A stretch of 64,000 nucleotides of DNA, from the NCBI GenBank assembly GCA_021234155.1, contig JAJEKV010000020.1:3580563-3644562 (forward strand), read 5' to 3'. The position numbers and the translations under genes are program-made. The notes beneath the pieces were generated by a model that had not been told where the DNA came from, made no database searches, and saw only the letters and a list, made by a program, of their open reading frames with translations. This DNA comes from Isoetes taiwanensis (lineage: Eukaryota; Streptophyta; Lycopodiopsida; Isoetales; Isoetaceae). How positions within the stretch are numbered: position 1 is the first letter of the stretch; each line of letters starts with the position of its first letter. Below are positions 1 through 64,000 of the stretch, in pieces.

Positions 1-312
1 TAGTTTTGGGCCCCAAGACAGTGCAGGGAACACCCATGTTGTGGAAGATCGACCTCGTCCTCCAGGGCAAAGGAGGAGGAGGGTTCAAAGGGGGGAGAGT
101 GTTAGAAGGGGATGCCAATGTCATTTCACTTTGAGACAACTCTACCTTCTTCCAGAAACCACTCAAATTACCTACCACAAATGGGATCATGTGAACCAAA
201 GAAGGTCAAATTTGCCACGGTAAAGCTTTTTAGTCAGCCGAGAAAGGGTTGAGGTATAGGCTGGCTCCGTGGGCTCACGGATGAAAAGAGAGAATGGATC
301 AAACAAAAGCTA
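1..312. other. No confident gene; 5' flank of the MULE-like gene
   Basis: I see no convincing coding segment here. It probably holds upstream sequence, or a decayed first exon, of the transposase gene that follows. A possible donor-like GGTAAAG occurs near 220, so an earlier exon cannot be excluded. Confidence 0.4.
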
Positions 313-2323
313 TTGCATTACATTGCACCTAGAATGGTGATGAATATCCACCAAGAAAGAGTGAGCTTGAAGAAGGAACTACTTGGTTTGGAGGGGCTTT
401 CGAGAGATGACATGTTAAAGATGCATGAAATCTACAACATTGAAAAGGAAGTGACCCGAAATGTTTGGAAGTTGCATGAAGATGAAGCTACAAGCACTCA
501 TATGTGGGTGCAACAACACCTTGACAAGATTGTATTCCATTATGAGCAAGGTGAGATCTTCCAATTGGGTGTTATGACTCCCACCCAAAGAGGAGCCTTC
601 TTTGAGATTTGGAAAGGATAGGGCATTGTGTCTCGACTCCACCTACAAGACGAACGGGATGAGGTAGGGTTGCACCTCTTGCATTTCAATGCTCATATAA
701 GACTTTAGCTTCCTTGCCAACATTCTTAAGTTGTGTTGCTACTTTACATTAAAGGTACTACCTCTTCACTATCATTGGATTCGATGACTACTTCAATGGG
801 ATGCCTTTGGCTTGGATTATCACGAACTCCCAGAAGAAAGATGCAATTGCAAGATGGCTAGAAGCCATGAAAGTGTGGGTTGAACGCCATGACTCAACCT
901 GGAAGCCCTCATGCTTTATCACCGATTCTTGTGATGCCGAAATACATGCAATTAAAAAGGTAACAATGTTTCCACTATGAGCAATTTTAAGTGGTTCATT
1001 TTGCACACTCACATGTGGCATCTCTCTACACTTCAGGTTTACCCTAGCGTGCGCTTGAACCTTTGCATCTGGCATGTGAGAAGAGACTGGTTGAAGTGGT
1101 TAGTCAAGAACGTGAAGAACAAGGAGATAAGGAACCAAATGTTTAAGGAATTGGGTGAGATCATGTATGGAATCAAGTGTCCCCCAGGTAACAATGAATA
1201 TGGAGAGGATTACAAGGAGGCTGTTAAAGTAGAAGCTTTGAGAAAGTTGGAAACCCTGAAAGGAAAGTATCCTCAGTATCCCAGATTGGCCTCCTACATG
1301 AGTCGTGAGTGGACTCGCAATATATGTGAATGGGTGTTGGCCACAAGAATGTTCCCCCATTCAAACCAAGAAACCAATGCTGCAATAGAGGGTTGGCACA
1401 AGATACTAAAGATGCGCCTGGGCATCTCCAAATCCTGTCTGAAGGGAAGGAGGATGGACTGGCTACTACATATGCTTGTCAATGAAGTTGAGGCACATAC
1501 AACATACTCAAGGTAATTTGCAAAAGATAACGTGTTTTGTATACTTACGTGTGCACTAACACACCACGTTGTTTCATTTACAAGCACACAGGGGGATGAA
1601 AGAGGCTGGTTTTGTCATAAACACATCACAAGAGAAAATTATAGAATCGGCTATTCGAGGGGCGTGGGATTCGATGATGCAAATACCTTTGTAGACCTCG
1701 GCAAAGGCGAGGCATATGTCCGAACTCTTGATCTCAACCGCCAACCGCACTTTGTGAGTGGGGCACACAGAATTGGGCGAAGTTGTGATTGCCCATGGGG
1801 TGCCAAAGGTAACCTTTGCAAACACCAAGTTAAGGTTATTCAACTAATGGACGATTCTGAGAGAGCAGGACATCTTGAAGGTTCTAGGTTCGATTATGGA
1901 AATGCAAGTGGTGGCATGGAGCACTTGCGCCCTTGTACACCTGGGGTCCCCCCTGGAGATTCACTTGAAGAGATAGTTAGTCTAGAGGATGACATTCTCC
2001 CTATGAAGAAAGTTGGGTTGACCGTAGAGGAAGCTAGGGCCTCACTAGAATCGTGTGTTGCAAGGGTTATGGGACGGGCCTCCAAGGATCCCAGCCTCCT
2101 CATAGCCACAGAGGCGATGATGAGACAACTCGACACCAGGCTTGAGAGGATGGACGAAGAGGATGGACAAGACACAACTATAATGTCTTTGTCAGTGCTG
2201 GAGGAAGAGGAGGCATATGGAACGAGCCTTGTAAGGATGAAGCCACTCTTGGAAATAGGGAAGAGGGGGCCAAAGGACAAGAAACGGAGTTGGAAGGAAG
2301 TTGAGATGGAGAGCCTTGCTTAG
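313..2323 (+). pseudogene. MULE-like transposase with SWIM zinc finger, four exons, one frameshift
   Basis: Mutator-like transposase of the plant MULE/SWIM class, a nuclear DNA-binding cut-and-paste enzyme or its domesticated relative. Exons can be read at about 313-663, 755-959, 1037-1512 and 1585-2323, all joined by GT-AG introns (75-91 nt) that keep the frame. Exon 1 carries an N-terminal region ending in the LCLDSTYKTNGM segment. Exon 2 has AWIITNS and the FITDSCDAEIHA segment. Exon 3 has LCIWHVRRDW, typical of MULE transposase cores. Exon 4 has a SWIM finger (CDCPWGAKGNLCKH, a CxCx(n)CxH pattern) near 1780-1825 and an acidic tail. A single extra base near 608-615 throws exon 1 into a TAG at 619-621; the reading continues in the next frame into LCLDSTYK. 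The rest is open, so decay is young. Family assignment is from recognised motifs. Confidence 0.82.
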
Positions 2324-2394
2324 ATGGTTTGTAATATCTTTAGTTTTGCACGAATACTATGGTTTTTAATTTGATGAGTTTAGCATATGCACAA

Positions 2395-3405
2395 AATACT
2401 ATAAGTATGAATACTCTGTGTACAAATACACAATGTATTAATACTCTATGTATAAGTACTGTAATTTGTAAGACTACTCATATAAATACCATGCGTACAA
2501 AATACTATAAGTATGAATACTCTGTGTACAAATACACAATGTATTAATACTCTATGTATAAGTACTGTAATTTGTAAGACTACTCTTATAAATACTATGT
2601 GTACAAAGTACTATAAATATAAATACTCTGTGTACAAATACACAATGTATTGATACTCTATGTATAAGTACTGTAATTTGTAAGACTACTCGTATAAATA
2701 CTATGTGTATAAAATAATATAAGTATGAATACTCTGTGTACAAATACACAATGTATTAATACTCTATGTATAAGTACTCTTGTAATTTGTAAGATCCGCC
2801 AGATAAATACCATGCATACAAAATACTATAAGTATAAATACTCGGTGTACAAATACACAATGTATTAATACTCTATGTATAAGTACTGTAATTTGTAAGA
2901 CTACTCGTATAAATACTATGTGTACAAAATACTATAAGTATGAATACTCTGTGTACAAATACACAATGTATTAATACTCTATGTATAAGTACTGTAATTT
3001 GTAAGAGTACTTTCAGATAAATACTATGTGTACAAAGTACTATAAATATAAATACTCAGGTACAAATACACAATGTATTAATACTCTATGTATAAGTATC
3101 GTAATTTGTAAGAGTACTCAGATAAATACTATGTGTACAAAGTACTATAAATATAAATACTCTGTGTACAAATACACAATGTATTAATACTCTATGTATA
3201 AGTACTTGTAATTTGTAAGACTACTTAAATATTATGTGTACAAAGTACTATAAATATAAATACTCAGGTACAAATACACAATGTATTAATACTCTATGTA
3301 TAAGTAATCGTAATTTGTAAGACTACTGTTATAAATACTATGTGTACAAAATACTATAAATATAAATACAATGTGTACAAATACATAATGTATTAATACA
3401 TTTTG
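2395..3405. repeat. AT-rich minisatellite, ten copies of about 106 bp
   Basis: Ten copies of a roughly 106-bp unit, marked by the string TACAAATACACAATG starting near 2421, 2527, 2633, 2739, 2848, 2954, 3061, 3167, 3269 and 3376 (spacing 102-109 bp; the last copy diverges). Each unit is itself built from degenerate sub-motifs of the type TACTNTGTGTACAAA. Short open frames across it are low-complexity artefacts. It begins about 70 bp after the transposase stop codon. Confidence 0.93.
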
Positions 3406-4440
3406 TAAAACTACCGGGTCGAAATAAATCCCGAAAGTCGTTATCCCGTCCTAAGTGGAATCACCAATTGCGGATTCCACCGGGATGGAAAACGCCCGGC
3501 CATCATTGCATGCCGCAGCAATGATGCTACTTCAAGTCGATGTCAAGTCGGGCTTGTCCGCCATTATGCAGACGGCTAACCGACGACGCAATGTGGGTGA
3601 TTCCAATCAACGTAATCACGGTGGTGATTCCATCAACGGAATCCGCGTGGTGATTCCACCCCACGAGAATCAACCTTGGGCATCGGACCAAAGACCGCCC
3701 CTCTTGGTATTCACTCATAATTCCCCGGAAGACGCACTCGTGAGGCGCTTCGATCTTCGTCATCGCTCGCTTATGGCCGACCGCCCCCAAGAGCCATACT
3801 CGACGGGGTCCTAGTGGTGGACCTCGGTTTTCTCGGAGGCCCTCAAAGATTGCAGCCTCGAAATCTGCGGGGAGGCGCCTCGGTCGAAAGCATTGGTAGA
3901 CGTCCCGCCCATTCCTATCGCCATACCTTTCGAGACGGGGTTGTGAATGCATCGATTCCCGTGAAGGTTTCCAACGCTTCACACATCCCCACGGCACGCA
4001 GACGGCTTAATGAAGAGTGGGCAAAGAATCTGTTTGCCTACGCTACTTTAATCGCCGAAGGAAGAATCTGGCTGGTTCAAAGCCGCTGAAGGTGGAGTGC
4101 AAGGATGAGCCGGATGATCTGTGAGTTTGCTTTCCTGGTTCCTCGGCCGCAAGGAGACAAGTTTTGGGAGGGTTGGATGGTCTACCAACAAGGTGTGAGT
4201 TCATACATTGCTGTTCATTTGATGTTCTGTATTGTCGCTGCAACTAATGTTCTTTATTGCTGCTGCATGAACCACGCTAGAAAAAACGAGCCCGCCCCCA
4301 GCTTATAGTGCATAGCTCATGACTATCAATGATGGAGGACCGTCCTTTTTGGTTTCGCTCGCATAGCCTGTTGATTTTTATTTCCGGTAGCTACCTTGCT
4401 ACACGCCTTCTTGTGAAAAATACGATTTAAGTTAATTGTT
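3406..4440. other. GATTCC/GGAATC-motif segment with no identified gene
   Basis: GC-richer segment with scattered GTGATTCC and GGAATC motifs (for example near 3460-3480 and 3598-3662). A frame of 91 codons at 3814-4089 ends in a stretch containing EEWAKNLFA; a related WAKNLFA stretch occurs on the opposite strand near 5680-5720, suggesting a diverged inverted duplication. I recognise no protein family. Confidence 0.45.
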
Positions 4441-5205
4441 CGCAATCTCTTCAATTGGCTTCAAATACTATGCATATTGTGAATGTACATATGGTAATTT
4501 TTGATGAGTTTTGCACAATATGAGTTCCCCGACATGATATGTTTTGCATAGATACTCAATGTACGTAATCTATGGTTGAAGATGAATACCGACGATAAAT
4601 ACTCGCAAAAATACTATAATGATACATACTATTAGTACAAACACACACAATCCGCAAATCACTAAAGGTTTGAATACTATCTCGTATAAAATACTAAAAA
4701 GTATAAATACCATTTGTAGAAAATACCGTATGTATAAATACTGTGTATAAATACCATGTGTAGAAAATACAAGAAGCATAAATACTCGTGGTACAAATAC
4801 CATGTGTAGAAATACTACGTGTATAGCGGTGTATAAATCAAGAAATTACTATAGGCTTGAATACTATCTCAGATAAAATACTAAACGTGATAAATACCAT
4901 GTGTAGAAAATACCGTGAGTATAAGTACTCGTGGTAAAATAACATGTGTATAAAATACCGTAAGTATAAATACACTGTGTATAAATACCATGTGTAGAAA
5001 TACTCTGTGTATAAATCTGCAAAGGAGTATACATTTGAATACTATCTATATAAAATACTAAACGATAAATACCATGTGAGACGAAATACCACAAGTATAA
5101 ATACTGCTTTTAAAAACTTTAATATATTAATACTACGTGCGTATACTCAAGCTCTATGTACAATACTTGAAGTATAAATACTCCCATGTATATCACGTTT
5201 ATAAT
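4441..5205. repeat. Second AT-rich array related to the 106-bp minisatellite
   Basis: Degenerate tandem units such as AAATACCATGTGTAGAAA recur about every 17-60 bp between 4580 and 5110. They share the TAAATAC-ATGTGTA core with the array at 2.4-3.4 kb but lack its fixed 106-bp period. Confidence 0.8.
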
Positions 5206-6199
5206 CGCCTATGGAATCACGATTAATCCCCGCTAGCATTATGGAATCACAAGAAGAAGCCATAATCGGTGAAGCGCCGCGACCAAAAAAAAAGCCAGTT
5301 GTTTTAACTGGACAGGGTTTAGCGGCCAGGGTTCAACCAAAAAAGAAACACCGTGGTTTTACCGCATGCTGAATAATATCGGACATGTATAGATGCTCAA
5401 AAGGAAACCGCCAAGAAGACGGCAGTTAATCCGCTTCATTCGCTACCGCCAGCCTAGCCGCTGGAGGTGTGGGAACGCTTCCTCCGATCAAACATGCAAT
5501 TAGTTACATCCAGCCAAAAAAAGAAAAATCGCGGAAGCAAGAGGCGCAGATGGCTCACCTTGACGCCGGTCCAGCTTAGTTCGCCGGTGGAAGGGTCTTT
5601 GCAAAGAGTAACCTAAACACGGTCGTCGTCATCTTCCGTTCATCAACTCAAACGCCCCCACGAACATCCGCATGCGACGCTTTACCAGAATGAAGAGATG
5701 CAAACAAATTCTTGGCCCAATCACCGCCACATTCCTCGTGACCGTGAATTCGAACCCCTAGAAACTTTAACTCAATTTTCGAGCCATTGATTTCCTCAAA
5801 GGCACCCTCACGCAAGCAGCCCCTCTTGCCTCGTATGGCGACCGGAACCGCGGGACCTAAAGGCAAATAATCGACTTCGAAGATGATCCCGCAGCTCTCG
5901 AGCCCGCAATGCGTGGAAATTATCCAAGTAACGGCGATCAATCTTCAAAACCCGCCCTCTATAACAATTGGTGGACAAACTACCATTCCTACAAGCCGAA
6001 CCGATGTTAGAGCAAAGCGAAGAGCGCATAAAGAAATTCCTTACCGAACCACAGGAAAGAAGGAGAACTTCCTTAACAACAACAGAAACCACGAACTATC
6101 GCAAGGATATGGCGCCAACAATCGGATCGGTTACCGGAGCTGGAGCTAAGCACCAAAACCAAAACATATGATTGAATTGAAGCGCCAGTTTTGTCCGTC
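5206..6199. other. Moderately GC-rich segment, no identified gene
   Basis: Several overlapping frames of 60-97 codons on both strands, none with a recognisable domain. The minus-strand frame around 5648-5941 contains DWAKNLFASLHSGKA, which resembles the plus-strand frame at 4017-4055. This may be a diverged copy of the 3.8-4.1 kb segment in inverted orientation. Confidence 0.35.
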
Positions 6200-6700
6200 G
6201 GGCTCGAAAATCCCCCACGGAATCACCGACTAGGCTAAATTCGTTGTCGGGCCTAGGGGCCAACGGGCACCCTGACATTATCGCCGACGCCACGCCACTT
6301 CAGTTTGGCACCAATCCATGCGTTGAAGTACTAAATTGGCCGCCGCTGTAGGGGCCAACGTGGCACCCTGGCATTCGTGAACGCCGCGTCGCTTCCGGTC
6401 CGCACAAATCCTAGTAGTGAGGGCAATAGATGGCGGCGGCTTGGCATTTATTACGTACGTCGCTCCACGTCACCGACTCGAGCGATGATGATTCGTCGCA
6501 AACCACAGCCTTGTGATTCCACGGGAAAGAATAGCCCACATGTGATTCCACGGTATGGAATAACATACGAAAGTGATTCCACGGACTTGAATCAAACTTT
6601 TATCAGCAGGATTCTACGGAATGGACGCACCATGGAGGTGATTCCACGGTTTGGAATCACCGTGGTGTGATTCCGCATAGAGGAATGTTGCATGCAACTC
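6200..6700. repeat. Cluster of GATTCC/GGAATC palindromic units
   Basis: At least six imperfect palindromes of the form GTGATTCC (5-9 nt) GGAATC, most clearly between 6510 and 6690 (for example GTGATTCCACGG then TGGAATCACC). The spacing is less regular than in the 9.65-10.2 kb array. A short direct repeat GGGCCAACGNGGCACCCTG occurs near 6255 and 6355. Confidence 0.75.
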
Positions 6701-8186
6701 AAATTCAAATTCAAAAAAGTTCCCGCTCCAAAATCTTTCAAATTCAGATTCAAAAACTTCATCGATCATATACACGGTGGTGTGGAATTAAAACCAAAGA
6801 AAGCTGGGAATTTTCGCTTCTCAGACAATAGCAAGGTTGAAATCATGGGCCATTTTTCCTCGCACGGGTAACCAAGCCACCCTCCTCGGTCCAATCTCCC
6901 CGGGTAGATGAAATGTGCTTTTCCTTTCTCGGACGCAAGCCAAATAACTTCAGTAGCATGACAGCAAATGTCGACCTTGTCATGTCGATTTCCCTCCGCC
7001 CAAACCATTTGATGTGTCAATGACCGCAAAGCGCCCGAAGTTTAGAATGAAACATCACGAAATTAAGTAAAATTGCATAATGAACACTCACGAGAATGAT
7101 CTTTCGAGTTGCAAATGTCCAAAGAAGAACCTCTTCACAAAACAAATTGTGTATATCCCACAATCCCGGTGTTCTCTGGGGGCATTTCAAGGGGACACGG
7201 GGGGCATTGTGAAGGCTTGTGGATTCAAAATTCCATCTCTTCATAATGTCTGCGCTATGAAACCGAAAAAACATAGCAATCGTGGAAGGCAAATTCGATC
7301 TCATAGTCTGTAAAATTGATCTTACATGGTCGCGAAAGATCTTAAGTTGGAGTGCATGGGCGCCATTGAATCCAGATGCAGCACCACAGGGCACGGGGTT
7401 TGAAGCCTCCGGCTTGCCTCTTCGTTGGATACCAATATAAACAGGCTCCAGTGGTTGCTGCAAAACAAGTTTATGAAATCCAATGGCCTACCTGTTAACT
7501 CGAAATCGAATTGTATACCTGCTCATAACTGGGAAGTAGTAGAAACCGACATTTTGCATCCGCCAATTCTGCCTGCTAAAAGGTTTGGGTGGGATTAGAT
7601 TACTGAAAATTTCATAGGCACCTGACCGACCCTCCAAAGAGTTTTGCATGAAGAGGCCAAGGCAAGGTCACGGATGGATGAAAACATGCCGCACCTCTTA
7701 TTCTGGGGGATGGCATGAATTAAGGCTCTGTGAAGGGCATTCTACAGTAAGTGAATGATATTGTCAAACCAAACGAAAAATCAGCTTTGAACTTACAGAA
7801 GATAGACACCAACGCATTCCTCGTTGATTCTGCAGTCCACATCGTCTTCTACACCGGCAATCGCCATGAAAACCCGGCAAAATTGGCATAGATCCCAAAT
7901 TCAGATGTCGCCGATTTTTTCCCTACCAATTGTCGTCTTTGATTGTTAGTGGATACTTGAATGTAAAATTACAGTCCAATTCCCGGAAACAAGGCCTGTT
8001 TGGTAAGCAAAAACAGAATCAAAAATGTGGCCTCCAAATCTATGCATCATGGGAATCTCAATAATTGTCCCTCCTCTTCCGGAGGCCAAGTAGAGGGGTC
8101 GGAAGACCGGCTGTTTGAATAGCATCGCAGAGACCACGAATGTAGCCGGACGCCTCAAAAACAATGTGATTAGGAGCTATGCAATC
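6701..8186. other. Possible decayed multi-exon gene on the minus strand, unidentified
   Basis: Minus-strand open segments near 7333-7459 and 7095-7240 are flanked by plausible splice signals (acceptor TTTTGCAG with donor GTAAGATC, and acceptor CATAGCGCAG with donor GTGAGTG). Their phases do not join, and I recognise no domain. They may be exons of the same transposon-like unit as the C2H2 ORF upstream on that strand, or unrelated remnants. The rest shows no supported feature. Confidence 0.3.
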
Positions 8187-8455
8187 TTACTCGCTTTTAT
8201 TTGCACCCCTCTTTTCCCTCGGGTGTTTTCGAAGCCTCTTGACCGGACCGGAGCTTGCATGTTCTTTTGGGAGGGGGATGGAAATTCCCCTCTTGTGCGA
8301 CTTCCATACTGAAATCATCTCGGTTAACTGCTCCTCGCTCTCTACCCAAAGACAGTCGGCCCTCAACTCTTCAACAAAGAACATTGAACCTTCTAGCAAT
8401 GTTATTTCTTATTGCTGCCCTCTTACGTTCCTCAAACTCTCCTCCACCATCCGCT

Positions 8456-8947
8456 TTATCTCCACCGCCGCATGACCCAAGCAGCCTTGTTTGCCGGTTT
8501 GAGAATCCCATGCTCTATTTGCTCCTCTGCCATGGCTTCGGCCCTACGCCTGGCCCTTGCCAAAATCCGTCTCAGATTGTGTTGCCACAGGTAATCCTCA
8601 TCTACACTCCGCTGCAGCTTCACCAATTCAAAATCCCTCTTCTTCTTCGCTAACTCAGGGGCATTGGGTTTCCTTCCCCGAATTGCTGCTGGCAGCTTGT
8701 AATCCCCGCCCATGTTGTGCTTGGCTAATCTGTGGATTTCCAAATCCCACTTCTTGGAGTAACTTCGATCACAGTTGTCGAATTGGCAGTGCCACCGACC
8801 ATCACCCGCATCGAATTTCCAGTTGGGAATATCTGCCATGTTTCCGGGATTCTCCCAGGGAGCGTTTTCTATGGCATCGCTGCATAAATCCACTTCGCAC
8901 TCTATGCTGGCTTCTGCTTCATTGCAATCAACATCCTCTTGAGGCAC
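8456..8947 (-). CDS. C2H2 zinc-finger ORF, probably transposon-associated
   Basis: Unidentified 163-residue frame from its first in-frame ATG; the frame is open upstream to 9049. It has an acidic N-terminal third, then a C2H2-like finger in about residues 53-78 (C-x4-C-x12-H-x4-H, HCQFDNC ... HRLAKH), then a basic segment (RGRKPNAPELAKKKRDF) and an Arg/Ala-rich, helix-prone tail (RILARARRRAEAMAEEQ). Such a finger followed by a basic helix suggests DNA binding in the nucleus. A continuation in a shifted frame is seen at 8187-8399. It lies inside the GATTCC-motif block, so it may encode a protein of the element that carries those repeats; that link is inference. Confidence 0.5.
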   Translation of the reverse strand: MPQEDVDCNEAEASIECEVDLCSDAIENAPWENPGNMADIPNWKFDAGDGRWHCQFDNCDRSYSKKWDLEIHRLAKHNMGGDYKLPAAIRGRKPNAPELAKKKRDFELVKLQRSVDEDYLWQHNLRRILARARRRAEAMAEEQIEHGILKPANKAAWVMRRWR

Positions 8948-9049
8948 TGGAACAGACCTTTCGCGGGCATCTGCAACCCCCCAAATATTTGGGAAAAAAC
9001 GAGAAGCTTGAGCAATGAGCTTAGCACGAACAGAATCCGAAGAATCCGG

Positions 9050-9640
9050 CTATGGCTCCAAACTGCTACCGCAGCTGTCCCAAAACCATGAACTGCAAAA
9101 AGCCTTTACCGAGGGGAGTCCACCTCCGAATCAATAGGCTCTTCTTGCAAGGGATTGTTCACAGGGAACACAAAGGCCGAATTTGCATCGGATTCAACCT
9201 GGAAGTTCTCGCCCTGCGAGGTTTCAAGACTTTGCGCCATCCGAAACGGATTGAAGCGACAAAAAACACAAGAACGACGCTTAGAAGGAACGGGGCGCCG
9301 GAAGAACGGAGCCGTAACGAGTCATGAGAAATCGTATGTTGGACGCTAGCGTAAAAAGCCACGAACGAACCTCAAGGAGAAAACGAATGTTTCGAAAGAT
9401 AGAAAGGGAAATTTCGGTGTGATTCCTTCGATGGGCGCAAAGAATGCAAGGGCTTGACGGGAGGACGGCGATACGCTGAGCCGGGTTCAATCATGACATT
9501 GTCGTGGTACCGTACCGGCCATAATTATGAGTCGCCAGAGTTCAAAATATCCCAAGGACATAATTAAAATAGCCAAAATATCCACGCACAAATCGAAAGG
9601 TTAGGATGCGTCACGACAAATTGAGCGATCAGGATGCGTC
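9050..9640. other. No identified gene
   Basis: Short overlapping frames on both strands without recognisable domains. The C2H2 frame on the minus strand is closed by a TAG at about 9050-9052, so any upstream exon would lie here. Nothing else is supported. Confidence 0.3.
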
Positions 9641-9652
9641 ACCCATTTGCAG

Positions 9653-10225
9653 TGATTCCGTCGAATGGAAAATCAAAAAACTGTGATTCCGTCCCCCGGA
9701 ATCTTCATGTCGTGATTCCACGGAGTTGAATATCACAGAATGTGATTCCATCTTGCAGAATCGCGTTGACGTGATTCCTTCGCTGGAATCGAGATTTGGG
9801 TGATTCCGCTGTCGCGGTTTCCTACGGTTGTGATTCGTCGAATGGAAAATCAAAAACGCGATTCCGTCCCCGGAATCTTCATGTCGTGATTCCACGAGTT
9901 GAATATCACGCATCGCGATTCCATCTAGCGTAATCGCGTTGACGTGATTCCTTCCGCTGGAATCGAATTTGGTGATTCGCGTTGCGGTATCCTACGGTTG
10001 TGATTACGCCGAATGGGGAATCAAAAATCGTGATTCCATCCGCTAGAATCTCTATGTGGTGATTCCATCTAGCGTAATCGCGTGGTGTGATTCCTTCCAA
10101 AGGGAATCGTGGTTTAGTGATTCCGCGCGCGGTATCCTAAGGTCGTGATTCCTTCTAGTGGAATACAAGAGTTGTGATTCTATCCCACGGTTTCTACCGC
10201 GGTGATTCCGCCGAAGGTTTCAAAC
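9653..10225. repeat. 29-bp palindromic tandem array with about 175-bp higher-order period
   Basis: About twenty units each begin with GTGATTCC (or a one-base variant), near 9653, 9683, 9713, 9742, 9771, 9800, 9830, 9858, 9887, 9916, 9943, 9971, 10000, 10029, 10059, 10087, 10116, 10146, 10175 and 10202. Most units close with GGAATC or a variant 6-10 nt later, making an imperfect palindrome. Units also repeat in sets of six: 9653-9829 resembles 9830-9999 unit by unit, and 10000-10145 is a third set with one unit missing. The array is flanked by further isolated motifs to about 10390. Confidence 0.9.
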
Positions 10226-10406
10226 CGACGGGCCAGATACACCCGGTGACCGACGGCCGGGATGCGCCGAAGTCGCGACGCTATGTTGTCGGTGTGATTC
10301 GCTTCTGGGTCGCCGCAACGGACCCCGCTTCCCCGGTCGATTCTTAAGGCAAGGAATATCTTGCGATGGAATCACAATAACCGGGGTAAAAATATCTCGA
10401 CGCTGC

Positions 10407-10875
10407 CTACTGCATTTGAATATCGCTTCCTCCTTTTCCGTACATGCTGTATAGGAACCACACTGGCTGGCTACTGAATAGGGTCATCCTGATAGCTGTG
10501 TAGCTACAGCGCTCAGGTCCCAACATTATTCGCCATGTTGCCTGCACTCTCTCCAAGAAAATGTAGGCTGAGTTATTGGGAAGAACCCATGAACTACACA
10601 ATCTAAATTTCCCTGTCTGCATCATGCACTTGACAGTGTGGATGAGTGATGCAGTTCTAAATCTGCCCGTGTGATAAAGTATATAGTGGAAGGCTCTGGC
10701 CAGGAGGTTTTTGTTATCTAGCATAATAAAGTGCTTCACCTCACCAGCACCATACAAAGCATATAGTCCCTTCTCTACATTGATCTGTTCCAACCAATTC
10801 TTGATCAGATAAACGTTTGATTCGTAATCAACGAAGGAGCCGACAACCTGAATTTCAAGGTATTCCTAGTCTCAA
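10407..10875 (-). CDS. Unidentified open frame, possible internal exon
   Basis: An open frame of about 155 codons on the minus strand, bounded upstream by a TAG near 10873 and ending at 10407. The only in-frame ATGs are well inside it. A possible splice acceptor (GAAATTCAG) lies near 10850, so this looks like a last exon or an exon fragment. The residue mix looks protein-like (VVGSFVDYESNVYLIKNW, GLYALYGAGEVKHF, LLARAFHYILYHTGRF), but I recognise no family. It starts just beyond the GATTCC array; whether it belongs to the same element is unknown. Confidence 0.4.
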
Positions 10876-11169
10876 ACATGCTGTTATACCTAGTAGACTA
10901 AAGGATATGGAAACAAGGGCGGTGATTGGGTGCATCCGACATGAGGGTGTGAAACTTGATCTATTTATGTAAAATGGGTAAGAGACCGGAGATCAATGGA
11001 CTTTACTGACTTGATTTTCAGTCTTTGTCATGGAATGTGGTAATGCAAATATTGTCACATTTTTTCTCAAACAGGGCACAATGTATAAGGCCAACACCCA
11101 ATTTTATTTCCAGAAATGGAATGCCAAATTTGATTCGCAAAACTTGAAAAAACTCTTCCACCTTGCATT
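10876..11169. other. No feature seen
   Basis: AT-rich intergenic sequence with no supported frame or repeat. Confidence 0.5.
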
Positions 11170-11408
11170 ATAGAGGTGGCACGGCTATTATTCGGGATAC
11201 CTGGCCCCTGAACCCTTGGTTGGGCTACCTTTAGTCGTGCAGACACATCCTTATATATGTGTTTATATGCATCTGTTTATACTCTTTGTTTATTTCATCA
11301 TGTGATGGGGCTTTGTCCCCCGCTCTAGTTTGGGCTTATGCCCTCTCTTTTGTATTGGGTCCCATAACCCGATTGGGTTTCCAAGAACGTTAAAATTATT
11401 ATCTTATC
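11170..11408 (+). mobile_element. LINE-type 3' end with simple-repeat tail
   Basis: The segment ends in TTTTGTATTGGGTCCCATA, a short stem-loop (ACCCGATTGGGT), then AACGTTAAAATTATTATC and TTATCTTATCTT. The same arrangement, including the TGTATTGGGTCCCATA string, occurs on the minus strand at 49.97-50.04 kb. This identifies it as the 3' end of a dispersed non-LTR family, here on the plus strand. The 5' limit is approximate. Confidence 0.65.
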
Positions 11409-12044
11409 TTAACACTAGAGTTGTCCACTGGACCATCTGTAGTCCATGGGCCAGAATTGGTCCATCGTACCTCTGCCACTTAAACCCATATATCTAGAGG
11501 GAAACACCTCCATTTTGCAATCTACCACCACCTTTTGAATCTTCACTTGATTCTTTATGATCTAGAAGAATTTCATGACCAATGAATTCACCCATATCTT
11601 GTGGTAATTGTCCAAACCTCATACAATTTAGCAGTTTTCGTACTAGTCCAGAACTGCATTCTTCATATTTTCTAGCACAAAGGGGTCCAAACCTTGCTAA
11701 AATCAAAAGCAAATGATTTTTTTTAATAAAACATATTGATTTGTATGTTTCCAAGTTTTTTCACTATTATATGACATTAGATGAAGTCGCCATACCCAAT
11801 TTTGCTCAAAAGCACTGTTTGAGGGTATGAATTATTTCTCTCTTACTATTATAAATTTTGGCATAATTCTTGTGGTCATAAGTTGTTGATTCTAAGAGCT
11901 ATAGTTTGATGTTTTTTTGAAGCATTCATAAGTTATGATAATTTCAATATTGACTAAAGAATCTCTTGTATGGAATTCAGGACAAAAATAAATCTAAAAT
12001 GATTTAATAAAACTCGTATATCGTCTTTAATAGGGTAATAAAAG
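11409..12044. other. AT-rich spacer starting with a 17-bp inverted-repeat arm
   Basis: TTAACACTAGAGTTGTC at about 11407-11423 recurs as its exact reverse complement near 18084-18101. A minus-strand frame at 11494-11754 (86 codons) has no recognisable domain. No other feature is supported. Confidence 0.4.
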
Positions 12045-12219
12045 ATGCAGGCTATGCACTACACTTATATCTACATAGATTATAATTTTATCAACCTATA
12101 TGTAGTAGTTAATCATTCTGATTGTGTTTGTTACTACAAGATATTAGAGTTTAAGTATGCTAATTGTTCATACAAGAAACTTATCGCGGCGGCCAAGGCC
12201 GCCGCGAACGTTTCTCTAG
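12045..12219 (+). mobile_element. Helitron/Helentron-like 3' terminus with GC hairpin and CTAG end
   Basis: A perfect 10-bp GC stem (CGCGGCGGCC, 12185-12194) with a 2-nt loop pairs with 12197-12206. After a 9-nt gap comes CTAG at 12216-12219, followed by T. Hairpin plus about 10 nt plus CTRR then T is the classic 3' end of Helitron transposons. The 22 nt at 12171-12192 recur inverted at 39978-39999, just beyond the endonuclease end of the Helentron-like element. I could not place a 5' end, so the stated start is only a minimum. Confidence 0.6.
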
Positions 12220-12329
12220 TTTCAACCCGCTGAGGTTTGGCCCACTATTAACGTTCAACATGTCAATGCAATGCATGCTTAATAATGGGTTTTTATTCAC
12301 AAGGGTGCGAGACCACATGTGGTAGCATT

Positions 12330-12770
12330 TATGAATTGCCGAACAGGCGGGATTTGGACCCACATTGTTGCCTTGTGTCCTCTTGCCCATACGATAGATA
12401 GTTGCTGTGAGACGACCATGAGATTCCCAATGCTAGTATCCCTTTCTCTCTTTTATCCTCTCCTTTTTATCACCCGATACTAGTCAGTGGGGTTTGAGCC
12501 TGGATGGGTGCTGCCCAGAACCAATGGCCTGACCACTAGGCTAACAGCGCGGTTGCCATTATCTCTTTCTCGCCATCCATTGCTAGTCAGTGGGTTTTGA
12601 GCCTGGATGGGTGATGCCCAGAACCAATGGCCTGACCACTAGGCTAACAACACGATGGACCTTTTTTGTTTATTTAGCTGCACCCGATGATGGGCAGTGG
12701 GCTTCGAGCCTGGACGGGGGTTTCCCATAACCATTAGCTTAACCACTTGGCCGTCAACGCGGTGAGCATC
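12330..12770 (-). mobile_element. Three tandem tRNA-derived SINE heads plus one further tRNA-like segment
   Basis: On the minus strand, units at about 12479-12556, 12583-12655 and 12684-12767 each show an A-box-like core (TAGCCTAGTGGTCAGG in two; GGCCAAGTGGTTAAGC in the third) and, about 40 nt later, a B-box-like core (GGCTCAAACCC or GGCTCGAAGCCC). This matches Leu/Ser-type tRNA organisation. A fourth, weaker tRNA-like segment with GGGTCCAAATCCCGCC lies at 12340-12390. The acceptor stems do not pair well, so these are SINE heads or tRNA relics rather than working tRNAs. Confidence 0.6.
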
Positions 12771-13770
12771 TTTTTATCTCTGGCTCTTTTGTTTAATGTA
12801 ATTTATTTGTTTAATGTTTCTAGTTTGATTTCTTGAAGAATAGATGTGGGGAACCTCATGGTAATCAAACAGCATGCCAAAAGACCATGTGGGCAAGAAT
12901 TTGCGATCTGAAAGCTAGGCATTGCAGATAGAGAACAAAGAAATGGACTCCTCGGAAGCCATGCCAGGACAGAAACAGAGGTAGATTCGATTTTATGGGC
13001 TCATATATTGTAAAGCATGTAAAACCTTTCCATCTAGAAGTATTGAGGAAAATGCCATCTGAGTTTAGCATTTGCAAGCAATTAGCATTAGCATTTTCTA
13101 GACTCGTGTGAGATTCCAAACAATCCCATCCATCTATTAAAAATATCATGGAATGTTCCGTAGCATATTACATCTAAACTAAATCAAGACCTTCTAAGAG
13201 ACACTCTGCCCTCCAACACAACGAGCAACCAAAAAAAAGAAAGATCTGAAACCAGAAGAAATTTGAGAGTCCATAAGGTTATGGGTTTCTAGCGGATTGA
13301 TACACCAATTCTAAGATATAGATGCATCCATGGCCTAAATAGTTGTCATACTATACGAAACTACAAAAGTAAATATTGTGGCATTTGCAATAAGAAAAAA
13401 ATTGAGCTTGGCTTTGCTTGATTAGTTAGGTCGAGTTCATTCAGCCCCACTGGTGTTTTTATGATGCTGTTTTTGCTCTCTGTTTTTCCCAACTTAAAAA
13501 GCCAATGTACCACCCCGTTTCAATTGGCCCCCCTTCTATAACAGTGCCCAAACTTAATATGCTAATTCGTGCCCACCTCTGGCAAACTTGATATAAGGTT
13601 TTCCATGATGCTTTAGTTTGCTTGTTGAATAATAGTCTTCCAATGCAAGAATACTATGGCATACGGACCAACAAAGGATGAAACAGAACTTGGTAGTAAT
13701 AATATTTAAGCAGAAGAACAAAACGGTAACTTATGTGAGTACCTGCTTGTATATATTATACAAGACAGGC
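12771..13770. other. AT-rich spacer, no gene recognised
   Basis: Nothing is supported beyond short random frames, such as one of 94 codons on the minus strand at 12865-13149 without recognisable motifs. Confidence 0.4.
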
Positions 13771-13793
13771 ATGCGGCGGCGTTGCCGCCGCAT
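13771..13793. repeat. GC-rich perfect hairpin
   Basis: ATGCGGCGGC at 13771-13780, loop GTT, then the exact complement at 13784-13793. The stem core GCGGCGGC matches the one in the 12.2 kb terminus, but no CTRR lies 8-12 nt away on either strand. It may be a subterminal hairpin of a related element. Confidence 0.55.
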
Positions 13794-13887
13794 TGGTTAA
13801 ACGCCAAATGGTTTTGGTGGATCAGGTTTTAATATATCGTAGATACAAATAATATCGTTTGAGCTGAGTTGTATTTCTATATGGTGT

Positions 13888-13998
13888 TGGGAGTTAGTGA
13901 TAACTGATATATGAATTATGTTTGTTTGCACAAAGTACAATTTAAAGTTAGTGATAACTGATATATGAATTATGTCTGTTTGCACAAAGTACAATTTA
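13888..13998. repeat. Tandem duplication of about 54 bp
   Basis: GTTAGTGATAACTGATATAT and the following ~34 bp occur twice in direct orientation, starting near 13893 and 13947, with one or two differences. A small local duplication in otherwise featureless DNA. Confidence 0.9.
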
Positions 13999-15437
13999 AT
14001 GTCATACATGCAGTTCACTGCCCTTTTCTAAGAGTTGGACTTTCCCCAACTAGTACCTGGATTCTAGACTAGCCTTGAAAAGCGCAGTCTCTTTCTCAAG
14101 GTAAGATTGATACAACCTGTTTTCTGCATCACATTCACATAAAAAAAAAATTAAATTAATCACATAGCCTTCTCTTTATTCCAGTGAGCATGCTCTGTGA
14201 ATGCAAGAGTTGGACGGATTGTTACACTTTCAACCTGTTTTTTTTTGCAAAAGTTCAGAGCAAAGGCAGAACAACGACCTCTAAATCGAGATTCTTACCT
14301 GGCAAGCTATTGTCGGGTAAGACATAAAGGCCAGCAGGCTTTGTCTTAGCCACTATACATTCTGTATTTCTCTATTCTTGCACAACAGTCACATAACTTA
14401 TAGATTAATTACAAAGGACCCAGACGAAAAAAGAGGTAATAATATAGGCCAGCAAGAAAGTGTATGGAGAAGAGGGAGATGGCAATCGGGATCTCTTATA
14501 GAACTATTGACAAATGGAAAGCTCTGCCATTAGCATGTAGAACTATTAACAAATGGGAAGTTCTGTTATTAGCAAGTTTGGCAGTTCAAGTAAGTAGGCA
14601 GTTCAAATAGTTGGCGCACAGAAAGCTTTCAAGTAGAGATCAGCAATGGTTGCATGCAAGGTAGTGCCAGATTTTCGGATTTCAAGCTTGCTGCTCCGGA
14701 TTTCCAATCACAGATTTTTTTGGCAAATGGATTTGGCTTTAGGTTAGCTAGAAATTTAAGTCTGCATTTCAGCTTCTGTCTTCTGCAAAGATATCTGCAT
14801 CTAAGGTGAAGCTTGTAGCCAGATGCCAGCCGAATTCATCTTCACATAAATTTTCTTGGCCCAATCTATCCAAAATGCTCTGGCCCGAATGAAAACCCCT
14901 GTTTGCTACAAAATCTCCTGCTTCCATGTTTCCAGATACATTCTAACACACCGCCTATAGCTTAAAGTGGCAAACCAAAATGAAGAAAGCAAGCAGAAGA
15001 AATGGAACCTGCATAAAACCGATGTCTTCTCTGTTGAACGGAGAACCCAAGCTCGGCTATGGTGCCTTTAAGACCCTCCACCTCTTTAAAACCTCTGATA
15101 CCTCTGAAACACTGTGGCAGACCAGAACAGTCAATCTACTCAAGGGCTACTGCTTGGAATTAGCTCATCTAGTTTATTGGATGAAAAATCACGGCGGCCC
15201 TGCAAAGGGCAACTTTAAATATCTTAAAAGACAGGGTCTTCAAAACACTAGCACACAACTTACGGCCTTTGTCTCAACTCTAACCTTCCAGGCCCTCATA
15301 CCAGTTTAAGACCCTCGTTTTTAAGCGCAGAGATTTCTCTCTCTGATCTGAAGCCCAAAGCAAGGCGCTCCACCGGACGCTAAAGCCCCGTTTCTGCTTA
15401 ACCTGAAGAAATCCTGGCCCTCCATCCCAATCTAACT
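13999..15437. other. Intergenic sequence, no gene recognised
   Basis: An imperfect direct duplication of about 42 bp occurs at 14500-14580 (GAACTATTNACAAATGG core). A plus-strand frame of 109 codons at 14980-15309 has no recognisable domain. Confidence 0.35.
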
Positions 15438-15520
15438 TGCTGACGTGGAATTTTTTCCCCTGTACACGTCATCTTTTTCTTGCTCCACGTCACTTTTTTT
15501 TCCTCAAGCCACGTCACATT
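15438..15520. promoter_or_regulatory. Cluster of four ACGT (TGACGTG/CACGTCA) elements
   Basis: TGACGTGG at 15441, ACACGTCA at 15464, CCACGTCA at 15485 and CCACGTCA at 15509 sit 20-24 bp apart in a pyrimidine-rich tract. The CACGTCA core is the bZIP-type hybrid G/C-box of plant promoters. The cluster lies beyond the 3' end of the DUF1218 relic, so it may be a relic promoter of an unidentified plus-strand transcript. Confidence 0.4.
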
Positions 15521-15705
15521 TCAAAAACACCTACATAATTTTATATGATGAGAGATATACACAAAATGTATATAATAGTTACAATAGAGAGACAAAATTG
15601 TTAAGCAGAAAGATCAAGTTGCAGATACCAAAAAAGACACCATTAATCAGAAGTAGAAATTTCTCAAGAAGAGAAGCCTATCTAGGAATTCTCAAGAAGA
15701 GAAGC

Positions 15706-16497
15706 TTATCGAGAGTATGAGGCCATTCCAACTGATGGACCTCCATAAGGTGCTTGCCATGAAGCTTCCTGAGCTTTCACTAAGCACAGGTAATATGCCT
15801 CACTCAGCAACATGGGAAAGAAGATAAACGCTGCAGCTGCTGAAATTCAAGTCAAAAGCTCCTTCATAACCTTCACTTTTAGTCCGGTATGCTGCTTTGG
15901 TTGCGCCTGCTACTAGGCATCCAGCTGATATAATGAATGAGAGCCTGCAAGAACACGTCCTTAAGTTCAAACTCAAATCTCAAGATGCTTGTTATTGTGT
16001 CTATAAATCCCAGGCAATCGCACATTAGATTCTTACCATGAGAATATAAACAAATAATTGCAAAGACTCGAGCTCCACTAGGCTTCAAAGGATTAGATCC
16101 ACACAAACACCTTGTCAAGCCCATGACAACAACCTGGGCAAACAGAAGGAAAAAGAAGGCCCCAACCCCTAGACCTGTGGTAACATCTTTGCAGTAACTA
16201 CAGTATGTTAAACTTGTTGTTGAATCCTTCTTGATTGCAACCTGCATTGAGACAAATGGAAAGATAAGAGATTCGGATACATACATTTTTATCTTGCGTT
16301 AGTCCTAAATTTGCACACATAATCATACTAACATTATAATGACAAAAACCTCCAGAAGAACTGCATTAGGAGTATTTGACAGAAGCAACCAAACTGCTTA
16401 AACACCTGCAAATCTAACTTTAGCAGCCACAAAGTGCTTCTGTGAAAGAAATACCAGCCCAATGACAACAGCAAAGAGTCTAAGAAACCATGCAATT
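15706..16497 (-). pseudogene. DUF1218 (MWL/VCC-type) membrane protein gene, decayed
   Basis: DUF1218 proteins are four-helix plant membrane proteins linked to lignin and vascular patterning. Exon relics on the minus strand: 16496-16406 (a transmembrane stretch FLRLFAVVIGLVFL), 16241-16037 (TYCSYCKDVTTGLGVGAFFF, then QVVVMGLTRCLCG and SGARVFAII) and 15944-15706 (SFIISAGCLVAGATKAAYRT, then AAAFIFFPMLLSEAYYLC). Donors GTGTTT and GTAAGA and acceptors ATGCAG and TTGCAG fit. Two single-base indels break it: near 16051, where FIFSW needs one more base, and near 15842, before the last helix. No ATG is in frame with the first exon relic. The ending PSVGMASYSR then TAA is plausible. A decayed copy is most likely; sequencing indels are the alternative. 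Confidence 0.72.
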
Positions 16498-18100
16498 TAT
16501 TGCATAGAAATAACATAAAGCTTATCAACCCCAAACACTCAACTATTGGGCCTTCCCAAATGCGAGATACTTTTGAGAATTAACAGATCTCTAGCACCAC
16601 AATGTCTTCGGGGGTATCCACCAGCTCTAGCAGAGTATGACGCCTTCTTGTTGCCATAGCCACAGCTGAAAGCAGAAAGGGAAAACCACTTGCCTTCTTT
16701 AAGCTTTAGCTATCTAACGAATGGTTCCTCTTGTAATCTTGTTCCAACAGTTCATCCTGTAGACCTGTGCAAAACCCTCTAAAACACTTGTGCCCTCACC
16801 AAAGTAAAAAACGATCTGCAAAATCCCTTCATAAAGGTCGGCTTCCTCAAATTTTAAGCAGAATCTGGCCATTCACACCATTTACACCGGAAGTGGGTTG
16901 AAGATTTCCGTAAAAAAGGGCTCTTCCTGCACAGAAGCACCTAAGAAATAATAAGAAAGAGAGAAGAGGACCCAGGGATTCATTCCGGCGGGTCAAGAAC
17001 CCTATAAATGCATTCGGAAGGAGGGGCGCCGAAACGGAGCGCAGAAGAAGAAGGCATGTGGGGTTTTATTCCGGCGAAGCTCGCCATGCCACAACAGTTG
17101 AGCTGAGGTCGTGCCCGCCATCGCCAATAGCCAGGCGTCCAAATCGCAGGAGGAGATTGTCCAAAAAATTATACGTGGCATCTAAACATCGAAAACGATT
17201 GCGGCGCAGAAAAAATACCCACGACAAAAACAGAAAATAGAAATTGGAAACTGACTTATATATGTTCAGATAGTTCATCTTTTAGGAAATGCTATATTTT
17301 TTATGAATGCAAGGCTTCATTGGCAACATGGATCTCAAATTTGATGTGAAAGTGACATAGTAGTTGCAAGATCTAAATATAAATATCTACGGTCCATTAA
17401 TGGTCAATACTTAGACTTCTCAAAATTTGAATCATTTAATCAAGATAACACTCTTTTTCAACTCACATATAATAATACATGTGCATAGAGGTTCTTGATG
17501 TTATATATTGCAAAAAATACAAAGAAACCTATTCTCTTGCTATCATAAACTTATTAATGTGTTTGCTACCAGAAGTATTGTAGGTTAAGTATGATAATAA
17601 TGCATGTAGATCATCTTTCATGATGAGCTATATGTTTTATTATGGATGCAAGCCTTGGTAATATAGTTCTCTAATTTCATGTTAAAATAATTATTGATCC
17701 ACAGAAGACAGAAAACAGGTTGACCCTGTCATGTTCGATGAACCCTATCTTCCTTCTCATACCTTGGAATGAGGTGCAGTTTTTTGTGTTGTACTCTCTA
17801 ACTCGCATAGAAAAATAAGAAAATACTGAAAAAAAATCAAAAAAATCATTTTGTTAAGTCAGTTTTACCTTATGTAAATATAAGGCAGTCTTGGCATGAC
17901 CCCCTTGGATTCAACTAAGCATAACTTCCAAGAATGGAAGTAGATAGATTTTTAGATATTTTTCATATGGAATATGACTGCCACATATGAACTTTTAGGA
18001 AGGATTTTATTGAATTTTGAGCCATTGATTTTATATGAGTTTTCAAGTGAACAGTGCAAATACACCATTTTTGGTCCATCGCCTGACAACTCTAGTGTTA
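16498..18100. other. 5' flank of the DUF1218 relic and AT-rich spacer
   Basis: A TATA-like CCTATAAATGC at about 17000 precedes a short plus-strand frame starting at 17056 (MWGFIPAKLAMPQQLS then stop), too short to call. Segments near 17280-17340 and 17620-17690 are diverged direct duplicates. 17550-17600 resembles 12125-12165. The 17-bp inverted arm matching 11.41 kb ends at about 18101. Confidence 0.35.
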
Positions 18101-18199
18101 ATGCTCAGTCCAAGGATTGAGCCCAATTTACTGGCATGAAGATATATTTAAACAACTATTCCAGGGAGTAAGGGAATACATAGGTTGTGAGGTAATCTC

Positions 18200-19744
18200 G
18201 GTGAGAGCCCCCAAGGTTTGGGTTCAATTGGACATCCTCAAACCAACACCAAAACAATTAGAGTACAAAGATAACCCCGTGACATTGAAAGTTTGATAAA
18301 CAATTGGTTTGGGCTACCCATCCCCTGCAACATCTGTGGCATTAGACTTCATGGTGGAGGGGTGTGCATGAGGGAACAACCTATAGAAATCATCCATGAT
18401 AATATAAAAAAAGTGTCCGGAAACAAACAGGTTAATAATGATGGATGGATTCCTGCTCAAAGGAAGAAGAAAGCCAATTCTAATGGAAGTACCAAAAGAC
18501 TTGAGAGAAAAAGGAAAGCCAAAAAACAGAAACAGGTAACAGAAATGGAAAGAATGGACCTTTGGAGACAAAGGAAAGAATGGAGGAGGAAGGAACAAGA
18601 GAATAAAGTGGTCAGTGGTATCAAGGTCCTTGTAAGTCCTACTGGACAATCAAGTCCAAAAGGCCAAGAAATAATACCAATAAGGCTAATATACTGGACA
18701 ATGGACTAATAAGTGCTAATGGTCAAGGAGCAGCTTTGACCTCCAGTTAAGCTAAAGTCCTTAGAAGTCCAAAGGGCCAAGGGATTGTTCAGTCTAAAGG
18801 GAAAGCTAAAGATGACATGATCAAAGACGCAAAATGGGTTGTTACACCTACACATCTGATGAGGAGTATCAAACTAATGATAATAGAACCTCTCTGCCCA
18901 AGGATCAATGAATATCCAGATACATCTAACCCTGATCGATTATCAGGAGGCACTCTTTTGTTTCAAGGGGAAAGATTCAAGTTATCCCCTGCCATCCCTA
19001 ATATAATGCTGTTCACATCTCCAGACAAAAACCTTATTGAGAAGGAGGAAAGATCTGATTTGAGTGAGGAATTAATGAAACTCATAAACCAGAAGGAGTT
19101 AGACATGTTGGTAGAAATGGATAAGGGTATGCAGAGTGGGCCCTTAAAATTGACTCCAAATACCCAGACTGATATGGTGCCATGCACTCTAGAGAAATTC
19201 CAAACTCTAAGGGATAAGGTGGAATTTAATTTTGTTTTTCACGAGATCGTCTATGGATGACTTGTGTTTGGAGGGAATTGATGACACATTTGCTGGTACA
19301 GAGGAAATAATTATGTCTGATGAGAGCAGTATTGAGGAATCCTTACTCCCAGATACAACGGAAAAAGAAAATTTCTTCACACCTCTCCCAAGCAAGGAAA
19401 GAAATAATCTATTAATTCTCTAATTGTAGCCCAGCTCTCAACCTGAGGGTATGGGCTAGAAAGTCTTATCCTGCTTAATGAAGTTGATCAGCTGGAATTT
19501 GAGGGGTATCAAAGGACCCCTCAAAAGGAAAAGAGCTTTAATTGCTCTTAGAGAAATGAAGGCAAATATTATATTGCTGCAGGAGCATAGGCACTATCTT
19601 AGGAGCCAACTTCTTTTTTCTAATTTGCAAGAATCTCAAACTCACGGATTAGTCTCTCCTATACTCTTTCGAGAGTATTGTCAGATTAACCAAAACTTAG
19701 AAATGCGAATGCTTAGCAGGGAACGAATGTATCGAATCAGATAG
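18200..19744 (+). mobile_element. 5' half of an L1-type LINE (ORF1 and start of ORF2)
   Basis: Plant L1-clade non-LTR retrotransposon, decayed. ORF1 relic covers about 18200-19422: AKVWVQLDILKP-like lead-in, a CCHC zinc knuckle (CNICGIRLHGGGVC, fitting C-x2-C-x4-H-x4-C) near 18326-18370, then a Lys/Arg-rich stretch. ORF2 opens at ATG 19478 with the apurinic-type endonuclease start (ISWNLRGIKGPLKRKRAL, then LLQEHRH). Homology stops by about 19640-19744 and seems to resume at 23285. The frames carry stops and shifts, so the copy is dead. Confidence 0.75.
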
Positions 19745-22700
19745 AGGTTAGAAAACTACATTGAACTCAAGCAATGCACTACTTGGACTAAAGATCTGGT
19801 CCTGCCGATTATACCTGAAAGCCATTGCCACTTTCTAACCAAGCAAAAACTAGCCAAAGCTCGGATATGGCACCGCCTAGCTCCATCGCCTAGCTAATGA
19901 TAATTTAAAATGATAAACTCCTAAATCTCTAAATGCATCTTCTTGTCAATTGCAAGGTGATCATAATAGTGCGTAGTTGTGGAAGCATCAATGGGTATTC
20001 CAATATGCAACCCATTGATGAACAGTGTTCATCTTCTTTTATTTTCCCCTACACCTTAGGAACCCCAACGAAAAAACGAATCACCTCTACTTTCCCGCCG
20101 CTGAATCCCTCCCCGGGACCAAGCAACAATGACCACCACCAAAAAAACGAACGACAATCTACTTTCCCGCGACTGGATTCGACCTCCCGCAGAGCAGATC
20201 CGATGCTTGTAAGCATTAGCTTTGCTATGTTTCTTCATTGAGGCGTTTCTCAAAGGGGCTCGACCAGGGATAGGAGAGGAGGTAAAACGGAAACTTTATT
20301 CTAAGAATTTTGATTATACTGAGAGAGAAAAGGGCACCTAAATAAAGTGTCAATCTAGAACTGGCAACATAGAGTCTACTCTTTAGAATAATGCTTGGCT
20401 TATGTCATTGTACACATATAAGAAGAATTGCAGCATCAGTGGCTGGACTGCTGATTAATTGGCTAGGCAAATGAATTTGAATATATTACTGTTCCCTTCC
20501 CCGTGATATGCTTAAATTTCAGTTTAGCGTAGTTACCCGAGGTTAAGCTCCCTATGCGCTTTAGATACTTTTTACTGCATTTTTGCCCTTGCATTAGTCA
20601 GAGATAGTTTAGGTCAGGAATACTGGAAAATGCTGCTGCACTAGAGAGCAAAGAGCAGGTTTTGGCCTGGAAAGATCACATTAACACGGATTAGCAATAC
20701 CATTTTACATACGAGATTCTTATTTTGGCATTTGCATTTCCAGTTGTTTTGGACTTCACGATGGCATCGGAATACGAGGCTCATTATTGTCATCCTCTAT
20801 ATACATACAAGTGCAGGGGAGATGGGGATTCCCCAATACTTGTGCATCGCATACTTGTCTGCAGTGATGGCAATACAAACACCAAGAAACTTGTAGGAGT
20901 TTGCTTCGTTTTCTTTCTAATGCTACTTGCATCAAATAGGGTGGGTATGGATTACAATAGTCTCCTTTATTTTCTTTCAGAAAACTAAAGTTGTTAAGAT
21001 GTAATTGTAAAATACCATCCACCATTATCTATTGTCTTGCAAAGGGGTTTTGATTGATGCTGTCTTTAAATATGCAGAAGAACTTCATAATAAATGATTT
21101 TATCCTTAGCTTTCCGCAGGAATAATATAACCTTTCTAAAGCCGGCTAGATCACAAAAAACAGGCAATCAATGAAGCCTCCAAAGCCAGTGATGTGTGCT
21201 CCAAGAACCAAACAGGTTAAAATTTATTACTTACATGTTGTCAAGGACATGGGGGTAGCCAAGGTGACAGCTTGCATCGTAATCTGGAGTTTTTACTGGA
21301 CATTCAGGAAACATTCATCAGCATTGATGCTGGATCAACTATTTGAGCACATATCTGCAGTATATTAATGAGCACTGAGCTTGTAGGACAAGCTAAGAAT
21401 GCAGAACTGATATATCTCATTCATAGTTGCCATTGCATTGGCGTCATGAATGTTGTAGTTGTTGTTTGCGAATTCATCACGAAGACACAGTCTGCTGCAT
21501 TATTAAGGAACTGCATGTATCCGGAATCTTAAGGAAATAATGTGCACTATCCAGAGCACATAGTGAATCTTCATGTTCTTTGGTTATGCCACAGATTCTT
21601 TTATAAAACTATACAGGGTTTGGAAACATGGGTCCTACAAGGAGCTCAATGATTAGGACATGCACATATTTATTATATGTCGTGTCCTGCATAAATTGCC
21701 TCTTTCTAATAGCCCTACCCTTTTTAGGTACTCCTTTCTTCTTGCATTGATCTTGACCAAATTGAGCTCATTTAGGAGGTGCCAGAAAGCACTACTGATA
21801 TCTGGTCAGTTTCATGGAGTTTGGGAAGCAGCAGATTTCCCAGAGTTGATGTCCATATTGGACGTACCTTGCATCATCCTATTAAGCTTTCCCCATCCTA
21901 TGGATTGATTGATCCTCCCTTACTAGTACAGCCTTGGCTTAAGTCTATGCTTCTGATTTATTTATGTCGAATTGTTTTTTCCTAATCTAAGGAAAAAATT
22001 TACTTATCTTTTTCAGGTTAAACTGGATACAAAATTCTGTTGGACCCCTTTGTTTATCGGATTGCTGTACATTATGTGGACCAGAAATATGGTACAGGAA
22101 GGTATGTCTCAGGGAGGAAGGAGGAAGAGAAAGGATGGAGAGAGAGATTTCTAAAGATCCAAGATTCAGTGGGTCTATGGGATCAAGTAGTCTGGACCCA
22201 GGAACCTTATTGTCTATCTAAGTGAAGTAGATTGAATGGAACTCTAGATGCCCGATTAAAAAAATAAGGAGGCATGGTCTGGCATACCAAAAATTAGGTC
22301 TGGAAACGTATTTCACCGTAGGAGACTCTTTTTATCCTCCATTTTCTTCTGAAATCGCATTTGTCTTTCATCTTTATGGAAAGTCTCTATCCTTACGCTG
22401 TGTAGGATGCAACTTTTTACTGTTGGTTCCTCCTTTTTTTGCACTTTCTAAAAGACATATTAAAGCCACAGACTTCTGAATATGGAAATCCATAAGCTGT
22501 TGTTTTTTATATAAAGCTGCTCCAGCTTATTGACTCCTTGCTATGTCAAATTACTGGTACGTTAAATTAAAGTGGCAAATGGCATGTTCCCTTCATCTCA
22601 GCCCAGTTCCTTAAAAAAGCCATGTTTATGCATCCTTTGCATCATATGATATTGCTTCAAATGCAGCCGCAGCATACATATCATACTTAGGCCGTGATAT

Positions 22701-23284
22701 CACCAGAAGGTATTTGCAGGGATCCATATCAATTTTGTTAATTTGAGTTGGATGCTGCAGGTTTTAATATGGCTAGTAAGTTTTTATATAGGCCCCAATC
22801 AGCTCAACAATCTAGGCATTTGAAATGCCATTTTCTAGGTGTTGCGTATTATTCCTATGCAATTTAAACTACAAAAGGGGCTTCACTGCCCAATCCTAAA
22901 AGCAGAACCGCTTCATCTCTGAAGGCGGTGAAGTATGCTGGGTCACTTCAAGCAATAAATGGGAAAGGACCAGAAGAAGAGAACATGGCTCCATTGCTCC
23001 TTTATATCCTCCTCTAGCTTCTACCTTGGTTGGATATTTCTTTGACCTTCCAATGCTGGAACATGTACACATTTCAAGTAATAACTCTTATCCCACAGGA
23101 TGCATCAAGTAAGAAATTCTCATCATTGGTCGACAAAGATCCTTATAGCTGGCTCTTAAGTCCTCAAAAACCTGGCTTGCAAAAATATAAAAGAATTTGC
23201 TATGCTGAAGTTCCACATTTGGCTGCCTTTCTAGGGCTGCGCCCTTAACAATATTAGTGAGAACATTTGAGACTGGGGCAATGG
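19745..23284. other. 3.5-kb segment separating two LINE parts; possible unidentified exons
   Basis: No recognisable domain. Plus-strand stretches look somewhat exon-like: 21775-21960 after an acceptor CTCATTTAG (VPESTTDIWSVSW) and 22040-22225 after TTTTTCAG (HYVDQKYGTGRYVSGRK, then GWRERFLKIQDSVG). They could be a gene inserted with, or predating, the LINE, or an unrelated gene relic. I cannot name it. Confidence 0.3.
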
Positions 23285-24515
23285 ATCTCCCCAAATAGTG
23301 ATTTAGTTTGGACCCTTGCAGATGGAACCAAGGGAGGAATCTGCACAATTTGGGTTGGATTCAAGAAAATTGAAACTTTCTGTCACCCCTCTATCAGGTA
23401 AACAATTGCCATCTTGGAATATGAAGGAGAAAAACTAGTTGTGGTCAATGTATATGCTTCTACAGATCCTTCTGAGAGGGAGGGGGAGTGGACAGAAATG
23501 CATCAATGGCTGACTCAAAAGTAATTAAATAATATTTTGCTTGCTGATGACTTCAATAATACGCCAATTTGAGAACAAAAACTTGGCAAAAGACTCGACA
23601 TGTTCAGCTTGTCTCTGAATTATGCTATATTTCCTCATCATCATCAAATATATTCTCCTGGTCGAAAAAAAGAAAGAGAGAAGATAGACTATTTTGCCTT
23701 CTGGACAGGTTTTATTTGAAAAACCAAAGCATTGATTCATTAAACAAGTTGATAGACACATGTGATATATGGAATTCCATCTCTAATCATTTCCCTCAGG
23801 TGCTGGCACGCCTCGAGGTGGCTCGGAAGGATGGATCTAACATCCCCTTTAAATTCAATGTTGATCTCCTCAAAATTAAGAAATTCTGTAAGGAGTTTAA
23901 AGAGTTTTACTTAGGCCTTCCCAAAGTAGAAAAACAGAATTCATGAAGCTATTCATGAGAAAGATAAAAGTATGGGTTAAACAATGGAGGAAGCAATGGT
24001 ATGCTCAGAAAAAGAAGGAAAAATAGGAGATTTACAAGAACATCAGGAAGGTAAGAGAACAACTATTCACTGACAAAAATAATTCAATGCTGCAAAACCT
24101 AGAAGAACAGTTGGAGAGAAAGGTTAAAACAATTGAGGAGATTGAAGCCAAGGCATTATCTGTGAGAAGTTGATGCACTTATATTAATGGAATGGATAAA
24201 AGCAACTCCTCATTCTTCTTTAGGACGACTAAAAACAGGCTTTTGAATAATGGAATTGTGAGGGTAAGATCAGAGATGGGGAGTTATATTGAGGAACAGG
24301 GCCTACAAGAATATTTCAGGAATGGATTTTGCTGAACAGCCTGTCAACAATGAGCATCTAGATGCATTTTTTGATGAGATTTTCAGAAAAGAGATGATTG
24401 AAATCCAAGAGGGAAATCCAATAGACCATTAAGGCTATGCCCAAGGGCAAACATACAGGACCTGATGGCTTCCAACCAGAGTTCTATCTGGAATTTTGGG
24501 ATATAGAATATAATA
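23285..24515 (+). mobile_element. LINE ORF2 middle part (endonuclease end, linker, start of reverse transcriptase)
   Basis: In several frames one reads DGTKGGICTIWVGFKK, VVVNVYASTDPSEREGEWTE and ADDFNN (second half of the L1 endonuclease). These are followed by a Lys/Glu-rich linker (WVKQWRKQWYAQKKK, NGMDKSNSSFFFRTTKNRL) and the beginning of the reverse transcriptase (AMPKGKTPGPDGFQPEFYLE, about 24430-24490). It then stops abruptly near 24515. Order and strand fit continuation of the 18.2-19.7 kb LINE. Many stops; non-functional. Confidence 0.7.
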
Positions 24516-25190
24516 GAATTATTGTCCCTAGTGCCCTGAGGCCCCCGAACTGATGTAGCATGGGCAAGCTCCCAAGGGGTGCTACTAGCATTGCATGCTG
24601 GTACATTGTCGCTCTTTCAAAGGGCTTCTCTTATTTTTTATTGATACCGGCACCCCGCTTATAATCAACATCATGGCCGCGCGGTGGTGCGTCGTTATCA
24701 TCAGCTTTTAGCTGAGATTTTTGCGGGCTTCAATGTCCCACCCTTTCAGTGGTTCATATTACCAGCCCTCTTTCTCTCGGTGTCTAGTTATCATCTTCTT
24801 GATTGCGTCTGCTAAATCCGCTTTTGTATCTGCTCTTGCCATTAGGATATGTGCTGGTTGTCCCCACCTTATAAGCCTGTATTTGCTTTTGATGTTTTCA
24901 TATGTCGTACAATCGTTGAGCATGTGATTCTCGTCCTCTACTCTCCCTGTGTCACAGATAGGAACTGTGTCTCCATGTGGTCTCCTGGAATTGCGTCAAA
25001 CCATCGGTTACGTGTGAAGGTTGTGGTCTCCAAGACCTATCGCAGGCGGATTCTCTCAAATCACCTTTTTGCAACAGTCCCGAACACTTCAATCAACTGG
25101 TCCATCTGTTGCTCTAGCATAAGGAGCAATCAGCCGCTGCATATGATGTTAAGCATATCTTCAATGCGGTTACCGGGATATGGATGAGGG
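24516..25190 (-). mobile_element. C-terminal fragment of a second LINE, opposite strand
   Basis: Minus-strand frames read CDTGRVEDENHMLNDCTTYE, then IRWGQPAHILMARADTKADL and DAIKKMITRHRE at about 24720-24960. That is the Cys/His-containing C-terminal region of LINE ORF2. Frames break repeatedly. Its 3' flank towards 24520 includes a GC-rich palindromic tail (AGCACCCCTTGGGAGCTTGC). It abuts the plus-strand LINE part at about 24515. Confidence 0.55.
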
Positions 25191-25228
25191 CTTGCCCCCT
25201 AGGGGCAACCGAAAAAAAAAAAAAAAAC
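25188..25228 (+). mobile_element. Retroposon-like 3' tail with poly(A)
   Basis: GGGCTTGCCCCCTAGGGGCAACC is a short self-complementary motif (25188-25210) followed by sixteen A residues. Similar tails lie at 29727-29760, 46780-46812 and 49839-49872, all plus strand, each followed by an A-rich run. This suggests 3' ends of one short retroposon family. Confidence 0.5.
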
Positions 25229-25555
25229 TAGCAGAAATGCAGGCTTGGGGCAAAGAATAAGGGGATTGGAGAAGTTTGACAGAAGGAAGAAATATGAGAT
25301 GGTTGATTGATGGTGTGCTTCTATTATTGTTGATTCTCTATTGAAATGTTAGCTATATAGAAGTTAGACAATTATCATTTGAATATGAAGAAAGCCCCAT
25401 AACTATTATGAAAAAGATATTGGATGAACCATTGTTGCTAATGAAATTGAAGCCATATGCAGTTTCACTAGTTGTTGGATGGATTTCCTATTGTTTTCTG
25501 TGATCTAATAACCAACAACAATACAATACGAGAGAAAGAGAGGGAGCAAGTGATT

Positions 25556-25556
<1 letters not shown>

Positions 25557-25616
<60 letters not shown>

Positions 25617-25665
25617 TATTTTAACGTCACACCACTAGGCAGCATCCAACTGGACATGTGAGAAG
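25557..25665 (-). mobile_element. LINE/SINE 3' tail ending in a (TATC)n microsatellite
   Basis: Fifteen GATA units (25557-25617) adjoin TATTTTAACGTCACACCACTAGGCAGC. Read on the minus strand this is a tail CCTAGTGGTGTGACGTTAAAATAC followed by (TATC)n. The same end, with other tails, occurs at 42.80 kb (minus) and 47.04 kb (plus). The tetranucleotide run is therefore probably the retroposon tail rather than an independent microsatellite. Confidence 0.65.
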
Positions 25666-26977
25666 ACTAGAAACTTGACGATAACAATAACGTCCAATTT
25701 TTTCTCTTTAAATGCTACTGGAACAGAGGGGTCTCAGTTAAGGAAACTAGAAATGGACGCATGTTAGAATTTAGATAATGGTTCAAGAGAGGGTTTTGCT
25801 TTTGCTTTTGTTTTTTTATTAAATTGAATGGTTGACGTTTAAAGTACTTGAGTTGAAATAAACACATGTACTCGATTTGCTTTCGATGTTTTCGAAATTG
25901 AATAACGATTCATACACATTGACAATGTGTGGGTGCAAAATGAATAGGTTTTTTTATAAGGTGGCTAGTCTTTGAACTCAATTTTTGGGATATAAATCAC
26001 CTTAGTTAGCAGTAAACTCTAGTTGAATAACTAATGTTTAACATTGATGTGGTGAGCGAAGTCATATGCAAGCTAGCATTTGCTGTTTAACATTGAGTCG
26101 TCAATGTTCGTCTCAAATATGAACCTCATCACTTAGACATGTTGGCTGCATATCAAAGTTTGATTGATATATTTTTTTTTTCCTTCTTTTGTCTCTTAAG
26201 AGAGCTCATTCTAAATTCATGTTCACTTATAGAAGCAAAAAGGAAGAAGAAGGTAAGTTCACTCTATCATGTCTCAATGCAGATATGACATGCTTAAATA
26301 ATCAGTTGTAAAGCAACTTTCGGGCTATGAAGCATGTTAATTAGTGATACACAATTTTTGTGCCATCGAGCATCTTAGTTAGCAGTAAACTCTAGTTATT
26401 TTAAAGTTGAATAAGCAATGTTCAACATTGAAGCGTTGATATTTGTCTCAAAAATGAACCTTGCAATTCGGTAAGTTCTAAGTCTTGTAACCTTGCAATT
26501 AGGTAAGTTCTAAGTCTTGTGAAAGCAGGCCCAATGTTTTCTCTAAATGATTAAATATTGTACAAAAACATATGATAAGATTTAAGATGCTTTTAGTAAG
26601 TTTGTGAGCCTCAAAAACACTTTATGAATCTGTTCTAATATATTGCCTATTTCATAGAAACATTCTCCAACCCACATCTAACCAACCACAATGTCCAAGG
26701 TGATTCAATATGTAATTGAAATGTTTCGCATACTTTGATCTGCCAACTGTTTGATAAACAGAATTAAGCCAATGACAACCTTCCACAAGGCTTTGATTGG
26801 AGCCAGTGACCATCTTTTAACAGATGAAACTGCAGGGCGTAAAAGCATGTTCAACATCTGGGCTATTCACCAAGAACACTAGTAAATGTAAGATTGGTTA
26901 GCATTATACCTTGTAACTGCATTTCTCTCATCAATCTAGAAGCTTGTTTCTGTATCCATGTTGCGCATATGCTGCTA
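25666..26977. other. AT-rich spacer with diverged direct duplications
   Basis: CTTAGTTAGCAGTAAACTCTAG recurs near 25998 and 26368 with related flanks, giving two copies of a ~120-bp segment. A 31-bp tandem duplication built on AACCTTGCAATT lies at about 26458-26520. No gene is recognised. Confidence 0.5.
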
Positions 26978-27163
26978 TCATAGCATTCGTGAAACTATAT
27001 TCCTTTCATGCATTTTATTAAAAAGAGCACATGCATCTTGCAAGCTCCCAGACTGAGACTGAGCTTGTACTGTGAGCATTGCTGTCCACATAAGCAAGTT
27101 CAATTTGCCAACTTTTGTGAATAGCTTGAGTTCATTATGCAAGCTTACGCACCCGCTATACAT
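26978..27163 (-). pseudogene. PPR protein fragment
   Basis: A 61-codon minus-strand frame has pentatricopeptide-repeat character (MYSGCVSLHNELKLF, WTAMLTVQAQ, ACALFNKMHERNIVS). It matches the plant PLS-type PPR spacing of MY-K-G-L--A--LF then M--RN-VSW. PPR proteins bind organellar RNA. Only about two repeats survive, with no start, so this is a broken copy. Confidence 0.65.
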
Positions 27164-27468
27164 AGCGATGATAGATGTTCAAATAACAACATTTTAATCA
27201 AGTCTTGCTTCAATCATAAGGGTATGGATCTATCTCCTGATGCCTTCCTTTACTGCCCTGTAAAATACTCGCAGGATGTGCTTTGATTAGATATGGCGCC
27301 TTGTAGTATAGAACCCATCAGTGGTGTGAAGAGCTATTTTTATGGATATAATGGGCAGCAGTGTACTAGTGTACTGTACAAGACCTAGCTCTGCAGTACT
27401 ATGGAAATGATGAAGGCAGCTGGCTATTTTGCTTAAAATACAAAGTGTCGTGCCGCGCTTGACCTAGG

Positions 27469-27840
27469 TCATAAGTGAATGGGTCTACCTTGTATTATTA
27501 CCTGGCAGATCCAACAAACGAGTGAGGATATACTAAACTTGTAGGAGACAAAAGGCCCTACCATTTTAGTTGTTCTTTCTAACATTTTAGCCAATGGAGG
27601 CACTTTCCATCTTCGAGGTGGTTTACCAAGCCAAATTACTCGTTGTTGCAATGCTAAGTGCTCAGCAGCTTTCATAGAAGGGTCATTTACTACAGGCTCT
27701 ACAACCTGTAGACTTTCTTCAAAGCGGCCAAGATGTTCAAGATCTATTGACAATCTTTGAGTCCAATAACCTCTTCTTTCTTGCAGTATTTGTGATTTAG
27801 AATATGTTTAAGCAATTCACGGACTGTCTATACCTAATAA
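27469..27840 (-). pseudogene. FAN1-like nuclease gene fragment
   Basis: FAN1 is a structure-specific nuclease in DNA crosslink repair with a TPR-like region before its nuclease domain. On the minus strand, 27760-27562 reads RRGYWTQRLSIDLEHLGR, then LALQQRVIWLGKPPRRW and KVPPLAKML, a very characteristic FAN1 stretch. A donor follows (GTAGGGCC at 27561). An acceptor TCTGCCAG at 27502-27509 leads to VIIQGRPIHL, the next FAN1 exon, but a TGA ends it at 27469. Upstream, VRELLKHILNHKYCKK at about 27775-27830 fits the preceding exon but is one frame off. The catalytic VRR_NUC domain is not present in this window. It is a truncated copy. Confidence 0.72.
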
Positions 27841-30257
27841 AAGAAATATGGAATAATATTAAATTTTTGCGGTAAAAGATGGTTGACAATGAATGCAACA
27901 GAAATAACTATTTTTCAATGTGCCTGGATCTAGAATACTACAGAGAGACAGTATATAGAATACTCAAATAAGTGAAAAGAGCATTTAAAGCTTACCTATG
28001 TCCTCTTCAAGTACTGACATGTCCAATGTGCATACTTAAATGTACACCCAACCTGCTCTGAAACGAGCTAAGAATGCATTATTCTCTTACATCTTCAAGT
28101 TGAGAAAGCTCACTTTGGGCCCTTTCTAAAGAAATCATAACTGCATTATGGTAGTCGCCTTCAACTGCTTGTTCCATGAGCTGCTTGTTCCATGAGCTGA
28201 GCCACTTGTAATGCCTGTAGAAATTTTTTCATTTCAGCTTCAGAATACTAGAGGGATTTGCTAATACAACAGTACAACTCTAATGTTTGATAATATAACA
28301 ACAAGATATCCATGGCATATCTTCATGTCCTCAAGAACAGAATTGCTATGACTTTGCATGTTGCATAAACAAATGCACATTAGAGCGAAAGGAAATGTGA
28401 CTGAAAGGCCATCAATCATGATTAAAATACTCTAAAATGGCCATAATTCTGACTTATGTTTGATCTTGCCTGATCCCTGGTGCAGATGCCCTGATGTTGT
28501 TGTATACTGGTGAATACAGACATACTTGCATGAGAGATGGCATGTTTATGGTCAATACTTGCAATATTTAACTCGTCATAGAGGCAAATCACCTTCCAAT
28601 TTATGCAAACCGGAGACTTGGATATGTGCCAGATTTTTTTAACACATGAGGGAGAATTAGAGTAGCTCAGGGCCATTGGAATTCGGACATTTCTAGCAAA
28701 GAATATGGTCTGCGGCAATTAGGATGTATGCTTGCAGGCAAAATTTGGTTCGACTTCGGTGCCAATAAATGTCTCTTCCAAGCTATAGTTGAAAGCTCTG
28801 CAGGGATTGCTCTGGCAAAATGGCCATGGCTAGGAATAGGCTGCTGAAGATTTTGACGGCTATGGCAGATACAAATGTAACGGGGAAAACGAAGATGTAA
28901 ACCGGCAGGGATTTCCAATCCAATCACTTGGGCCACAAATTTTACCTTTGAACCGTTCTTTTCTGCAAAGATTCAAACTTCACTAAAAATTTCAACATGC
29001 GATAATGTGGGCACATTCAATCAGATCAAAATGAGGCATATTTTCCCTAATGCACAGAATCGAAAGCAATCTCTGCAAAAAATGGGCTAGTCAATAGCAT
29101 ACCTGTTTGTTCTGCTTAGCATCAGAAATCATGACTCATTGCAGAGATTAGAATGAAGGGTCGGAAAGAATAAGGTCGAAGTCTGTGTCTTCATCTGATG
29201 TGCATCCCAGTTCTACCATTCAGTTTAGTTGCACTGGTTATGCATTTATAGAGATGTGCTGCAAGGCTTCCGAATGTAGTATAGTTACACAAGATCCAAT
29301 CGCAAAGTGAAGCTCTTCGGACTTATCGTCAGCATTTTGTCTTTGCTCCAGTTCTTGGCATCTACAATATAAGAATAAGTCGATTACAGATTACATAAGG
29401 TTGCAAGCAATACTGGAGATTAAAACTCACCTCAAAGCTATTTGATCAAAACTCGCCTCAAGCTGCTCTCAAGTGACGATGATGCTACCCTAAACCAAGC
29501 CGATTCCTTCTAAATCCTTCTATTGCAACTACGATAATCTCCAGGCTTGTTTTCGAGATTGGGCACCAGAATGGATGTGGCAACCGGTTAGCCGGTTTCC
29601 AAAGTGGTTGCTCAACAACAGCGGCCACGGTCAGTTTACACCCGATAGCAAGTTTGGAGCAGTCATTGGCATATTCCTGGTATATACTGATATATATCTA
29701 GAATATGCCATAAACCCACATGGACAAGGGCTTGCCCCCTTAAGGGCAACCCAAAAACAAGACTCTAATTTAAAATGTACTAAAAAATGGCGCCCTACAA
29801 AATCTAAATAAAAGATGAATTCCCCCTTTAGGTATTGGTTGTTTTTTAGGTCCGGAAGGGCTCGGAAGTTTTGTTAATACAACCACCAAAAGATTAGTTA
29901 AAATAGACGTCAACCTCGAACCCCCCTATTATTTTGGTGCATATTCTTGCAAGGCGTCTAGCCAAAGATGTATGTCAAAATCTTAGTTCAATCCATGCAA
30001 AAAAATTGACGCATACACGAGTGCCTGATTAACAAGGAATTGAGTGTTGTCTATGAGGGTCTGATAATCCGTCGGGATACTGACCAAATGTGCAACAAAC
30101 TGGCACAATTACACTGGATTCGAAACAGGAAGTTCTTGGTCTACAAAAGGGGCACATTAAAGGGGCAACTTTAATTAAAGGGCACTTTAATAAAGACCGC
30201 AACTGCACAATTGATTCCTTGCAAAGGTGCGGAAAGAGTGGTGGTGGAGAAACTTAC
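27841..30257. other. Spacer with possible exon relics and a retroposon tail
   Basis: A minus-strand stretch at 28095-28220 (MEQAVEGDYHNAVMISLERA) could be a further upstream FAN1-type exon but is not diagnostic; beside it lies a 16-bp tandem duplication (GAGCTGCTTGTTCCAT, about 28162-28195). Another minus-strand frame at 28667-28936 is unrecognised. 29727-29760 holds a GGGCTTGCCCCCTTAAGGGC tail with an A-rich end. Confidence 0.35.
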
Positions 30258-30395
30258 CGGGGCGAAAGCATTAGCATCCATGAGTGTGGTTGCATGCAGA
30301 GTGTTGAAGCGGAAAGAGCTAGCCATAGCGGCAGGAACATTGAGGCGCTGGAGGAAACGGAAAGGACTTGAAGAAATAGGATTATGGCAGTTCAT
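30258..30395 (-). CDS. Possible first coding exon with organelle-targeting character
   Basis: Opens with ATG at 30395 and runs 46 codons to a strong donor (CCG then GTAAGTTT at 30257). The peptide is rich in Ser, Thr, Ala, Arg and Phe and nearly free of acidic residues (MNCHNPISSSPFRFLQRL, NVPAAMASSFRFNTLHATTL), as in plant chloroplast or mitochondrial transit peptides. Downstream exons on the minus strand would lie below 30.1 kb, where I cannot identify a match. It may be a gene whose body has decayed or lies beyond repeats. Confidence 0.35.
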
Positions 30396-30742
30396 AGTGC
30401 AATTTATATACAGTTCTGGGATAGGAAATTAGAGCCGTTGAAGGAGATAGGTGGCAACCTTTGAAGAGACATACAGAGAGGACGAAAATTTTGGCTAAGT
30501 CCCAAGAAGGGGAATAAAAAAGGCACAATATCACAATGTCGTGAAGAGGAGCCAGCACAGAGAAGCGAATCTTTTAGTAGTGCATATCCAGATGGTGAGA
30601 TAATAAAAAGAGACGGAATTTGCGGCATAATATGGTAATCTCCAATAGTATTTGCTTTAATGAGAAAATCCTTGAAGGGATGAGGATGGGATGAGTGGAA
30701 TGATTGCGATTGTGCCAGAGCGGCAGAGTGTTAAGCCAGTGA

Positions 30743-31003
30743 CCTATATAAGAGTAGACCGGGTTGCAATGAAGAGACCACTATTCGAGCACCATGGAGA
30801 TGAGCAATACGATGCCCAACAATTGCCTTGAATGGATGACTTGCCGTATGAACAATTTAGATATATGGAAGCTGAAGAATCGTGGAATTCCAATGGGTGG
30901 GTGGGTGGAAGGAGTGGCAGAGAATCTCAATCTAGATTTTGATTACATGGATGTGGTAATACATCTGCGTCGGCACCCTGGGCAGGGATATCACATCCCT
31001 TGA
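30743..31003 (+). CDS. Small ORF behind a TATA-like box, unidentified
   Basis: CTATATAAG at 30743-30751 is followed 42 bp later by ATG at 30794 and a 69-codon frame to 31003 (MEMSNTMPNNCLEWMTCRM, then GYHIP). TATA-to-ATG spacing is promoter-like. No domain is recognised. The adjacent gypsy remnant is on the other strand, so this is not obviously its LTR promoter. Confidence 0.25.
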
Positions 31004-31129
31004 ATCTGTTCTGCAACCAATCCCGAATAAGTATGTAGGTTATGTAATAGGTAGCGCAAGTATAGGGAAAGAACTCCTCAATTTGTATGTAAACTTGTTT
31101 TTGAAATGTAAACATTTGTCTCAAGTTTC

Positions 31130-32480
31130 TGTGTCTTGTTTTGTGGTTGGATTAGTACTATCACCTTTGTGAAATAATTTGAGAAGAAACCCATTAATCA
31201 AGGATACAAGTGGAGTGACATCCAACTCAGCGAGTTGAAAAACACTAGGATGAACGACCTTTGTAACTTCATAAGGTCCTAACCATCGAAATTTGAGTTT
31301 GCCAGGATGGTGCTTGTATCTGGAATCATATAATAGGATTAAATCTCCTTCCTTGAATTCTTTGATTCTAATCTTTTGGTCATGCTAGGATTTCCGTAAC
31401 TGGTGTCCCAGCAAGGACGCGAAGATAAGCGTCTCGGTGGACTTCATCAAGTTATTGGAGTTGATAGACACATCCTCTGAGAGTAGGAGGAGGATTAGGT
31501 GTCATTGCCAACTAAAATCTCAATGTGGGTAGAACATACTCAAAAGGCATGAAGGCTTCTTGGCCATAAACAAATTTGAAAAGTGTTTGGCCCATAGCAA
31601 TTTTGTAAGTAGTGTTATAGGCCCATAAAACAGTCGGTATCTTTTCATGCCAATCTCTCAGAGAAGCATCATAGACTTTCTTGAGAATATATCAGTGTTT
31701 TATTAGTGCTTTCTGCTAGACCATTGCCATGAGGATAGTAGGGTGTGCTTTTTCTGTGATGGATACGAAGGTAATCTGTGAGCTCTTTGATGGTGCGATT
31801 CACAAAATGAATACCACAATCACTAACAAGTTCCTTGGGGCACGCAAAGCGGGTGATTATGTGCGTGTAGAGAGCCCTGCCATGTTGGGATGCAGTATTG
31901 TCTGGCAGGGCACAAGCTTCTGCCCGTGAAAAGGATACAACATGCCCAGGTATGGCTAGCCGGTGGGTCCAAAGAACCTATAAAATCCATACCCCACGTA
32001 CTAAAGGGGAGAGACGTGGCAACCGGGGTTAACGGTAAGGCATCAGGGGTAGTTGATCGACCCACACTTTAACAGACATCACAATTGTGGGTTTGTGCAT
32101 GAGGATCTTTAAGCAGCGTGGGCCAATGATAACCATTCAGAAGGATTTTCTGCGGCGTATTATCACCGCCGAAATGGCCACACCCCAAGCCTTCATGTGC
32201 TAGTTGAATAATTCGTGGAATTTCATTGGGAAGAAAACATCTGCGTAAAATCATATCCTTGCCTCGTTTGTATAGATAGCCTGCAACCATGGATTAAGCA
32301 GCATTAACAGATTCCTTTAAGAACTAAGAATATCGTCAAAGTATGAGTGGTCCTCTTCTGGCTATTACGTCCAACTATAGCATTTGTCCTCTTCTAAATG
32401 AAACGTAGCACAACTTCCTGACACCTTTCTTCTACTTCAGAAAGAAGTATGTTCTCATCTAAGACAAGCAAATCATGTGG
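31130..32480 (-). mobile_element. Ty3/gypsy pol remnant (linker and integrase)
   Basis: On the minus strand, in broken frames: a linker with LLSEVEERCQEVVLRF; an RNase H-to-integrase spacer with YLYKRGKDMILRRCFLP; an H2C2 zinc-binding domain (HEGLGCGHFGGDNTP then HNCDVC, about 32069-32200); the catalytic core start (WGMDFIGSLDPPASH, near 31990); VYGQEAFMPFEYVLPT near 31530; and the C-terminal GDLILLYDSRYKHHPGKLKF then RWLGPYEV near 31290. No LTRs, PBS or reverse transcriptase were found. An internal pol scrap. Confidence 0.85.
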
Positions 32481-34165
32481 CCATAACCTAAAGCAACCAA
32501 TATTAGCCTTCTTCAAGCAAATTCCAGAAACTGGTTACTAGCTGAGCTGTCTTCAAGCAAATTCCAGAAGAACTAGTTACTAGCTAAACTGAATACATAT
32601 ACTATGGTACTAGTTAGCTGGTTGTCACTTAAAGGCAACTCATATTTTTTACGTGCTTTCGCTCAACTGGTTATAAACCAAAACAAATTACTTCGATACT
32701 GCTACGCCCCTTAAAGATGGTCTGATAAAACACCCCTGAGGAGGCTTGATAGATCGTCATGCATGAGCAATAACTTTACATGAAAACATGCAGGACCACA
32801 AATAAGAACACAGCTTCACATAGTCTCCCATCCTAGAAATGCCTTGCACTTGTAGGGCCTTATATCATTAAAAAAATTTCTTATATGAAAAATAATAACT
32901 ATACTTCCACATTTCAGTGAAGATATGTCTCCTGATGATATAGATATGGATATGCTAAAACCTAAACTACAGCTTTACAGGGTGAGCTCTGAGTTCCATA
33001 CCTTCCAATCATATTATGCAGTGTAAGAAAAATTTCCTTCTCTATGTCAAAACAAGATTCAAGATGGCAGACGAAAGAATCACACAATGGTGTACTTGCC
33101 TCTGTGCCTAAATAATGGAAGTAAAATCATAATCAATAACATTGAAATGCAGCCTACATCTAAATATAATTCCAATCAAATATTCACTTCTATGAGGATC
33201 GTCATTTACTTCATATTCTCAGCCAATAAAGATAGTTAATTCCTAAGTGCCTTTAGAAACCAGAAGATGCTAAGAACATTGTTGTCTTTGAAATTCTACA
33301 GATTATATTCCTAGTAAAGCATAGTAGATAACTGTAGTTAACTATTTGAACCAGTAAAAGAAGTTTGTCTTGCATCTCATGATAAAAAACAGACCATGAC
33401 TATTTTTTCATGTTCCATTGCATCTCAAAAATTCTCTGTCTACTCTGCTGCTCATGCTTTCAAGTCCCAGCCATCTCTGTTGTAAGGCGATGATAGATGA
33501 TGCATGGAAAGACTTGATGTTTAATAGACCAATCAAGCCAGCACAAACAAACACGAATGTGAGCGAGTACATGTGAATGACGACCACCACCACCTCTCCC
33601 ATCATAGATGGCACAATTGCACCTGAAAATGCAACAGCTTGTCATACATCATGAAGAACATCAATCCAAACTGAAATCTTCATCTTACATTTTCATCACG
33701 ACGTGCAAACAACCTAAAAATGATCCTCTAGCTTAGGTTGAAGTAGAAAAATGCAAATGCCTAATGTTCATGGGAGTTTGTAAGAAAGCTTAACTGCTTG
33801 GAGTATATAGTATCAAAAATATCTATAAAATTGATCTGTTTCCAGATTGCATAAATTAAATGACGTCTCCTGTTCTTCCAAAATCGATTGTGTCTTAATT
33901 AGAGAAATTTTACTTCAGGCTATCAGTATAGTTAATCAAAAAGCCTTACCTTCTTAACTGCAAGGACTAGGCATCAGCACCTTCCACAATGACAATCATA
34001 CAATCTGGTACAGATGGACATCTTTGCAACATGGAAACCATGAACTCCAGAAAAAAGCAGGTGCACGAAGAACTGCATATAACTACAAATACAATGAAAG
34101 AATTAACATGGACAAACATCAAAAGCTTTAAATTGCAGATGAAAAGTATTTGAACAGTCAGGCCA
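32481..34165. other. AT-rich spacer, no gene recognised
   Basis: A short imperfect tandem duplication with core TCTTCAAGCAAATTCCAGAA lies at about 32507-32575. Some splice-like signals occur on the minus strand around 33.6-33.9 kb, but no coding segment can be supported. Confidence 0.4.
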
Positions 34166-34170
34166 CTTAC

Positions 34171-34247
34171 CTTCTGACACTGCTTTTCACAAAACCATTT
34201 CGAACTTCCAACCTCAATGCCTTTGGCTGTTAAACACGATACATGAT
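34171..34247 (-). pseudogene. Orphan exon of a PHD-finger protein (IDM1-like)
   Basis: A 77-nt segment with acceptor GTTGCAG upstream and donor GTAAGTG downstream encodes HVSCLTAKGIEVGSSKWFCE then KQCQK. This is the second half of a PHD finger (H-x2-C then W-F-C-x3-C) in the style of plant PHD plus acetyltransferase regulators such as IDM1. The phase (two leading bases) would complete the usual Tyr of YHVSC. No neighbouring PHD exons were found within several kb, so it is a fragment, or an exon of a gene with long introns. Confidence 0.5.
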
Positions 34248-35322
34248 CTGCAACAAAAACGCTAATGCAGGTATATAGAACATGATTAACTGGTTCTAAA
34301 TAATTGATAGTCAATTTGATGAATCATACCTTGTAAGCTCTCTGATTTTGTAGTCTCTTTCTATAAATACTTGGGCATTAACATAGGACATAGGCAAGCA
34401 GTTGAAACATCCTTTATGCATCACAAATATGCACCAAACAACACCGCGTGGGGGTGTTGTTTTGGAGGGCGGGGGTTTTGGGGAGGGGGAGAGGGAGGGT
34501 TTTAATTTCAAAAATTGACGTCCATTTTAGTGATGGTTGTATGTTGGTAGTTTTACTAATATACTAATTGATGTGACAAGACATGAGGAAACACAACTAA
34601 TAGACAAAACCTTTTATAAATGCTTGTCCATGCCTAGATGTTGATACACAGCCCGGCTCGATGCATCATATGATTAGTATCGTCTTATACAATTGATGCC
34701 CATGGAATTGATGGCTCACGAATTAATTAATTAAACCTTACTTATGCTTATGTGTTCGCTTGCTTGTCAGATGGTGCTCCTAAGATGTCAGATGGAATAG
34801 GAGGGTAAAATAACCCTTCACATTTATTATTCTACTTAGATGCAAAATGCAAATTGTGGTTATAAATTTCTACTATATTTCAAAATATGTAATCCTCCAT
34901 ATATGATCTAGTAGACGAATCAAAAGATATTTTATTCGCACTTCGAAATCCATATCTAAAACTGATCTATCTATTTTACGTGGCAAAACGTAGCAGGCAT
35001 GAAAGCAAAAGTTTTGGATGAGGCAACATTCAAGTTCTAAGTGGCCAGCTAGCAAGGCTGGAAGAACACACTAAATTGTGTGTAAAACATTTATCTCTTG
35101 AAAAACTCTAGTCTGCATATTAAAAAGACTAGTGCGTGCATATCTTGCCAAAATATCGCATCCAAGACTTAGGATGACATGCATCACCAAACAACATCCA
35201 TTTGGTGGCTTAAGCACAGTTTTAGAGCGATTCCTATTCTGACATTCCTTTTGCAGAAACATAAATTGAAGCATTTTACTTAAAAGGCAGTGAACAAAAA
35301 AATGCAGATCTTTTCATACCAG
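34248..35322. other. 3' flank of the F-box gene; no other gene recognised
   Basis: Low-complexity G-rich tract at 34450-34500 (GGGGGTTTTGGGGAGGGGG). Otherwise AT-rich and featureless; the segment next to 35322 is probably the 3' untranslated region of the F-box gene. Confidence 0.4.
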
Positions 35323-37007
35323 TCATTTGTTGATCGTGAGTGAAACTGGGATGAGGGAAGGTCTATATGCAATACCAAAGCTATAATAATGCTCTCCTGG
35401 ACTGTTGATTCTGTTCCAACTCTGGTTCCTTAAATTGCACACTATAACTGGAACAGACATGGTCCCACATGGAAAATAGTTGGTTCCTCCCACACACATT
35501 ACATTGCCTTCCACTATTCCAACTCTGACTGCAGCAACCTTGGAAACATGGTCCTCATGCACTTCCCAAACACCCATGCCAGTAACAATATTATAAGCAG
35601 AATAGGTGTCCAACCCCGAGGTGCTTCCTAAGTACAAGGAACCCTTGTGCCTCAACAAGCAAAAGCCTTGCCAAGGTGGAAGCAGCAGCAAACGCATTGC
35701 AGAATCTTGAGGTAGGATTTCTACAGCTTCAGGAGGTAATACTTCATCCTCAGAAGGTAGAATATCTGATAGTTCAATTTTGTTGCTCTCAAGTACAGTA
35801 ATCCACTCTTCATGATGCAGACCAAAGTCTACAAGTTCTCTCCCTGGCCTATCACTCTCTCTGTCGTATTCTTCGTCATTTTCTCGGTTGTATTCTTCAT
35901 ATTCTAATGTATCAGACCAGACATTAGCAACAGAATCATAAACATGATAAACATAATCGTAGTCGCATTCGCGCCATACACCTGTAATAGCAAGCCTGTA
36001 TGCACCTGAAATACAATCCAGTAATTCCATCTTCACCTGGACTCCGCATCTATTCATATGTAAATGACTCCACAACCTGACTAACGTGCTCTTAAGAGGT
36101 GGCAGCCGGAACCATTCCCTTATCAAAGGATTGCCCACCACGAGGGCAAAAATTGAAGGACATTCTGCCACTAGTCTAGCACACACCAACCCCTAAGAGG
36201 CGTGGGATAGTCTTACCCTGGATTGGGGGATCCCGGAGGTGTGATCCTAGAGGACGGGATCCCCGAGGACGTGTGATCCCGGAGGACAGAATACCCCTTA
36301 CTGCGCAGTAAGTGTGCATATTTTTTGGCCCTTGAAAGAAAAAATGGGGCAGATTTCGTGTGGGATTTTCTCCCTTGATCTGCAACCAAATCGAATGGGG
36401 TCAGTTCGAGGATGGTCGGAATGGGCTGGATCAGAGGCACAGGTAGGAGCAAAGGAGGAATCGAAGCGAGCGCCGCTGTAATCAGCAAGCTTCAATCCGG
36501 CCAAAAATCAGCCCTAAACTGCGCAGTAACCCATTAACTGCGCAGTTGACTGTGTGATCCCGGAGGACAGGATCTTTTCTGATGGTGATCCCGGAGGACG
36601 GGATCGCCACCTCCGGGATCCCCCAATCCAGGGTAAGACTATCCCACGCCCCCCTGAGATGAAGCCACAACCTGAATGTCTGGGCTTATAGGAGAGAACC
36701 TGGATATACCCCTAACAGAAGTCCACAAATCTGTCCATGAAGGATTTTCCTCCCCCGTCTTAAAGCAACTTAGCAAAACCCATGAGTCCTCATCATGCTG
36801 CCACTTCTGCCTGAATCTGGAGGAGCTAATGAAAGAATGCCATGCCTTGCAGACACTCAAACATCTGAAGAGGCTCCTTACGTCGAGAGCTAGAAGTATA
36901 TTTTCCAATAAATCCTCGAAAATCACTGATCTCAGGTTATCCATTTCCACATTTGAAAACAGTCCCTTGTTCCTCTTCATCCCAATCTCTTCTGCAGAAC
37001 TAGCCAT
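35323..37007 (-). pseudogene. F-box/kelch-type gene split by a 452-bp MITE
   Basis: F-box proteins are the substrate adaptors of SCF ubiquitin ligases. The N-terminal part runs from ATG at 37007 (another in-frame ATG at 37022): MASSAEEIGM, then the F-box (SVIFEDLLENILLALDVRSL, then CLSVCKAWHSFISSSRFR, about residues 27-70). The C-terminal part (36198-35323) has VVGNPLIREWFRLPPL, typical of plant F-box-associated propeller domains, then CDYDYVYHVYDS, an acidic insert, GFCLLRHKGSLYLG and YSFGIAYRPSLIPVS, ending in a stop at 35323. The two parts are separated only by the 452-bp element at 36199-36650 plus one 9-bp target-site copy. Taking these away conceptually leaves an unbroken frame of about 410 codons. 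In the present state translation stops inside the element at 36639-36641. Confidence 0.85.
36199..36650. mobile_element. MULE-type MITE with perfect 43-bp TIRs
   Basis: 452-bp non-autonomous element. Terminal inverted repeats are identical over 43 bp (36199-36241 and 36608-36650, outer end GGCGTGGGATAGTC). It is flanked by a 9-bp target-site duplication with one mismatch (CCCCTAAGA at 36190-36198, CCCCTGAGA at 36651-36659). Nine-base duplications plus long TIRs indicate the Mutator superfamily. The interior holds repeated palindromic units of GTGATCCCGGAGGAC then GGATC (near 36238, 36276, 36553 and 36584) and three copies of the palindrome ACTGCGCAGT (near 36299, 36518 and 36537). No coding capacity. 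Confidence 0.92.
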
Positions 37008-37987
37008 GACCTGCCTAATCATATCTACTGCATGTACCACAGAGATTTTGTGATCTTTGTAATTACAACACTCAAGATTTAAGAAATGCGTCAAAAAGAA
37101 AGACCTTAAAACTCAGAGCTCTTGTTGTCGCGAGATGCCTCATAGCCGGAACGATCCATAGTGCAGAAGCCCCCCCCTGCAAACAAGACCTAAAGGCGAA
37201 ATGCTTCCCGCCATGGCAACGGAAATCTAGATCCTTGCTTACGTATATGAGAATTTCCTTCTACTTGCAATTCTGTTATGGAAAATGTGCCGCCTTTATA
37301 CATTCCTCTAAGGAATTGTTTCGTTACAAAAGTTTGTAACATTCCTGTAACGAATTGTTTAGTGTTGTTTATAGTTGTCAAAAAAAAATTGTTAAGTAGG
37401 GTTAAAAAATAGAATCTTCCAAATTCTAGACGATCCCTCCCACCTTAGTGAATGTTTGCCCACTCTACGAATGCAATTGGAGCGATGTTCCCCAAGATTT
37501 TCTTGATATGAAGCTTGAAGGAAACTGCATTCGTCAGTACCGGTTCAAAATATTTTTTGCTATGGTTTACTATCCTTGTTCGTCGAGGTATTTCAACTTT
37601 GGATACAGGGGCAAAATCTACAATTCAAGCTTTACCTCGAAAGCAGTAGTTAGCTTCTCGATGTATTTTGGTACAAAGTGTTCTTTATGTGCATTATACT
37701 CCTATATTAATTTTATATTGCTTGATCGAAAATAGGGTATCTTCTGTAGGTAAATATACTTATATGTTTACTGCATGCTTTACATGATCTTGGTAAGCGA
37801 CATCAAAACATTGGGCACGTGGTAATACTTGCTGCTAAATGTATTTAAAACATGTGATTAAATATCATTTTTATTCAGATCCCTGCGAACAGAACAGAAG
37901 CTTATTTACAAAGGCAAAAATTTGGTAATCAAAGCTTTTTGTCTAAGTTTTAAAGTTATACCGACAAGACTTGCCATTGGATAGATG
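37008..37987. other. 5' flank of the F-box gene and spacer
   Basis: Presumed promoter side of the F-box gene, without a clear TATA box. A direct duplication with core GGAATTGTTTNGTTA occurs at about 37310-37370. A plus-strand frame of 95 codons at 37448-37735 is unrecognised. Confidence 0.4.
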
Positions 37988-38270
37988 TCACAGACCTTTG
38001 ACTTCCTCCTCTGTGAATTGAAGAATATTACCTACCAAAGGAAGCACATCATTAAGAATTTCGAGATGATCATATAATTGGACCAACCGCTCATCCCATT
38101 GCTGCATAGGAATATATCCAAGAGTAGGATGTGATCGATATAATATTTTGCACCAAAAGGTCCAAGGCTCACGTAGCAGCAATTCAAACATTTGCTTTTG
38201 ATGCTCAACAACAAAGCGTGCCTTTATGCATTTCAACACGGACTTATACTTTTTGATGGCATACTGACAA
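37988..38270 (-). mobile_element. LINE ORF2 linker fragment
   Basis: An 83-codon minus-strand frame reads QMFELLLREPWTFWCKIL, PTLGYIPMQQWDERLVQLYD and FTEEEVKGL. This resembles the region between endonuclease and reverse transcriptase of plant LINEs (FWK--, W--YF--LY, FTEEEV). Upstream YAIKKYKSVLKCIKARF fits the same linker. Short, isolated and without a start. Confidence 0.45.
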
Positions 38271-39974
38271 TGAAGCTTGTACTATTGAGAATCCTGTTTG
38301 CTCTAATAGTGAGTCCTGTTTGTTTAAAATGAATAAACTTGTAATTTATACTGAGATACGTTATGTTTGAGCACTCTCGAACATGTATCTACACATATAT
38401 AATCAAGCTTCTTATTTTTCTTTTTCTTTTTTTGTTCTCTCCTCATTTTTTCTCTGCCGCAATCTATATCACTATTGAAAAGCCACGTTTTCGGTGAGAT
38501 GGTTGAGGAGATCTCCACCGTATATGTTGGCAGTGCCATAGCCACACTGCCATAGCCACAACTCGTGCTTTTGCTTCTGGCAGAGGATCAAACGACACCA
38601 TAGCATTTATACTTGCCAAAGGAATCGACACAATTTTTAAGTATTTGTGCAAAGAGCCAGTGTCGATGTTAGTCTTTCCTTGAAAAAACAGAGCAAAACT
38701 CCTTTTTTTGCTTTTTGTGTATTGTGGAAAGCTAATTTACCTCCAATCCATTTGGGCTTCGTTCGTGGCTCGATATGTTGAAGCTGAGGCTAAAGCAGCG
38801 ACGGCGGGTTGAGCAGAGCAAAGCAAAAGGAAAATGACTATGGTATTTTTTTCACCATCAGGGCATAGTCCTTCTTCTGTATGAAGAACACGCCATCTTC
38901 TGCTTCATTCTGCTTCCTTGTGAAGGTTGCATTTACTTACAGGATTGAGTTCAATTTAGTTAAAGTATTTTGATTGAGTTCAGTTTTGTTAAAGTTGAAG
39001 GCATCGCGCGGCCTTCTGAGGACATGCCTTCTAAGTCTTCTGCTTTCATTTACACAAAAGCAAAAAAGTTTTGTATTGATTTTTCTCCTGCTCTGATGTC
39101 TCTGGCTAATTTACAGCAGAAGGTGGCATGCTGCATGCTGCCACTCTTGACAAGCCAACTTTGTGGGCCATGGTATTTATGCTTAAAGCTTAAAATTACT
39201 AAAGCTTTCTGCTCGTCCTGCACCACCCACAAAGGGCTTCGGGAGCTAGAAAAAAATTGGTAAGCATTCTTCTTCCCTTGTTAGAATCGGACAATTGCTT
39301 AGCATAGGCCCTGACCCGGGCAACACTTAGGCTGCAGATGTAGCCAGGGCCACTCCATCACTCCATGCATGGCAGTCCTGTGCAACCTCAGACTCTTCGC
39401 TGGAACTAGGCATGCTCCAAATCTTCCATGGAAGCAAATCGATGGCTGCTAATCTTCAAGCAAACTCTGAGGACCTGTGCACGTTACAGCAGAAGCCGCC
39501 CTACAGATGCTCCTGCAAAATATGGTGCAGAAGGTATGGATTATAATTTACTGCAGGATTTGCAGGCCGTGGATGAATTTCTGCATTCCAGCATCATTGT
39601 CCATCATCAGGGGTCGAATTCAAGGGACAAATTTACCCATTGAAAAAACCCAATTTTTTTCACATAAAATGCATTGTCGCTATGGTGTTGTGGCTATGAC
39701 AGATTGCTAGAAGCAAGCAGGGCATCATATCCGACTAGTCTTTCCTTTCTTCGGTATGGTTTTCTGATGAAGTTATTTATATTAGAATGTATCTGCTAGG
39801 GATTGAAACCGCCAGAATGCCAACTATGCCAACAGATTCGCATCAGAACATTTCAGAATAACAGCTATGGTGCATCTAATAATCGCCTTAGGCTTCTTAA
39901 TCAGTACCTCGTCCAATCTTACTCTTTAAAATGTGATTTCAAAGAAAAATTTGTAACTTATTCACCTTGGTAGA
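38271..39974. other. Spacer, no gene recognised
   Basis: A 24-nt string at 38284-38307 (core GAGAATCCTGTTTGCTCTAA) recurs inverted at 44965-44988. Several frames of 60-97 codons between 38.9 and 39.7 kb show no recognisable motif. Confidence 0.35.
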
Positions 39975-40261
39975 ATACCGCCGCGATAAGTTTCTTGTAA
40001 CTACTATCTATTTCACAGGCATGTGATTAACTTCTTTGGATGGACGAAGAATAGGAATGGACATTAATACATTTATTTGATAATATTAGTAATGGACATT
40101 AATTAGAATATTGACATACCAAATGCATGATCAATTTGATAGATATACAAGTTATGTTAATAACACAAATTATTCATTACTATATGAAGTGATATATGTT
40201 TTAGGAATGTACATGAATTTCTAAACAATCGCATTTTCATTGTAAGAACGTGAAACAACAA

Positions 40262-40902
40262 AAGATCTGCAGTGATCGCTCCAATAACATGGCGCGACAT
40301 CACATATTTGAACTGAGAAGTTAGTCCATATATGGTCTAGCAAAGCACTTTGTCTTATTGGTTTGCAAACATGTTGGGTGTACTAAGACATTACATCTTT
40401 AAGCATTCTCGAATATCCATTATCCTTTAACATGTCGATGTTGAAGTCTCCTAATATAGCATACAACAATTTAGATCTTATTTGTTTGATGATATTATGT
40501 ATTATCTTCACAAAATCCTGTTATAGATGAGTTCGGTGGTCTATATATCTTTACAACAGAAATTGCCTTTCCATCGAATTTGTCAACAAAGGAAACAGTG
40601 ATGGATATAAGATTTGTTGAATATACCTCATTCTGCTCAGTGGTCTTGAATCTGAATTTGTTGTACAAGGTTGCAATACTATTCTTATTGAAGTTGTATA
40701 TCCCCATGAAATGTTGCGAATCTATGAACCCATGGACGTGACTTCTCAATTCTTGTACACATATAATGTCAGACGTAATCAATTGGTGGTCTGCACATAT
40801 GTCTGCTTCATATGCCATAGCAGAACAAGTATTCAATGTTGTAATTATAATATTAGGAGCCTTAAATTTTTGCAAATTCGGAATTGTTATTTGCCATGGC
40901 AT
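40262..40902 (-). pseudogene. Helentron C-terminal EEP endonuclease domain
   Basis: Endonuclease/exonuclease/phosphatase fold relic. It reads IIITTLNTCSAM and IICVQELRSH (the catalytic Glu strand), then VVKIYRPPNSS (N--Y-PP strand), ILGDFNIDML (GDFN motif, near 40.44 kb), ALLDHIWTN and CYWSDHCRS (final SDH motif, near 40.28 kb). A stop near 40495 and another before LLDHIW break it. The order of motifs matches the AP-endonuclease-like domain of Helentrons, which sits C-terminal to the helicase. A LINE endonuclease is the alternative, but no reverse transcriptase follows and strand and position fit the helicase. Confidence 0.72.
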
Positions 40903-41213
40903 TTTTTTTTCCTAATCGCTCCATTTCAGCATCAACTACTGGGTTTACATTGAAATGACAATGTTGTATGGGATTTGTGAGATACAAAGTGTCCTTGGAC
41001 CTTACTTGCGACAAAGCTGTATATGCCATTCCTCATTTTTTAACTCCTTGTGGATTGATTTCGTATTGCTAATTGCATGGGAAATTGTTCACGCATGATA
41101 TTGTGCTTTTCATTTTTACCAATTTGGCACAGTCTTTTTTGTTTTTTAAGTGGTGTCCATGACTTCTCTACTACTGCAGGTCGCAAATGCTCCAAATTAC
41201 GTCGAACTTTCTC

Positions 41214-42688
41214 TCATGTGGAAGGTGTTGGGAATTCTACCCACAATATTTCCTTTCTAAGCATCGTACTGTAATACCTTAATATTCCATCTGCGCCATT
41301 AACTAAACCATCTGATAGATCAATATTAGAAGTTAGCTCGACAAGCATACCCAATTTCAGTCTCAATTCTTTATGCAATCCGTATGTCTTGCGAGCATTG
41401 GTTGGCAAACATGCTGTATGTGGACAACCTTTCTGTCGCACATCAGTGGCTGTGAGATTGTAAGAATGCTAGAGCGCTTGTTGTAGGACCTACACATGTA
41501 TGCATCCTTAGATGATATTGCAATACTGAAATAATATAAGACGTTTGCAAGATACCTACTCCTTATGTGCTTGGACATCGTCATATTTTGAGAATAAATA
41601 TGGAAGTGTCAACTTATTATGTGGGCATCTACAACATGCATTATTTATATCTATGTCCGTTTGTACTCCAATACGAATGTGCGACAAGCATTCTGCAAAT
41701 GGTAAATCGTCGCGCTGCCTGACAAGTTCAAAAAGCTCATAGTATCTGAAATTGGACTTCCATAAATGATTGATCCCTGGTATAGAAATAGAATCGAGAC
41801 ATTTTTGGTCCTTATCATCAAGATTATCAAAAACCATCTTGTCAAACAATGGTGGCAATTGATAAAAATCTCCAGAAGTTATGACATCTAGTCCGCCAAA
41901 TGGGATGTTCAATGTACTTTTGATGCTGTGGTGGAAAGATAAAAAATTAATAAAAATGATACATGTCCTCAATAGCACATTACTTACTTAATGAACTATT
42001 ATCTATTGCGTAAGGCATCAATGTATGAAAAGAACACTAGTCCCACCAATGATATCTCATTGACTACGGGCAATTTAACATCTTCATGTTTATTTCTCGT
42101 TACTTGCAGTACTTCACGTACAAGCATTTTGAGGTGTGCACCCATTGTGGCTGTAGGACGAATCTGAAATGCTGAGTGTATTGTGATCTCGTTTATATTC
42201 TTTGCAGCTTTTTCTGTATATGCCATTACAGTAGTTGTTGTTTTCCCGAGTCGTTTGGAAACTGTTGCTGAAAAATACTTTAATCCATCGATCAAGCACT
42301 CAACAAGTCTTGATTTACCGACACCAGCACCTCCAGTCAAAAAAAGTAATATTTGAAAATTGGAATCCGCTCCATGGTGTTCTTCGTTTGGCATCACGGC
42401 AATGTTTGGGATTTTTTATGAAAATCGTTCATTATCGAGATGCTTAAATGAAACTTGAAATGGCAACTCATAACCTACATCAAACTCATCATTCTCTTGG
42501 TGATGATCGAGTGAACCAACTGTATTCTCACTGACCGACATTTCAATGTTTTCCCATTCACCTTCTTTTGTAAAATATAATCTTGAATGTGCTTCTTCAA
42601 TCATTTTTTCATTTCGAATATAAGCAGCATAGCATGTCTCTCCTTCGCATACTAATTCTTTTTCGTTCGTGAATGGTACATGAAGCAT
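41214..42688 (-). pseudogene. Helentron PIF1-like helicase domain
   Basis: SF1B helicase relic. Walker A in FLTGGAGVGKSRLVECL (about 42.30-42.35 kb), the threonine-rich Ia region (TTTTVMAYTEKAAKN), a degraded Walker B (VVNEISLVG, where DEISM is expected), the GDFYQLPPL motif (41.86 kb) in a segment starting GGLDVITS, the ELVRQRDD and LSHIRIGVQTD stretch (41.68-41.72 kb), and the C-terminal LGMLVELTSNIDLSDGLVNG (41.28-41.35 kb). Breaks occur at about 41.98 and 41.5 kb. The changed Walker B and frame breaks make it inactive. Confidence 0.85.
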
Positions 42689-42794
42689 CAGTTGCTCATA
42701 TGCCCATGCCTCGATGCCCTTGTCTTTATTAAAGTTAACAAATCAAATAATGGCATCCTTTAATGTGCCAGATTTGTCCCTCTGTCTTGTATTT

Positions 42795-42870
42795 ATAGAA
42801 TAGAATAGTAGTTTTAACGTCACGCCACTAGGCAGCATCCAACTGGACATGTGACCACACACCACACTAC
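42795..42870 (-). mobile_element. LINE/SINE 3' tail, (TATTC)n version
   Basis: On the minus strand CACATGTCCAGTTGGATGCT leads to CCTAGTGGCGTGACGTTAAA and then ACTACTATTCTATTCTAT. The same end, differing mainly in the simple-repeat tail, is at 25.56-25.66 kb and (plus strand) 46.99-47.07 kb. It lies next to the TRIM inside the Helentron remnant. Confidence 0.6.
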
Positions 42871-42886
42871 ATTGCTCGGTTGAGAT

Positions 42887-43203
42887 TGACGTGGTCTATG
42901 GTATATGCGATAAAGCCTGGAAAGGTTGAGGCTCATGAAGGATCCGCCCTTTTGGTGTGTTGGTTATCACTAGAGGTACTAGTGCGTAACATTTGGTATC
43001 AGAGCCAAGGTTCGATTCCTTATGGCAACATTGGTATGTCCCACATGCTTGAGGGCAAGCATCTCGAGGAAGAGGAGGAATTGATATGGTCTATGGGGTA
43101 TGGGATAATGCCTAGAAAGGTTAGAACCTATTGGATAATGATTTCTTTGAAGGATCCGCCTTTTTGTTGTGTTTGTTATCACTAGAGGTACTAGTGCATA
43201 ACA
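42887..43203 (+). mobile_element. TRIM retroelement, complete in structure, nested in the Helentron
   Basis: Terminal-repeat retrotransposon in miniature, 317 bp. The two LTRs (42887-42991 and 43082-43203) both start TG and end AACA, share most of their sequence (AAGGATCCGCC, GGTTATCACTAGAGGTACTA or close variants), and differ mainly by a 17-bp length change. Two bases after LTR1 is TGGTATCAGAGCC (42994-43006), the primer-binding site complementary to plant initiator tRNA-Met. Immediately before LTR2 is a polypurine tract GAGGAAGAGGAGGAA (43066-43080). A perfect 5-bp target-site duplication GAGAT flanks it (42882-42886 and 43204-43208). There is no coding region, as expected for TRIMs. Confidence 0.93.
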
Positions 43204-43325
43204 GAGATACATATCTCTTAGGAATGGGTTAATGCATTTTCTATTTTACGAATTCTTTCTACAACATGGTCATTATTCTCTTCACATGTTCTCATCACCT
43301 TTGTCATTGTTGTAGATATTTCAGT

Positions 43326-44945
43326 TTATGGGCTAGTGATGTATGATAAATAGTATGTGGCAACAACATATGCATTGAAGATATACTGGAAATTAATGTT
43401 TGCCCTCCATAGTAGTGCAATCTCCAAGCTGAAATTGTTTTCCTTGCAATGTTTAACTCTTCTCTTCAGGAAAACTGTAAGACCTTTTAAACGGTACGAA
43501 AGCACTCTAAAATACTGAATTTCTGTCAATTGCAGATCGTGCAACATGTCGTCGTACTCTTTGTTACTATCTTTCCAGTTTGCTTTGAGCCACAACTTCA
43601 ACTTTTGCTTGCACTATACTAACGATCCCAATTCATTGCCAGGATAGTTATACGGTTCCAAAATACGTGTTTTCATCATTGGTGGTTTTGGAATTTGAAA
43701 TCTACAATCCACATTCTTCTTTTTCTTGCACGAACGAACATGCCTAGGCACTTGCATTTGCCGCAATTCCGTTGGTAATTGATTGGTGTCTGTTGTAATA
43801 AAGCTGTCGACGAAATGAATTATCTCATCGTACGATGCGTATGGGTATTGTGGAGCTCCATTGATCCACAAAATCATATGATCATGAGGACTTCTCCCAT
43901 GTTGAAATTGTGTAATACATACGAAATCCACTACACCACTCGCCAACATAGATTGCTCATGAAGAATCAACTTCAGTCCAGTTATCCTATTTGCATAGTA
44001 CCTCGTACAAGTTAGAGGATCAACTCTAATAAGTTCGAGTATCAATCGTTTCTCGGTCCATTGCTGTTCATTTGCCTTTTCTATTATATCAGGATTTAAA
44101 AACTAGGTCCGGCAAATTCGTTTCAGCCATACTAAATGTTGCAAATATAGTAGATGGACCTATTTCCCGAATCATTCCCATTGCATCCTTCTTCACAGCT
44201 TCTAATTTTTAAGGTGATGAACGTATTGACTTCAAATCAGTATACTCCATATTTGTTTTGCAAACTTCTTTCAGTTTCTTTGAATCCATGGCATCTATTG
44301 CTGTTAGATTGAAATTACTTCGTCTACCACATCGTATGCGAAAGTTTGTCTAATCACTGACAAATTATAATTCTTCTTTTACTAATTTGAAAAATATGTT
44401 TGATGCAGACCTTGCAAAACATCGATCTGCATTCATTAACTCCCAATGACATATTTGTTTGTAAGTAATCACCACCAAACAATTCTGGAAAACACATTTC
44501 TTCTGCATGTGGAATAGCATACAAATCTAGAGGATGAGATCCTTCGCCAGGAGCTACAGCGACAATTTTATCTTTGTAATCTCTTATCATCTCAGGAGTT
44601 ACATTCTAGACTAAAGTGTCTCCCTCGTGTCTGTTACTGTTCTGGTCCACACCATCGTCAACTGCATCAATATCGATGACATCGATTTTGCTTCTAAGAA
44701 GAACAATCCATTCATCAATAATTTTAATGTTTGCTGCCCTGTGTAAGTTGCTATTATGTAAGGAGCTCAATGCTGACATAACAACAAATGGTCTAACTAG
44801 ACCTTCCATGTGTACATTTGCATCAGACATTCTCCTTTTCAATTGCAACCTTATCATTATCATGTAGACGTGGTAATGCAACTTGAGTTCCCTCGATATC
44901 CGCAGCAACATGTATTAGACCACCGCGTAACTGTTGTTGACCAAT
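43326..44945 (-). pseudogene. Helentron N-terminal region and HUH Rep domain
   Basis: N-terminal pieces: RGGLIHVAADIEGTQVALPR (near 44.92 kb), LKRRMSDANVHMEGLVRPF, then VAVAPGEGSHPLDLYAIPHA and MCFPELFGGDY (44.35-44.59 kb), a conserved lead-in of Helitron proteins. Rep core: ITQFQHGRSPHDHMILWING at about 43.86-43.93 kb, with HDH as the two-histidine metal site. FVDSFITTD follows, then FNAYVVATYYLSYI near 43.33-43.37 kb, which corresponds to the catalytic-tyrosine helix. A stop near 43614 and several frame changes separate the pieces. The strand-nicking activity is certainly lost. Confidence 0.78.
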
Positions 44946-44954
44946 TCTATTGTC

Positions 44955-45830
44955 TGATAACGATATTAGAGCAAACAGGATTCTCAATGATACGAGTCAA
45001 TTTTCCAATTCTGATAACAGGGAGCCAACAATTGTTTCCAGTCTAACACCAGCCACTGTCCAACTTAAAAAGATGGTATGGTGGTACATATGCTTAAGAA
45101 TGCTGCAGATGTGGCCTGATTTGCTTGCACGCCCTCGTGTTGCATTTGGCAAAAGAGAAAATGTGCTTCTTGCATATTCTAGAAATAAACTCCAATTATT
45201 GTACTCCATAATACAACATCAAGAGTGATTGCTCTGTCAAATACTTGCCATGCATCTTTAAGAAAACCATGTTTAGAGTATATATCCATAAGATACCTCC
45301 AATGTATAGGGTACTTCCAATGTTTAGAGTACCTCCATACTGTAATCAATATTTAGAATGTCAGCATGGATTCACTTTCCAATCTCTGGGCATGTGGTGG
45401 CGGTGCATACGCTTAGGATGTTGATATAAGTAACTTTATCTAACTTCAAATTTGAGCACGCATCTGTCCATAATCTCAATAACACCTTTGGTAATTTCAG
45501 ACTGAGGATATGCCACAATTATTGTATTCCATGAAACAATGTCTCTCGAGGGCAATGCTTCAAACAAGTGATAGGCATCCTCAGTCCTTCCACACTTGGC
45601 ACACACGTCAATAAGTGCATTACCTACAAAGTCTTCAGACTGGTATCCAGTCTTTATGATGGTAGCATGAATCCACTTTCCCTGTCCTAAAACTAAAATA
45701 GCAATACAAGCACTTAGAATGTAGACAAAGATCCTTGTATGGTCTGACACCCTCAAGTTGCATCTGCTTAAAAAGTTGAAGTGCACCTGCGATTATGATT
45801 GTCCATGTGAAAATACTACGCATATGTAGC
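44955..45830 (-). pseudogene. PPR protein gene relic
   Basis: On the minus strand one reads LRVSDHTRIFVYILSACIAI, LGQGKWIHATIIKTGYQSED, FVGNALIDVCAKCGRTEDAY, LFEALPSRDIVSWNTIIVAY (45.45-45.79 kb), then MDIYSKHGFLKDAWQVFD near 45.25 kb and MQHEGVQANQATFAAFLSIC-like sequence near 45.1 kb. This is the repeating pattern of plant PLS-class PPR proteins, which edit or process organellar RNA. Frames change several times and no start or terminal E/DYW domain is visible. The relic ends where the Helentron begins, near 44.95 kb. Confidence 0.75.
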
Positions 45831-46985
45831 CTATCAAAAATATATATCGCATCATATATGAATCTGTTTAATCTTCTTCGAAGTGCTTAATTAATTTGAT
45901 ACAACATTCCAATAAATATATATAATTTTCTAAATATGCCCATGTTCCACACCGGCCAGACAGCTCCGAAACAATCAAAGCCTCCTGCAGTTGTTCCTTT
46001 TGAATTACGTCTTGAGACTTTGCCTGTGAGTTTTTTCGATGTCCATACCTTAAAGTCTCTTGTCTCTAAAGCGAAAAAACACCCAACAGACCGAAATGTG
46101 ACGAATATTTCCATGAAGATCAAATAATAGTTCAGTCGATTGTGCCAAGTAAATCATTATAGCAATTATCACCGGTTACAAAATCCACCCAAATTGCATG
46201 TACTTATGGCTAATTTTCCACTTCGGATTACAAACAAAAAATCCATTGTATTAGTTATATACAATGATTGTAGAAGGGTTGATCTAGAGAGAATTTAAAA
46301 TTCAAAAGAAAGAGAAGGCAACCTCTGTCGAGATTGGCACCAGCTCAGAGATACACACACAAAGTTTCCTACACACCTTTTCCCTGCCTCTGTTTATAGA
46401 TATTGAAGATTCTAGCCCAAATTTAAATACCGGAGCTCTGTGTCATATAATTATCGTCTTAAGCAAAGCACAACAATCCATAAATTCCTATTGGTTTTCT
46501 GATTGATTGAATGTACGGACAGGTAACACCTGCAGGAGAGCTTGTGTCCAGTTTCTCAGCCTGAATACTTTTGAAAGGTTTAAAACTCCAGAACTATCTC
46601 AGGCACTACCAAGGAACCAAGGAAAGGGATTTCCACCTTCCACCTGGCTCCCATACAATCCTCACCCTCTAACCGTCACTAACTTTCACTAGAAGCCAAA
46701 AAGTCCACAGCCATCCAAGAGGAATGTTCTAAATTATTCTAACATTCGAGCCATCTATATGTCACTCCCCCATCATCTCAAGGGTTGCTCCCTATGGGCT
46801 ACCCAAAAAACAATTTAATTCATTTCAATTTATCCAATTTTATCAATTGCTTAATCCTTCTGAACCGTGAAAATTCTAATGCTCTACAAATGAATATATC
46901 TTAGCATATTTTACTTCATAATTTAGAGAAATGCATATGTTGCATTGTAGAATCGCACTCTGAATTGTTGGGTGTCAAAACCCAC
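45831..46985. other. Spacer with one retroposon tail
   Basis: No gene recognised. 46780-46812 holds an AAGGGTTGCTCCCTATGGGC tail followed by ACCCAAAAAAC, a diverged member of the GGGCTTGCCCC tail family. Confidence 0.4.
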
Positions 46986-47075
46986 AGACGCAATGTAAAG
47001 TGGTTGGTGTGTGGTCACATGTCCAGTTGGATGCTGGCTAGTGGCGTGACATTAAAATACTATCTATCTAATATT
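46986..47075 (+). mobile_element. LINE/SINE 3' tail, (TATC)n version
   Basis: GTGTGTGGTCACATGTCCAG, then TTGGATGCTGGCTAGTGGCG, TGACATTAAAATAC and TATCTATC. It is the plus-strand counterpart of the tails at 25.6 and 42.8 kb. Confidence 0.6.
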
Positions 47076-47457
47076 GGTCTTGCAATGGTGTCATGATATG
47101 AAGGTCATATTCATGTGACAATATTATAACATTCAGAACCTAGACTAGCAATGAGTAAGCGCGTAGATACCGAACTTGCTCTTGTTACATAGGATAAAAC
47201 ATTAAACATGAAAACGTCTTATTTATTTTTTTAATTATCTAGTCAATAAAACAAAAGCCTGTAGAAGCAACACTCATTACACATTTTCTTTATACCCAAA
47301 GGACATATAATTCTAATTTCAAAATGCATTTTTCTTCCTTTTGCATGCTTCACAAATGATTAATATCAGATTTAACAAAATAAACACATTCACCAAGGGA
47401 AGTTTTAAATTCCGAAATTCGTCTAAATGTTCTGACTTGGTGAAAAAGGCTAAAAGG
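47076..47457. other. AT-rich spacer
   Basis: No supported gene or repeat. Confidence 0.45.
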
Positions 47458-47535
47458 AAGGAAGGAAGGAAGGAAGTTTATTTTAACGTCCACGGAGGCC
47501 AAAGGCCTATGAGACGGTATGGTCAAAAAATTGCA
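47458..47535 (-). mobile_element. LINE 3' tail with (TTCC)n end
   Basis: On the minus strand, a short stem (AGGCCTTTGGCCT) precedes CCGTGGACGTTAAAATAAAC and (TTCC)n. Same layout as 11.4 and 50.0 kb. Confidence 0.6.
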
Positions 47536-47937
47536 TTAGCTAAATTGATTCAGATACATCTATCACTATTTTGCTTACTTATGGCTAATTAATCCGTAGA
47601 CATTAGATTTATCCAATGATTGATTATTGATTAGTTTATTTGATCAATTTCCATATAGCTTTGGGATCAAATTCTTGCGGTGAAGAATTTAAATGTCTTA
47701 TTGTTAAAAGGAGAGTAATATATATGGTAAATCCAGTTGGGATGAGATTCTGGCACATCAGGAGTGGGTTGTTCAAAACAACAAGCTACGAGATGAAAAC
47801 ATGACCAACAAGCATATATGATGGATTTGATGAGCTATAGAGATGGAAGCATGCAAAACCATAAACAAGGTGCAAAGCACTGTGGATTGCCCCCAAAATG
47901 CTATTATGAATAAAGCTTTATAAATGTATCTTCATGC

Positions 47938-48010
47938 GTCTGGTCGTTTAGTCTAGTGGTAATACACTAGGTCTAGCAACTATAGGTCTTGAGTTACCAA
48001 CCTGTGACTG
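47938..48010 (+). mobile_element. tRNA-like SINE head or tRNA relic
   Basis: GGTCGTTTAGTCTAGTGGTA carries a consensus A box (TTTAGTCTAGTGG) as in plant Pro- or Asp-type tRNAs. About 40 nt later GTCTTGAGTTACCAACC is a degraded B box. It does not fold into a full tRNA, so it is a relic or a SINE promoter. Confidence 0.4.
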
Positions 48011-48302
48011 CCTTCTACACAGTAACCCAGTAGGCGGACCAAGTTCTTATGTCGAACCTTGCCAATAGCCTCTACTTCAACAGTGAACTCCCTCTCAGCC
48101 TGGCCCCTAAAAGCATTGAAATCAAACTGGTAAGAAAACCAAAAGGCAGGGAAACTAAATGGGCATCCTAAGAAGCATAGCTTAGAACTTTTAGAACTGT
48201 CACATTAAGAATCAAAACACACTAATCATTCTGGCCGGAGTCCATTAGAAGAATTACTCTTCATAAATGCTAAAAATTACTCCACGTAAGCTTAAAACTT
48301 AC

Positions 48303-48930
48303 AAAGTTGTTAAGGAGACGTTTGATGGCAACAACGGACCCATCCGAGAAAATGCCCCCGTAGACAACTCCATATCCACCTTCTCCGATTTTACAAGCTT
48401 ACGCGAAATCCGTCGGTAGCAACCTCTAGGTCTCAAGAGTATACCAAATGCCCCGGCCCCGGATGAGAAACTTCGGTATACAAGTAACTTGCACCATCTC
48501 TGTGGAGCCAGATTCTCCACTCCAAATAGAGCCATCGCCCAGGCACGTTTGTTGCAATCTGTGGAGGTCCAGTTTTTTCCGCATGGCCATTGCCGGATTC
48601 GCCAGATCCACCGGGAACCGCCATAGCTTTCGCCTTTCCTTCCAATACCCGGTTCGCGGAACTACCTTTTCCGGTTCTCCATCGCCGCACTTGTCTGTGA
48701 TAGTAAGCACTACTCCGGTGCGCTTGGGGAACTTCTTTGATCTCCTTAGAAACAATGGGTATATTTTGGGATTGGAACTTTGTGTATGCGGTGTTGGATC
48801 TGCGCCTAGAAGCTAGCCGACCGAGATGAAAACAGCACTAGAACTATGAATGCTCCCACCCCAATGCCGATTACTACCCATAGCCGAAGCCCAAAAAGAG
48901 ATGTTCTTTTCGAGAGTGATTATTGAGAAA
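48303..48930 (-). pseudogene. Receptor-like kinase relic (GRWYTLRELE-type RLK)
   Basis: Plant plasma-membrane receptor-like kinase of the subfamily with a short N-terminus, one transmembrane helix and a WYTLRELE lead-in. On the minus strand: a transmembrane segment SLFGLRLWVVIGIGVGAFIV then LVLF (about 48.82-48.91 kb) ending in TAG at 48806; a juxtamembrane stretch with YTEVSHPGPGHLVYS (48.45-48.5 kb); LEVATDGFR; then the glycine loop and ATP-binding lysine (KIGEGGYGVVYGG, DGSVVAIKRLLNN), ending at a strong donor GTAAGT after 48303. Stops and frame changes separate the pieces, and the ATG near 48945 is one base out of frame with the helix. The rest of the kinase is absent downstream. Confidence 0.72.
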
Positions 48931-49838
48931 TCCTTCCATCGCTTGAATGGATCGAGATGGGTACGCATAAACAGACGATCTAGACCATTTTTCTCGCGAT
49001 TTTCAGCCCTAAAAGCGGGGGGGGCCGGAAATATGTGCCCTACGCCAATTGCGCACCCTAATTTTACCTTTATTCTTAAGGCGGCTTGTTTGCCAAGGTC
49101 TCACCCATTCTTCGCCTTGAAGCTCTTGCGTTGGTCTGATTTTAAGAATGGGCTATGAAAAAATGCATGAATCCCACCGAAAAGGCAAGGATCAATGCTA
49201 GTATATTTTCGAAAGGGTGCTAGAATCCAAGAGTGGATGATGGGGTTGCGAAGTAGCAGCCCACTTCTTGGAATGGCTTGATCTCCATGTCGGTGTTACA
49301 ATACCACATTTTTGCAAAGAAGGTCTCGTTATAGTTCCGAAATGGCGGAGGAGGTCGTTCACGTATACAATGTAAGAAAAAAGCGACAAACAAGCGGGAA
49401 CCAATATGAAGCTATCGAGAGAACGAGGAAAAAAGACAAGATCGCTTTCCGGTGGGAACCCAAATGCACCATCGCCAAGTTTGAGCTTTTATTTTTGAAG
49501 CGGTGAAGGAAATAAAGGTTGGAAGCTTGGAGAGATCCGTGAGAATCAAGCATCTTCGCAATGCCCATGTTTAGCAGATGATTAGCACGGATATTTAAAG
49601 TTCAATCTAGAAAACGTGAAGGGATTACAAATCCTTTTCTATAAATACATTCCAATAAAAAAATAGTTTGTTTTAAAAATAAAAAACCCAAAGATAAATT
49701 CTAAAAAAAGGAATCTCTAGCCCAAAGGTTAAAAAAACCAATAGTTTTTCACAAAAAAAAACGAGTTTCTGATCGCCGGAAAAATAATTTGGCGTCCAAA
49801 ACACGGAAAACCTTAGCAACCAACCCTCCCCCTAACGA
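48931..49838. other. No gene confidently recognised
   Basis: Moderately GC-rich 48.9-49.6 kb has minus-strand frames (for example 49198-49404 and 49359-49568) with hydrophobic stretches but no diagnostic motif. It could be the 5' exon region of the receptor-kinase relic or a second broken copy. 49620-49838 is A-rich. Confidence 0.3.
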
Positions 49839-49872
49839 ATTGCCCCCTTAACAGGGGCAATCCAAAAAAGAA
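49839..49872 (+). mobile_element. Retroposon-like 3' tail
   Basis: TTGCCCCCTTAACAGGGGCAA palindrome followed by an A-rich run, as at 25.19, 29.73 and 46.78 kb. Confidence 0.4.
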
Positions 49873-49971
49873 AAGACTAAAAAATATGGAATGACAAAAA
49901 CGAGACCCAACTTTTATATGGGTATATATCTTATACATATGACCCTTACATGAAACTTTAAGATACATAGG

Positions 49972-50050
49972 AAGGAAGGAAGGAAGGTACTTTTATCGTC
50001 CACGGAGACCAATCGGTCTATGGGACCCAATACAAAAAACGCAGCAAGCG
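49972..50050 (-). mobile_element. LINE 3' tail with (TTCC)n end
   Basis: On the minus strand: TTTTTTGTATTGGGTCCCAT, a short stem (AGACCGATTGGTCT), CCGTGGACGATAAAAGTACC, then (TTCC)n. It shares the TGTATTGGGTCCCATA string with the 11.17-11.41 kb element. Confidence 0.7.
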
Positions 50051-50528
50051 GATTACTGCCCGGATACAAATGGGGATACCATATGTAAAAACTTACGTGC
50101 ATTACACATGGGCACACCATTATTCTACCACACTAGGAAATCGAATGCAACCAGGAGCGAGTCTTCCATTATTGGCAGAATGAGACCCATTTGTCTTTCC
50201 TCCACAAAAGCAGTCTGGCACCTTCATTACATTGAGTGGAATGGGGATTTCAATAACAATTCTGCAAACTTTACATCTAGCACAAAGTAAAAACATATGC
50301 TCGATAATTGGATCCCTATCTTGGATGATTAATTGTTCTAATGTTTAATGGATTGATAATAGTCTGAATTTACACATTTTATATAACAACATAAAGATAT
50401 TCTGATTAGTAATCTCTCGTTCAGAGAAGCAATATAGGAAGAAGGCGGAGTATGAACATAGGGGCCAAGGAAAGAAAAAAGAGAAGTCATGTGAAAGAGA
50501 AAAAATATATATACGAATGCTAGGTAAG
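50051..50528. other. 3' flank of the hydrolase-like gene
   Basis: No coding segment recognised. Part of it is probably the 3' untranslated region of the minus-strand gene ending at 50529. Confidence 0.4.
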
Positions 50529-51413
50529 CTAAGTATATGAATCGAGCCAATCAAACATTTGTTGGCATTTCCTGCCAGTAACAGCATGTCTACCTTCAGC
50601 AACCCGAAGAATGCTATGAATAAACTCGAGAAAGTTATCTTCACTTAAGGGAGAGTGAAGAAGAGGAAGGATATCATCTCGACGGAGCATTTTCCTCAAG
50701 TCAGAGAGGCTAACAGGGGCCATGATACACCCATGGGGGGTAGAGATACCACTATCAACAAGAGAGAGGAATATCTTTTCAGAGAGTTCGGGAGAGACGC
50801 CAGGCATGTGGGAGGAGAAGATGCAGGGATGGATGGGAAAGTCGAGGCAAGTGATTTCAGAGACGGGGGAGTTACGGGACGAAAGGAAGCGGATTTGGTC
50901 GGTGATCTTCCTGGCAGTGAGGGAATCTTTAGGCATGTGGATAAAGAGGGTGGGGGGAAAGGGGTTGGAAACTAGGGCTTGGGGGGCTGCTGTGGATACC
51001 ATTACCACGAGGGCAGAAATGCTGACAAGGCGCGCCAGCGCGGAGACAAATCTTCCGCCAGAGGCGGAGCCCAAAGCCACGAGGGGGAGATGCTGGAGCA
51101 TATGCTCCTTGGTCCAACTGCTCAGAATTGAGCTCACGTTATGGCAGTCCTCAGAGGCCTCTGGTGGCCATTCCTGCCAGAAATCCTTGCTGCTTTTTAT
51201 TGCTATCACTGCATATCTCCTCCTCAGGGCTGCCATCACTATAGCCACATGCTCCGGTAGTCCCACACATGCCTTGCACCCTGGATGTGGATCCCAGTAT
51301 GCTGCTGGCCTCGAGCCTCCTGAATGTGCTATGAACAACACTGCCCTCGGCTCCGCCGGTATCTGCCATATTATCTCCACATTCTCTCTTGTTTCGTGGT
51401 GCGGAGCCAACAT
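50529..51413 (-). CDS. Alpha/beta-hydrolase-like protein, intact
   Basis: A single uninterrupted frame of 294 codons from ATG 51413 (MLAPHHETRENVEI) to TAG at 50529. It resembles an uncharacterised plant alpha/beta-hydrolase family: AVLFIAHSGGSRPAAYWDP (residues 24-42, oxyanion-loop position), GCKACVGLPEHVAIV, RYAVIAIKSS (strand beta-4), LPLVALGSASGGRFVSALAR (nucleophile-elbow position, 109-128; GSASGG in place of the usual GxSxG) and PTLFIHMPKD. A C-terminal segment ends in WLDSYT. The catalytic acid and base are not certain and the substrate is unknown. No signal peptide or membrane helix, so probably cytosolic. It is the longest intact gene here. A pentanucleotide GAGTT repeat lies just upstream of the start. 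The next in-frame start candidate (TTG) lies two codons upstream, but ATG is preferred. Confidence 0.78.
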   Translation of the reverse strand: MLAPHHETRENVEIIWQIPAEPRAVLFIAHSGGSRPAAYWDPHPGCKACVGLPEHVAIVMAALRRRYAVIAIKSSKDFWQEWPPEASEDCHNVSSILSSWTKEHMLQHLPLVALGSASGGRFVSALARLVSISALVVMVSTAAPQALVSNPFPPTLFIHMPKDSLTARKITDQIRFLSSRNSPVSEITCLDFPIHPCIFSSHMPGVSPELSEKIFLSLVDSGISTPHGCIMAPVSLSDLRKMLRRDDILPLLHSPLSEDNFLEFIHSILRVAEGRHAVTGRKCQQMFDWLDSYT

Positions 51414-51460
51414 GCTCAATTCAATTCAACTCAACTCAGCTCAACTCAACTCAACTCCAC
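51414..51460. repeat. (GAGTT)n microsatellite in the hydrolase gene leader
   Basis: About nine imperfect 5-bp units (CAACT on the plus strand, GAGTT/GAATT/GAGCT in gene orientation) end one base from the ATG of the minus-strand hydrolase-like gene, inside its probable 5' untranslated region. Confidence 0.85.
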
Positions 51461-52079
51461 TAGCTGGCCTCTTTGCTGCTTTGCATCCCTGCATACACAC
51501 AACATGTTGTTAAATCTTACACAACGCTATGTATCGTATGCTATGGTTATTTCTGTAGACCTCTAACTTGGCATATTCCTCACATCACTCTAAACATTCA
51601 TATCCTTTTCATACAACTCATTTACCCAAAACTAACAACATAGTACAGTCCTAACTAAGTTCTTTCATCTTATAACCCAATGCTTTCATTAGTATCATTC
51701 AGGAGCATCTTCCCATACGGAGAAGGACACTGTTAGCCTTTTACTATGCTTTTCACTACGAAAAATCACGGCTGATGCAGAGCAGCCCTACGATTTCAAG
51801 CGGCCAGAAAGAATATCCTAGAGAGAAGTCTAGACTAAAACAGCATAAGTTACTTTATCAGCTTCAGATTTGCACAGAATTTCATTTTAAAATGAACTTG
51901 GTGTGATGAAAACGATGCAACTTAACATATTAAAAAATATATTTACTTATGTGCGAAGCAAGCACCACAACTCACGGTAAAAAAAATTACCTCGCAGAAG
52001 CTCGGAGCTAGATCTACTTGTTGGAGCTTAAAAGCTCCGGAACTCTGCAGCTCAAACTCCTTTGAAGTGGAAAAGTCGG
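51461..52079. other. 5' flank of the hydrolase-like gene and spacer
   Basis: Presumed promoter region; no clear TATA box or known element. Nothing else is supported. Confidence 0.4.
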
Positions 52080-52645
52080 CAGATTTTTTGAAGCCCCCAA
52101 CCTTTGAAATCTTCGTCACATGGCTTCGTATCAAAACCATGTGCCTTTCCAGATTTCTCACCAATCTTTCCTCGCCACATATACTTTGTTCCCAACTATT
52201 TGTCTTAAGCACATTGTTCCTTCCACTGATATCATGCCACTTGCCAAATTTGTATTGTTTTGCAATCCCAATCATGTCTCTATCACTATCTTTTGCCCAA
52301 ATGACATTCATAATAATTTAAGTTGATCAAATTTACCATGCTCATCCTTCCTATTCATTAATGATTTCAAGCACTGGCACTCGGCGTGCACATCTTGCTT
52401 GAATATTCTTCTATCGTCTAATCAAGTCCTAGAAGTTGTTTACTTATGGTACATTGATGAATCAAGTTTGAGAAGCCATGTGCAATAATCGAACCAAATC
52501 CTTGAAGTTGTTTACTCAGGTTGGTATATCGTCGAATCAAGTTCAAGAACGCTACAATCATCCAATCAAGTCCTAGCAACTATTCAACCAAGTTGGTACA
52601 TCATCGAGAAGTCATCTACAGACATACAATTTGCGCTCAAATATC
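52080..52645. repeat. Dispersed repeat copy 1 (second copy at 59.75 kb)
   Basis: Matches 59745-60225 in the same orientation, including AAAACCATGTGCCTTTC, CACTGATATCATGCCACTTG and TTTCAAGCACTGGCACT. Its right part holds diverged ~80-bp units built on AATCAAGTCCTAG and TTGTTTACTCA. On the minus strand a 122-codon frame (51943-52311) crosses it without a recognised domain. Probably a non-autonomous transposable element of unknown class. Confidence 0.75.
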
Positions 52646-52905
52646 TTTCCTAATGCCTTAGTCCTTTTCTTGGGTTGAGATGTCTTGCACAGTCTCTTAA
52701 TCTTGCTTCATTAGAACTAATCGAATGTCAATACCATTCAAAATAATTTCTTTTTTCCCCGTGAACCATTGCTTTTTTTTTTTGGTATACGGTATTGTTT
52801 TTTTATATCTTACTGACGTGGCACCACCCGATTGGGTGGAAAATTCTAAAGGAGAAACTTTTGCTATCCCGACCTGTGCGGCGAGCAGGGAAAGATCTGC
52901 CGTTC
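52646..52905. other. Upstream region of the bL33 gene
   Basis: T-rich sequence before the bL33 leader; no gene. Confidence 0.4.
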
Positions 52906-52963
52906 TTAGGGTTTCTGCCTGTCTGCCAGAAAAGCAACAGGTCGGCTCATCTTCCTAGGGTTT
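52906..52963 (+). promoter_or_regulatory. Two telo-box elements upstream of the bL33 gene
   Basis: TTAGGGTTT at 52906-52914 and TAGGGTTT at 52956-52963 are reverse-orientation telo-boxes (AAACCCTAA). These are a hallmark of promoters and leaders of plant ribosomal-protein and translation-factor genes. They lie about 115-170 bp before the ATG. Confidence 0.6.
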
Positions 52964-53076
52964 CGCCATAGCTGCTGCTTCTCAGAGCTTCTGGCAGCAA
53001 CCAGATTCATTTGGACTCACTCCTTAGCAACCCAGTCCACGAAATCACACACAGAAAATTTCCGGAATAGGAGAAA

Positions 53077-53253
53077 ATGGCCAAGGGAAAGAAGGCAGGG
53101 CGAATATTGGTGCGCCTCATCTCCGCAGCGGGTACAGGTTTCTTTTATGTTACCTCTAAAAATCCTCGGAAGACACTTCACAAGTTAGAGTTTCGTAAAT
53201 ATGATCCCGTTGTGAGGCAGCACGTTTTATTCACCGAAGCTAAAATGCGATAA
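53077..53253 (+). CDS. Ribosomal protein bL33, organellar type, intact
   Basis: A 58-residue protein, the usual length of the nuclear-encoded plant L33 family (large subunit, probably mitochondrial). It reads [20 protein letters not shown], then [30 protein letters not shown] and AKMR before TAA. The [10 protein letters not shown] and [15 protein letters not shown] signatures are conserved across bL33. The Cys pairs of zinc-binding bacterial L33 are absent, as in the plant members. ATG context AAAATGGCC is good. Two telo-boxes lie upstream. No intron is needed within the coding part; downstream sequence may contain a 3' untranslated exon. It is the only clearly functional housekeeping gene in the window. 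Confidence 0.93.
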
Positions 53254-56200
53254 AGCGATAAGTTTTTTTCTGTTCTCAAAACAGTGCTTTCCGCTTTTTG
53301 TAACTGGATTGTTCATCATCTTCATTTCCAGTATGGCTAAGGTTTATTGTGATTATGGTGTGGTACGTATCATTATGATTCTTACGTTATGAGAAATATA
53401 CTATTATCAATTTCAGTCAATGTTCCTTTCAAAGGTTAGGCGAAGATACATTTAATAGGCTGCTGGAATATCAGATACACAATAGCTCATTTTACAGTGT
53501 TATCAACCATGGTCACTTTCCACATAAGTTGAATGCTTTCTTCATGGCTATTTCGGAAGGAGGTTATCTGTATTGCATTTTGTTATGTTTCGAAAACAAT
53601 ACTTTTTTTGCACTTAGTGTTCAGTGTAATTTAGGTTTATTTCGTTTCAGATGTATGCATTGGCTCTGCTGTATAAGATGCCTAGATGGACCAAACAAAC
53701 AGGGTGGTACATTTTTTTTACCATCATGCTGAGCATGAATGGACTGCTACATCTAAATGAGGTCTGTATAAGAATTTTCTACCATCATGCTGAGCATGAG
53801 TGGAAGGTCGCAGTATCCACTTCTGCTACCTTGCCATCTTGCTAGGTCTCAAATATTGGTGGAAGAGTGTTGCTGCTTCTTAGAGGCCCTGTTTTTGTGC
53901 TTTTCAGAAATCCTCTGGTTTCTATCCCTGTTGCTGGGAAAAAAAGCTTGTCATCATATCCATTGCCCATTATCTTGATGCATAGGTTCTGCGGAGGTGT
54001 TCGGCATGATGAGCCTCTTATCGAAGTCTTATAAATGCAGACAAGGAGAAATTAATATGTAGAAATTTTGTGACCGCATGCTTGTTATGCATTTAAGTAC
54101 GTGCTGCTCGCAGAGGTGTATTGGATGAAGGTGCAGCACTCTACATAAAAGACTTCCAAGCATAGTTATCCAGGTAGTAATTGGAGTTAGATATTTACAT
54201 TTACATTTGAATGCATTATTGGTTTTACCTCAAAATACAGCTCTTGGAAACGGAATGGGCTAATTGCACCCAAGCTAAAGTTTCCTTATCAAATTATGTT
54301 TTGCATTGATATTTTGAAAAGTCTTTGCACTCATATAGATATAACCCTGGATCTCATGATATTTTCTGTACGGTTCTTTACAGTGAGACTTGTTCAGCGG
54401 TAGCATTCTGTGAAGCGTCTGCATTCAGAAAACTGAGATCATGGCAAATGCTAGACAATAGGTGGAATAAGAGGCTGTTGCTTTTTGAAAAACCAAAGTT
54501 TACGTATATTTTATTATAATTTTGCCGAAGCTTTGTGAAGTGAGCCTCTAGCTCGGAATTCCCGTGTTTGCTGTGTACACATGAATGTATTCATCGCTGT
54601 AACATATTATGGACATGTATATTTCATTTTTATCCAATGGTCAACTGATATGTATTTTCATTATTAGCCAATGGTCAACTATTTAAAAATGGGAACATCA
54701 AAACACACCAAAGCCTGATATACTAATGCTATATGTTAAATCTCAATGACCAAAACCAAGCCCAATTTAAAAAAAAAAAAAAAGCTAAGCCCATTGAAAA
54801 AACTAGCAAAAAGGCACGCCAGAGGCCATAGAAAATAGAGGCACAGGAAAATTAGGGCAAGGTAATTGGATACCAAAAGATAGTTGAATTGTCTTTTATG
54901 TTTTTTTTTTTTCAAACCATTTGAAAGCTTAATAATGGCAAAATTGTATTGAAATTTATTGTCCATGATAGAACTAGCATATTTTGTTTGGATAGTTTAG
55001 ATGGTGCCCCTGCATTTAAGTTACCAGTATTTTCTAGTTTTGGATCTGTTTGTACCTAGTTGATAGGTTTGTTGTTTGTCCTACGTATTTCTTGTTGTTC
55101 TTATGGCAATATATCTATATCGTAGGTTTTAGTTTAACTTGTTAGTTGTATTAGAGTTGTTTTTACGTGTAAATATTTTTGTTCTTTCCTTTTTCTTTAG
55201 TTTTTGTTCTGGTGTGTTTATAGTTATGAGATCAAAATTGTACTGTATGATGTTGAACAGTTTAGCATTTTGAATAGTTTAGCCTTTGAAAAATATCAAA
55301 GTGAAATTGTAAGGTTATTAACTGTGAAGTTTATGTCTCAAGCTTGATTGTGCTAAATGGTAAAGTAGTATGATTTTTAATCCCTGAATTGGCAGGCACT
55401 AGGAAATGAATTGAGGAAAAGAGTTAGAGAAATCTACACATGGTAGAGCAGAGCTAGACAGGTGTTCTTGACAGTTTTTGACAGTTGACTTAGGCTTGTT
55501 CTTTCCATTTAAATCTCCCTGGGTTAGGTTCCACACTACGAGTTAGCGTGCAAGTATTATGAAGATAAAGCAGCATAAGTACAAGGGTTTTGGAACTGCC
55601 TAGATGCGTGAACTGTGTGCCTTCTCTGACTCAAATTGCTATTAGCAGAATTAGGTGCTACAAATTATTTGCAAAGTTTAATTTTGAATCATACTTAAAT
55701 GATTTGCAAAAGGAGTGCCATTGCAGGTTCTTTTTCATTTTGACTTTGCAAGTGAAATTTATTAGCAAAAATCTGCTTTAAGCTCGAATGGACAGGTTAG
55801 AGAACCCAGTAGTGACGTATTAGTTTGCACATACACATCTCACATCTAGAATATATTATAAAATTGAATGATGTTCTTTGATATCTATCTTTGATGTAAA
55901 TGTTTATCTTTGATGTTCTTGAGCTGACTGCAAATATGCTGCTTGTTGAAGCAAGAGTGCCTTGAGCTCCTTCTGGTTTACCTGAGATCAAGAACAATTT
56001 TTTAAATACTTATTATAATTAGGTGCAAAACAGATTAAGGACGCTTATTTTTTCGATTACATTTCGGGGCAAGGACTCCCATATGTACAATTGTTGTGGA
56101 ATCTGACATTGTTTAATAATATGCATTTAATGACATGTTTAATAATATGTAGAATCATGATACCTAAATATGATGTGCTACATTCCTGTTTTAGGGGAAA

Positions 56201-56828
56201 ACAGAGGAAAAGGAAAAACACATCTTCATTTGTAAGGGCAGCAAAACAGTAATCTCTTCAACGTGACAGATCAAAAAAACATGGCTGCTAGGAATTCCCA
56301 GTTAGGATGCATCTTGGCATCAGCTTTAGCGCATAGCAGAATGTTCGAATGTAAGGGTTCAAAAATGCAATGTGAAAATTATGTCACAATAACATGGAGC
56401 TAAGGACAATTTTGCATATAATTTCTGAAGGTGGCCGCCTTCATGACCTACTAACTCTGAATTTAGCCCGCTGCTCTGACAGAAGTTTGATGGTTTTGGA
56501 TGTTTAATACTGATGCTAAAAGTTGTTGGTCGAAGGGCTGGTTTTATCAGGGGCTTTCACTCAAGCGTTATTTTCCTTTTCTAGGTGGCCACGTTGAAGC
56601 TCTTAATGATTAATTAGGCAGGTTGTGATGTGTCTATCAATTAATGAGAGAAGTTCCAGAATAAAAAATATGTAGTTATTCTTAATAGTGGAACATACTG
56701 CATTTAGCATCCAATGTGTAGGCCAAACTCAAAACAAAGCAATTTAACATAGAAAGGTCCAGAACAAGCATCATAATGATCATGAAGTATGCGGATAGAC
56801 TTTTGTTCTTATAGCCTTTGTTGTATCT
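53254..56828. other. 3' flank of bL33 and long AT-rich spacer
   Basis: Includes A15 at about 54770 and several T-rich runs. Imperfect repeats of CCATCATGCTGAGCATGA occur near 53722 and 53782. No gene recognised. Confidence 0.4.
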
Positions 56829-57137
56829 TTGGAACAGAATCTCTATCTGGATTTTCCGTGCGTGAAGGAAATAAGCAAGAAATTAATCCTAAAAAGCGTG
56901 ATGCATGAGCTTTTACAGGGATTGGGAAGCAGAAGTTGTAGCAAAAATATGGTAGATTTTAAGAAGGAAAATGGGCTAGATGTTGAACTGATAAAGTGCT
57001 TTATTTTAAGTCTTTCAGTTGGTTGGGATGGCATGAAAGATTGTAGAGCACAAGATGGGAAAATAGTTTCTAGTGATGCTTTGCCTGAAATTTCTGAACA
57101 GAAGAAGAAGATTCATGCTCAAGACGAAATGATCTAG
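56829..57137 (+). CDS. Unidentified 102-codon frame, doubtful
   Basis: Open frame MEQNLYLDFPCVKEISKK, LKSVMHELLQGLGSRS, KKENGLDVELIKCF and LPEISEQKKKIHAQDEM. The residue mix is protein-like, but I recognise no family and see no supporting promoter. It may be an exon relic or chance. Confidence 0.2.
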   Translation: MEQNLYLDFPCVKEISKKLILKSVMHELLQGLGSRSCSKNMVDFKKENGLDVELIKCFILSLSVGWDGMKDCRAQDGKIVSSDALPEISEQKKKIHAQDEMI

Positions 57138-57475
57138 CTTATGACTTACCTCCCATGGTCGAACAAAACGTAGCATCGTCTTAGAGGTGCTTCATCATTA
57201 AGAATCTACACATCGCTTTGCAGTCTGTTCTAGATCATAAGACTTTATCATCTCTGATAAAAGCTCAATAGCTTGCACTTGGACCTTGCAGACATTATTG
57301 GCTGTTTTTTCTACAAAGAAAAAAGATAATGCAAAATCAGATGCAAGTGGCTGCACAAATACAGAATCAGAATAATAAACATCCGTAGCGTATTATAAGG
57401 CCAGCAAGATCATAAGCTCCCCAATGTCTATCTAGCAAGCTGAGCCTATAAATAATGATAATTAAAAAAATGGAG
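57138..57475. other. No feature seen
   Basis: AT-rich sequence without supported genes or repeats. Confidence 0.4.
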
Positions 57476-57586
57476 AACACAAGATTATAGTGCATTTGGA
57501 AGAATACCATTACAATGGGCAAATGCCTACAAACACAAGATTATAGTGCATTTGGAAGAATACCATTACAATGGGCAAATGCCAGG
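57476..57586. repeat. Perfect tandem duplication, about 56-bp period
   Basis: A 51-bp block beginning ACACAAGATTATAGTGCATT and ending GGGCAAATGCC occurs twice with a 5-bp spacer and no visible difference, indicating a recent duplication. Confidence 0.93.
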
Positions 57587-59744
57587 GGTAGACAATGAAA
57601 AATGAGATGGAAGTTAAACCTTACAAGGTTTCGTTGAGGCATAGAATCATGAAGGTATGCCCAAGCAGAAGAAAGGAAACAACTGGAAACAAGACCCTAT
57701 CTTGATTGCTTCTCGGAAAAGCCCATACTTGATAAGAAATATATCCATTACATTGTTCTATGCTATCCCGAATGCCATCACTCAATGCAACTAAGATGCA
57801 TGTTGTGCAGCATGGTTGTTCTAGCTTGACTCTTTATTCTACACATAAAATCTCACACGGTAGCACAAAAGAAGAGCATGAAAGATATGGTTGAACTAAA
57901 ACGTAGCATAACTGCAGATATATTAAACAAAGGATGGTCTCCTCACATATCAACAATCTTGGGGCCTGTTGATGTGAGATAAACAATCACAGGTTAGAAA
58001 CATCTAAGGTGCAAAATGGAGCATAAGAGGCATCTTAGATTTAGACTCCTTTTACACATAAACAATGCGACTAAAGTCAAGACAAATTCATGTGACCAAC
58101 TCATGTAGGAGATCTATCTCGCAGGAAAGGATCCAAAATGAAATTCTAACCTGTTTGTTTTCACTCCCGATTTAGAGCTTTGCTCTCTCTTTGGACGAAT
58201 TCTGCCTGATGCTGCCAGTATTGCCAACAACGGCCAGAGTCTGCTTGCAAAGAATCTCTGCCACATCGTGTTGTTGCATGTTTCTAAATCTCGAATTTTC
58301 AAAAATGATATGTAGTAGGCATGTTCTCAAAGGCAAGAACATCATAAGAAAACCCGACCAAGAGTTAGGATATGCAGCAAACAAGTGTGCGACGGCGCGA
58401 AGGAAGAGGGAAGGAAGAGGCAGCCATGTGAAGGTGATGCTGCAAACAGGTCTGCGACAGCGGGAAGGAATATGTTTGGAGTGGAAAAAAGGAAAAAAAA
58501 AAGACGGTTGGGTAGGGAGACAAGAAGAAAAGAAGAAGAAAAGGTAAGCTTTGCTTTGTCGATTGCCGCTTCACACAGCGTCCGATGCCATCTCCATGCA
58601 TTTGTCAGGCATATCTAATATGCACACATATTTGGTCCTGAAAATCATCCAATTACCTGTCTGGCTTCAGCAATACTTTGGACCAGCACCACTCCACGAC
58701 CCTGCATCATGTATATACAGCAATTAGTATAAGGAAGAGCTTTAACATTTACAATTTCTAAGCCTACAACTAGGCTGGATTGATTTCGAAACTGAAAGAA
58801 AAGGAACAGAAAAGAAATCATCGGCTAAAATTTCTGGAAGAAATAAGGAATGCAGACTGATAAAAAAAATGTACCCTAATTGAAGCATTTGATTTCGAGG
58901 CAATAATGTAAAGTCCATGCAAATCTGGTGCTATAGTCCACTGCTTCAAGATCCTTGCTACGAATTACCCCTCCGAAGATATTCAGTACGCTGAAACCGA
59001 ATAGGACCTAAGTAATTTTAGGTAATTTTCGAAAAGCCCTAGAAATGAAGAACTAAGCTTTGCTTCGTAAACGCCGGTGTCCGATCCCATCTCCGTCCAA
59101 TTTCCCACGGATATCTAATTTTCATAGCCTTAGATTTCGGAAAAAATGTAGATCTAACGGTTTTTAATAATGCCATGTCAAATTTAGTTGAGGTGAGGTG
59201 ATACGTGGATAGGCTAGAATTGCAAGAAAGGCTGTAGGCTTGGTTAGGCTGGCGTGCTAAAAACTTCAAATCTTTGTTTGGGTGTGTTATGGGAGTTGCA
59301 TACTCAATGGTTGATATGCTTTCTATGAACTTGCTCATGTTTTTTGAATTTTTTTTTTGCCACCCAAAAAACATCTCCCATAATATACCCAAACTTAGAT
59401 TATTAGTTAGATTATTGATCTTTCTTGCTCAGAATCTTCTATTTAATAGTTTGTCAATTTTAATAATTACAACAAGGTGCGAATTAAACGGGACCATTGC
59501 AGTGATTCCATTTCAAGATTCCCTTCTAAAAAAAATATTAGGTCTAAAAACTAATTGATTTTCTTTTGGTGAAGTATTGAGACTGCATTTGAAAATGTTG
59601 TATTTAGTTTTTGCCAAAGCGCTTGCCTCTCTTTACGAAATGTAGCATCTGCAAGTCATTCATACTAATCTCTGCTTTTAAACTAGCCTTGTGCTCATTG
59701 TATACAGTAGAAAGAATCTTATCAACTAATGCCAAAATCCTATT
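57587..59744. other. Spacer with a diverged local duplication
   Basis: 58547-58620 and 59043-59115 are related (TAAGCTTTGCTT, GTCCGATNCCATCTCC, GGCATATCTAAT/GGATATCTAAT). This may be two copies of a minus-strand exon or of a small element. No product can be named. Confidence 0.4.
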
Positions 59745-60225
59745 GAAATGGATGGTCTCCAACCTCTGAAATCTTCTTCATATGGCCCCGCTTCAAAACC
59801 ATGTGCCTTTCTCCAGATTTTCACCAATCTTTCCTCGCCACGTATACTTCCTTCCCAACTACTTGTCGTGTGGTTTTATCCAGCTGCTTTTTTTCCACTG
59901 ATATCATGCCACTTGTCAAATTTGTATTGTTTTGCATTCTCCATCATATCTCTATCATTCCCTATTCACTACCCTTTATCCACATGGCATGGTTATCGTT
60001 CCTATTCATTAATGATTTCAAGCACTGGCACTTGCTATGCACATCTTGCTTGAATTTTCTTCCATCATCCAATCAAGTCCTAGAAGTTGTTTACTCAAGT
60101 TGGTACATTGTCAAATCAAGTTCGAGAACGTTACTATTGTTCAATCAAGTCCTAGCAGCTAATCACCCAAGTTGGTAGGTCTTCTGAAAAGTCATCTACA
60201 AACTTACAATTCAAATAGTACAAGT
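59745..60225. repeat. Dispersed repeat copy 2
   Basis: Same orientation and order as 52080-52645, with an internal difference at about 59960-60000. Shared blocks include TTTGTATTGTTTTGCA and TCAAGCACTGGCACT. Confidence 0.75.
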
Positions 60226-61150
60226 TAGTGAGATGCTACATAGGATTACCCATGTCGTCCTACTTGAGCATGCCTATTAAGGGCCTCCCCATCTGCAGTT
60301 CTACTTGCAATGATCTTAATTTTTTATTCTTTGACAAGTTTCCTTGCCATGTCGCTCTCTCATAAACATTACTATTTATCTAATCTAACATATATAATTC
60401 TCCTATAAATATGCTTTTGGGATATTCTTCATTGATGCTTTCTTTTAAAACTGACACGTACCTTTCTAAGAAAAAAATAGAGCTTTAAAAAATATGAAAA
60501 AAAGAAAACAAAAAAAAGACAGATTTGAGGGGGGCACTGCTCTTGCCATGGTGCTGAAGTTCTTGTTTACTATGGCGCCTTGCACCGCCATCGTCGGAGC
60601 AGCGAAACGGCATAAGCTCAACACATGTTCTGATCTGCCCTAGCCGGCAGAGCTATTTGGGGTCCTTAGAAACTCCGGCAGAGGTATTTGTGATATGCAA
60701 AACCCTAAATCTTTTGGTTTGCAGCCGAAGTTCTTCAATGGAGGTGCTAGTGGTTTTCACGAGCTGGTAAGGAGGCAGAGGTGCAGCTATAGCAGAAAGC
60801 AAAGTGTGGAAGTTTGACAGAGCTTATGGCGCGACTCTTTACCCCGCTTTTGATCCCTCCTTTGATTTTTCCAGTGAATACTCTGCGGCAACAACTTGAC
60901 AAGGATTTGAATGCTCTGGACATATACTTAGCCATTTTTTATTCCTCGGCCGTTTTTCCTTTGTTTGTTGGGCTCGGTGCATGGTATACTGGTTGGAGTT
61001 GGAGAAACAGAGCCGCTTTATTTTGAAATAGAATCTTCTGAAACAAAGCTGCTTTCTTGGTTTACAGCCAATGTTCTTCAAGGGAGGTTTGGAAGATAAT
61101 GGTAGATGTGTTGCAATGCCATGATTTGAGTTGTAGGTTAAGATCATGAT
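60226..61150. other. Spacer; a telo-box and short frames only
   Basis: AAACCCTAA near 60700 precedes an ATG at about 60739 (MEVLVVFTS, then a donor-like GGTAAGG). This could be a small promoter and first exon, but nothing downstream supports a gene. A 70-codon plus-strand frame at 60814-61026 is unrecognised. Confidence 0.3.
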
Positions 61151-61735
61151 CACTACAAGATTAAAGCCCTGTTACGACGTCTATTACGACGTCCAGACAT
61201 CGTTTGCACGTCGTTTATCGACGTCGCAACGTCGATAAACGACGTCTATTTCGACGTTTAAGCGTCGATAAACGACGTTTATCGTCGCTATACGCTGTCA
61301 AACGCCGGCGTTTTGTTTATCGAAGTTGACGCCGTTCAACGCCGTTGCGCACATCGCGGTCGATACCCACGCCGCAAGATCGCTGCCCAGACTGGAATGC
61401 CAGCCAGTGGCCGGCCGGGGCGGCGGCAGATGACTCGGCAACGCCGTTCAACGGCGATAAATACACGCCATCATGTCGCCGCGGGTCGGCGCCCGTCCGG
61501 CGTGGCGTTACCACCGCCAGAAGCGGCGGCGTGGCTGCGGTAAAACGCCGTTCAACGACGTTGTCGACGTGGTCGCCACTGCCTGCCGGGCGGTGGCGAC
61601 CACGCCACCATCGCCGCTCAACGACGCTCGGGCGTATGCTACCGACGCTGGCGTGGCGGCGAATGAATGCGGTGGCGATACACGCGGGCGACCATTCCTC
61701 AACGCCGTTAAACGACGATTAATGAATTTTGAAAA
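61151..61735. mobile_element. CACTA (En/Spm)-like terminus with CpG-rich subterminal repeats
   Basis: CACTACAAGA at 61151 is the diagnostic outer end of plant CACTA transposons. It is followed by a subterminal array of CGTCGTTTATCGACG-type units and their complements (61195-61290), then a CpG-rich stretch repeating GCCGTTCAACG (near 61331, 61441, 61540, 61613 and 61699). Subterminal repeats of this kind bind the element's TNPA-type protein. No opposite end (CTTGTAGTG) is seen before the window ends, so the element is truncated or extends beyond 64 kb. Confidence 0.7.
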
Positions 61736-62160
61736 AAAAAAATATTTATTTAATATTATTCAATATTATTTAAAGGACAATTAATATTCATATTCAATAT
61801 TAACAAATATTTAATATAAATAAATATTTAGTAATATTTATTAATATTATTAAATAATATTAATATTAACAATAATATTAATAGTATTAATAAATATTAA
61901 ATATGAACAAAATAAATCGAGAATAAAAATTTAAAAATTTAAAAATTCGAAAAATAGAAACAAATATTGATTAAATTATATTAGTATTCAGTATCATGGT
62001 AGATAAGCATTATTATTTAATATGTAATTAAATGTTTAATAAATCTAAGAATAAAAAAATAGAATCGAGCATAAAATTAACATAACAAAAAAAAATCACA
62101 AATAATAAGAACAAAGCATAAAAAAATTAATATATTTCACAATGTAATTTGCACATTACA
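61736..62160. repeat. AATATT-rich low-complexity tract
   Basis: Nearly pure A/T sequence dominated by AATATT and TAATATT from about 61736 to 62000, abutting the CpG-rich CACTA subterminal region. The sharp change in base composition suggests it is internal sequence of the element or a junction. Confidence 0.6.
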
Positions 62161-62514
62161 AAATATATTGAGTCTTTAGTTGTTGCTCTCTTCTTCTTCT
62201 TGGGTGAAAGTATGCTGGTGGGTAGCAAAAGCATGCGTCCGGACGCATGCTTATAGCAGGGTTTTAGCCCGCTTAAAGCACCCCTGCTTTTGCTTAATTT
62301 GGGGTGCTTTAAGCGTAACTGCCCGTCATTTTTTTTACGCCCTTCATGTACTAACACGTCCACCTCACGAATGAACCGTTAGGATAATGATTGTGGGTTT
62401 TTGGCTGGATTTTCGCGCGAGTGGTGTGGTAGTACGTTGCAAATTGGATTACTTCGTCATGGGCCGCGAAAATTCTCCCTCCAATTCAATTATCCTCCCT
62501 CTCTCAGGAATTTC

Positions 62515-63132
62515 ATGGCGCCCCGATACCGGGCCCGAGGCAATCACGCGTTTAGCATTGGATTTTCGGCCGATGAATCCCAATACAAGAAAACCCAAAT
62601 TTGTTGGATGTCAATCCAACACGAAATATCACGTGAAGATCCAGTTTCCTCTGCAATTTACAAGAAATTGGATGCAGAGAGAAAGAGAGAATACAGATTA
62701 AGGAATAAGATGAAAAGAGCAGCGGTTGAACGGGAGGATCTGAGCATGAGACGCAGGCAAGAAATAGCCAAGCAAGTAGTTGATTACTTCAATAAGCTCA
62801 CCAAAAAGCATTCACCAGAACTCAAGGCTGATGTGATGAAGAGGGTGGTTCATCACCACGAAATGGAAATCTCAGAACCTGGACTTTTGCCAAATCCAAA
62901 GGAGTGCAAGGCAAGCGGAGTGCCGCTCAACAACTTGAAAACAGACAAAATGGCAGCCACAAAGAGGCAAAGGAACCATGATATTTGGAGAGCCAGAACC
63001 TCAACACTTGTGATGGCTTCTTCCACAAATTCGAGATGCAATTCCACTATGGCAGGGCTGTTAGGTACATCTATTTCTTGTCTTCATGCCTGTGCTTCTT
63101 CATGCTTTCAAGTGCTTGTATCTGCTGAGTGA
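62515..63132 (+). CDS. Unidentified basic, coiled ORF, probably transposon-encoded
   Basis: The frame from ATG 62515 (MAPRYRARGNHAFSIGFSAD) runs 205 codons to 63132; it is open upstream to about 62401. The middle is rich in Lys, Arg and Glu and likely helical (LDAERKREYRLRNKMKRAAV, RRRQEIAKQVVDYFNKLTKK), followed by VMKRVVHHHEMEIS. The last ~40 codons look less protein-like, so the true frame may end near 63000. I recognise no family. It lies 1.3 kb inside a CACTA-like terminus but does not resemble CACTA transposase. Confidence 0.4.
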   Translation: MAPRYRARGNHAFSIGFSADESQYKKTQICWMSIQHEISREDPVSSAIYKKLDAERKREYRLRNKMKRAAVEREDLSMRRRQEIAKQVVDYFNKLTKKHSPELKADVMKRVVHHHEMEISEPGLLPNPKECKASGVPLNNLKTDKMAATKRQRNHDIWRARTSTLVMASSTNSRCNSTMAGLLGTSISCLHACASSCFQVLVSAE

Positions 63133-63270
63133 TGCTGGCTGGGATATGTTCATTGATACATGTGCAATATTTCTTATGATAGGTTGCATGAGGTCAACAA
63201 TTGCAACCGCCGCATTAAGGAAATCGGAAGCCTTCCTTGAAATGGTCCGTGGTCCGCTTTCCAAAAGAGG

Positions 63271-63800
63271 TTGAGGTGCGATTCTCTCACCCCCGCTTTG
63301 CAAGCAAAGCATAACGAATTCGAAAGAAAACAAACAGAAGTCTCTCCTTGCAAGAAAGATGTTGTGAACACCGTTGGAGAGTCAAGCTTCAATTTCTTAT
63401 CCCTTGCACCTTCCGAGGTCACACACATGTATAAGTTTCCATACAAACTTTTTTTTTCGCTATTTCTAACCAAAGGCCACCATTCACCAAGCAGCTATAT
63501 CAACAATACAAAAAGGCACATCCTGAACACCCTGTTTGCTTAAAGGCTTTCGAGAAGTTGAAGCCTATTTATGTGAAGAAAGTATCAGAAAGGGAAACCT
63601 GTTGTTGCATATACCATATGAAGTTGGAGTATGCCAGGGTAGCAATCAATGCATTAAGGTCGTGGCCCGGATTCCATGGTGAAGAGTGCAAGTGCACCCG
63701 CGAGGTCCGGGACCTGGTGAGAAGTGTCCGGCCAGCCAACATACGTATGACTCAACCAAATGAGCTCGAGGGTCGTGGTTTGCAACAAGAGCGAGGGTGA
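63271..63800 (+). pseudogene. Cys/His-rich ORF continuing the previous one, frame-broken
   Basis: Two frames: 63271-63543 (NTVGESSFNFLSLAPSEVTH) and, shifted, 63478-63800 (YQQYKKAHPEHPVCLKAFEK, LKPIYVKKVSERETCCCIYH, then HGEECKCTREVRDL). The CCC-x2-H and CKC clusters, spaced about 30 residues apart, suggest a zinc-binding module. I recall similar LKP-Y-K-----CCC--H segments in uncharacterised transposon-type plant proteins, but cannot name the family. It continues towards the window end. Confidence 0.4.
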
Positions 63801-64000
63801 AGAATGGTATAAACATGACCGCTTGATGCGCATATGTCGAAGTGTGGCAATTTAAAAGTCTTCCTATATGTCCAAGAGAAAGAGAGAATCACGAGTTCTT
63901 TGAAAAGGTAATACTCTCTTTATTGTTTGGTCGGGCATACGCCGATATGTCTTTGTCATGCATTGACCATCGCTTTTGTGCTTTCAACTTGCGCCCGATC

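Follow-up and report, generated by a model that had tools for sequence, protein, structure and literature searches.

A Mutator-like MITE interrupts the coding frame of a duplicate F-box gene from Isoetes taiwanensis

The window, by which we mean the whole stretch of 64,000 nucleotides of Isoetes taiwanensis DNA analysed here, carries on its minus strand an F-box gene whose open frame is split by a 452-bp element at positions 36199–36650. It is very probable that a non-autonomous Mutator-like MITE entered the coding sequence of this dispersed-duplicate gene, duplicated 9 bp of its target and broke the gene. The breaking of a redundant F-box copy by a MITE is an ordinary kind of mutation, and Mutator-like MITEs are already known; what the locus offers is a well-resolved case of a MITE breaking a lycophyte gene, with element-free paralogous sites as controls.

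The 5′ part of the gene (37007–36651, minus strand) is open for 119 codons from the ATG at 37007, the inferred start, and ends in ASSQG, and the 3′ part (36189–35323, minus strand) is open for 288 codons plus a stop and starts with LVCARLVAE. Removal of the element and one 9-bp copy yields a protein of 407 aa plus a stop, with the junction ...VASSQGLVCAR..., and the window gene has no frame break besides the element; this open frame suggests that the host coding sequence was a single exon. The 5′ part contains an F-box domain (Pfam PF00646, E 4.6e-07, 29.9 bits against a cut-off of 20.5). The 3′ part is a putative beta-propeller region, with a match to PF24750 that is only sub-threshold (E 0.058, 12.9 of 25 bits), as is that of the distant paralogue L023 (23.2 of 25 bits).

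DNA and protein searches identified two close paralogues, L010/L040 (C1019, ~4.5 Mb off) and L011/L041 (C1075), and six distant paralogous places, among which the one on C1070 is almost the same in sequence as the one on C217, so that the two may represent haplotypes of a single place. The element was absent from the site in all eight aligned places (8/8). In the six distant ones the frame is uninterrupted at the site, is the same as that of the two parts in the window, and encodes VASSHGLVCAR or VASSQGLACAR; one of these places (L023/L042), which carries the F-box, has a frame of 413 codons from stop to stop that runs across the site and reads VASSHGLVCAR there. With the element missing from all eight places and the frame intact in the six distant ones, it is no old intron, and an ancient fixed intron was ruled out. 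The insertion is later than the diversification of the wider F-box gene family. The 5′ part also matches C993 and C1037, neither of which reaches the insertion site, and a further match (C217:85810–86157, 68%) lies outside the eight aligned places. Two closer outgroup candidates (L083 and L084, 81% and 79%) do not span the insertion site.

Relative to the window copy, the two close paralogues have in common four frame-breaking indels and one in-frame indel, and 18 bp present in both are missing, in frame, from the window copy. The assembly was made from nanopore reads polished with Illumina reads, as stated in the available part of PMC8566536, which means that some of the single-base indels may be errors; a haplotig-like pair, L045 and L046, differ in a homopolymer C run and show no substitution across 1507 aligned gene bases. 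L040 (2772–6596) and L041 also share a 3.8-kb block, ending near a dispersed repeat that is found in the window at 29632–29768. The search for how the window copy, L040 and L041 arose by duplication revealed shared blocks but no mechanism.

The element is bounded by TIR arms of 43 bp at 36199–36241 (plus strand) and 36608–36650 (minus strand), which are complementary at 43/43 positions. Its flanks, CCCCTAAGA (36190–36198) and CCCCTGAGA (36651–36659), are alike at 8/9 bases, the computed chance of a match of at least 8/9 between two given 9-mers being ~1e-4, and both their sequence and the duplications of the element family identify them as the two copies of a 9-bp target-site duplication (TSD). 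No coding capacity was found in the element, there being no frame of at least 120 codons inside its 452 bp, and its predicted RNA is a strong hairpin (z −13.9), as expected from the TIRs. An earlier note, made from the letters of this stretch, had described a 452-bp element with perfect 43-bp TIRs and a 9-bp TSD with an 8/9 match, and a gene open on both sides of it; all of this was confirmed, and the same ends recur in the family. Its description of a precisely delimited MITE breaking an otherwise open F-box gene is borne out by the eight element-free places, and the gene is indeed disabled at the DNA level, because straight read-through meets a stop at the fourth codon of the element and the open frame is lost. 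The two parts do join in frame, as had been claimed, although the junction given there (ASSQ to LVCAR) omits one glycine and should read ASSQGLVCAR.

A search of the assembly (1,658,258,908 bases, 1110 contigs) with the element gave 922 candidate places, the best 40 of which were scored, the window copy among them. We inspected the ends of the 39 other scored copies (L002–L008 and L048–L079, 86–98% identity). At their predicted ends, 18/39 carry identical 9-bp flanks and 5/39 carry flanks with a single mismatch, giving 23/39 with at most one mismatch; in three others the TSD measures 10 bp and is perfect in two of them, the third having one mismatch. In the other 13/39 no TSD of 9 or 10 bp fits the predicted ends with one mismatch or fewer; several of them are truncated, and in seven (L051, L065, L071, L073, L074, L078 and L079) an end is missing from the alignment. 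L069 and L071 show a 9-bp TSD with one mismatch once one end is moved by a base. A 30-base TIR pattern, allowing up to two mismatches, had 151 forward and 148 reverse matches in the whole assembly (control: 0 and 0), so the family numbers roughly 150 recognisable copies, going by the TIR count. The sharing of the same ends across the family rules out a chance inverted repeat at 36199–36650. Mutator-like elements generate TSDs of ~8–11 bp, usually 9. Its TIRs, the recurrent 9-bp TSDs at the family ends and the high copy number identify the window element as a MITE of the Mutator-like (MULE) type.

In a tree of 37 copies including that of the window, from which three partial copies were left out, the window element clusters with L002 (support 0.726) and L003 (0.985), and its terminal branch measures 0.0114 substitutions per site (~1.1%). 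The window element departs from the consensus at five bases that neither L002 nor L003 shares; two of these are unique to it, and the other three are also seen in distant copies. Five changes in 452 bases correspond to a 95% interval of 0.4–2.6%. The insertion is young but not of the last generation, and its age is modest. The earlier note had called it recent, partly on account of its perfect TIRs; this point holds less firmly, with ~1.1% of change since insertion and with perfect 43-bp TIRs in 4/37 copies, that of the window included. A recent and perhaps segregating insertion is a fair guess. The assembly yielded a single copy of the window locus, and no second allele or haplotig with an empty site; haplotig-like pairs exist elsewhere in it (L055/L056, both with the element).

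A different history has to be considered for the two close paralogues. L040 (5486–5490) and L041 have in common a 4-bp deletion within the 9-bp target of the MITE, with adjacent bases altered: the site reads TTCATCTCAGGGG, as against TTCG[C/T]C----GGG in these two, and the six distant places have no gap. The insertion could be older, having occurred in the ancestor of the window copy, L040 and L041, and the element could have been kept in the window copy and lost by imprecise excision in the ancestor of L040 and L041, leaving the 4-bp deletion and the changed bases. We consider this doubtful, although several observations point towards it. The gap removes four of the nine target bases in both close paralogues and is absent from the six distant places, and the chance that a random shared indel overlaps the 9-bp site is ~5% (five shared indels, 1224 bp). 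The element branch (5/452, 1.1%) and the branch of the window gene since the split (~17/1844, 0.9%, an extrapolation based on 8 of 24 polarised differences, a further 27 being unpolarised) do not differ (Fisher p 0.79), so the timing allows an older insertion. However, L040 and L041 have three other frame-breaking indels in common, so that one more in these copies is unremarkable, and the site, read by eye, showed no element remnant except for 3 bp that are uninformative and present only in L040. Experience with MULE excision in yeast bears on both sides: according to the available part of PMC5225508, donors without TSDs left mainly 1–4-bp deletions, whereas excision from donors with TSDs was ~90% precise. 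The 4-bp deletion of L040 and L041 is probably independent of the element. It is with corresponding reserve that the three sister copies might be read as a record of the insertion, the retention (window) and the frame-shifting excision scar (two duplicates) of one MITE. If this were true, a duplicated F-box gene of a lycophyte would have been permanently lost, not rescued, through MULE excision, and the locus would serve as a natural experiment on whether such excision heals or breaks genes in this lineage.

It is highly improbable that the element is spliced as an introner-like intron and that the gene still works. Splicing around the element would be possible in principle, since 21 donor/acceptor pairs near the element ends keep the frame open, and one pair lies near the junctions, its donor 21 nt ahead of the element and its acceptor 6 nt past it. 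However, with splice scores calculated from position weights not trained on Isoetes, the five best frame-keeping pairs are mediocre (donors at the 82nd–91st percentile of GT in the window, acceptors at the 50th–78th of AG), the strongest donor, AGG|GTAAGA, sits towards the element's far end, and all 12 pairs displayed shorten the protein (at most 401 aa, against 407). An assembly artefact, either a chimera or a misplaced repeat, can be dismissed almost entirely, because although the assembly was built from long reads with scaffolding (PMC8566536, available part) and repeats can be misjoined, the element has a 9-bp TSD and exact family ends and lies inside an otherwise contiguous gene.

The preferred reading is thus the insertion of a Mutator-like MITE into the coding sequence of a dispersed-duplicate F-box gene, in which, as the structure of the locus shows, 9 bp of the target were duplicated. 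The transposase would have come in trans from a MULE at another genomic location, a putative autonomous partner with matching TIRs. Since the in-frame stop at the fourth codon separates the F-box from the C-terminal part, a functional SCF adaptor is most likely no longer made from the window copy, which at best encodes a short F-box-only peptide. The joined frame of the window copy has a dN/dS of 0.53 relative to L042 (Nei-Gojobori), and the F-box family was therefore under at least weak purifying selection. The polarised coding changes on the window branch comprise five non-synonymous and one synonymous (sites 956 to 265), too few to decide selection; as they show no constraint, the window gene may already have been drifting.

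The family resembles plant Mutator-like (MULE) MITEs in being short and non-coding and in its TIRs, 9-bp TSD (10 in some copies) and high copy number, and differs from the known ones in having a sequence of its own. Mutator-type elements make up 41.5% of MITEs in a survey of 207 genomes (PMC12550479, available part), and in the main text of that survey, as far as available, the name Isoetes does not occur. In the open-licence literature we found no paper on Isoetes Pack-MULEs, MITEs or inverted-repeat transposable elements. F-box families are large and fast evolving (PMC3719486, available part), and, as a case of a duplicate F-box gene inactivated by an insertion, this locus differs in that both the exact element and the element-free paralogous sites are resolved.

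MULE-like units with common ends enclose four of the distant F-box paralogues: L042 (C1054; 3385–9642), L043 (C907; 3338–6788), L044 (C1025; 2913–7281) and L047 (3742–7035), the last having the same unit ends as the other three. Read by eye, 9-bp duplications are found at the units of L042 (CTATTCAAA twice), L043 (TGAAGTGGT twice) and L044 (AGTTTTTAT/TTTTTTTAT). The left end of the unit has 535 candidate places in the genome, the best 40 of which were scored. The L042-type unit looks like a Pack-MULE that would carry and spread a whole F-box gene: four distant paralogues in MULE-like units, three of them with 9-bp duplications, recall Pack-MULEs, from which the set differs in that the cargo seems to be an entire F-box gene and in that the window copy is without those ends. 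MULE ends were sought in the window with the ends of the L043 unit and as inverted repeats of at least 24 bp in 29500–38500; the L043-unit ends had no match in the window, and the window copy was rejected as Pack-MULE cargo.

Two other frames in the window have similarities to mobile elements. The open frame at 1517–2323 (plus strand), with neighbouring frames from 253, encodes a SWIM zinc finger (PF04434, just above the cut-off) and is perhaps an old MULE transposase. The frame at 41999–42415 (minus strand) has an AAA/PIF1-like helicase match, with PF13245 above and PIF1 below the cut-off, and is perhaps a decayed Helitron.
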